Below are positions 1 to 64,000 of a DNA stretch of 64,000 nt, piece by piece; position 1 is the stretch's first letter; every line of letters begins with the position of its first letter. Below the pieces are notes generated by a model. The model saw only the letters and a list, made by a program, of their open reading frames with translations, was not told the DNA's origin and searched no databases. The position numbers and the translations under genes are program-made. The stretch is from Apteryx mantelli (Eukaryota; Chordata; Aves; Apterygiformes; Apterygidae), in assembly GCF_036417845.1 (NCBI RefSeq), contig NC_089980.1:68570501-68634500 (forward strand), in the 5' to 3' direction.

Positions 1-1370
1 ATGACCCAACCTCCTCCAGCCATAGAGTGTTTAATGAATAACTGCTCTCTGAACCACGGAAGACTTTTATCAACAGCTCATGTCCTGTTCTAGCCATTGT
101 GATATGGCTGGACCGAGTGCTGTTTTAAGGAACACTACTCTCAGGACATGACAGCTGGCTGAGTGACTTCCCTGAGCAGAGACAGAGATGGCAGGGACCT
201 ATCCTCACATACATTACTCACACTATGGAGAGCTCATCAGTTTTCAGTGGAAGGCTCCCTTGAACCTCTGATGCTCTAAGCCAAAATAAGGACAAGTCAC
301 AGGCCCTAACAGGACATCTAGCTTTTGTACATGAGCGGTACATCAGCTCCATCTAACCAAACCGTGCTAAAAGCTGATTATGCTGGAATAGTATTCAATT
401 GTGTAAAATGTTAGAGATTACAGTTATACAAGATATTCAAGAAAGCAGTAGTTATGACCAGTTCTAAATTCTAAATTCCCTGAATGGTATTCAGATTAGA
501 TGTTTAAATGTCCTTTCCTAATCCTGCCCTGTCACATATAGGGAAACTCAGAAGGAATAATACATACAGCTAAAAAGCTTTAGGGAAATAAATAGGCAGA
601 TATTTGAAAGACATGTCACATGCAAGGTTTATCAAAATCTGTTAAAAATATCAACTTTGTTTCGGTGATTATAATCCAGTACCGATTCCCCCTTCTACAG
701 TTGTCTACCCAGTCTTCTACTGCAGGAGAAGACAACAGTAAATGACTCTGTATACAGTAGAACATGCAATGGAAACATTACAAACCACAAAGCTTGAACC
801 TCTCTTCACGCTACTTTCCTGTGCCACAAATCAAACCATATCCTTCCCCCTTCTCCAGTAAGGACAACTGTAGGCTTTCTAATCCAGGAGGATTAAACAG
901 AAATAAGATTTAGACACTGACCACTTCTGTTACCACAAAAAGAAAGTGGAATCACACTAACAGATCAAAGTGGTGTTTAAATATCTGACAGAAAATTGAA
1001 AGTCATTCTGGAAAGAGGAATGTCCAACCCAATATTTTTTGTCAGTGATGATGTGCAGATTTTAAGTTTGCATAGTTCTTGTTAAACAATGTTCTGATGA
1101 ACTAACTATAGGCACAGGAACCAAATCAAGCAGCGGTCATTTCAACAACTAAATAATAGGTGGTGACCACCATCATGTACTACTGAATGACCCTCAGCAA
1201 CTGAATAGTTAAGAAATTGATAGCAGGGAAGATAGTCCAGCTGGAAGAGCACTTTCAAGGGTTTGCAACTTCCATTCCCAAATTTGCTTTGCAGTGCTGA
1301 ATGAACTTACCTTACATCTATCTTAGTCCCCCAAACCACCCAAAGGAAGTGACTGCTGTTCTCTCCTGTA
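1..1370. other. Intergenic, nothing recognised
   Basis: AT-rich sequence up to the transposon. I see no exon, RNA gene or clear repeat on either strand. Confidence 0.6.
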
Positions 1371-3161
1371 CAGGCATACCTCGGAGATGTTGCAGGTTCA
1401 GTTCCAGACCACTGCAGAAAACGAGTATCACAATAAAGCAAGTCATATGAATTTTTTGATTTCCCAGTGCGTATAAAAGTTATGTTTACACTATACTGTA
1501 GTCTATTAAGTGCACAATAGCATTATGCCAAAAAAAAAAAAGTACATACCTTAATTAAAAAAATACTTCATTGCTAAAAAATGCTAACCATCATCTTAGC
1601 CTTCAGTGAGTAGTAATCTTTTTGCTGATGGGGGGGTCTTGCCTCGATGTTGATAGCTGCTGACTGATCAGGGTGGTGGAATCACTATCTATGGCAGCTA
1701 TAGCCTTACAAAATGTATTGCTTAAAAAGTAAGACTTGAAAGTCGAAATGAATCCTTGATCCATGGGCTGCAGAATGGATGTTGTGTTAGCAGGCATGAA
1801 AACAACATGAATCTCATTGTACATCTCCATCAGAGCTCTTGGGTGACCAGGTGCATTGTCAATGAGCAGTAATATTTTGAAAGACATCTTTTTTTCTGAG
1901 CAGTAGGTCTCAACAGTGGGCTTAAAATATTCAGTAAACCATGTTGTAAACAGATGTGCTGTCATCCAGGCTTTGTTGTTCCATTTATAGAGCACAGGCA
2001 GAGTAGATTTAGCATAATTCTTCAGGACCCTAGGATTTTTGGCATGGTAAATGAGCATTGGCTTCAACTTAAAGTCACCAGCTGCATTAGCCCCTAACAA
2101 GAGAGTCAGCCTGTACTTTGAAGCTTTGAAGCCAGGCCTTGACTTCTCCTCTCTAGCTATGAAAGTCCTGGATGATATCACCTTCCAATAGAAGGCTGTT
2201 TTGTCTGTATTAAAAATCTGTTGTTTAGGGTAGCCACCTTCATCAATTATCTTAGCTAGATCTTCTGGATAACTTGCTGCGGCTTCTACATCAGCACTTT
2301 TATGTTACAGAGATGGCTTCTTTCCTTAAACTTCATGAACCAACTTCTGCTAGCTTCAAACTTTTCTTCTGCAGCTTCCTCACCTCTCCCAGCCTTCACA
2401 GAATTGAAGAGAGTTATAGCCCTGCTCTGGATGAGGCTTTGGCTTAAGGGAATGTTGTGGCTGGTTTGATCTAGCCAGACCTCTAAAACTTTCTCCATAC
2501 CAGCAAGAAGGCTGTTTCACTTATCATTCGTGTGTTCCCTGGAGTAGCACTTTGAATTTCCTTCAGGAACTTTTCCTTTGCACTCACAACTTGGCAAACC
2601 GTTTGGCGCAAGAGGCCAAGCTTTCGGCCTGTCTCGGCTTTCAACGTGCCTTCCTCACTAAGCTTCATCATTTCTAGCTTTTGATTTAAAGGGAGAGACC
2701 TGCGACTCTTCCTTTCACTGGAACACTTAGAGGCCATTGTAGGGTTACTAATTGCCCTAATTTCAATATTGTTGTGTCGCAGGGGATAAGGAGGCCCAAG
2801 GAGAGGGAGCAAGATGGGAGAATGGCAGGTCGGTGGAACAATCAGAACACACACAACATTATTGATTAAAGTTCCCCATCTTATATGGGTGTGGTTTGTG
2901 GCGCCCCGAAACAATTACAATAGTAACATCAAAGGTCACTGATCAGAGACCACCATAACAGATATAATAATAATGAAAGAGTTTGAAATATTGTGAGAAT
3001 TACCAAAAGGTGACACAGAGACACAAAGTGAGCACATGCTGTTGGAAAAATGGTGCCGATAGACTTGCTCAATGCAGGGTTGCCACAAACTTTCAATTTG
3101 TAAAAAATGCAATATCTGCAAAGCACAATAAAGCGAAGCGCAATAAAATGAGGTATGCCTG
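1371..3161 (-). mobile_element. Tigger1-like DNA transposon (Tc1/mariner-pogo), internally deleted
   Basis: A 1,791-bp element is bounded by perfect 12-bp inverted ends (caggcatacctc) and flanked on both sides by the dinucleotide TA (1369-1370 and 3162-3163), the target duplication expected for this superfamily. The long ends carry the repeated aataaagcgaa-type motifs of Tigger1. The inside encodes, on the minus strand, a broken pogo-type transposase. It is about 600 bp shorter than the full-length mammalian Tigger1 I remember, owing to an internal deletion near position 1680. The excellent preservation of both ends suggests a fairly young insertion. Confidence 0.93.
1603..2737 (-). pseudogene. 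Tigger/pogo transposase remnant
   Basis: Reading the minus strand from the ATG at 2737 gives an N-terminal CENP-B-like helix-turn-helix region ([20 protein letters not shown], then [13 protein letters not shown]). After a frameshift near 2520 comes [20 protein letters not shown], the second DNA-binding part. A small deletion near 2300 shifts the frame again. The catalytic domain follows with [11 protein letters not shown] (first Asp; the next residue, usually Glu, is Lys), [11 protein letters not shown] (second Asp) and ILQPMDQG (third Asp), with 32 residues between the second and third Asp. The sequence then jumps from AAIDSDS to TTLISQQ, showing the internal deletion that removes the rest of the C-terminal half. 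It cannot make an active transposase. Confidence 0.93.
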
Positions 3162-6100
3162 TATATGGAAACATTGTGAAGAGCAAGAATGAACCCACTA
3201 AAAACTGTGGGGAACTTAGGCTCCCCAGCTGTGGGTACCAGAGTCCCCACATACCATGCAAAACAAGTATTTGTTTTTAGAGCCCAGTCAAGGTCAATCC
3301 ACCTCATTAATAGCAGAGGTTAACTTTTCACCAGAGAAAGAAGCAATGAACTACCAGACTCTATTAAATTGCTGAACCAAAATCTGATAATTTTAAGTTA
3401 ATAAAGCTTATGACAATGCCATAGCTACAATTATACAGGAGTCAACTCCTTTTGCTAGATGCAAGAACGGAAGGTAGCCTCTCACAAAAACACCTCTGAT
3501 CCATGTGCTACCAACGGTCTGGTTCCTAGGAGTCACCATATAACAACGTTAATGTAGCCACATTCTTGCCTATCATTTTCCTTAGGGTTTTATGCAGTGT
3601 CCATTTACTATCCTCTTACAGCAGAACCTGACAATAGAACTAAACACTCTAAATCAACTGCTTCTCTAATAAAAAACTTCCCTAGACCAGGCCTCCATGT
3701 TCCAGGCATTTACAGAATAAACTTCTTGTATTTCCTTTCCAAAGAAGCCAGGTGACAGAGCTGAACCTATGGGTTCAATCTTAGTTTCACAGCATGCTGA
3801 CCAGGGAAAACATTTGTCCCCCTCCCCCCCCCCCCCAACCATTTAAAAGTTTCAAGCACAGCTAGATAAACAGGGAGTTTCCCCAGAGTTTCCCCAACTT
3901 GCATAATACTTTCCCTTCTCTTCCTCTTCCCTTATATCCTCCAAGCTGGTCAATCAGAGAACATGGCAGAAACCCCAGGAGTCTGCATGCAGAAGAGCAG
4001 CGGTCCTTGCTACATTCTTGCCAGTCGTGCTACTGATCTCCTAGAACTCAAACCAAGTTCTCTATTGCCCACGGATGCTCCACATCAGAGACAATTGCCT
4101 CTGCTCAGCAATTCTCTTCAGAGAAACAGAAAGAAAAGACAACTCCAAACAAACACACATGATGCTTTCCTTTCTCTCCTTAAACACAGAAACATCTCTT
4201 TTTCCTACTCTTCAGTTCAAAGGATTGTATTTTACCCGCTATTCTTCCTCCAGCTCCAGGAAAACCTGGATCTGGCAAGTGACCAATTGTTCCAGACAGC
4301 TACTTTTTTCCAAGACTACAGCAGCCCAGCTGTGGCTGAGTTAAAATTGCAAGTGTGACAATTTAGCAGGGAGAGAAGCAGTAAGAGTTTGCTCTGGCAT
4401 AGACCAAGGGTGGGAGGACTGGGAGAGGACTGACATACCAATGCCTGTATAAGGCCTTGTGACAACTAGTAGTTGTCTCGGTGGTTTTACAAGTATCAGT
4501 TGTATTTACTCTAGTTGAAGTGTTGCAGTCTGCAATAGAGAGTCAGGTTTCCTGTGATGGCTTCACAGTTCGGCATTCCTAAAACAGCCAACACCCTCAG
4601 TCAGGATCAAGGCCTCATCATGGTAGATAGCAGATAGATACAGAAGATGACATCATCCCATCCCAAAGACCTGGCAAAGATAAAGAGCCACTTTAGATGA
4701 TGGCAATGTTCCTGGAAGGGGGGAAAAAACAAATCCAACCATGCCCCCTCTTGGCTTCTACTAAAATAATGACTATGTGAAGGGGAGTATTTAAAACATT
4801 GATTGCATGCATACACATAAATGAAATCGAGACTCACACTCAGAGCCAGGAAGTTCTTTAGACAAAGCCTGCAAGCTCCTGCCTGTAATAATCTTCTTGC
4901 CTTCTGATTAGGCTCAAGAAAATGGCTTATCATTTTTCCTCTTCTCTAATCTGCCACTATTTGTAAATGTGTTTTTCCTCCCTCCTATACTTTCAGTTGG
5001 TTTTATTTATGTAGACATGCCAGCGTGGTAAATTTCAGACCTATAATTTGTGGCTTCCTGACTTGGGGATCATTCTGAAATCCTTCCCATGTGGCTGTTC
5101 CTCCAGCTAAATATTTACACACATACACACTGCACATAACTTTTACTTATGTACATGGGCAAGGGCTCAGCATATTTCACATAATTTTTCAGAGTCTACA
5201 TGTGTTTCAGATCATGACAACACACCGAAAATATGTGCCTACAAAACCTTTTTAAATGTATTTATAGAAAACAGTATGTGCTTACCCTTGAGGTGGTTTC
5301 TATATATAGAAGTCTATATATTAGATTTCCTGTTCTCATTCTCTGTCTTCAAGATCTTCTCTTGTTATTTGGGTTTCCATTATGGGACAGCTGTACATTA
5401 TTATTCACTGGCACAGAATCAGTTCAAACATAAATTCTGATAAGACGCACGTACATGATAAAGGAACCCTGAGAATATCCCCTAAAGAAACATCTAGACT
5501 TTCACATTTCCCTCAGTTCAATAACAGTGATGGTGTGGGAGTTAGCAGCAATATTCTGCCCAGTGTCTACTAAGAGAACACAGCTGATAGGTCTTGAATG
5601 TATCAAAAAGGAGTGGTGTTATAAATGACAATGAAAGATGGTTGCCATCATATTTAATACATGCATGTTTTAAATCACTTCAAAAAAAAAAAAATACTAG
5701 GATATTCAACCTTGTCTACCCAGAGTGGTTTTAACAGTCATTGAGTTCCAAAACCTGTCTTTAATCGGTCATTTTAGCTTGTGTATGAGGCCAAAAAAGC
5801 CTGATGGCAAGTCCAAAGATATTTATAACAGGTTTTATTAGCCCTGCCCTGCAATAAGCTACATGCACCCTGACTGATGGATGTCAGTCATCCAACTCTG
5901 AATAGGAATGCAGGTCTGCCTAAAGAATTGTGGCTAGTTCTTGACTGCTTCACAGTTTTTTTTGAAAGTATTCATCCTTTGCAGTATGATAGTTAAATAT
6001 TACTTTCCCTACTGTGACCTTACTTTTCATACTGCTGAGAGATGAAACGACACAGGCAGGCTGCAGCAGAAATGGCATCTGCACTCACAACTTGCAAGTC

Positions 6101-9100
6101 CCCAGTTAACTGTTGTTCACCCCTGGGATCACCTGCCCCTTACTATGAAATGCAAAGCATGTTCAGGTGTACATATGGCCACAGCCTGAAGACACTTATA
6201 ATCACACTAAAATAGATGAGATTTGACGGAATGGCTCTGGGTCTTCCAAAGCCTTTGGACTAATCTTATAAATTTGAGCAGGCCCCCAGAATTCAATAAT
6301 GCTACCAAAATGTATTCACATATTGACAAATGCTTACAGGGCCAGGGCCTAAATTAAATGGATTCTACAAGCCTTACTATGCTCTGGATTTACAGATGAC
6401 CTATTCAACTTACACAGTTATGTTCCTTTTTCATCATTATTACCTTGAATGGATTTTTATTTATGTGCATGATTGGACATCTGTGCTTTGTACGAATACC
6501 TGTATTCATCTGGAGATGACAATAAATCTTCATTCTCCCACTGCAAAAGTTTCTGTCAGGGAGCAGAAGCAAACCCACACAACTTAGTCTGGCAGTCAAA
6601 CACCATGAATAACAAATAGGGAACAAGAAAGCAGTTTCTGAAAGATCCCTAAGTCAGGCATTTATACATGAGCTGCCTGTCAGACAATTACAAACAACAA
6701 GTTAATTTGTAAGATTCAAAGCCTTTTTGCAGTCTATTCGTGATAAAACAAAGGAGAGGGCTGAGCTGACCAGCAAACCCAGCCAGTGATAGCCACCAAC
6801 AACTCCTCAATAGCTGAGCTTGTCAAATAGTTATTATTTTGCTCTCTTACAGCAGAGTCATAAAGATAAAAGCCTTACACCTGCCTGCCCAAACAGATTG
6901 CAAAGCCATCTGCTTGTACAGAAACAGTAATATCTGGAAAAAAAAAGATAAAGAATAGAGCAACAAAACATTGTCTGAAATTCCAGATAAGGGCTAGCCA
7001 TTTGCGAAGCTCCATTTGAATTTAAGTTATAGAAAAAGATGTGAGAATGTGCTGTATAAGTAACATACAATTTGGTAGCTGCTACCCACATGCATGCACT
7101 AAAGCTGTCCTCTTGGCCAAAACCAGCAGGGATTGATCTAGAGCCTGCCAGGGTTACAAACATGAGCTGCTGCAGCTTGCAGTGAAGCACCAAATCTCCA
7201 GCTGGACCTCTGATGCCCTCGTATACTCTGTGAACCAGAGTAAGGAAACTTCAGCAGGCAAGCGCCAACAGAGACAGTGCATCCAAGAGAGAAAACTCTT
7301 TCTTAGGGATAGACTTTCTGTACAGGACAACAAGCACAATGCCTCAGGGTACCAAGGCTGGGAAATCACTTCGTGCCAATCTCAGGGAAGTCAGCAGCCA
7401 TCAGAATCAACAGTGGCACTGGTGCACCTGCTCTCACCTCACATGATGTCAGCACTGGTGTGGATGGACTCTGCAGACCTTGAACATGCTTTGGCATAGT
7501 GTATCCTCCTCTTTGCTCTAACCTACAACCCTCTTAGCGGATCTTCAGCAACACCCAGGGCTGCCTGGCACAACACCTCATCAAAATTTACAGAACAACC
7601 GAGCAGACACTCAGGCTCCTCCAGGCAGTGCCCAACGTGTGCGATGGCAAAGAGGAGGGATCATTGCTCCTCCACTGGCCATGGCCCAGGACTCTTGGGA
7701 AGCAGAGCCTGGCAGCTACTCCAGCCATTTCCCACAGCGTGCTCGCAGCCTAGCAGACAGCCACAGACACCAGGAGAACCATGGTGCCCTGAAACAAAGT
7801 AATCAGTGAAACTCTGGGCTAGACTCTCTCTCACCCATTGAATATTTCTTCCTAAAGAGAGAGGAGCCATTTCTGGCAGTGAGAAGGCAGAAGGCACAAA
7901 TGATGGCAAAAATGCATGTCCGGCAGAGAAAGGCTTGAACATGTTCTGGTTGTACAAGTCTTTCGCATGAGTGTCCCTGCCCTCACACTCCCAGCTTTGA
8001 CTCCCAGTGCTATTCAAGTATCAAAGAGGCAGAGACTGATGCCCTCCCGCCATCCCCCAAATAAAAGCAACAAGAGCTCTCAAGCCAGCAACTGTTTGGT
8101 TGGTCAGTGATCTCCCCCCCCCCAAAAAAAAAATATATTTACCATGTTTGAGACTTGTTTTAAGCTTGAAAGGGAAATTCAGACCATTGTTTTATCCAAA
8201 TTTTATCCAAGTCTAAAAATTAATGGAAAAACCCAGCTTAGGTCATATTCTTTGCTAATAAAACTGAACACAGCTCCATCTAGTTTCTCCTGTTCTTGTA
8301 ATACCATAATTTGACTCAGTCTCTGATATTACAATTTTAATCCAGCATAATTCACTATTTCTATTCAATCTGCTGAGTATTTCTTGGGAGGATAAATGAG
8401 TCTTTACTACAAAAGGAATTAAAATAAAACATTTTTTAAAAAGGTTAAGCTGCGCCTGATAGTCTACAATCTGTCAAGTTAAGCAAATGGGGGGGGGGGG
8501 TGAGGGGGGAAGCCTACCTTGTAAATAAGGCAATTACAAATCTAATTTCTACGATCTGGAATGAAGCCAGGATCTAAGTGTGAAGGATTGAGAGGAAAAT
8601 CTGTTGTAAATTCCTTCAAGTGAAAGTCCCTATTTAAAAAGCAAAGAATACCAGTTTTAGAAAGGTCATAAGGTCACAACAGTTTTTTCAAAGTACAGCT
8701 CTAAATGTCAGTTTGACCCCTTTATAAAGGCAGAGACAGACACAGCTGTACTTGGAGTGCAACTCTTATGCTAGAAAAATAGCAATGATTAACAAGATGT
8801 TTTGCGCTGAACTTTGTGTAGACAGCAGTGAACAGAAATTAAAATACTTTTAAGATTTTCAATAGGCACTATAACCTAAATGATTGTGAAAACTTATTGC
8901 TGTATATCCTCAAACAGTTTAAAGAAAAGAAACAAAAGCCCAAGAGAAATACACCTTTTCATACGGACATAAAGTAGCAACTTACACATGAGCTGCATCA
9001 TTAAGGGTGTTTTTACCTGAGCCTGGTTTTATTCTCTTTCTAGGTAAGGACTTGCTGCGGGCACAGGGAAATGTGGCAGCTGGCAGACCTGAGTCTTGAC

Positions 9101-9260
9101 TATAGTTTTCAAGTCTAAGCCCTTTGTGATGGGTTATAACAAAGGTGAAACAGTGATTCTGAAAAATGGAGCTGACAAGTCAAGCAAGTAATTCCCCGTC
9201 TCAGATAAATCTTATAGGATAAGAAAAGTTTAAACTCAGGGATAGTTCAAGAGTACATGA

Positions 9261-9265
9261 GTATG

Positions 9266-9307
<42 letters not shown>
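9261..9307. repeat. (AC)n microsatellite
   Basis: About 19 uninterrupted AC units (9269-9306), preceded by a short GTAT-rich stretch. The whole 47 bp alternates purine and pyrimidine. Confidence 0.97.
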
Positions 9308-9309
<2 letters not shown>

Positions 9310-11331
9310 TACAATTGTATAAAGCTGAAGCAAATCCCACTGAAGCTAGGAAGTAGAACTGGAAGGTTTGCTTTGCAACAACCTTGGCATTTTGTTCATA
9401 TATTAAACAGACCGAATGTTTTGACTAACTGGCAGAAGGTAAATTGAGGCACTATATGCTGATAAACCATGGGTAAACTGTTGCTTCTACTGATTTTTAA
9501 TTGGAGATTAATTGAATCCAGGCACACTTAACTATAAACAAGTACTGGCACTGGAACCAAAAAGACAAGACTTAATTTCATTAACATATTCCTATAGTCC
9601 ATCAAGGGTTCATCACTTACATTGCCAAGGTATGCTGTCAAAGATGATAAAAACATATGTATCAATAATAATATTCTGATATTGTGCTCTGTTCCCCATA
9701 GCAGAGGTACCTGGTTCCCTTGCCTGGTATCTGCTTTGAGGTGCAGGGTGCAGCCACATTCAAGGAAGGGAAAGATCTGGCTCTAACTCTCCAAAGGCCT
9801 CCTGAACACTTAAATTGTAATACAATACATCAATCCTGGTCCTCCATTTCTGTTCACCTTGCACACAATTGTACACACACATTAGTGTCTATAAAGTAGA
9901 TATAAAATGACTTAGCAATGTTTGACATGCTTTTCCTACAAAACAGCAAAAGGCTAATTCAAAGGCCTTGTGGCAAATTCTCCATCTGCTTTCTGTTACT
10001 CCCAACCAGAAAGTCGGCAGATCCTCCAAGAAAAAGACTTTGCAAGAACAGAAGAATCCTGGCAGAAAACTGGTGGTAACTCCTAGCACAAAGCCACTAT
10101 AGTGCCATAGGAATGTAGGTAGATTCAGACAGTTACCAGCCAGCAAAGTTGCTGCATTTCAGACAGTATATATCAGAGCATCCCCAGGATGCTCTGAGCT
10201 GTAGTGTGGCTCAAGCAGAGATCAGACACCACAGATACCTCATTTGTAGGTTTCTGCATACCTTGAACAACAGACGTTATTGATTTTTAGTGTATCAGAT
10301 TTTTATTCTCCAGTATTGCTACTTTGCTCTGTATGTTATTATCCCCTTCGCAAAGTTAAAACACAACTCCCTTAATCACAGGTTGCTGCCACAAATAAAT
10401 TACCTATTTAATATTTTTATATAGCCTCTTTTCCACAGTATGAGTCATGTTGAAATTGGCCTAATTAAAATGTTTCTATTTATTTGCATGGTAATTAGTA
10501 TTTATCATTAACATGGCACTTTACATATTCCAAGAGCTTTAATTGCATATAAATGGATTATATGAAAACTTCCCCAAGAACATATCTGATGCACAAACTC
10601 AGCTATTGCTTCTTAAAATAACTATCACCTTCACATGTAAATCCTAAAGAGGATAATGGTGACAGGCCTGAAGAAGCATGTGCATTACTTATGGAAAGCA
10701 TTAGTAGTCCATAGAGGAGATAAAGACAGCCAACCAGGCAGTGTTTAGTGATGATAGGGAAAAGCAGATGGCTCAGTCTTCTGAGTGGTAGAAAAGATAC
10801 AGTCTATCCCACTTCCAGACATGCTTTCTGCTGTCGAGGGCTGTTGTAATCACGTTCAAATGAAATCCCACATCTCTCAAACTGCTTTCAGGAGACTATT
10901 GCCATCCTTCTTTCACTTCCTCCTCTTCGGAGCTTTTTAGTTTTACATGCCAAACTATTTAGGCACCTGCTGCTGCTTTCTGGAGAGCCTGGCCTCTGAT
11001 GACTTGCACTGTATGGGGAATTCATTTTGCAATGTAATTCTTTCACTCAGTTTCCACATGCACTCTTTATCTCTGGGCCACTAACTGGTTAACAAATGTG
11101 AGTGGGTACTTTTTTGCTTCTCAGTTCGTTTTAACGAAGAGCTTAATGTCTGCAGAAAAAAGGTACTTCCCTAAGTGCTGAGCTAGCTTTTCATCTGCCT
11201 GCAAATTATTTTCCTTTTTAAAATTTCAGGATCAAAATAGGAATGGAAAAAAAAAGAGAAGTTCTTTCACTCTATTTCTTCAAAGGAAGTGACGTAAGAG
11301 AGTAGATTTTGTAGACGTTGGTTTGTTTTTT

Positions 11332-11387
11332 AAAGGCTAAGAAATACAGAGGTATCGTTAAAGACTAAGAAATACAGAGGTATCATT
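11332..11387. repeat. Two-copy 28-bp tandem duplication
   Basis: Two adjacent 28-bp units (11332-11359 and 11360-11387) share the core ctaagaaatacagaggtatc and differ at only two positions. This is a local duplication with no coding role. Confidence 0.95.
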
Positions 11388-11810
11388 CTGATCTCACTTG
11401 AAGAATGAAAAGTACAAAGCCATCTCCAGTATTTTTCTTTCATTTGGAGGAAAAAGAAAAAAAAAAGTTCCTCAAAAGAAATAGCTATGTTTTTTTCAAT
11501 GTTCTGCAGACATCTTTACTGAAGGAATGACAGAAGTAATTGCAGAAGTTGTTTTTATTCTATAAAAGTGTAAAATTGCAAAAGGACTGATTTTGGATGT
11601 GATTTCTTGCTGCTCTTTTTTTCCTATATGGTGCTGCTGAGTTGAATCATCTCATGCATTTACTCCATTGCCTAAGGCTCCTTTAAACCTGAAAACACCA
11701 CTACAGTTGCAGCAATTTGAAGCACATATGGTTTTTTCCAGATGGACCTGAAAGGGCTTGATGAACTTTACCAGGATACAATTATATAGGCCCTACTCAC
11801 ATCCCTGTAG

Positions 11811-12192
11811 AGTCATAAGGCTGGAAAAAAAGACTTCCAGAGATCATTAAGTCTGTCCCTCCCAGCAGGATCAATTATACTTGGTCTATTTTTGACAGAC
11901 GGTTGTCTAACTTGTTCTTAAAGACATCAAATAATGGAGATTCCACTACTTCCTTAAGCAGTCTAAGCCAGTGCTTAACTTCCCTTGCCATTAGACAGGC
12001 TTTTCTACTACTTAAAACTCTATTGCTGTAATTTAAGCTTATTATTTCTTGCCCTAGGAAAAAAAAATTAATATTAGGGTTTTTTTATAGCAATCTATCA
12101 TGTTCATTCTTATGACACCAATATAGTCATCTTTCTCAAGACTATGCAACATCATTTTGTTTAATCTTTCCTCAAAGGCCAATGTTGTCCAA
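11811..12192 (-). mobile_element. CR1 LINE 3' fragment
   Basis: The plus strand reads like the complement of a CR1 3' end: agagatcattaagtctgtcc, then gatggagattccactact-like text, then tctattgctgtaatttaagc, ending in a stretch resembling ctttcctcaaaggccaatgt. These are standard landmarks of old amniote CR1 copies. It is diverged and 5'-truncated. Confidence 0.75.
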
Positions 12193-15100
12193 ACAAAAGA
12201 GGACTAAGGAGCTGTCGTCCCCTCATTAGGATTATCTGCTGTGCACTCAGGGTTATGTGATGGACAATGCCAACTCTAAAATGATAATCAGCAAAAGGAA
12301 TGGAAATTCTTCACTAGTCAATGAGGGATGCTCTTGAACCTGCTGAGAACAAGAGCGCCTACCCTTTTTTCTGTTCTGTTTTAGTCAGAAATACCAGCAA
12401 TTTACTATCATTTCCCAGGCAGAATATTATTCATACTAGTATAGGCATGTGGAGTTTGGCATAAACTCAGAAGAGGATTTGAATGCCTGTTGTACCTCTC
12501 TTCTGCTTTGAAAAAAATCAGTCATTTGAGCCAACAACAAGATTTCTGAACAAACCTTCTTTGCATAGCTTGCGCCATTACAAACCAAAGCACTTGCTGA
12601 TGCCCTTTCGGTCTTTTGATCGTATTATTACTATTATTTAGCACAAAAGCGCCTAGAAGCCAACTAAAATCAGGGATCCACTGTGCTCAGCATTCTATGA
12701 CTGTAGGAATGGTATGTTATAAAGAACATATCATGTAAACAGATAAGATAGAGTGTAAGAAAGGGATAGGCCATAAAAAACAGTTCACTCATTTGCCATG
12801 TCAAGGTAAATGAAAAACGAGCAAGAAAAATTTAAGTTCAGATCTAAGCAAGAGCAGTCTTGTCAAGCAGATGCAGAGAATAAAAATAAAAATAAAAAAT
12901 AAAAGACGTTTTAGCTTCAGGGAGTGTGTGTAGAAGGGTGTTGTGCAAATCTACTGCCCTTTCCTTCTCCCCATCCCCTCCCCCTCAAAAAAAAACTTAT
13001 ATGTATTTTTTGTTCTACTCTAATAACATGATCATCTCGTATTAGCTGGGAATTTTTCCAACATTAAACAATCCCTCACTAGTATTGAGCTTATGTAGGT
13101 AAACATGTAAAATAAGTAGTAAGTCTATGACAAAGGTGACATTAGAGATAAGTTACTGGGTTTTGGCTAGTAGCTGAGAGGAACCAAATCTTCTAAGTCA
13201 CCTCCTGATTTTGAGAAGGGAGAAGGAAGCATACGATCTATCCAGTCTGAAGGAGCCCCAGCCCTAGCACAACTCCCATGGCTTCCCGATGAAGCAGTGC
13301 TTGAAACCTTACGCTAAGCTTTGCAGTAGGCAAACCATGTCAGGGCAGGGGGGAGGTATAAAGAATCGTTACTGCAGAATAATTACACTTTTTAACTCAG
13401 TTGTAATATATTGCCTCTTCAATCCTCTGAACACAGTTCTAACTTACCACAGATCTAGAGTTCTCTCAAAAAAATCACAAAGCCTGCACATATGAACCAA
13501 GAGTGTCCCCCCCTTCACTAAGGCTCCTTGCCCTTTTCCTTTTCTTACCCACTGCCCCATGAATACAGGGAGACATCACCAGCTGTCTGCTGAGGAAAAC
13601 AACAGCCTAATAGTGTGCATCATTCAGATGACTTGGATGATTCAGTTTTTCCACATGAACTTTACTGAAGATGCACACAAGTGGGGCTTTGTGCATTTCT
13701 GAATCAAATGTGTAATTAATAGTCCTAGTACATATCAACACAATTTTTTGAGGAACAGCTTTTCATCTAACATATAACAGTATATCTGCTGCCTTACAAC
13801 AGCTCCAGTTCTCAAACTTATTAATAATTTCATACACCTCTGTTTACATACTACAGTATTGCCAGCCTTTAAATATCCATTTTAAATTGTTTTCAAAAGT
13901 CGCAGCAAATGAGGCAATGAAAAGAGGATCTAGTGAAAAGTTCATCATTTTGAAAGCCACCTGATGTGATGTGCATTGGTTTTAAAGTGGGAGGACTGGG
14001 AAGGAACAGAAAAGTCAGATGTTGCAAGCAGCCTGTTCTCTCAGATAGGACAGCACGATAAGCAGCAGCTTGTCTGTATCCATCCCAGCAAGTTTCTCAT
14101 AGCTACATTTTGAAAGTTCAAGATGCTTTCATTGTCTAGTATCTTGTAGGAGGATAACATCAAAGTCCGAGAACTTCCAGACGGTGAGGGACCGAGAACA
14201 AACAAACATATAAATGCAAACACATACACATTTATGTAGTGTATTTTTGTTTTAGCACTGCCCAAAGATAAAGTGCCTGATTTTACTTCTCTAATCTCAA
14301 TAGCTTTTTTTTCATTTGTTCAAACATTTTCTTGAATTCTCTTCATTATCCTCTTCTCATTTCATACAAAAAGTAAAAAGAAGAATCAGACCTAGCACTG
14401 CCGTGGAAAAAACCTCTTGCCAGACAAGCCCTGTTTACTTAACTGGAGAAATGCTTATTTAGCCCAGAGACTAAATGCAGGCTAAGCATGTAGAACACAA
14501 TGCTCTTCCTGAGGGCACAGCACTATCTACAGGAGCACAAGTGTGACAATATAGAAAACACAGCAGGTGCTCACACAGGGAAGGTGAACTAAAGCCAACT
14601 ATAGGAACAGTGCAACTATTGCCCAAGTGCATGTGCAGCACCCACACGAACACAGTCCATCCCTCTTAAGCAAAGGGTGAAGGCAGCAACAGATCCAATG
14701 GACTGGTCACTGGAAATCGCTCAATATCCAGAGAAAAACAACAGAAATGCTGCTCAGCCTGGTGTTTTGATCAACAGATGAAGCCTTTGGGGTCACCTCA
14801 TGTGCCCCTTTCCATCCAATCACCACATGGGATTTTAATCTTAGGAGTGTGAGGAAGGTAAGGGCACTGAAAAGCAACCAGAGAACCATGCTTCAGTAGC
14901 ATTTCTTCTTCCCACTTGCCGCTTGTAGCCTAGGCATTTACTTTTTCATAACCGACTTTCAATTCATTATAAGTTGTAGACATGTTATATACTTCCGACC
15001 TGAAGAGCTTGCGTCAGACCAGTCAGGGTGGTGCATCTCTCACCTTCCAGCTGCTGCCCTGAGTCAACACTGCCAGACTCATCTACCCTCGCCGAGATGT

Positions 15101-18100
15101 CTCCGATCACACCCAGTTACGTGAGCAGCGAGTACTGTGTGAGACCAGAGGGCACTCAAAATCTTCTGCATTTTGAAAACACGTGAAATATTTCACTGGA
15201 AACTAGATGCAAGCTCACATTGACAAAAGTAAACTCTGGAAGATTTCAGAGTCTTCATTTAATAAGAGTTGGTTCAGATTTCCTGAACTTTAAAATTCAA
15301 GTGATGTTTTTTTCATCCCCTACCATTTCTTGATAGCAAGGGGAGTACTTCTCATTGCAGTTTCCCATCACACACACCCCTCTTTGGTCAACCACTTGGG
15401 AAATGAATCATGACATTGAAACTTTAGCCACTTCCACATCCTGCCAGAGGCTTTATTCCCCCCACACAGACCATATCCATCACAAGCACAGCAGCAACAA
15501 ACTCCAGTGCATAGCAAGTCAAATGCTACTCTTCTGACCAGGTTCACCCATGCATGAGTACCCCCTGGTGTCTGTCTCCGTACCTTGCTTGCAATGTCTC
15601 TCAAACAACCCTAGCTTACTTACACACTTCACCTTAATGAAGGCCTTTGTGCACAGCATTAGGTGAATCATGCCCACCTCTTACTAGGAGCTCATACTTT
15701 GCCAAACCTTTTTTGTTTTTTAAATAACAGCTCCCTCGTATTATCTGAATGTTAATACTCGGCTATGGAACACATCATCATTCCAAACTGTTTCTATGCT
15801 TCCACAGGAAAACACACTCTGCAAATCAAAGAACAAAAAAATCGCATAACTAATCATGTTAGTCATTTATTCTGGTTTTAAATTTTCTAGTCCTAGATTC
15901 ATTTGCTATTTAAGTATACTCATAAACTGCTTCTGATCTTCAGCATATTGGGACCATAATCACATCAACCAAATGCATGCTTTCAATGCAAGATGATGTG
16001 GACTGTGTGTATGTATGACCCAGCATGTCATACCAGTCTCTCTTCTCTCTCTTACTGCTAACAGTTAATGAAAAAGTAGGGAGGGAGGGAGGGAAATCCC
16101 CAACTTGAATTCTCAGGGCGGGGGGGGGGGGGTGGCAGTCAGTGCAAATGCTGTTACTAGAAATCCAACCCACTCCTGAGAAAAAGCCTAACAGCTCTTT
16201 CACAAAATGCCCCATGTGCATCAGCAGGAGCCAGCACCCTGAAGCTCATCAGGGCCTGCAGTTTCAAGGGTTAATGCTACATTTTGCAACATGCTAGAAA
16301 AGCATTCCAGGCTGGGAAATAATTAGGCGCACTCAATCCTAAGGATTTGTATTTCCTATCTTTGAGTTTATTACTTCTAAAAACTAGCTGAAAGACTGTC
16401 TCCTCTGCAGTTGAAAACTTCCCAAATTCATATTTTTACAGCTGAACCAGAGGTCCTTTGCTTAGCTTCTCATTAAGTTTTCCCAGTAAATCTGACCAAA
16501 GTTTCAAATTCTAAAGAAATTAAGTGGCAGAGATGGAAAATGCAAGTCCAAAAGCAGACCCCAAATTAGGGTTGCCTGAAGCAAATTTTAGGGTCTTGCG
16601 TTTAGCCCTGCTCAGAAATTCTCTGGGGAGTATTTGGAGCTCCCAGTTTTCCCATCAGCGAGTCCAGCAGCACCAACAATTAATAGGTGGCAGGAGGAGA
16701 GAGGGATTGCTGTCCTCACTGAATCTCCAACTTGCCTTTTCTCCTCTCAGTACCGCCAAGTAAATGAGTAGACAGCGGAAGAGGAACAGGCTAAAATGGA
16801 GGAGGAGAAGACCTGTGCTGTAGATCCACACCCATCTCTCCAAGAGGAGCCGCAAATCCAAACTTACAAAACTCAGAGCTAGGAGAAAAAGCAGATCTTT
16901 CTTCCTCTAAAGTGACAAGAGATTGACATGCTTGGAGCTAAATGGTCAACTACTGCTCGGGGTGGTCTAAACAACTTCAAAGAAGAATCTAAGCTGACAG
17001 TTTACTAAATAGAGAGGAATTTTTAGATGAAGCAGGAGCTTGGAAATTCTATCTTGCAGGCAGCACTATTTTTACTGGAGAGGCCTGGACAAAGTTATCT
17101 TGGACAATAAAACAAACTAGATAATGCTTTAAAATTAAAAAGTTTATAGCTATATTTATTTATGCAATAAATTCCTGGACAGAAGCCCCTTGGCCTTAAT
17201 GTAGGGAGGAGAAGGGCAGAAAGGAAGAGGAAAGTAAGGAAAGGGAAATAATGTTTTGGAGATCATTTATTTTGTTCTCATCATACTCAGTTATGCCAGC
17301 TTCCTACAAGAAACAAATGGTCAAGAGCTTCACCAGAAACTTCAGTGTGTTCAATGGGACATTCAGAGGGCTTGGGGAAGATGGTCTGAGCTAGAGCTGT
17401 GCTATGGTTAGGAAAATCTTTGTTCAGGTTCAGCAAGGGGGAAACTCAAATGCCACAGTTGCTCTGTAAAAAACTAAGACCTGAACTACTGTCCTTGCTT
17501 TCCACTATCACGTAATAAAACCAAATAAATCATCGAAGATGCAACTACTAAGATTTGGTTGATCACTTCACCAGGGTGAAAATCCTTAGACAAGTTATTT
17601 TTCATAAGATTGAAAGTGGTTGAGCTTTGTTTTTGTTCTTGTTTTCCACTTTACAGATAAACCTTTAAAACTTACTTGTGACTACCTGCCTGTATTAACC
17701 TTTTCACTGGAAATACATCAGAGTTTCATTAGAAATATTTGCACTAGAAACAGCCAGTGGGGGGAAAGGAGGGAAGCACGTTAATAAATACCACTGAAAA
17801 GCACAGAGTTACTTAGAAAAGCCACTAAATACTCATATCAGTTTGGAGTGTGGCATTTTCTATGGTTCTTAGTAAACATTTTCCAAACAAAAAAGCCTTG
17901 TGGCTTTTTGTCATGAGGGTCTGCGACTTATTACCTGCAAGAGCACTTCCAGAGCAGATCTAAATGTTCAGCAGCCAAGTGCTGGCTGCAAGCACAGCCC
18001 AGCAGCATCATGCTGCTGCATCAGCATCTTTCAGGTTTGCTCTGCAGTTTTGTTCTAGCAATTCTTGCTCTGACAGACCAACCCTGAAAGAAGGCAACAC

Positions 18101-20301
18101 TTACACACACAGACACAAAATGCATCTAACACATTTTGCTTAAAGTGGAACTGTAACTTGGATTTGGTTGCCATCTGATTCTTTGGCTGCTGCCTAGCTG
18201 GCAAACTGCCACCCTGTGCGGTGAGCTTTTATCCTCATCAGAAGCCAAGGAGCGAACAGAAATTGCAATCATGAACTGGCCACAAGGATTTTCCCTGCAA
18301 ATCAGCACAGTACCATTTTTATGGTTAATTCTTCCATCTCCGTATCCCATGAGCAAACCACGTAAGCACCTAAGAATAAATATCTTTTCCCTCTCCCCAA
18401 AGAATACATTAGATTGATTCCATAACCACTTAAGGGGGAAAAAGTCAGTGGCTTACATTATCCTGAACAACAACTGAGGTGGCCACACAGGGAGGTTTAA
18501 AGAGAAATGTTTACATCTATTCTATGTCATGCTAAAACAAACACATTTTTCCCACTGGCAGGAACTGGAGGACATCCAAAGGTCTGTTTTTTTCCTCCAC
18601 TCCAATGTAATCCTCATTTTTCTTCCTCCTAGCAAAGTATGTGTGACAGAAATTCTGCCTGTTTCATATTTAGTATATAAAAAATTCATGATTCTCTTTA
18701 AATGATATTGGCCCAGCAATATTATTAAATTCAAATTTCTACTTCTGGACCAAGTCCAGAGTAAAACCAAACTAACTCATCTTTTGGACCACTGTGTGAG
18801 GCCCTGTGGGAAACTACACAATCTAGCCAAGTTACTGACTACCACAAAAGAAGTTAAAACTATTGGTCACGCACTTGCTAAAGAACTGAGTTCTCATTGT
18901 GCAGGTAACAACATAAAGAGGGGTTACTATTTTAAACCAATACAGCAGCGGCGTAGGCAGTGGATTTTGGTGAAAGTATATATTAACAATGGCTCGACTG
19001 CTTTTGTCATGCATCTTACAGCTCAACTGCCATGCACAGAGCTATATATAACTACTTTGAATGACTGCCCTTGTTTCATACTTCAACACCACACAAATGG
19101 AAAAGCAGAAACAAATGGGCATGTAGCACTTGTGTGGGTTTTTTCTCTGCAGAGCTACTGCTACGTTGCTGGAACAGTGTTCGACAGAACACAGACCCCT
19201 ACATGGAGATTAGCCCTGCTCCTCCTCCTTCATTCTCCAAACTGAATGTTTTAGAGTGCTCTTTCTACATTTTAGTTTGAGTCTGTGGCTTTCACAAGAG
19301 CTCGTGTCCATTATAAAACCTTAGGGCCTACAAGTTGACAAAAGCATTTCCAGGTGATGACCCAAATCTTAAAGTGGGTGCTTTGTAAGGGCAGCAAGTA
19401 CAAATTCAGACCAAAGAGAAGGAGGAAGTCGCACAGTTCTTGGTTACAGCAGGATGAAGTCAGTTTATCCCCAAGGACCCAGCACTACTTTTCAATAGGG
19501 CAAAAGCATTTCTAAGGTAGAAGTCACACCAGGAATTACAGTGGAAGCCAAGGTAGGGGGAAAGCATTTCTGCATTAAGATAGATGCAGAAACCACACAT
19601 GAAGCCAGCACCCAGTCCCTTGTGAGATACCAATCCTGCGGGCAAGGAGTTCTGAGCATTCATGCACGCAGGAGTCTTGCTGCCCAGCTCATGCAACAGA
19701 AACTCAGAGAAGTGATTCATGAACACAGAAAAGCTCCAGAGGAAGCAAAGTCTACAGAAAAACGTTTGAGCTAAATTTATCATCAAAGTCCAGGTAAAAG
19801 CCTGATGAGGGGATTAACTTGGTCTATTCAGGATGTGGCTGTGTGTATAGAGCAATTTTTGAAGACTAGATGTTCACAATGCGATAAAATAGTGCATAAG
19901 ATTTAGACAAAAAATTCCTAAAAAGAAAAATTCTTTACCCCCTCCAACTATAAAGCTACCAACCTCACCATCCACTTTCTGATTTGGCCAGGTTTTAGAT
20001 ATGACCCCCTCTCCCCATTTCTGGTGAACACCCAGTTTATGTAGAATGTTGTTTTTAAAACAGCCCTGCTTAGGAGGGGCGGGGAGGAAGTTATCAGCTC
20101 ATTTATTAGTATAAAATTAGTATAAAACCCACATTTCTGTCCACCTCTCTCTGTTGGTCATCCTGAATTCAAATGTAGACCAGTTTCATTATCCATAATG
20201 TTAGAGGAAACACATGGCTTTAAAAATCATCCTGAACTCTGTCACTACAAGCCATTAGGATTACTTTTTATACCTTATTTTCTCTTGCACATTATCATCT
20301 A

Positions 20302-20340
<39 letters not shown>

Positions 20341-23300
20341 GTTTAAGTAATCTTTTCCCATGAAGTGTGTTGTTTTGCCACCATGGTAGAGCACTCAGAG
20401 TATAAGTATTGTACTGTACCATGGCAGGACATCTGGATACATATGTGGTATTCTTTATGGAAAAATCAACATAGGCATAGTATTTGTTATCACCGATAGA
20501 AGTACCTTCCACACCAAGAGACAATCCAAGTTTCTACATAATAGCAGTTTCTAACTTGTTACCAACTTTTTTTTTTTTTTGAGATTAAGCTAATAAGATA
20601 TTGCCAATTTCTTCCTAGCTCTGTATGTCTTTATTTTTCTAAACTACAGACCACCCTTATTCACTTTTCAAGCATTATATGCAGCATAGAGTTATAAGTG
20701 AGGAACACATTTCAAGTTTAGTTTAGGCTCTTGGACCAAAAAAAAAAAAAAAAAGGGCACAGGAGTCTTTGGGAGTTCTGACTTTTCTGAAGTTTCGCCT
20801 CACTTTTTAATTAAGATGGTAGAAAAATGGTGAACAGAGGAGATGGGCAGAAGAAATCATTCCACACAGAACAGATTTCATCCTCTCCAAATGAGATTAA
20901 AATGCAAAAAGAAGGATTTGTAAAAGTTGAATATTTAATGCTTCTCCATACATTAGAATTTCTAGCAGAAGCAGCTATCATAAAGAAGAAGAAAACCCAC
21001 TCTCAGCAATAATCTGACATTCACTGCTTCTGGTCTTTCCTGCATTTTAAACCATTCTTCCAAACCAAGTGCAGCACTTTTCCAAACCAGTAGCTGTACC
21101 TGATCTGTGCCATGTTGCTATTTGCCAAGCATTAGCCAGTTAATACTGAACATTGTGCACAGAGATAGAGAGGGTTGGGTTTTTAATCTTTTATTCTTTG
21201 CTAGGGAAAGGAAGTCACATAGGGAAGCAAACAATTTGAAGTAGAATACTTTTCGTAGAACAGTGTAACACCTGCTCTTAAAGATCTGCTTTCTACCAGT
21301 TCTTTGCATCTACCATTATTTCTCTTCCTACACTGGTACTTTTATTTTCCCTCTCACTTGGTGTTCATGCAGTGAGGGCTTCAATGTTGCTTTGAAAAAC
21401 ACAGGACTTGATTTAACTGACAAACATCTGTAGAAGCTTATTCAACCAACTGCATTGTCATCTAGCGGCAACACTGAGCCTGTCTCCAAATCAGAGCCTG
21501 ATCCACCACCTACTACTACAGTTTTCTTGAAAATACCTTTCTAGTATTATGACTGTTTTGTAATAGAGAAAAAGAAACAAGGGTTATATGCTTCCTTCTT
21601 TCATAAGGAAATCATTTGCACATTATTTGGGAATACACCAGGGAAACACCCTGGCTCACCTCTCAGAGCCACATACAACCCCTCCACATAGCAAGAGGCT
21701 TCATGAGATGGAGGAGAGCAGCTTTGCCAATGCAAGTGCCATACCAAAGCAGCTGCCAGAAAGTCCCTGAAGAGATAACATCAGGCTCCTTGTGCTAACT
21801 GCTGTTCACTTACCTTTCCTTCAAACAGCTGAGTAAAGGACCACGACCAGTAAAGGGCACAGAATTGCCCATACTGCTTATGAATAATCTTGATTGGAGG
21901 AAGGCTAGGGAGCAGTGGTACTCCCTTGGGTGCTGGGGCTGCAGATGCATGAGGAGTTACAGACTTTCCCAAGTTCTTCAAACTTCTTCCTCTCTCCATA
22001 CAAAAGGAGAGAGGATTGCTACTTCTCCTTGAGCTTGACCCAATTTACAAGCTTTTGTCTTCTGTAGACATTCGCTCTTCTTTCATTTACTCCCTCTCAT
22101 GAAAAAGACAAAATGAGTCAATTAAACTCATTTGCACTTTGAATCCAGATGTTCAGAATGAGTGCTAAGTGCATAACCATAAAGCCCAACAATAGCTGAT
22201 ACAAATTTATGTTAGAGGAGACTCTTCCAGCCAGTATCTTAGCAGCTATTCCCTGTAACAAGATCAGATCCAGTCTTTAAAGAGGCAGACATTTGGAAGA
22301 AGGTCAACTTACATAGGTCAGAGAGCTATACAGACAAAGGAAAAGGGGTCTAGTGTTTAATTCACCTTATTAAGTGTTTAAAATTACAGCTGTTATTGCT
22401 CTTTTGAGCTTGCTTGATACATTTGCTTTCTTCTTTTTTTTGGTAATCAGTGTCACCAGCACAGGAAGCTAATATCTACAAACTAGAGCTTTTTGAGTAG
22501 ACTCTGTTCCCATAAGTCTTTCAGCTGTACCTGTCTCATGTTTCAAAAAACAGAGGGAGCAGAGGAGAGCAAGCAAGCAAAGGCGAGTGGGACAGATCCC
22601 AGTATTTGCAACTCATATTGCAACACAAAATAGCCTATCATTACTGAGAATAGATATTGGAAATTTTCCATTCGATAATCCAAGGGGGGGGGGGGGAACT
22701 CTTTTGTGAGGCCAACAGAATGTTGGCTTCCCAGGGAAAGACTCCTACATGCCATACATTACATAAAAAGGTCTGTAGCCTACAGTGAGCAGTAAGCAAT
22801 ACTTGGAGACAAAAATATCAAGAGTTCAAGGTAGCTTACTAGAGCACACACTAAATTGACAGTACATAAGGACATGGCTTTTGCAGCAAGCGCTTAAAAA
22901 TCCACAATTCCTCTTTCCTCATAGCTGCAGTGATTTCAAGTAATCTGTTAAATTAATGCAAGTTTCTTCTATTACTATTAGATCAAGCTTCAAGGGAACC
23001 TGACCGAACAGAGGAATCAACCCTGAGTTTTCAGTGTCTTAAAATGTACCTGGGTGCAACCCAAAGGAACAAAAAGAGTATATCTATGTTTCCTTCCACA
23101 TTAATATACATGAATGCATATAGCCAGATGTATCCTTCCCCGTTCATCTTTAAACCATGGAAAACAAGATACTAAAGATGACTTAAATATTCATTTTAAA
23201 ACCTTGCTTAGATAACATTCCAAACTTTAAATCACAGTTACTGAATGGCTTAGCATCACTTTTTTAAAAGCAATTCAGGGGCTGGGCTATACTACACCAC

Positions 23301-24040
23301 AGTGCTCTGTGCTTAGAGCATGGCAGTTTCAGCCCCTTTCTCAGAGGCAGGACCAAACTGGTCTAGTACTCAACTGCACTGAAGCTGTCTTTGGCCATGT
23401 CTCTGTTACAAACTGCTACATTTGTGGGTGGAGAGAGGTTGCACAAGACAGCCATATTATGGTGTGCTTTCATCAAAAAGGTTAAAATCAGCTCCCACTT
23501 ACATCACTAGTGAGTCACAATCAAATGTGATTAATAGCGAACCGAACTTAATACCCCATCTCTACAGGGCTGTAACACAATTACATAAACTTGCCGCAGC
23601 ACAGAACAGTCACATCTCCACAGCCAAAACTATGGTATGTTTTTAATACTAGTGCTATCATATAGGATTCCTGCCTTAGCCACAGTGCCACTGTCCAAAC
23701 CTCCCCCTTTCTCCACTGTTTATTAAATGCCAACTTTTCTTATTTTCCTCAATAAGACCAAAGGAGCAAAGGCTGATGGCAATGCATCATCTATGAAAAT
23801 ACTTTGTCTTGAAACTGGTGGGGAATACAACAGACTTTTCTTTTCATTTGACTAATTTGTGCCCAGTACTGCAGACAGGAAGGTACAAACTGTATCTGTG
23901 TGAGAGTAAAAAAATATATACAACTATATTTACTATTTAAATTACTTTAAACACAACTGTTTGCATACTAACAATCTTATGTACATTTTTAAACAATACC
24001 TCTTTAATATCCTTTTTTCTTTTTTCTTTTTTAAACAAGT
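12193..24040. other. Intergenic between CNKSR3 and the presumed next gene
   Basis: No exon is recognised on either strand. Content visible: G13 runs at 16120-16132 and 22684-22696, the GT/CG microsatellite at 20302, and A or T runs near 20568 and 20740. A frame of 153 codons at 18784-19245 has no recognisable domain. I looked for IPCEF1 PH-domain sequence and did not see it. Confidence 0.55.
20302..20340. repeat. (GT)n microsatellite with a (CG)n core
   Basis: A 39-bp alternating purine-pyrimidine run of GT units with an internal GCGCGCGCG block. Confidence 0.97.
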
Positions 24041-24046
24041 TTTATT
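24041..24046 (-). terminator. CNKSR3: Candidate distal polyadenylation signal
   Basis: A second AATAAA on the minus strand, about 930 nt past the stop, is followed downstream by an A-rich run. It could define a longer 3' UTR isoform. The true 3' UTR may extend even further, because the AT-rich, repeat-poor sequence continues to about 23.9 kb. Confidence 0.25.
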
Positions 24047-24976
24047 TTCCTCCCAAAATACCCAATGCTACTTTAAAATTCTGGAGGGGTAAAAACTTCA
24101 GCTATATAGAAAATAGCAAGATATCTTACAATTGTAACGTATCATAGCACATATTTTTTGTAAAAACAACACATCATTCAAAAATTGAACCACTGTAAAA
24201 GTTCTCACAAGTCCAACAGGACTGTCTTTAAAAGATTACTTTGGTTAACAGCAAATCATACTTAAACAATTAAGGAAAAAAATATATATATTCTTTTACC
24301 ACCTCTACAGATGCATTTCCTTGGCCTGTTGTAGCAATCCATGCATCTTTATGGATGAGCACTGCAGTGCTGTTCAGTGCACTTTATTTGTACTGTGATT
24401 TCAATAAAATGGATTATAAATCAGGTTGGATTAAGCTTCCTAAGACTTCTCTGGATATCAGAGAAAGAAAGGCAATACTACCACTTCTTCCTTACAAGGC
24501 TGAATCTCATGCAGTACTTGCTGCATCAAACCAATGCTTCCCTCCTTGCCTTTCCTGGTCAGGAGAGAGAGACAACTTTTGCTGCGCCCTACATATTCTG
24601 ACATCCAGCCAATTGCACAGCTTCTGAGCATGCAGACAAATGAAGTGCCACTGGACTTGACTGTAATGCAATGATTTCTTCTGAAGAGTTAGGCAGATTT
24701 CAGGTCAGATGTGGCCTCTATATCACTGGGATTTTACTCACTTCCAGGGGAATAAAAGTCCTCTGCTTTTGGGCAGGAAGAGGAACTTTATCTTTTCTTC
24801 TCTCCTAGCACTATAAAACCCTCTCTGATCCATCAAAAATCACAGAAGAAAACGGAAAGATGTAAAATTTTCCAGGAAAAGAATACTACATTAGTCACTA
24901 GGCATTGGTTAAGCTGAAAAGCAGAGAAGTCTGACCGATGAACAAAGGCACTTGGTAACAGTCCTGTGAACAATAG
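24047..24976 (-). other. CNKSR3: Presumed CNKSR3 3' UTR
   Basis: Sequence directly after the stop codon, AT-rich and free of recognisable transposons, with two candidate AATAAA signals. The end of the transcript cannot be fixed from sequence alone. Confidence 0.5.
24383..24388 (-). terminator. CNKSR3: Candidate proximal polyadenylation signal
   Basis: A canonical AATAAA occurs on the minus strand about 590 nt past the CNKSR3 stop, followed by a stretch with G/T-containing sequence. It is the first canonical hexamer I noticed, so it is a candidate 3' end. No transcript evidence is available. Confidence 0.35.
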
Positions 24977-26591
<1,615 letters not shown>

Positions 26592-26999
26592 TTAAGTTTA
26601 GGAAGCCAACATTTAAATCAATATTATACACAATAAACAAAGAGAGAGATATAGCAATAAGGAGTTAAACTTGCAGAAAAAACACTATTTCAAGATACTT
26701 CGACTGGTGAAACAAGAATGTGTTCTGTTGAGATTGAACAGGCATGCTCTTGCTCATCTTCAACTCTAGTGAACATAGTGACCATAAGTTATATTCAAGA
26801 CTTCATAGAAATAGACACACAGAAATGGACAACTGTGGCAGAGCCCAGCTGAATGACATTCATTAAAGAAATAATGTTCCAGTGAAATTATTTCAGATGT
26901 ACAATTTCATTCACGTTCACACTTCCCACAGACCACTCCAAATGTTCAACAAGTCTAGCAAGCAGTTCTCTCATGCCAAATATTCCAGACTGATTGCTA

Positions 27000-27296
<297 letters not shown>

Positions 27297-28727
27297 CTAC
27301 AGACGTGAGTACGCTTGAAAGGTATTTCTAGCCCACAGTCATGCTCCTCACCAGCTGCCATTGTTCTGCAAACAAACTGAATAAAAGCTGAAGACGACGA
27401 AGCATGTCAGGTGATGGAAGACTTCATTAAACATATTTATCAAGGAGAAAAGAAAGTTACCCCCTCATACTCACACACACCTTTAATAAGCCACTAATGT
27501 AACACATGGAGAAGTTTAGAGGTTTATATACCACTCCTAAAAATGCTTTTTTGGAATGAGAAACCTTTCAACCCTAAGGATATCAAAGCTCTCAATTCAC
27601 TACCTGTTTGGTACACAGTTCTGACAGAGGAGTGTGTAGATGGGTTTATCCATCTACGTATCATGGGCACATCTATTGCCTCCATCTGAGGGACTGTGTT
27701 TTTCAGTCATTATAAAAGACCAACAGCTTTATCACCATCTCTTCTCCATCCAGAACTGAGACCCCTTGAAAGTTTCAGTAATAAATTCATAGTGTATATA
27801 CACATATTCTTGAATTATTTCTGCAGGAACTCCCTTCCTAGAGCAAGATCTTGTTCCCAATGGTCAGGAACAGCTATTTTCAGAACCAGTCCTTGTTACT
27901 ACTTTTAGAAGAAAAAACACCTTCTTAGTTAAGATTTGTCCCATTTTTCTCCCCTTTTCTGTATGTGCTATGATCTTATTGCTTGAAGCAATCATCAGCC
28001 AAGTCTGACAAAAATAAACAGCTGACTCTTGAGCACATACAACCCCTGTATTCACAACACCCACCTGGCCAATGACTACAATTTTTCCCAGCTCTCCATC
28101 AAGACCATTGTTAGAGCTCAGTGAATGGGATGGAGTTATTTATGGAGATTCAGAGACTGAAAATTACACAGAACTGCTACACCACGACCATATGTTAGTG
28201 GAGAGCTCTGCTACACCACCCACTATGTGGAGACTGTGTCTGGGGGAGGGAAGACACCCATTGCCTCCTTAATGCCAGCACTAAGTACTGGACCAGAGGT
28301 GGTCCATGCCAGGAAGGAGGAGAACAGAATGATGGAAAAAATGACCACACAAATGCATCACAGCTTTAAGAGAAGAGCAAAACATGCAAAGCTGAGATTA
28401 AAGAGCCGAACAGAAAGTGAGAAAACTGCCTTTCTTCCTCTTTCTGGCTGCAACAGCTTCTCATATTTGCTTTCTTAAAAATTAAAGTCAAGAAATATTC
28501 TCCATGAGCCACTACCTTTCCCTGTATCATCCAGAACAAGTGTTCCAGTTTTGCAAAGCACGTTGCCGCTTCCTTCCCTGTCTACAGGGACTCAATTTTG
28601 AAGGCATTTGAAGCTAGGTACAATTTTCTGATTCTTTAGGAAATAAACAAACTGATCACATGCACATAATTCACCAAAATGCTTGAAATTTAACAATTTA
28701 AAATGAAAGCATGCTAAACTCAGCTGC

Positions 28728-28731
<4 letters not shown>

Positions 28732-28762
<31 letters not shown>
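28732..28762. repeat. (TC)n microsatellite in intron 10
   Basis: A 31-bp pure TC run, which reads GA in the CNKSR3 transcript. Confidence 0.97.
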
Positions 28763-28764
<2 letters not shown>

Positions 28765-29644
28765 TTTAGCAAAGAGACTTAAGAATTGAGCATCCAAAGT
28801 TTTTCTCATGCATAAACATGAAAAACAGGGAGAGAGCGAATCAAGGTGGGTCCAGCTTCGGTGAAGTGATGCTACTCTGGAGACCCACCAGACTTTCCTG
28901 AAGTACCTCCAGTGCAGCACAAGGCTTTACATCCACAGGAGGTGAGCACTCCTCCCAAGTGAGTCTTGTAGCAAAAGGTGAGCCAAGTTTTTGTGCTGGG
29001 CTATCTACACATACATGAAGTGCCAGGGCAGTTCAGAACGCATCCCCTGTCTGAAAATCCTTTTGGCCTTTGGCCTCCTCAGGTCAGCCGGCAGGCTTCT
29101 AGCATCAGACAACAAGGACTTGAGAACAAACAAAAGCTAGCCATACCATAACCTCTCCCCTTTGTATACACAGGTCCGCATTTTTATAGTTTACGTTGCT
29201 GGAAAAAAATAAAGCTGAGTGAATTGACTCTCCATTCCCTTTAGTGGGAACATTCCTGTGTTATATAATTTACATGTTTAACAATTCAACATGACTTCTT
29301 TTCTATCCTATCACAACAGTTAAACTTGGTCAAAACAGAGCACTGGAAAAAAGTTACAGACAAAATAACTTTTTGTTATGCGCAGCTGGATTTAAAAACA
29401 AAAGCAAAAACAACTCCACAACAAAACAAGGGATGACATCCATTAATGCTTTGGGAACAACTCTGATCTATATGGCACACAATCTTGTAACAGTGAAATC
29501 TACTATTATAATCTTGGTATCTCATGTATTGAAGAATAAGCTTAAAAAGACTTGGGCATTTAAGCAACCAGAAGAAAGTCCGTGAGATCTACAATTTTCT
29601 TAAGCTAATTTGCACAGACTTCTAAAAGCAAGCAAGCTAGCTCA

Positions 29645-29863
<219 letters not shown>

Positions 29864-30981
29864 TTATCACTCACAAAAAAGATAACTCAATCATCAATAG
29901 TACCGTATTTCATCCACTATGGAATTAATATCTGTATGCTTGTTTAATAAATATGTAAGAAACTCCCACAGCATTTACATTTTTCTCCATCCCCAGGTTT
30001 GGCTAGCTTTGCAGTTCTTTCTACATAAATCCTATCACAGGTAATGCATTAATTAAAGAAATATTTTGCTCTTTCCAGTTCTGTTTTTCCTGCAAATTCC
30101 ATACATAGAAAACAGAGACAAAACCCCTTCTTCTGTTTTCAGACCCATTAAAATAGTGCATTATGTTAAACACACATATGATTTGCAACACTTACAAAGA
30201 CAGCTCTCTGCTCCTCATTCCATACAGCCCAATGCCTGGAACATGGGCATAGGCAGGAATATGATGAAGTTCACCACAAATTACATCAAGTGAAATAACT
30301 AGGGTGTGGGAAGCTAAGCAAGAATATATTGGTATTGCTCATCTGAACAAATTTGCCATTTTAGTCTTTGTTGCTCATTTTTAGACACCCCGAGTTTCAG
30401 GTAATCAGCTTAGATTCAATTAGGTTATTTCCTCCTGTAAGTATGAAGCCCTATGATTCCTCATATAACATGCCATTCCTCAAAATGGTTATTTAAGAGT
30501 TATTAACTTCAGTTTCTCCATCTACTTATTACCTAATCTATGAATTACCCAACATTCAAATCTTGTTTACACAAGTAGTTTGAATATCTTCTTGAAAAGA
30601 AAAACTCTCTCTTTCCCCGCCCTTCACCAGATTAACAAGAGAACGAATATCTTGAATAACCTAAGTTATTTCAGTAAAACTCTACTACTTTGTTAAAACG
30701 GAGGAAGCATTTATTACTCCACGCTGATGAATTCCATACATATCAGCAGCTTTGCCTCAGATAAGTTCTCTCCAAGATCAGTGGCACAGCGACTGATTAA
30801 AATGCTCAACGCACCTACTCCCTTTGTGTATCAAGGGGGCATTATCTGGGTAAAAAAGGAGAAACATTTCCCCTTTCACTAGGAACCTGAAGAGGACAGT
30901 CGTTTCACATAAACCTCCTTGACCTATACTTAACGCACGAGTCACAGGGAGCATTTCTGGTATTTCTCTCTTTCAGGTTCA

Positions 30982-31221
<240 letters not shown>

Positions 31222-31875
31222 TCACTTTTCTGAAACAGCCACGAACCTAAAGAGAAAAGAGAGATCCAAAAAAGGCATAATTAAGACAAAATTTGGGGGA
31301 AGAACAAAATTTTCTGGACCTCCTTTTTGGGGGAGTTTTTTTGGTTTGTTTTGAAGAAAGAGACCCTGTTTAAGAATAAGATTAAACACAGATTTTGGGC
31401 ACTGCTGTTTATACCTCAGGTCCAGTCCTAGAAGGATGCAGGGATGTGCTCAAATTGAGTAACACAGGTGTTGACAGTGAACTACTTTAGTGATGTTTCT
31501 TTCTAACATTAAAAAGAAATTGCTTATTTGTGTTAAGTACAAATGTAATCACTAAGTTCCCGGCTGCAAACTATTTGAAGAATACTTGTTTTTTTAACTT
31601 CATTTTATCTGCATTCCCGTAGATTGTAATAATGCATTTTATAGTATGCCTTAAATGCAATGTGGAAGATTTTAATAAATGTTATATGCACATAATAAAC
31701 ATAAAATATTGCAAGAAATAAGAAAAATAATAATAAAAGAATAAATGTTAAATCTGAGCAAAATTTGACTTGAAAACAATGTTAAAAACCCTAAAAAATT
31801 TCAACAGAAAACACCAGAAGAGCCCACATGCAACAAAGCTGTTATCCATTTAGAACCTCTGAGGAAAGAGCTTTA

Positions 31876-31989
<114 letters not shown>

Positions 31990-34798
31990 CTACAAAGCAG
32001 AAAACAAAAGGCATATGTTTCAATAGGTTTTCTTCCCTCCTGTAACGTCCCCACTCAGAGTTATGTTGAATGTTGTGGATATAACAAAAAGAGTGTCACT
32101 GAAAATCTCCACACAGCTGCATCACACAAAGAGCTACATTATATCCACTGATGATGATAAATGCAAAAGAATACAACTTTGTTTTTGATACTGGGGGAAC
32201 TGAAAAAAAGATGAGAAGAGGACATAGCCTACATCTGTCACAGGCCAAACTGTACTCAGAACACGGGACTGACTTTGCTGTCCTTTACCTCCAATTTGTA
32301 CTGTAGTTTCAGACAGTAGTGGGAGATGACTACAGAGAAGACTGCTGTTCCTAACACAGTAACTGTCTGTGTAAACTTAGTTTTTAAATATATACTAATT
32401 AACAACAACAACAAAAAAATACATTAAGGTTTAGAATGTACATGACAGGAGCAAAACCCCTTCAACCCACAAAACAGGACCATTTCCCTTTCCTTTGCCG
32501 TCTCCTAACGTAAACAAGAGCTGCCAACTTTAACATGAAGTTATCTGCCTGCATTATCAAGGTCAACGGATAAAATACATGTTTGTACACATCACATGTG
32601 CTTAGATAGATACTGAAAAACACCTGAAAATACTTTTTTCTTGGAACAACAACAACAAAAAAAGCAAGCTCTGGGGAACCATTAGGAAGGAACAGTGAGT
32701 GATATGCATCAGTATTTACTTAGACTTATCTACTGCTGGTACCATGCACCAGCTATTGCTGCAGTTATTAAAAACAGTCTTGCTGCCATAACGTATCAAC
32801 TCTGAACAGCCCTGGCAACACATGAACTGCACAGGCATACTAGCGTAGTAAGCTGCAGGTATACTAGTCACAGCCAATACTACTTCTCCCATTTCCCCCA
32901 GTCTACCTGGTAACTCTCTGATAGCAGGCCAGTATTTCCCAGTGACTCCAGAGTTAGCCATTGGGATTAAGGACTCCCTCCCCTACTTACCACACCTTCA
33001 GAACTGAAGCAACATTTTTATCAGAAGGAACTGCAGGAATAAACTGTGCAACATGGGAAGACATGGAGAAATTTAAGGGAGGCTCCAGCTATCATAAGCA
33101 ACCCCATTTCTTCATTGTCTTCTTGCTTCCTTTGCAAGGAAATGCCTCTGTGGAGGGCTGTGTATACACGATTCAACCAAGACTATGAAATATTCTGTGC
33201 CACAGCTATGTTAGGGAAAACAACACTTGTTTCAAGCTGTCCTTTGGGTGATCAACAGCCTGACCACAGGAGGATGGGGGACTCTCGGACAGAGGGCTTC
33301 TACAACAAGGGCCAGCTAACACAGTAGATGCTGCAATCACATTGTGAGAATGGAGGAAAGAGCAAAGTTTAGATCCAGGCCAAGGCAATTCAGGAAGTCA
33401 CAAGGCAGGGAGGCTGAACTCAGGAATCCTCATAGCTGATTGGTGTCAAATGCGTGGACTTTCCCAGTCCTATTAATGTGCAATACTATTATTTTTTGGT
33501 GCAATTCTACTGTGTTCCAATAAATGGGTTTTTGGAGATAGCTACTAAAATACCATTCCAAAGCTAAAAAGAAAATGGAGCTATGGCCTAACCTGATCAA
33601 AATGATCTCATGCCATTAGAAAGACACCAGCTGTTTGTAGTTCCCTCAGTCACTTCTTAAGTTTTGGTTTTCTAAAGAGAACAGTTCCCCCAAAAGAAAA
33701 ACTAGTATTTATACACAAGCTGAAGTTCAGGGCTTTGGTGAACACTCAAGAAGCAATATAAGCCTGCTTATGGCCTCCAAAATGAAGTCTATATGCACAG
33801 GGAGTTTGACGGCAGTCAACGTTACATTTTTTAATATTTATTGGATGTTGAAATTGCTCTCAAAATGGACTGGGTCTGTATTTCAGATCCTATATTGAGT
33901 TATGCCAGGCCAATAGCATTATAAACTGGCAGCTATAGAAGCTTTCAGTTTTCACTATGACCTGCAGGCATAGATTTCCACCCACTCCTCTCCGGCCCCT
34001 TGAGTTGGCAAGCATACACCTAGAACCACTAGTTCTTTCCTATCTACAAAAAAAACATCCCTGGAAAGCCACGTTCCTCAGCAACTTTTTCTTTCAGCCC
34101 CTGCTCTTGCAGAGAGGCATTACTGACAACGTTACAGCATCATCTACCAGCCTCAATCACCAACCAGAGGTTCACTGTGCTAACTTCTGTAGAAAAGCCT
34201 TTAATAAAGTTTCAGCTACAGATAATAAAACAAGCAGCCACCTGCAGCAAAAGAAAAGAAGAATTCCGCTGTGCACCATGCTGACCATGCTTCCAGCAGA
34301 TTGTTCCTTAAGTCTTACTTCTCTGTACTTTTTACACTGCACAGTAATCTTGTCACTGGACAGTGCATTGATTTCATTACTCACTACTGAATTTAGCATG
34401 TTGCTGCTTAAATATTCCTATTAGGACATATTTCCTTTACCAAAGGAGAGCAAATGAACACTTCCAAACTTTGTTAAGCAAGATACCATAAACTCTCAGA
34501 ACAGCAGATGCAGTATTTCATTAAAGTAACTATTCTAATGCCAACCATTTCAAGCACCTCATGCATTTGGATGAACTGATTTAATTAGACTAATAGTAAA
34601 ACATTAAGGAAAAATATTTACAAATTCTGGATAAACCACTGATGTACCATACAGTATTTAAAGCAGTAGTCTCGTGACAGTCAGACGTAAAATAAAAAGA
34701 AAGTAGTGAGAGAGAGGGAAAAAAAAAAAAAAAGGGACTCAAACTTTACCAAAACTACATTCAGATAGCCTGAGCTAAACTACATTAACTTCACTTAC

Positions 34799-34858
34799 GT
34801 TTTCTGTAGTTCCAGTAATTACATGCAATCCATCATAAGTTGATTTGATGTACATTCC
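34799..34858 (-). CDS. CNKSR3: CNKSR3 exon 7: PDZ domain
   Basis: This 60-nt exon, phase 0 at both ends, encodes 20 PDZ residues (224-243), GMYIKSTYDGLHVITGTTEN. GMYIK completes the carboxylate-binding loop and second strand. The acceptor is acattag and the donor is a strong gtaagt. Confidence 0.96.
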
Positions 34859-38318
<3,460 letters not shown>

Positions 38319-38360
38319 TACAGTTTGAACTTTATCTTCCATGTCAGCCACAGTGCAATC
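38319..38360 (-). CDS. CNKSR3: CNKSR3 exon 5: 42-nt exon, end of CRIC
   Basis: This very short exon encodes 14 residues, DCTVADMEDKVQTV (170-183), and is phase 0 at both ends. It was found from the CNK family sequence between exons 4 and 6; nothing else in the interval supplies these residues. The donor is gtaagt. The acceptor is an AG directly preceded by a TTTA microsatellite that serves as its pyrimidine tract. Skipping this exon would keep the reading frame. Confidence 0.93.
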
Positions 38361-38385
38361 CTAAAATAAATAAATAAATAAATAT
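38361..38385 (-). repeat. (TTTA)n at the exon 5 acceptor
   Basis: On the minus strand, TTTA units run directly into the AG of the exon 5 acceptor, so the microsatellite takes the place of a normal pyrimidine tract. Confidence 0.9.
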
Positions 38386-39097
38386 CAAAACACACACACA
38401 CAAAAACCATAAAAAAACCACCTTAACCTTGATCTGAAATAGAGTTGTTCATGCTGCAGGGATTAATCAGATTAGTTTCACCTGGTAAGGCTCAAGTGTA
38501 CTGTTAAACAACTATTTTCTGGCCATGGTAGAAAGCAATAATAAACCTTTAAAACTAAGGGAACATGGCATTCAATTACAGCAGCAGACATTTGCAGAAA
38601 AGCAGAGCCGTGCACAATAAAACTTTAAGAAGGCAAGGCACAGAAACTTGCCTTACACATCATAAACACTGATTCAGGTGCTCCTTCTATTCAAGGCATC
38701 AAAATGGATCTAAAATATATTTGTCAAAATAGCATAAGTGATTTTTAAAATATGCTATTGATGACATTCATGAAGGCCAGGGGACTGCACACAAAGCATT
38801 ATTTACACAGCTCAGGTACAAAAGTCTTTGAACAGAAACAAGTTCATTTAACAGAATACAGAAGCAGTCATTGTTCTCTGTAAGAACAGCTGAACTAGAG
38901 AACAGTATTAGATTCCCAGATTAAAAAATTAAAGCAGCATGTAAGTAATGAAACAAGATCTACAATATTTAAAAGGTTGGGGTGGGGGGAAGCCCAAACA
39001 TTTAAACCATCTGAAATTCCAAGATATTGGTCATTAACATCTCAGCCTGCATAACTACCGCACAATGCCCGAGAGATGCATTTAGGAGCAGTGAATT

Positions 39098-40175
39098 GAA
39101 GCTGTTCCATACCTCTGATCATTCTTGACACCTCTTCTGTTCCCTTTCTAGCTCTATATTGTGCTTTTTAACATAGAAGACCAGAAAAACATACAATCCT
39201 TCAAATACAGACACACTAAGAATATATAAAATAGCACAGCTATGTTTTCATAATAACTCTTAACAACCTATTCACTGTTGTGATGACCACTAAGGACTGA
39301 TGTCATATTTTCTACAGCCTACCATCAAAAACTTCAAGATCTTTCCTGAACACCAATATCAAATTTAGACTCCATCACTGTGAATCAGCACTATTGTTCT
39401 CTGCTAAACTTATCTGCATTAATTGGTAGTGAATGTCATCTATCATCGTGCAGTCCAGTTACTTAGTACTGCAAGATCCTTCTGCACCTCTTCAGTTTCA
39501 TCTACACTGGTTATTATTTTATCTGCAGTTTGCCACAAAACTGTAAGAAACAGTGGACTAAATTCTGTTCCTTGCATCCATACAGCCGTCATCAAAGTGA
39601 ACTGGAATCTTACTGCCTTCCAGTCTGACCTTATTATTCACTCCTTTTTACACACCATTTATGATTATGCAGTGCAGCATAGGTCTCATGAGAGCCATAC
39701 TGCTCTCTCTTCTCCACTGTGAGAATTGACCATTTATTCCTACACTGTATTTCCTAATAAGACTTAAAAGTTTTTGACATCTAAAAATTCACCTAAAGTT
39801 TTATCAACTGGGTCTCTCTTTTCCATGTCAGTGGATTTTCAGACAATTCTAATTCATTTGCAGTATCCCAGTATGAAATAGTGCTGATTCTTCCCCATTA
39901 ATATTTTTTCCTTCATATACAATAATTCCATTTTTTATTACAGCTCGTATCAAATTGGCAGAGAAGTACTCTGATGCTTTTATAAAAAGGCTAGGGATGT
40001 ATTTGCCAGCTTCCATTTCATTGCCATCAAAGGCTGATTTAACTGACAGATTAGACACCATTTTTAGTAGTTTTATTAATACAGTTCAGCAATTTCACAT
40101 CTCAGTTCCTGTAGAGCTCTTGGATGAACACCATCTGGTACTGGAAACACTTACTGTTCTACTTCAAAATCTGCA
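39098..40175 (-). mobile_element. Old CR1 LINE fragment in intron 4
   Basis: A long diverged CR1 copy is read in antisense on the plus strand. Landmarks in order are gctgttccatacctctgatc, aagatccttctgcacctctt, gttttatcaactgggtctct, and agctcttggatgaacaccat followed by ctggtactgg. Its sense strand is the same as that of CNKSR3. The middle part, about 39560-39720, is the least certain. Confidence 0.7.
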
Positions 40176-41000
40176 AATCTGTAACTATAAATCACTGACT
40201 TTCTACAATTGTGCATGCAGTGCCCAAGGAAGATGGGCAACCAGCAATAAGCCAAATTTGTGTGCCTTTAAAGTTATAATGTCCAGTTACTATTCTTTTA
40301 AAATTCAGCATGTATAATCGGGTGTCACCACAGCTTGACAACTCACAGGACTTCTCTGTCCTTTGACATCATCCCAAAAAATAAGGAAGTGAATCACCTA
40401 CTCCACAGGACATGTTTCTTCAAAGTTTTAACAACTACATAGCCAGGAACTGATAGCTTTGAGTAGATTCTGCAGGAGCTGAAGCATGCATATAGCGGTG
40501 CCCCATCAAAGCAGCAGCATACGGTCAGAACAGTTTAGAAGCCAAGTAGTATTACTCAGAAAACAAAATGACACAGTTTGCCAAGAGTCACACAGGTGCT
40601 ATGCACCCTTTTAGCTATTCCCAAACTAAGTATTCATCATACAGCTGAAAAATAGAAAGTTTTGAAACACAACGCCATGGTCTCACACTGCTGGGCAGCA
40701 GGAGCACAACTAGGATTCATATCGTAAAGGCAGCAGCTCCTTACATTACATGCAGCATTTCCCATCTGATGGCTACAAGAGTACGTACGGGACAAAAAGA
40801 GCTAAAAAGTCTGAGACTACAGATATAGTAGCCAATGGAGTCATTTGTACTGTAATTATATTTATTAAAATTAACACTGGTAACATTTTTTTTTTTTGTT
40901 TGGAACTTGACAATTTTCAAATGCAGAGCAACCATTTCAAAAATCTAAGCATCTTCCCATTAAAGCTCAAGAAAACATGAAACAGCAGTCACTGCAGATT

Positions 41001-41065
41001 GAAACTAAATGAACAAAATGAACTAAAATGAACTAAATTGAACTAAATGAACTAAATGAACAAAA
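41001..41065. repeat. Short-unit array (about 9-10 bp) in intron 4
   Basis: About six imperfect copies of a 9-10 bp unit based on aactaaatg lie in tandem, with spacing varied by one base or by c/t changes. Confidence 0.9.
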
Positions 41066-41245
41066 AACTCAACCTCAGAAAAATGGGGCAAGTGAAACAG
41101 ACCTTCACAGACTTGTTCAAGCTTTGAAGAAAGCTCACAGTTCCCTATCTGTCTTCTAACTCATACTCTGCACACAGTTAGCACAGCTACTTCCCCAAAC
41201 ATCCACCTTCCTTCCCTTTTGGAAAGCAAAGAGGAAAAGAAGTCA

Positions 41246-41422
<177 letters not shown>

Positions 41423-42038
41423 TCATTGCCAGGAAAAAGAACCGATTCTTAGCTGGAAAGCAGCAATATTCCAGGATAAAAGCTCTCCTTGCTGACAGTC
41501 CTCATGCAGCTCTCCTCCTAACCTTCCTTCTCAGGAAAGCTGGCAAAGGGCTTGAGAATTTATGTTCATCCATTATCCTGTCCAGCATCACGGCCAGAAC
41601 ACTATCAGCTCTGTTGCCTGCTTGCTTCCGCTGCAGCTGTCACAAAACAGCTCCTGCTCTTGCCAGAAAAAAAAAGCACAGAGAGAGTTTCTTCTGCTGC
41701 TCAGTTTTTCAAATAATGGAGCTAAGACCACAATTTCAGTAAAACATAAAAAATTCTTTTAAAAAGGGATCTGCTGATGACAACTGATTTAGAAGGTGGG
41801 AAGGGGAGAGGAGGAAGTCATGCATGTTAGAAACGCCTTGAAAACAGAACATCTCCCCTGAAGGGGAAGAATCCCACCTGTATAAATACCAGTTTAGATG
41901 CAATCTTAACAGTTTCATCGGTTCTAGCAAAGGTGAAAGCACAGGAGTAGATACCCTAAATACCTTAGCAGCTAGAAATTGCCTGGCAAGGAGAAATAAT
42001 TCACTATAGCAGTAAATGAAAATATAAAGACTTTATTA

Positions 42039-42257
<219 letters not shown>

Positions 42258-42737
42258 TTAAGTTTTATAAATCTCCCTATCAAGATCCCATTCATTACAT
42301 CACAAGTTACAAACTCATTTGGAATGAAAGGTTTGAGAATTTGCCCACATTTTACCTTTTTTTTTGGGGGGGGGGAGCGGAAGGAGGGGAAGGGAGATGT
42401 AGGTTGTATAAAACTTCTAAAAAAGTTCAAACCTAATCACAGAGTCTGCCTGAGGTAACTGGTCTTTAAAGGAAGTATCTAGGCATTAGAAAGTGTATGT
42501 CCTTAATCTTTTTTAAGTTACTGCCTTTCAATGCTTTAAGCTTCAAGAAAAGGCAGGAAACCTTATTGTGATGTCCCTCTGCAAGCATTTAAGTAGGAAA
42601 AAAGTGGGAATCAGGCCTAAACTGAAAGCACAGCCTTAATAAACAATCCTTAAGTTTCTGACTACACAGACTGAGCAATGTTTCATGTACTGCTAAAAAA
42701 ATAACATACAGATTTAGAGTCAAAAGCCATAAAAAAG

Positions 42738-43190
42738 AATGGCTGACCCCTGGTCCATACAGCCTAGCATACTTTATCAGTCCATGAGCAGCAGCTGTTA
42801 CCCAGGAAAGAGTGCAAGCATATACCAATACTTTCACAGAGTATTTTCTCAGCAACCAGCTATCTGTAGGCTCAGCAGCCCCAGGAAGCAGTGGTGGTCT
42901 GCTTTTATTTCTTCCATAAATTCCAGAAATTCAATTCCTGTTTTGAATCCATGTGAAATTTAGCACCCTGTGGCCAGGCATTCCACAGATTAACTATTTC
43001 CTTTGGCATAGGGGGAGTTTTCTAGTTCTTCTGTTTTGTTTTTTTTTTGTCTGGGTTATTTGGGGGGAGGGGGGGCCCTCAATGCTACCTTTGATGCATC
43101 TAGTTCTTTTACTGGAAGAACCATTTCTCTACCCACCTTTTTCACAACATTCAAGATTGTACAGACTGTCTTTTCCATATTGACAAGTCC
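42738..43190 (-). mobile_element. Old CR1 LINE 3' fragment in intron 2
   Basis: Landmarks of the antisense CR1 3' region are visible in order: cctggtccatacagcctagc, the segment cccaggaaagagtgcaag, tgttttgaatccatgtgaaa, tggccaggcattccacagat, and gatgcatctagttcttttac. A G-rich tract and T runs interrupt it near 43030-43075. Sense orientation agrees with CNKSR3. Confidence 0.75.
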
Positions 43191-43748
43191 TACACCCTCC
43201 AATTACTTTGCAAGTTATCCCACACTACAGCCACTAAAAGATACTTTTGTGGGTGCCAAACCCCCTCAAATTTTACTGACACTAACGAGATTTGAGGATA
43301 TTCTACAATCAGAATGAAGTCCCAAAGTCCTATCAGATGTTGTTTACCTTTCAAATGTAGTTGGAGCAACAGAACTACTTTTTTCTTTTTGATAAAGGAA
43401 AACAAAGGTTGTTTTCTCTTTAAATGTTTTTTATATTGTGGTATACAAACAGCAAAGTTGCATTTTATTCACAACTAAAGACAAGTTTAAATTGGCAAGA
43501 GATAAAAACATCTACAGGAAACAAATGTAATTTCACAAAAGCTAGAATAAATATCTGGATCACAAATTTTCAGTAACTGTGTTCTTTGACTATAGCAATA
43601 CATTTATTTGCAAGTTAGTGGACTGCAATAACGCTACATAGCAGTTTTAAGCAACACGAGTTGATCATCTCATTCCAAGCATATCATGAACGCTATACTA
43701 TTCCTTTTCTGAAGGCAACTCAATTTTTATGTCAGATTTTTTTTTTGC

Positions 43749-43784
43749 TGTGCATGCATGTGTGTGTGCACGCACACGTGTGTG
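43749..43784. repeat. Alternating purine-pyrimidine tract in intron 2
   Basis: Thirty-six bases alternate without a break (TG, CA, CG and TA-free steps such as tgcatgcatg and gcacgcacacgtg). The tract includes short palindromic segments. Confidence 0.9.
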
Positions 43785-44095
43785 AGTAAATTTGCTTTTG
43801 AGTGCTCCCACCCCGCAAAACCTTTGTGAGCTTTTCTGAAAATTAAATCCCCGTCAATGCTCAGTTCTTTCAGACTGAAGCCCCCTACTTTGCTACAACC
43901 CTCCCAAAAGAAAAAATAATCAGCCTTTCTCTATTCTTTTGCTGCCACAAATTCTTGTGACCACCTCAAAGTTCCCAGGTTTTTACCAGCTGTACTGTCT
44001 TGTTCTTTCTCTTACTCTCCTCAAAAACACTAAAGCAACTAAAACTTAACTCCATTCAACTCAGAGTTCCAGGAGTTCCCAGCTCCTCCACACAG

Positions 44096-44735
44096 GGTCA
44101 CAGCATTACCCAGGTGAGAAAGGACCTCAGCAGGTCTCAGCCCAACCTCCTGCTCAAAGCAGGGTCAGCTGTGAGCTCAGACCATGTCACTCAGGGCTTT
44201 GCCCCCTCAGGCCTTGGAAACCTCCAAGGAGGGAGACTGCACCACCTCTCTGAGCGACCTGATCCACTGCCTGACTGTCCTCAGGGTGAGAAAATTTTCT
44301 CTTAAAACCAGCCTGACCCTCTCCTGTTCCAGCTTCTGCCCTGCATCTCTGGGCCTCCTGCCACACACCACTGTGCAGAGCCCAGAGCTGCTTTCTTGCC
44401 GAGCTCTCCGCAGCGCTGGGGCTGTGGTGAGCTCCCCCCGCAGCTGTCTCTGCCCCGGGCTGGACCAGCCCCACTCCCTCAGCCTCTCCTCATGGGGCGA
44501 GTGCTCCAGTACCAGCCATCTTGGCGGCCCTCTGCCAAGTTCAATCCAATCTGTCAGTGTCTCTCCTATGCTGGGGCAGGGGCAGAAAGTAGGCAAAACT
44601 GCATGTGGTACTCTAGATGTAGACTAACAAGTGCTGAGTAAAGGGAAATAATCACTTCCCTCAATCTCTTCCCATTCACACGGTCCAGGATGCTGTTGAC
44701 CTTTGGTGCCAAGGCACACTGCTGGTTCACGTTCC
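44096..44735 (-). mobile_element. Avian-type CR1 LINE 3' fragment in intron 2
   Basis: This GC-rich block contains a chain of landmarks of avian CR1 read in antisense: gagaaaggacctcagcaggt, cctgctcaaagcagggtcag, ctccctcagcctctcctcat, agtgctccagtaccagccat, cttggcggccctctgcc, acaagtgctgagtaaaggg and aggatgctgttgacctttgg. Open frames of 81-147 codons across it on both strands come from its GC content and are not host genes. It is the strongest single indicator that the genome is avian. Confidence 0.88.
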
Positions 44736-46563
44736 ATACTTATTTGCAAGAGAAACAAAACAAGTCAATGGATATCTCTGTCCTCCCTCCTGAAACACAG
44801 GATTTCTCACTAATAATAATAAAAAAAACTAAAAAAAAAAAAAAGAGAGAAAAATGCTCACATACCACCATTAGTTCTACCTGCTTCCTAACTGCCAGAC
44901 CAAACATAACTAACTCTTCACCAGGACCACTGCTTACTGTCAGCCTTTGTTCTGTTCATGCACCACTATTATTTCCATGTTCAAAAGTCCATAATAAAGT
45001 CTGGAATATTTCAGACTAAGAAAGTTATGGAAAGTGACACAGAACCCTCGCCAAAAAACATACCAGTGTAAAGAGGAGGTTTCAACTACTCAGCTGCCTT
45101 TAAAATACCTATCACCTCCTATGGATAAGAGCCCAGTGGGTGTCAGTTACACAAGTGTCCCCTCCTCCCCCCACCCGAGAGCTCTTGGCAAGGAAGTACT
45201 GTTAAAGTACAGCCAGGAGTAGGGGTTGAGAGGATATATCCAAGAAAACAAACACTGCTGCAACAGCAAAAGGATATCCTTAAATTTTCCAGCATCACAG
45301 AGAGGGAAAAACTTGGACTAATAAACAATATTAAAGTACTTGCACACTGTCATGTATAAACTCATCACTTCTGTGTATCTGCACAAGCAATTCCTACAGC
45401 TCTGAGAATCTACAATTGCACACCTCACCGGACAGGACAGGGAGGAAGAGTACAAGGCATCTTCCTGCATCTCCCTTCGTGTGGATTGAGTCCAGTTCAA
45501 TCTTTGGCCCTCATTCTTGGTTTCAGTGAAATACCAGAATGTGAATACCTACATTGCTTTGACCCTTCATCTTCCTCCAGTAATTTCTTGAATGTATTTA
45601 TACCCCATTGACATTTTTTATTTTCAGAACACTTTCCAAATATCAACCAGTCAATTACCTTCAGGAAACTGTGGGAAGACAAAGATCCTTATCTTAGTAA
45701 AATGGAAAAATTACAGATTCAATAAGTCACCAAGAGCTAAAGAATTAAGGATTACAATTAAAGCATTGCTGGTTCTCTGTTCTGCACTGCAATGAAATCC
45801 AGCGTTTACCTTGGACCTCACTATTTTGAAAGATTGGAGATAGCCCCACCACATATGAAGATACATCTTGATATACCAAGTCAAGTTTTGTTTTGGGCCC
45901 TAGAACATTTGCATACACCATATAAGGGTCAGTCCGGTGAGACTTTTCCGGTTCAGTTAGTTTTTAAAGAATTCGGACAAATAGTTCTCAATTCTGAGAT
46001 GGACTACAGCAATGCAGTCTTTGGAGATGAAGGAACTACAGCTATGACTGCAAAAGGTTGCCAACAGTCTATCACAAGCATGTCACAGCCGAGCTCTCCA
46101 GTCACTGTGCAGGCTTTTGTACTGCTTCTAAACTCGAGAGAAGTCTCCATCTCCCAGAGACTCTGTGGAGCACACCTAAGATACCTAAAATACCAGATAT
46201 CTAAACACCTCGAGTGCTCGAGGGAAAGACCTGGCTCAGAACTATGCTCACCTAGCACAACAGAAAACATACAGAAAGCATCAGTGCAGGGACTGATCGG
46301 AAATCAGAGAGTCGCTGAGAAATAAGCTCCCCAGAAACAAAGGATCATCACAATCCAAACCACCTTCTATTCTAAAAACAAGCTAGTTTCTTGACCTCTT
46401 GCTCTAATGTACAGAAAACATAATGCCATTCCACAAAATATACCCATGCCATTGTGTACATTTCTCTCTTCACTGACAGAGCGGGAAAACAATCAGTATT
46501 GACAGAATTAGTGTGTCTTGGGGCTGTGATTCTATCTGAGCTGACACTACATTGACCACCTAC

Positions 46564-46704
46564 CACACACACACACACAAACACACACACACAAACACAC
46601 ACACACAAACACACACACACAAACACACACACACACACACAAACACACACAAACAAACACACACAAACAAACACACACAAACAAACACACACAAACACAC
46701 AAAC
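46564..46704. repeat. Compound (AC)n/(AAAC)n array in intron 2
   Basis: About 140 bp of CA repeats are broken by AAAC units at regular positions. The interruptions lie 14 bp apart in most of the array, so there is a higher-order unit. Open frames of Cys/Val or Thr/His repeats across it are artefacts. Confidence 0.97.
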
Positions 46705-47406
46705 CCCATCTCTTTCATTACAGTGTTAGTTTTCGGTTGGTTTAGCTCCCTGAAGTAGCTCACCTCAGGGTCAGGTAAGTGCAAGCACAAAGGTAGTGCA
46801 AAGCACTAATCAGAGGGTGGAGGCAGCAGCTGACTTAGATTAATTGGAATTGTCACTGAGCTATAGCCTCAATTTGCAACAGGTAAGAATGCTGATAGTG
46901 CAGCAGTTATAGCAAACAGTGTATAAGCCTTCACAGCAACACTAGGTGAAGTGCAAAGTTTAGCAGTTGTTTTTTTTTTCCCCTGAAGTACTTCTATAAA
47001 ACTGGGGCTACAATATTTAACAGATTATTATTTACACAACCAAATGGTTTTATGTGCTGCTTATGAACCAGAAGCAAGTTACATTTTCCTATCACTCCTA
47101 TTTAAAACATCAAAGTTATTTTCATCAAAATGTAGACAAAAGTCAGCGGTCAAGAACACAGTATGTCAAACATTCCTACCTTGTTACTCATTAACCTGGG
47201 TAGCCACATGCAAGACTACAGCTTGAGAAAGATACTACAGGGGTATGGCTGGAGAGAGAGAACAAGAGAAAAAAGAGAACAAGAGAAAGGAGAGAACATG
47301 CATGTGTGCACAAGAGCATGCCTGAGCGAGAGCATTCTTTCAAAACCCCGTTACATTTAATGTAAAATAATACACTGATCAAATAATTGCTCAAGTTCAG
47401 GCAGCT

Positions 47407-47423
47407 GGGGGGGGGGGGGGGGG
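47407..47423. repeat. G17 homopolymer in intron 2
   Basis: An uninterrupted run of 17 G on the plus strand (C in the CNKSR3 transcript). It is the longest of about ten G or C homopolymers in the window. Confidence 0.97.
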
Positions 47424-50400
47424 AAAAGAAAAAGAGTGAGTTTAGCCAAAGCAGCACAGCAGTTGTGTCACAGCTGCCTTGGGGAGATCTACACCTCTGC
47501 TGTTGCCAAAGGGCAGTGTCACCTTCCCCTTCACAGTCATGCTCACATGCCACAGCATAGTGAGCTGGATCTGCTGGCTGATCCAACTGAAAACCAGCTT
47601 TGAGAAAAAAAATAAATAATAAAAATGGACTGAACACCTGTTCAAAAGCTGATTCAGCTCCCTGTCTGCCTGCATAAACACTAGCACTAATACAAGGCAC
47701 CGTCACAGCCACTAACTCTTGTTCTCTCACTTTTAAGAAAAATGCATTCCAAGGAATCCTCTCAAGTCTCAAATCTCTTAATGAACAGCACTAAATTTAA
47801 CTTGAGACCTCTAGAAAACTGAAATCTTATGTAGTAGTGCATACGCACGGTGCTTTTGACAAGTCATAGCCACAAAGACCTGTATCTACATATATGCAAG
47901 ACAAACAGTTTGGAATTTAAAGGGCCTTTGTACATTCTAGGTCAATTTTGCAAGTACCTTTTACAGGGATGACAATATTAAGAATTTTATAGAACACTCA
48001 TGTAATTACTTGGTAGGATGATCTTGTGGTATGATATATTTTGCTCCGCTGCAAATGTGCTTGCAGAATGTTACTACCAGTGAAATTACCAAAGCACACA
48101 AAGCAAAAAAGTGTGTTCTTTTCCTTTTCAAAAAAAAATTGCTTACAAACCAAAATCTCTTCCTTCTAAACACAAGGAAAGTCAGCTGCTTTTTTTTTTT
48201 TTAATTCCAGATTCTCCCATCATACAGTGTAGTTAAAAGTTCAAAAACCTAATCCAAAGAACACATTCAAAGTGAAACTATTTGTATACCATTTCCTGTT
48301 AATGCTTGCATTGTTTTATCTTTACTAAGCCCAAACAGACACATCTACTCATCAAGAAATGATCAGTAAGAATTCACCACTGCTTTAGATGCTTTTTGTC
48401 CCAACTACTTCACTGAGAAAGCTTACTTTCTGGATCCCTGCCCCTGCTGTTGTGGTTTAGCATGAGTTTAAAAAGCAAAAGCATGTATGTATGTTTGTTT
48501 GCTTTCCTCTCCCCCAAATACTTCAGTTGACTAAGGAATGTCTTCCTCTCACCTCTTCTCTCCCCCAAGCAAATATTGTCATATTTCCTCACCATTTTGC
48601 ACCAAAAAGTTGGAGACTCAAGTCGATGCATTTTTCCCCTCTGGGGAATTCAGTTTCCTTAACATGTCTTCTAAATTCCTGAAATAAAAGCCTTCACCAC
48701 CTGTTCAGAAAAGTTTATTAGACGAGCTCAAGAGCAACAGAGATGCACACTCATAGGTAACTTTCACCTTTTATCTTTGAGTACACTCTTTCTCACTGCC
48801 TCTTCAGCTGCAGCTTTGCTGCATGTGTTAATGCTAAGAAAAGATAAGGGAACACTGCCTAACAACCAAAACAGCTAAAGACATGAGTACACAAGGTACT
48901 GTTCAAGTGCCTGAAGGAAACTGAGAAAGATGCATTCACTTTAATCTTTCAGCTATATTGGCTCTAGAAAATGTTTACTGCAGCAACAAACATTGTAAAT
49001 TGCAGACATGTCATTTTCAGCTTGATAGTGTAGCAGAATTCATGTCATAAAGAGGGCTCTATCTCTGTAAAGTCTAAAAATTTGTATTTGTGTCCTTTCT
49101 CAGGGCACACACTACCTGCACACTGTACCTTTTCCATTGACATGATGAGGCTGGAAAGTTCTCTAAGGTCAATGCTTTGAAAAAAGTTACCATGTCAGGA
49201 GACAGATGCTCCAAAACCAGCTATTTCCACTGCCTTTAGGGACTCAAGAGCTCTTGCAGTGTGAGGGAACCAAAACACCTATCTGAAAGAGGCTCAGCTG
49301 AAAGAAAACCCTTCAAGGAAAAACTGGACAAAAAGTGAAATTTTCTCCAGGATGGGGGAACCCATCAAAAAAACACCATAACCTTTCCCCCCATTGCAAG
49401 AACAAGAGCTTTCAAAAGTTGACCTCAAGCTGACCTGGACAATGCCACACTTCCACTGTGTGAACTAAAGGAATAGTGAAAATCACTAAAGAAAGAGTCT
49501 TTCACACTGTCTTTGCTTTTTAATTCAAAGTCCCCAAATTAAGGGAAATTACACCAAAAAAGGTATCAATACCCATATCCATTTTCAGAAAACTTTTACA
49601 CAGATGGAAAAAGGAAATTTCATCCTCTCACACAAAAAGTGAGCCAGCAAAATAAAAAATTGGCTGTCACTAGAACTGAAAACTCACCACTCCCACAGGA
49701 ACAAAAATCAACATTGACTTTCTACAGCAATTCCTTTCCTAAAATTCCAAGGGAAGGGACATCAAGAAGGTGACAAAGGGCATAGCTAGAACACAGGAAT
49801 TCTTCCTCCACCTCTTGCAAGAGAACAAGGACATTTCAGATATATGAACTCTGTCTAATGCGTTAACTTGAACTGCTTTTCACAACGGATTTCCAGAAAC
49901 GACTCTGAGGTCAAAACTTCTGTCTACAAAGGAAATTAGAAGGAAATTGTAGGAGATAAAACACAGCTTTAGGTTCTGGTAGTCATCCAGCTTTGTTCGT
50001 TTTATTCTAATATTTTAAAAAGTAAGATGAAAAAAGTGCCTTCAGGGGCTGCCACATCCATTACTTCAGTCAAGACTGTATACAGCATGCAGTACATTTT
50101 CTAATTCACCAGACTCCTTCATTCACCTGACAGATTATCCCCTCCCACAGCATGAATTGCATTTCAGGCTAATTCAGTTCTTATTAGATTTGCAAATTAA
50201 ATGTTAAAAAAAAGTTGATATATCAAATATTGAAGAGCAAATAAAAGGTTCTGTGATGTAAGCATAATTCTTCAGGAAGCATTTCAGGTTATATGCAGCT
50301 ATTTTATTAAACACACCTCCTTCAGTACGGGCTATCCAATTTGTTCTTGGTTTATAAAGTACAGATGATCTCCATAGCACCTTTCTGCAGCAAAAAAAGC

Positions 50401-51226
50401 ATGTATCACATGGGCAATAAAGACTCTCCATTTTAAGAAGAATATGCTCCGTGCTGCAAGCCTTGCATAATGAATGGAATGCAGGGCAGTAATGGCAAAA
50501 GCACTGCAGGCCATTCTTTCCCACCATTCTCAGTGATGTAATTGTATATACCTCTGGCGGTCACTCATTGCATACATCAAACATGTTTTCAAGAGTGTGC
50601 CCAAACCTTGGCTTTTAAATAAAGCCTTTACTGATGATGCTGCAGAGCAAAATAATCTGAAATATATTTATTCTTTTCAGAGTATGTTTGTGTTAAAAAT
50701 ACCTGCGCAGTTATACATCAGGAGTAAGGTAGAGGGACAGCTTAAGTTTCAAATACAGAGAGTTGAACTCACTCTGTAACTAAGTTAACAAAACATTCCT
50801 CAATTAACATATTTCTTCACTTTGCTTGTAGACTACAGAATTGCTAAACCCACCTCAACTGATGCAAGCAACCATTCAACGGCTGTCATTTCAAGAGCAT
50901 ATCTTATTTTCTATGACAAATTCACTTCACTCAGTAGCAATTTTAATCACTCTATTCACTAACAGGAATCACAAGATCTAACAATGCTCCCCGAACAGCT
51001 TCTTTCCTTAGAAGTGCAACCAAAGAAATCAGTGTTGCCTCTTACCAGGAAAGGAGCAAGAGCTACTAACACATAGCTTACCACAATTAAACAAATTCAT
51101 ATTGTTTTCTTTTCGTATGACGTGTAACAGAAAAAGTAAGACAGGTACACTGTTTTTATAAGATTTGCCTTAGCTATTCACAAACACACCCTTTAAGGAA
51201 TTCTTTATGCCTCTGTTCACCATTTA

Positions 51227-51478
<252 letters not shown>

Positions 51479-51790
51479 TTAAAACAAACAAAAAACTATG
51501 CAAGGCACAAATGGCAAGTGCAAACAATATATGTAGTGCCAGATTATGAACGAAATTTGCAGTCAGACTGAAGACTGTAAGTTGCACCACAAGGGCACAG
51601 AAATGGAGCATGTAGGTTTTGGGGATCTTTGGGTCACCTAACCCAATGCACGACCCCCTTGCTTCTTGTGGAGCAAGCTAAAAGCAGGGAAAGACATCTC
51701 TCCAGTGTCAGCATAGGTAAAGCTAGCAGGGACATAGATGGACTCAGCTATCAGATTAACCCAAACCCTGAGGGCAACCAAACCAATTAA

Positions 51791-51792
51791 AA

Positions 51793-51828
<36 letters not shown>
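51791..51828. repeat. A-run and (AG)n microsatellite in intron 1
   Basis: An A run is followed by about 13 AG units, with further GA-rich sequence to about 51855. Confidence 0.95.
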
Positions 51829-51832
<4 letters not shown>

Positions 51833-54800
51833 AAAAAGGAAAGAGAGAGAGAGAAATGTAACAGGGAAAGAAAGAACAGAGACCTTGCCCAAAGCCTAGT
51901 TAAACAAAACAAGAAAACCCACAGCTCCCATCCACACACATATAAGAGGGCTCAATGATGAGAGGAAAAGGGAACAACAATTAAAGCAATCAAAATGATG
52001 TTTGGTTTGGGTCTTGTTACTCCCTTGATTTATGAGGCTCTGTAACTTCCTGAATCAGCCATTCTTTCCCCTTTGCTAAGGGTTAAAGACATACGTCAAT
52101 AACAAATCTAATTTACTTTTGCTTTTACAAAGTATTTTTAAAACCTTTTAGAGCATTGCATTTGTCACATCAATATCCTTGCTTTATATTGCAATTATAT
52201 GATCCTGTTTTCTACAGTATTTCTCCCACTTTGTTACTGCACACAAGGTCCTTAGGAGCAGAGGAAATGAGTAAAAGACAAGAAAATAGGATTAACACAC
52301 CAAGTCTAGTTAAATGAATGAAATAAAATGAAGGAGAGAAATGCTTTCTCTAATCAGTTTAAGCAACAATCTAGGTGAAAACATTTGGATGGATGTGTTA
52401 TTTTAAACATGATGGGATGGTTTTAATGCCCTATTCCACTTCAACATAGCATATAAATAAAACATTAGCCAGAGCAAAAGAAACACCCAAATTAGGTCAG
52501 TTTTATACAAATACATCAAGTTCATTGATAATAGCTGACACAAGCAAAAATTCAGATTACATATTTGACATCTACTTTGTAGCAGCCACAACAACTATAT
52601 TGTTTGACCAGTTTAATAAAATCGAACCCATAACTGCATAAAGGATGTTTACCCCACTACATTTGCTAAAAAGGAAGCCATCAAGATGGACAGGATGTTG
52701 AATGCTACAGATGAGAAACACTAATCACATCCTGAACTAAAAGGAAAGGAGAAACAGAAGACAAGCACCCAGTACAACTTATCAAGCTGCTGTAGGAGCC
52801 TGAAAAACAAACACTCTCAGCACAGGCAACAGCCAAGCAAACATTCAAGACAAATTAAAAGCGGAGTTTTGAGAGTCACATGAAACATATTCATTTCATA
52901 ACAGCAGCACATAAAGTCACTACTGCCTGTAGTGTCTAGCCATAGGAAATCTATAGATTAGGAACTCCCAAAGACACAGGCTAACTTTAATACATATCAC
53001 CTGCCTTTATAACATTAACTAAGAAATTAATAAGGACAGACACCCTGGCACTTAGTCAACCCTTTACATGACGCGTGCAAGCTTCATTGTTGCAATACAT
53101 CAAAATCCAGCTGAACAAGCTTGACTCCACATGCAGAGCTACTGATGTACACAACTTGATATTTAAGCATAATTATGTATGTGAAAACCCACATATAAGA
53201 CCAGCACAGTCTCCCAGGGCTACAGTAATTCAGGGTGCACTCTTTCCTTCCCATCTGTCTTGGCGAGTCCTCACAAATTTTGAAAACTGAACCCAGTGTT
53301 CTCTTTCGCACAGGCACCAAATTCTCCCTTAGGTGATACAAACTCTTTTCCCAGGAAAAATAACAAGAGATCTGGCCTTCATTGTTTAACAATTTATTTT
53401 TTCAAAACAAATTCTCAACTGAGGCTGACACACAGTGCACATATTTGGCATTCCCAAATTTTTAATGCTGTCTTGCAGACCACTGTTTCCCATCATTTGC
53501 CATTGTAAGCCCATAGTTTCCATTACAAATTGCACAAACACCTAAAATAAAACACTATTTAGCATGCTATAAAGTTCTCATTTGATAAGTTTCTTAGAAA
53601 ATTAGTGTTGCTTTTGCCTTCTATCCATTATGTTTGTTGACCCAACTCTCTAGACTTTTATTCTGCGTTAAAACACGAGACTCTTCGATGTATACATCCT
53701 CCCAATTAATATAACTGTGGCTTTCAGTTTACTTATGCTTTTTTATTCATGCTTGTCTGTTCTCAAGTATCTATTATAATTAAACAGCTACATCTAAAAT
53801 GCATTTTTCACAGGAGTCCTTAAAAACAGTACTTCTGTGATCACCCCATAAGACTGTATTTTGTAAAGTAAAACATTACAAAAATCACACAAATGTTTAT
53901 TCAAAATAGTCAATACAGAGGCACAGCTATTCAGACAGAAACTTATTTAGGATTAAGTGACCAAAGCCATTAAAAAACAGGGAGTGAAGATGGAGAAAAC
54001 CCACACACTTATGGCAAGCATTCACTAATGGCTTAAGATGAGTTTACTTAACACTAGTTTTGTTATTATTTTTACTAAGAAACATATGGAAAATCTTAAA
54101 CATTTTAATTCAGATTGCAACAGATTTATAGGCTATTGTTTAATTTTTCATCATATGAATGAAATGTTTAAGCATCGTATGCAAGCCAAAAAATCGTATT
54201 TCCCCCAAGGGGAAAAAGGAGAAGCGAGGAAAAGAGGACTCATAAATCAGTTCAACAACAACAAAAAAAACCCTGAATAGTATTTAAGTAATGTTTAAAA
54301 GTCAGCCTTCAAATACCATTGGCAATCTATATATATTGCTCATTTTTTTACTTCTTCCAAACATCTTGATTCTTTCAAGGTATTTTATTTGTGAACTTCA
54401 CAGTCTCCTGTAGACTTGGTATTGCCCATCAGCAAAGTCTGGATATTTTTGAGAAACCTAGAGGAATTAAAAACTATATAAAGCAGTCTACATTAGTGAG
54501 AAAGACTTTCCCACATGCCAGGTCATTTTCAACACAGTTCACAACAGGACAGTGGCATCCAAAGGCTACACAGGATGCATCTATCTTCTAATAAGAAAAG
54601 AACTTAATACTTGCTCAGAGGTTAAACAGATCAGGCAAACTAAAAGCCTGCTGGAAGTCAGACTACTTTGTGATTTATTCTGTAATAGTCTAGGCCAAAT
54701 TCTGAATTGTGTTATCAATGATGCGGCTGAGAAATAAATACAGTATGTTCACTAGTGTAAATTCAGACTTATATCAACATAAATTAGAAAATTATTAGCA

Positions 54801-57800
54801 GATTCAAGCAAGAAAACAGTTTTTTATTATTTCTGGAGAAAAAATGCAATTAAGGCACTGACATTGGAAAAGACACCTATACTCATCTCTTTACCCTCTC
54901 AAGAGTTCTCTTGAAGTCTAAATTAACCTTTTTTTTATATCCAAAGTGTGTTTTAAAAGCATTTATAATGTCTCAATTGCATGTGAGAAATCTTTGTGTT
55001 GTACTTAGCACATACAAGAAAGCCAGGCATGAAAGATAACTATGTAAGTAGGAACGATGTTATTAGAATATATGGAGGAAGATGAAAATAGAAATACCAG
55101 TTGCAATATGCTACCCAAGTTTTACAACAATAGGCACAATGATTCTGCCGCCCCCCCCCCCCCACAAAACAAACAAACAAACAAAAACCCCAAACCACTA
55201 ATCTGGTTAGTGTTATTTGTATCATGAAAACCTTTTGAGGAACAGCAGTGTAATTTGTACAAAATTCCCTCCCCAGTTTTGGCAGGTGTAGAGATGTGCA
55301 ATAGATCCTAAGAACTGTCTAGACTTCTCTGTCTAAAATAACCTTCCATCACCACACAAAGCATCCTAGAGGATATTCAATACCTTGTATTCATGCAAAA
55401 ACATTAGGACAATGCCTACACTTACAGATTTCACACCGATACTAATCTTGGTCTGTTTTTAAGATTAAGGAAGTTATGTTAAATAAGAATTGAGGGGGTG
55501 AGGGGAAAAAAAAAAAACAACTTCAGGGGGAAATGGGGGGGGGGGGGCCTTGGGTCCTAGCAATAACTATCAGTTTACTATTCAGAGAGAATTAAAACAT
55601 TTCTACTGCTGATAAAATTCAGCCATTCAGCACTGAGTAATTGCATTCTTTTTGACCAATTTCTGTGCTGAACCATTATCAGCTAATTTATCTACAATGA
55701 AGCAATAAATCCAGTTAGCCAATGTATTAGGTCCCAAATCAGCTGACTCACCTTTTTCATTTTCCTCCCTCTGGTCCCACTCTTCCTTACTCTCTTCCCC
55801 GGTCCTGATCACACAGTCCAACACCCCACCTTTTTTGGGGGGAGGGGGAAGGAGGGGGACGTTGACTGGGAAAAGAGCTGGGGAAGAGAGGGGGAGTGAA
55901 AGGTAGAAGGTGACTGGGGTCATTTCTGCTAGTTCAGCAACTTGAATAGACTTTCAGCATTGCTCGTAAAATACCCAAGTTGGTACTAGGACACAGGAGG
56001 AGCACAAGCCATGTGAACCGAGGAAGGACTCAAAGTAAAAGACCTTCCCCTTTGTATAACACCAAGCTGATGGATCATGACACCTCACCTCAAGGAATTA
56101 TAGCCTCATCATTATAAACATGTACTCAATCTCTTCTCTGTTGGGTGACTAAATCTAAGAGCAGCTGATGTCCCCAGAGAGCACTAGGGTGCAGCTATTT
56201 CCCTGAGCCAGTCAAGGAGATACATAGGACCATGGATAGCAGCCTAGATTGGGCTCCTGAAATCCCTTCTTTTGTCTCATCACTTTAAAACACCCCAAGC
56301 GTTGTAACATGGCAAGTACCCAACCTTCACAGCCAAGAAAGTCACTCATTCTGACCCCCACTTCAAAATCCACTCAGTTGCCACCTTTAGTCTTGAAAGG
56401 CAGTCCTTGCACACACCTGCTTCAACCCACTCTCCCCAGCTTTGAAAGGTCATCAAATCTTTGACATATTCCACGGTTTAATAGCACCATTATACTATCA
56501 TTTATATTTCACATCATTTTTATAACTGTTATTGTGGTAGCTTCTTCCCTTCATTTCCTCCACCTATTTCCAGGACTGAAAGGAATTAATACAAGAGAAA
56601 GCAGGAGGAAATCAATGCAGTGAAAGAACATTAATGAATACCAAAAAAGTTACTTCATCAGAAGTGGATGAACCAGGACCTGAGAAGGCAGACAAAAAAA
56701 AGGGCCAAGAAATACTGCAAGACAGCAGTGAAAAGCTAAAACAGCTCAGCAGAACATGAACAGGGTAAAGACGCACAACAAATTGAAAAACAAGTTCAAG
56801 AGAAAAAAAGACATCAAACAGTTAGCTTTAATACAGACACGTTCAGTGCAGTGGGAATGCTGTTCCACTGTAACATACATCACGGCTGACATTCTCCTCT
56901 TGCAGTATTACAGACAAATGGAGCCAGGCATGATTTTAGCAAACAAAGGAATTGAAATTCCTTTAAAAAAAAGATAAGGTATGATGAGAGATGAATCTAA
57001 AGCAGCCAATGGAAACTTAAGTCAGTAATAATTTGAGTCTGGGTAAGAAATGACTCTTTAGTGCCCATACCCCTGATTACTTGGAGGCTGTCATGTTTGT
57101 TTTAGTATTTATCTTTATGTAAGTTTTCAAAATAAAACAGTCTAGTTATCGGTGTCAGCCATTTATAGGGGAGAGAGGAAAGCTCAAAGGGATTACTTTG
57201 TCATGAAAAGAATTGCCTATTGTACAAAGATAAAACCTCCTCCTCTTTCAACGTATAATCCAAACAGTTTCACAATCACTCATAGCACAGTTACCATCTG
57301 AAGTCTCAATCACAAAAAAAAGCAGCAGAATTAAAGAGCAAGAGCAGCTCATTATCAGCATCCTAAAGTCTGCTGCATAAAACAGCTCATCTATAAAATA
57401 ATTTCTCCTCATATAGGCAATTTGAAGCAACTCTTCCAAATTTCTGTTTGATCATCCACATCCTAACCAAGCAGGCATGGTCTGCTGCCTCACCAGGAAT
57501 TAGGTCTAGCTTTGCCGAGTACAGACACTGCCTAGAACAGCAAGAAGTGGTACAAAAGCTTCTTGTCCGCTCCCTTGCCTTCACGCAGAGATGGAACCAG
57601 GGAAATTGCTCGCCTCTCCCTGCCAGCAGCAACGCAAAGGGCAGTTCTCTCATGAAGGTCATACCAGGACAGAGGGAAAGGTCGAAACCTTCAGCTGTGA
57701 AAATGAATGCCTTAGTGTCCCCCTCTGTAATCCCCAATAACTGACAGTTGCACAGAAAGCCTTTTGCAACACGTTCCTATTTTCAGTATTTACGACTAAT

Positions 57801-58729
57801 GTATTTGGCCTGTAAAATGAGACTAAATACATATGCATTCACACTGCTCCAAAATAAATCCATTCAGTTAGCCTTAAAAAAAAAAAGCAAAACTGAAAGC
57901 TTTGCCTTGTAACAAAGAACTGGTGGGTAAATATGGATTGTAAACCATCGCTACCAGAAGTGCTACAGAAACTGTGTTTAACCTTCAGTCCCTTTGACAG
58001 AGACACAATCTCAGAAAGCACAGTGACAGGCCTGTCAACACTTATCTTCCAGTCCTACCTACAAAGTCAGTGTTTAAGACCATTCCAGGAACCCCCGTTA
58101 TCATGCTCCAAGCTGTGCATTTGAGGATAACTACAGGCTTCAATGCTTCACAGGGTAAATCATAATATAAAATATACTAAGGAAGAGTCAAAATAGCTGT
58201 TGTTCACATGCTTGCTGACCCCTTCAAAGAACTCCTGTAAGTTTGCAGAGCAAGACCTCTCTCTACAGTAACTAGTATGACCTACTTGGATTTCCCTCAC
58301 CAGAGATTTCAGGAAACTAAGCAGACACGAGGTAAGGGATAGAGGAGTCTTTAGAGAAGACAAGACTGCAGGGAGGAGAAAGATTATGATACAGGCCTAT
58401 AAAAATCACAAGTGGCACAGAAAAAGGGAAGGAGAACCTACTATATACATTGTTTCTTCCAACACAAGAATTAACAGAGAGCAAATAAAGCTAGCATGGG
58501 AGAGGTCCTAACAAGCAATAGAGCAGCTCTGCACAAAGCAGGATGCAGTGAATGTTAAAAGTCCACATGGGTTCCAGGGAAGGTGAACAGGTTCATGAAA
58601 GAAAAAAACACCGAAACCATGTCCAGCTCAGAAACGCTCAACTAGAAATGGCTGAAGGCTAGAAGAAGCCTACACAAGGGTATACACAAAATAATACCTC
58701 TCCTACAACCCTCCTTATGCATCCTTTTT

Positions 58730-58790
58730 GGCAAACAGGCACAGGACAGGAGACTGGGCTAGATCGCACAGGACACTGGCCTTCCACATC
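58730..58790 (+). mobile_element. Possible CR1 3'-end remnant in intron 1
   Basis: The string aggagactgggctagatcg and its surroundings resemble the CR1 terminal motif seen at 25780-25862, but the match is short and diverged. Confidence 0.35.
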
Positions 58791-61700
58791 CACAGCACCA
58801 TGCGCAGATGGCTGCTTCCTCTTAATCACTTTTACTTTAAGACTTAAAAACTGCTACCTCTTCACTATCCAAAATCAGTATTCTTGTTAATATTTACTGT
58901 AACAGTAGCACAAGATTTTCCCCAAAACACAAAAGCTGAATATGGGGGGGGGGGAGAAAAAAGCTGAATACTTAATATTGAATCATGATATCAATTTAAG
59001 CAGAAGATACAGGCAAAGTTTCTACACACCGGTTAAAAAACACACACACATAGAGTAAAAACAGACCCTAGTAATAGTAGGAAACAGACAGTCATGAATC
59101 ACACAGCTGCTCTTGTGGGTTGTAATCCAGCTTGAGATATTAACAGTGACTGGGAAATTGCAAGAGTCGATTAATTTAGAAACTGCACCTTCAGTTGAAA
59201 ATAAGTCTCCCGAACTTGCACTAGAAGTGCAAAAATACATTTGACCCAAGTAGATGGTAGTATACAATAAATTTTGAAATAAAAGCAATTCTGTAATAAA
59301 TGAAAACATTAACAACAACAAAAAAAAACCCACAAGGTTTATTTCCAAAGTCATCTCAGTTAAAACTCAAAGTTTATTTCTCTCTCTTTTATCTCTCTTT
59401 TTAATGGCTCATTTGCAGGGAACTGATGAGAAGATCAGGGAAGGGGGGCAAGGAAAGTTAATTCCACTATTTTCTATAGGGGTTTTCTTGTTGTGGCATA
59501 GCTTTAAGGCTTTAAATTAAAAAGAAAATTAAAATGTGAAGCTATAGAAATTGAAAAGTGAATTGTGCTACCATGCCATGTTTCTAAAAAAACAGACACA
59601 GCATACTGAAATACATACTTAACTAGAAAAACCTTTCTTTATAAAACAGATACAAGCATGAAGGCATAGACCAATCATGTCATACTTTACTACACTGAAA
59701 ACTAAAATCACAATGCCACCACAACAATGACAGAAACTAAGGACTTTTTCAAGTCGGTAGAACGTTCCCTCTAGACATGAAGAGGTGGACAATACCAAGA
59801 GAAAAATCTATTGTTATATTCCTTCCTATCTGAAGAGGGATGGGTCAGAACACATGTATATTCATGTTTTCCATCAGCAGAGCTGGACTGGACATCTGTA
59901 TACAGCTGTGGTTCTCTGTTGCACATACTAGGCTACATCCACTTTGGCCAGGCTTTACTACCATCCTGCTAGCTAAGCTCAGTTACTTTTTGATATAATA
60001 CAGTTGATTTTATCTCTGAATATTAGGCCAAATAAGTATTATTTGGCTTCTAAATTTGAAATTTTGACTCAACTGAGAGGAAGAGTGAAGAGGTGAGAGA
60101 TCCTCTCAGTAAGGATTTACCACTCAAACCTAGGCAGCCAGACCCTTCAGTGCAACAGTAAATATCCATCTTGAGAAAATGAGCTTGCAGGAAGGAAGAA
60201 TAGGAATTACAAACAAGGGCTCACATACCCAGACCTCAAACAGCTGGCAGCACAATATCTTGCTGGCAGTTTAACTGTAACTCTTCTCTAATCCCAGACA
60301 CCACCAGAACAGGACTGCTGACCAGAGAAAGACAGATGCAATAGGCAAAGATGAACAAAGAAAAGGAGAAAACTATGATACACATCATTTTTTCCTGCTC
60401 ATTGTGGTGTATACTGTCTGTCCACAAAGAGGATAAAGTTTCATGAGAGAAGTAGCTTCACACAATATAACACTCATTCCTTGGTTTCCTCTCTTTTAAG
60501 AATCAACTACGTCATTCACTGACCAGCTACATTTGGCGAAAGCAATCCTTCCGTGCTTTAATGCATGTTGTTTGACAAACTTAATAAATTAGATGAAAGC
60601 AGAGCATATCCATATATTCTTTGCAGGTAGATCTGGCACTTTAAGTTTCAGCAAAAACTTACTATGAAAGTCAACATTCAGTAAATGCATGCAAAACACA
60701 TTAAAATAGAGAACACACCTGCACTGGGCAGACAAGCCCAAATAGTTTCCTGGCCAACACCACAAGATATCTTCAGGGACACTATTGACAACATCCTCCC
60801 TGACTTTACAGTAAAACAAATATCCTATTTGTGGCAAGATGCAGCTCTCATTCATTCCCTAGGTATACTACGGAATGAACCAGGCAACACAAATCAAATA
60901 AAATGGCAGTATATTGCAGCTCTGCTGAGGCATTTCTAGAGCTTCTATTTAATTGACATTTGTTGCTCTAGTAGCACCTAAGAATGACTATAAAGTCCAA
61001 ACTGAAACAAGAAAACACCTCTTTGCTGAATATACCAATACGCACAAACACATGCACATTTGTCTGTTGGTTGCATTTAAAATAGCTGCAGTTAAATGGG
61101 TTTAGAATGACTAACAGCAGTGTCACTGACAGGGAAGCACTTCCAGGCAGTATGACACAGACCTTGTTGTTCTTTTTCGCCCCAAGTTTTTGTTACTACT
61201 TTATCTACCAATCAATTTCTCCCTGTAGAAAGGGATTTTAAACCCACAGAGTCCAAATACGATGTTGCCACATACTGTAATAGACTACTGCAACTTCACA
61301 TAAATTCACACTTAACTGCTACTAAAAGAAAATGTTCTTTAACTATTTTACTTAAACTCTTCTGACACCAATCACACCCAGTGAACATATCCCTACTGTT
61401 CTGTCAAAACCTAAAAAAACCCATTTTGCTTGTAAAGACATGACCGACAGTGTCAGCAAATATGGGACGTTTAGCATGGTAAAAGAATAATCACGCAGTG
61501 TGGCTTTAAAGTCACAGTCTTGCATTAAGGAAAGTTAAATAAGAAGGCTTTCCTGAGTGATAGATGCAACAGAATTTAAAAGGTCTAAAACACTGTCAAA
61601 CCCTTCCTATACTGTGCAGAATTCTCTTCTACATTCTTTTTGTTGCTTGTAACTAAGGTCCGTAACTGATCTAAAAGTGCTGTTTCCACAGGACACCAAC

Positions 61701-64000
61701 AAAAGTTATTTACACCACTATGAAATGGCTTCATTAACTCCATTCAAGCAATGCAAATGTTCCATACACATCAGAATAAATGAATGTCTTCTACAGGCTA
61801 TCAGTGAGGTAAAGCAAAGCTCTGACACAGCAGGTGAAGACTACAGTAATGAATTTACCAAAGTTTAAATGGGAGGACTCTGCTCCACTCTGGGCTTGAC
61901 AAGCTCACTCATCTGGGATGCACAGAAGTTGTTTCCTAATACAAACAGGCTCGAAGAATCAGTAAGTCTTTCTCTAGCAGGAAACAAAAGCATGCTGTAG
62001 AATCAAAAGCAAAAATGAAGAAGGAACTAGATGATTCCAGTATTTCGTTTTTCCACTAAGGCCTGTTTTGGTTTGCTTTTTCTTCATTGTAAGTGTACTT
62101 TTAAGACATGCTGTCCAACATGTTTTAAATTATAATCAAACATGTATTTGAAACTTCTGTAGTGAGGGGTAGGTTTGTTGTTTTCTTTCCTCTGAAAAAT
62201 TAATTGTTCATAGCCAGTTTTACATTTCTCTTGAGGCAATAACTCACTCTACTGAAGCAAACAGCAGTTTTGCTTAGACACAGTAGGGTTTTGACAAGAA
62301 TGAAAGCAGAGTGGTATGTGGCCACTGACAGCTGCAACTGAGAAAAATCTACAGACAAAACCTGTGTTCCTCCCTCCATACAGTGCTAGGCTTCATAAAG
62401 AATCAATCCACTTCACTACGTATTCTCTCTCACGGAATATATGGCACGATTAGGTCAGAAATGAGCCACCCTTGGCCTACCATAGCATTTGTCTCTTCTG
62501 CAGCTAGATGGCAACAAGAACTGTGGCAAGACACTAATTGCCATTTCAGTTTCAGGTTGATCCAGCACCCTTACTCACTCTCTCAGGCTACACAAGGGAA
62601 GGCAACAACCTGAAGTCAGAAAATTTGTTTCACTGGATCCCAGATGGCCCAAAGAGTTACATAGCTGGGGGTATTGCCAACCCACTTTTTATCTAAAATA
62701 GAGCTAAAAAGCTGCCCTGCACCAAAGAGGAATCTGTCTCAGCCACTTAATACCAATATCTTGACAGGAGAAGGCAATGGACCCCTATACCTTAACTGCT
62801 GCAATAAAACCTTTATAAGCTCAACATCAGCAGCAGCTTCAGCTAACAAAACGGGCTGTATATTGGGAGAAGAGATGTATGGGGACACATCCTGGTCTGC
62901 TCTCTTTGCTGTGAAATCACTGCAGAGGATGAGGGCAGAAAGTTGCAGGGCGAATTAACAGCTGAAACTGGCACGATTACGTCTGGGAGAGCTCATCTGT
63001 CAGAGCCCCGAATCGTACCACGGCTGCTAGCCACTGGACCCTGCTGTGGACCTCTGCACTGTTGCCACTTGACAGAATAACAAGAAAGTCCTTCCTATAT
63101 GACGCTGCTCTCACCATATCCCAAGATCCAAAATATTCAGGGTACTCCAAGCATAAGTTCAAAAACTGGCTAAGTGGTTTAAAACTGGCTATGCCATGTC
63201 ATGTCTGTGTCTCAAGTTGCTGGTAAGACTGGTCTGTTGGGACACAGATGTTACAGTCAGTCATTTTGTGTAATACTGCTTGAAGTGAAGCAATATTTTA
63301 TTTCTCACCACAGGATATGTTCTTTGGCAGATTTCTCTTCTTCCCTCCCAATACCTCCTTGCTCCAGTTTTCCCTTAAGCAGAGATTTGAAGTTAAACTT
63401 ACTAAGAAACAGTTCTCCATGCCATACTTTTCTAGCTCATCAAACATTATGTTACTATTATGCTATAATGTAAACCACTACCAAGTTAAAAAAAATAATA
63501 ATCATATAATCATTATAATCACTTCAATCACAGAATGAACTTAGAGCTATTAATTCAAAACACGTAAAAGGTTATAAAATTCCTAAACTTATTAATAAGA
63601 TTTTTGTTGGTTCTCTTCCTCCCTTTTCCATCTTTACAAGCTACATCTTTTTTGTAAAGGTCACATCTGCTGGGTATAAACAAAAACTGTCTAAAAGTAA
63701 AAGGCATGGAAATTTAGAGCAAGCAGTTTGCCCACTAATAAAAAGATATACATTTGATCCATAAATATCATGAGCTTTATTCAAAGGTAGCCATTTATTT
63801 GTTTTGATCAACTTGAAGTTGCCTAAGCAGCCTCTCTCTTCAATCCATACTTTATCTCAAGTATTATAGAGCCTTACATTTCCAAGCTACCTGAAGAGAT
63901 CAAAATCCCTCTTCAAGCTAGACTTTATTTTCACAGCCTTGAGTTCTGCACATTTACCTGCCATATGGTTAGTGCCGTGTAGCAATCCCCAGCTACATCA

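Follow-up and report, generated by a model that had tools for sequence, protein, structure and literature searches.

Tigger1, a DNA transposon of placental mammals, very probably reached the kiwi lineage by horizontal transfer, and its kiwi copies that lie 0.1-4 Mb apart share derived variants. This local sharing is new here, and it is pointing to GC-biased ectopic gene conversion between neighboring copies rather than to local hopping of the element. A history of transfer, one wave of spread, decay and conversion is in our judgment the best explanation of the data as a whole, and we hold it with considerable confidence.

The presence of Tigger1 in the brown kiwi was already in print in 2016, with both transfer and contamination left open (PMC4971623). 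An undecided published sighting now becomes a well-supported case of a DNA transposon common to a bird and placental mammals, groups in which such transfers are reported to be rare: of at least 975 transfer events in a study of 307 vertebrates, fewer than 3% involve mammals and birds (PMC7070016). Our literature search on horizontal transfer of DNA transposons in birds did not find the kiwi case reported, and a search on gene conversion between transposon copies returned no paper on the subject, as judged by title.

The window copy and its host genome

The window is the whole 64,000-nucleotide stretch of DNA that was analyzed. It contains, at 1371..3161 with the transposase on the minus strand, a non-functional copy that retains 1791 bp of a 2419-bp family. 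Tigger1 is a pogo-group DNA transposon that moves by cut and paste, and this copy of it is dead and has an internal deletion. Its plus-strand 12-bp terminal inverted repeats (left, 1371..1382; right, 3150..3161) match each other perfectly and are bordered by the two halves of a TA target-site duplication (1369..1370 and 3162..3163). The perfect ends and intact TA duplication of the original prediction are exact; together they form a 14-nt perfect inverted repeat (1369-1382 and 3150-3163).

Three broken minus-strand frames carry the layout of a pogo-type transposase, and all three domains exceed the Pfam cut-offs: the N-terminal DNA-binding CENP-B_N (2483..2914, PF04218, 2.1e-14), the DNA-binding HTH_Tnp_Tc5 (2286..2516, PF03221, 5.4e-10), and the DDE_1 catalytic domain (1603..2304, PF03184, 5.7e-45). 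The 1603-2304 frame contains the motif QPMDQG, which together with a second motif of that frame may hold the catalytic DDD triad. Good preservation had also been claimed, but the copy is not intact. A stretch of 603 bp of the genome consensus (positions 309-911) is missing from it, with the junction at 1679..1680, a deletion present in 1 of 40 aligned copies. There are two insertions of 1 bp as well, the smaller deletions measure 19, 4, 3, and 1 bp, and the transposase is broken.

The surroundings had been described as avian CR1 repeats. With a single CR1 query, the window yielded only two weak CR1-like remnants, at 44210-44305 and 44430-44532 (73% identity), neither of them near the element. 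CR1-like DNA is present around other kiwi Tigger1 copies (8 loci, 68-74%). Elsewhere in the window, an exon-like frame at 24977-25351 on the minus strand encodes a CNK2_3 domain (Pfam 3.2e-42), as in a CNKSR2/3-type gene. A scan of nine other window frames for Pfam domains gave nothing.

To identify the host, we searched the assembly in which the window lies, of 1.504 Gb in 408 contigs, which include contigs of 223, 173, 141, and 91 Mb and much smaller ones; the published estimate for the kiwi genome is 1.65 Gb (PMC4511969). With a reconstructed bovine rhodopsin as the query, an RH2-like opsin gene was found on contig 25. At the place of ERY in the query, exon 2 of this gene has LAIKRYIVVCKP, a Glu134Lys substitution carried in the RH2 stretch LAIKRYIVV. 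The same substitution was reported for two brown kiwi as well as for further kiwi species, and Glu134 is described as 100% conserved among other birds with sequence (Le Duc et al. 2015, PMC4511969). Because RH2 Glu134Lys has been published as kiwi-specific, the host is a kiwi, genus Apteryx, and the bird host of the original prediction is borne out. Beside the published exon 2 change, exon 1 of this RH2 gene (L061, G000:C25:7350285-7350670) has an in-frame TGA. A second locus, L064, was considered as the blue opsin and rejected, as its sequence reads like another opsin. We also observed a nuclear copy of mitochondrial cytochrome b with four TGA and one TAA in frame (L049, G000:C5:76869236-76869688), which was left out of the host identification.

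With up to 2 mismatches allowed, a 24-nt pattern taken from the left end occurs 772 times genome-wide (381 on one strand, 391 on the other), a count of copies that the original prediction had called for. The reversed 24-nt control pattern had 0, which excludes chance. For closer study, blastn in the host genome gave 892 first-look candidates, of which 40 were scored; these yielded 78 matching pieces in 40 places, one of which is the window copy. These 40 copies were taken with their flanks, and ten more were picked by position from the list of exact left ends, giving 50. As 39 of the 50 were selected for similarity to the window copy, the window's chromosome (C3 below) is over-represented among them.

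The copies are spread over many chromosome-sized contigs. TA was present on both sides of 43 of the 50 and on one side of 5, in two of which the right end is doubtful; in the other 2, an end was not found. The 50 copies have 48 distinct left flanks. The hundreds of places, the TA duplications and the differing flanks show that the element is neither contamination, which the original prediction had called less likely, nor an assembly artifact, which it had called possible. When the joined 150-bp flanks of 40 copies were compared to the other flanks and the rest of the window in search of empty sites, there was one match, which did not span a site.

Identity, age and origin of the kiwi family

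The consensus of the first 40 kiwi copies is 2419 bp long. We compared it to a 2419-bp reconstruction of the human Tigger1 consensus: 2405 positions were the same and 14 different, with 2 gap columns (99.4% identity), and in the noncoding parts 638 of 640 positions were the same. The reconstructed human sequence was not derived from the window copy, as it follows the genome consensus at 115 of the 118 sites where window copy and consensus differ (window, 1; neither, 2). It was also 600/604 identical to the kiwi consensus over the 604-bp segment missing from the window copy, and this segment was reconstructed before the interior of any full copy had been read.

Judged by sequence, then, the family is Tigger1: the three domains, the ends, the TA and a consensus 14 sites from the reconstructed human one uphold the assignment first made from the letters. 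It has the length, ends, TA target and transposase of Tigger1 of placental mammals (pogo group, Tc1/mariner superfamily). On the other hand, it differs in having a bird host, a deletion derivative lacking consensus 725-1336, and copies only about 4% diverged, compared to 13.6-16% for those of bats (PMC4971623). The same source describes a bat element, Tigger1_MNa of Miniopterus natalensis, whose similarity to human TIGGER1 is almost 97.5%. The brown kiwi has over 20 insertions that match this bat element at 97% or more, across 92% or more of its length (PMC4971623). Those insertions almost certainly belong to the family described here. The 2016 report gives more than 20 matches, with transfer undecided and contamination possible (PMC4971623), whereas the copies here lie in chromosome-sized contigs and have been counted, dated and shown to be integrated. 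Relatives of Tigger1 were also sought in collections of genome contigs and of viral contigs, and none were found there.

The divergence from a reconstructed consensus, a measurement proposed at the outset, is about 4%. The ten copies picked by position differ from the consensus by 3.2-5.4% (mean 4.05%; K2P, non-CpG). Among the 48 copies with more than 1000 usable sites the mean was 3.7%, with a standard deviation of 0.56% against a Poisson expectation of 0.42%, and the mean pairwise distance was 7.0% compared to 7.4% for twice the distance to the consensus. The narrow spread and the near equality of these two distances suggest something close to a single wave. The element ends differ from the consensus by 3.4%, uncorrected.

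At the general avian rate of 1.9e-9, these values correspond to about 18-21 Myr. At the kiwi rate of 8.0e-10 per year (PMC9550048) they correspond to 43-51 Myr, the figure of 43 coming from the element ends. We infer an age of roughly 20-50 Myr, which depends on the clock and is disturbed by GC bias; where copies convert each other, transposon divergence is not a clean clock. The recent wave of the original prediction can therefore be kept as a wave, close to a single one, although at about 4% non-CpG divergence it was not very recent. None of 40 copies has an open transposase, and the family looks dead in kiwi. Ten of the 40 are of the deletion derivative, all with the same junction.

In outline, Tigger1 would have entered the kiwi lineage horizontally, its source being a placental mammal or some carrier that supplied mammals too. 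To judge from the terminal repeats, TA duplications and transposase domains, it would then have spread in close to a single wave as copies were excised and reinserted at TA sites, with the 725-1336 deletion derivative carried along, until the transposase decayed and movement ended. The more diverged mammalian copies (13.6-16% in the bats of PMC4971623) favor passage from mammal to bird or a common carrier, bearing in mind that the clocks of the two groups differ. A case related in kind is a potential transfer of a pogo-like element between the white-ruffed manakin and a butterfly (PMC7325037), likened here by its description. It also joins a bird to another animal, but both the bird and the partner are different.

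Three other accounts of the origin were weighed. If Tigger1 had been present in the amniote ancestor and had survived in kiwi and mammals, the noncoding sequence should have diverged with the hosts. Exon 1 of kiwi rhodopsin, however, encodes a protein only 87% identical (13% different) to the reconstructed bovine one, compared to 2 differences in 640 noncoding positions of Tigger1, and vertical descent is therefore not plausible. The noncoding near-identity to the reconstructed mammalian sequence contradicts it, and the kiwi copies are only about 4% from their own consensus. According to one paper (PMC7325037), domesticated TIGD1 sequences occur widely among tetrapods, which would suit vertical descent, yet a Tigger survey gives one bird species (PMC9219625). 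We regard this origin as scarcely credible. Contamination or misassembly with mammalian DNA was a doubt that the authors of 2016, working with the first kiwi assembly, could not conclusively exclude (PMC4971623). It is refuted by the differing host flanks, and the 772 left ends, the chromosome-sized contigs and the TA duplications stand against it as well, as does a divergence of about 4%, unlike that of the mammalian copies (bats, 13.6-16%; PMC4971623); its probability is practically negligible. No other reading comes close to horizontal transfer, to which the original prediction had also pointed: the near-identity of noncoding sequence to the reconstructed mammalian Tigger1 is far above what the divergence of the hosts would lead one to expect.

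The third account concerns the timing of the transfer. The invasion may predate kiwi, in which case emu and cassowary or other palaeognaths would carry it too; we consider this unlikely, though a good deal less so than the two origins above. An age of 43-51 Myr at the published kiwi rate is close to that of the kiwi lineage itself, and the slow kiwi clock makes an older date possible. The BLAST search of 2016 against NCBI genomes names kiwi only (PMC4971623), which argues for the kiwi lineage alone, but genomes of emu and cassowary were, to our knowledge, not publicly available in that year.

Derived variants shared between neighboring copies

We use "near" for pairs of copies 0.1-4 Mb apart. 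Among near pairs outside C3, the sharing of derived variants was 0.213 (10 pairs), compared to 0.033 under permutation, and the observed value was reached in 0 of 5000 permutations; with C3 included it was 0.225 (30 pairs) compared to 0.036. As near pairs overlap in their members, p-values computed over pairs are too small. Variants from G/C to A/T and GC-neutral variants were likewise shared locally.

The haplotype of the window copy at consensus 1824/1841 gives a specific example. It has six exact matches in the genome, all at C3:64.97-68.57 Mb. With one mismatch allowed there were 11 more: three of them fall at C3:63.55-67.83 Mb, and the remaining eight are on other contigs. Exact matches to the ancestral haplotype number 36; they are dispersed, with none at C3:63-69 Mb.

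Two further samples, the first 100 of 161 matches and the first 100 of 135, were drawn with short patterns from the largest contigs and were chosen independently of similarity to the window copy. In both, every distance bin below 4 Mb was equaled in at most 1 of 3000 permutations. At less than 0.5 Mb the mean number of differing sites was 0.33 in the first sample and 0.15 in the second; at 2-4 Mb it had risen to 1.00 and 0.67, and between contigs it was 1.74 and 1.14. At 4-16 Mb the first sample showed some effect (80 and 8 of 3000 permutations), while the second showed none in that range (1920 and 446 of 3000). Two CpG sites were also compared by distance. The one in the left end had no significant locality at less than 1 Mb (0.41 vs 0.49; 1169 of 5000), while the interior one gave 0.30 vs 0.65 at less than 1 Mb (2 of 5000) and 205 of 5000 at 1-4 Mb.

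The sharing was patchy along the element. The window copy and L009 shared 0 of 26 variants in consensus 1-300 and 0 of 21 at 1400-1600, compared to 13 of 18 at 1600-2000, and L009 and L010 shared 60 of 62 in 300-2000, compared to 1 of 14 at one end and 5 of 22 at the other. Of 20 near pairs picked by hand from 31, 17 were so patchy that at most 67 of 4000 shuffles were as patchy; the other three were not significant (359, 513, and 1948 of 4000). In the window, the tract common to the Tigger1 copies at 63.6-68.6 Mb of C3 lies at 2389..2692, corresponding to about consensus 1640-1950 (window coordinates derived from the indels of the copy), and is probably a converted tract.

The ends of the element were shared less than the interior. 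Over the 30 near pairs, sharing was 0.02 at consensus 0-100, 0.53 at 1700-1900, and 0.08 at 2320-2419. Pooled, it was 0.07 (65/914) for the ends (0-300 and 2200-2419) and 0.27 (631/2312) for the interior. This argues against hopping, which would copy ends and interior alike. Without C3 the edge effect was weaker: sharing reached 0.23 at consensus 100-200 and was 0.15 at 2320-2419, and the interior ranged from 0.07 to 0.34. Pooled, it was 0.11 (26/246) for the ends and 0.22 (188/869) for the interior (Fisher p 7e-5, over overlapping pairs).

Shared variants were biased toward G/C. Without C3, 114 of 148 variants shared by near pairs were changes from A/T to G/C, compared to 315 of 666 unshared ones (Fisher p 3e-11). 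Among all copies, variants present in at least 4 copies comprised 135 of 169 from A/T to G/C and 27 of 169 in the reverse direction, compared to 564 and 394 of 1218 private variants. The per-site ratio of changes toward G/C over changes toward A/T was 0.60 at consensus 0-100, 2.52 at 1700-1900, and 0.97 at 2320-2419.

Two further results concern the history of the variants within the element. All four combinations occurred in 1052 of 2199 pairs of shared transversions, indicating reticulation. In addition, neighbors of different deletion classes shared 0.188 without C3 (5 pairs, 0.032-0.378) and 0.160 on C3 (12 pairs), compared to 0.030 for distant pairs of the same class (613 pairs); the class of L053 and L057 was assigned from alignment gaps. 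Linkage disequilibrium between shared transversions, on the other hand, did not decay with distance inside the element, as mean r2 was 0.07-0.10 in all bins. A simple tract model would not predict this flat profile, to which old variants from before or during the wave may contribute.

Conversion, hopping and assembly artifacts

Exchange thus declines with distance, its patchy tracts avoid the ends, and it comes with reticulation and a G/C bias, as is characteristic of gene conversion, which is probably the main cause of the similarity between neighbors. Under the proposed mechanism, copies up to about 4 Mb apart on a chromosome would serve as templates for the repair of each other's breaks, and GC-biased ectopic conversion would homogenize the interiors of neighbors more than their ends, with the flanks beyond remaining different. 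The more specific proposal, that copies within about 4 Mb converted each other's interiors with a strong G/C bias long after the death of the transposon and so produced neighborhood dialects of Tigger1, is one toward which we lean on balance.

One possibility is that Tigger1 hopped locally, as Sleeping Beauty does, and that neighbors are alike because one gave rise to the other. The scale of a few Mb matches that of local hopping, and the genome contains close, near-identical pairs with different flanks (L014/L015 and L032/L033). The identity of L014 and L015 to their very ends fits late transposition as well as it fits conversion, and without C3 the edge effect is merely twofold. This weaker edge effect lowers the odds of conversion slightly and raises those of hopping. 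However, hopping does not explain why the ends are shared less than the interior in either set of pairs, why sharing is patchy in 17 of 20 pairs, or why shared variants are biased toward G/C. It also does not explain why full-length and deletion-class neighbors share 0.16-0.19, compared to 0.030 for distant copies of one class, although the ten deletion copies have the same junction. We therefore rejected local hopping as the main cause, on the patchiness, the lower sharing of the ends and the G/C bias, and consider it improbable. Another possibility is that short-read polishing or mis-mapped reads mixed the interiors of copies during assembly. Such an artifact would likewise spare the ends, but mis-mapping is blind to chromosomal distance, yet similarity drops with distance in three samples, and polishing gives no reason for a G/C bias; this is very improbable.

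Non-allelic gene conversion is known between neighboring Alu elements, where dispersed repeats are likewise homogenized with their neighbors with a G/C bias. Unlike Alu, the kiwi element is a DNA transposon that a bird acquired horizontally, and the effect extends to about 4 Mb. Copies that began almost identical, at positions that are known, make it possible to measure non-allelic conversion in a vertebrate genome in terms of its distance, tracts and base bias. If conversion is indeed the cause, hundreds of horizontally acquired copies would make up a natural reporter with which ectopic recombination can be followed along whole chromosomes of a bird.

Both close pairs mentioned above are inverted. 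L014 and L015 (G000:C13:8.47-8.49 Mb) lie about 10 kb apart in opposite orientation and are identical over 2416 of 2416 bp, including ends and lesions, with flanks that differ, which would require very late transposition or complete conversion. L032 and L033 (G000:C1:166.59-166.64 Mb) form an inverted pair about 45 kb apart, identical at 2346 of 2352 positions, also with differing flanks. Within the deletion class, L041-L043, L045, and L046 have an additional tandem repeat, about 20 bp long, at the deletion junction, near consensus 704-725, while L038-L040, L044, and L047 belong to the same class without the extra repeat.
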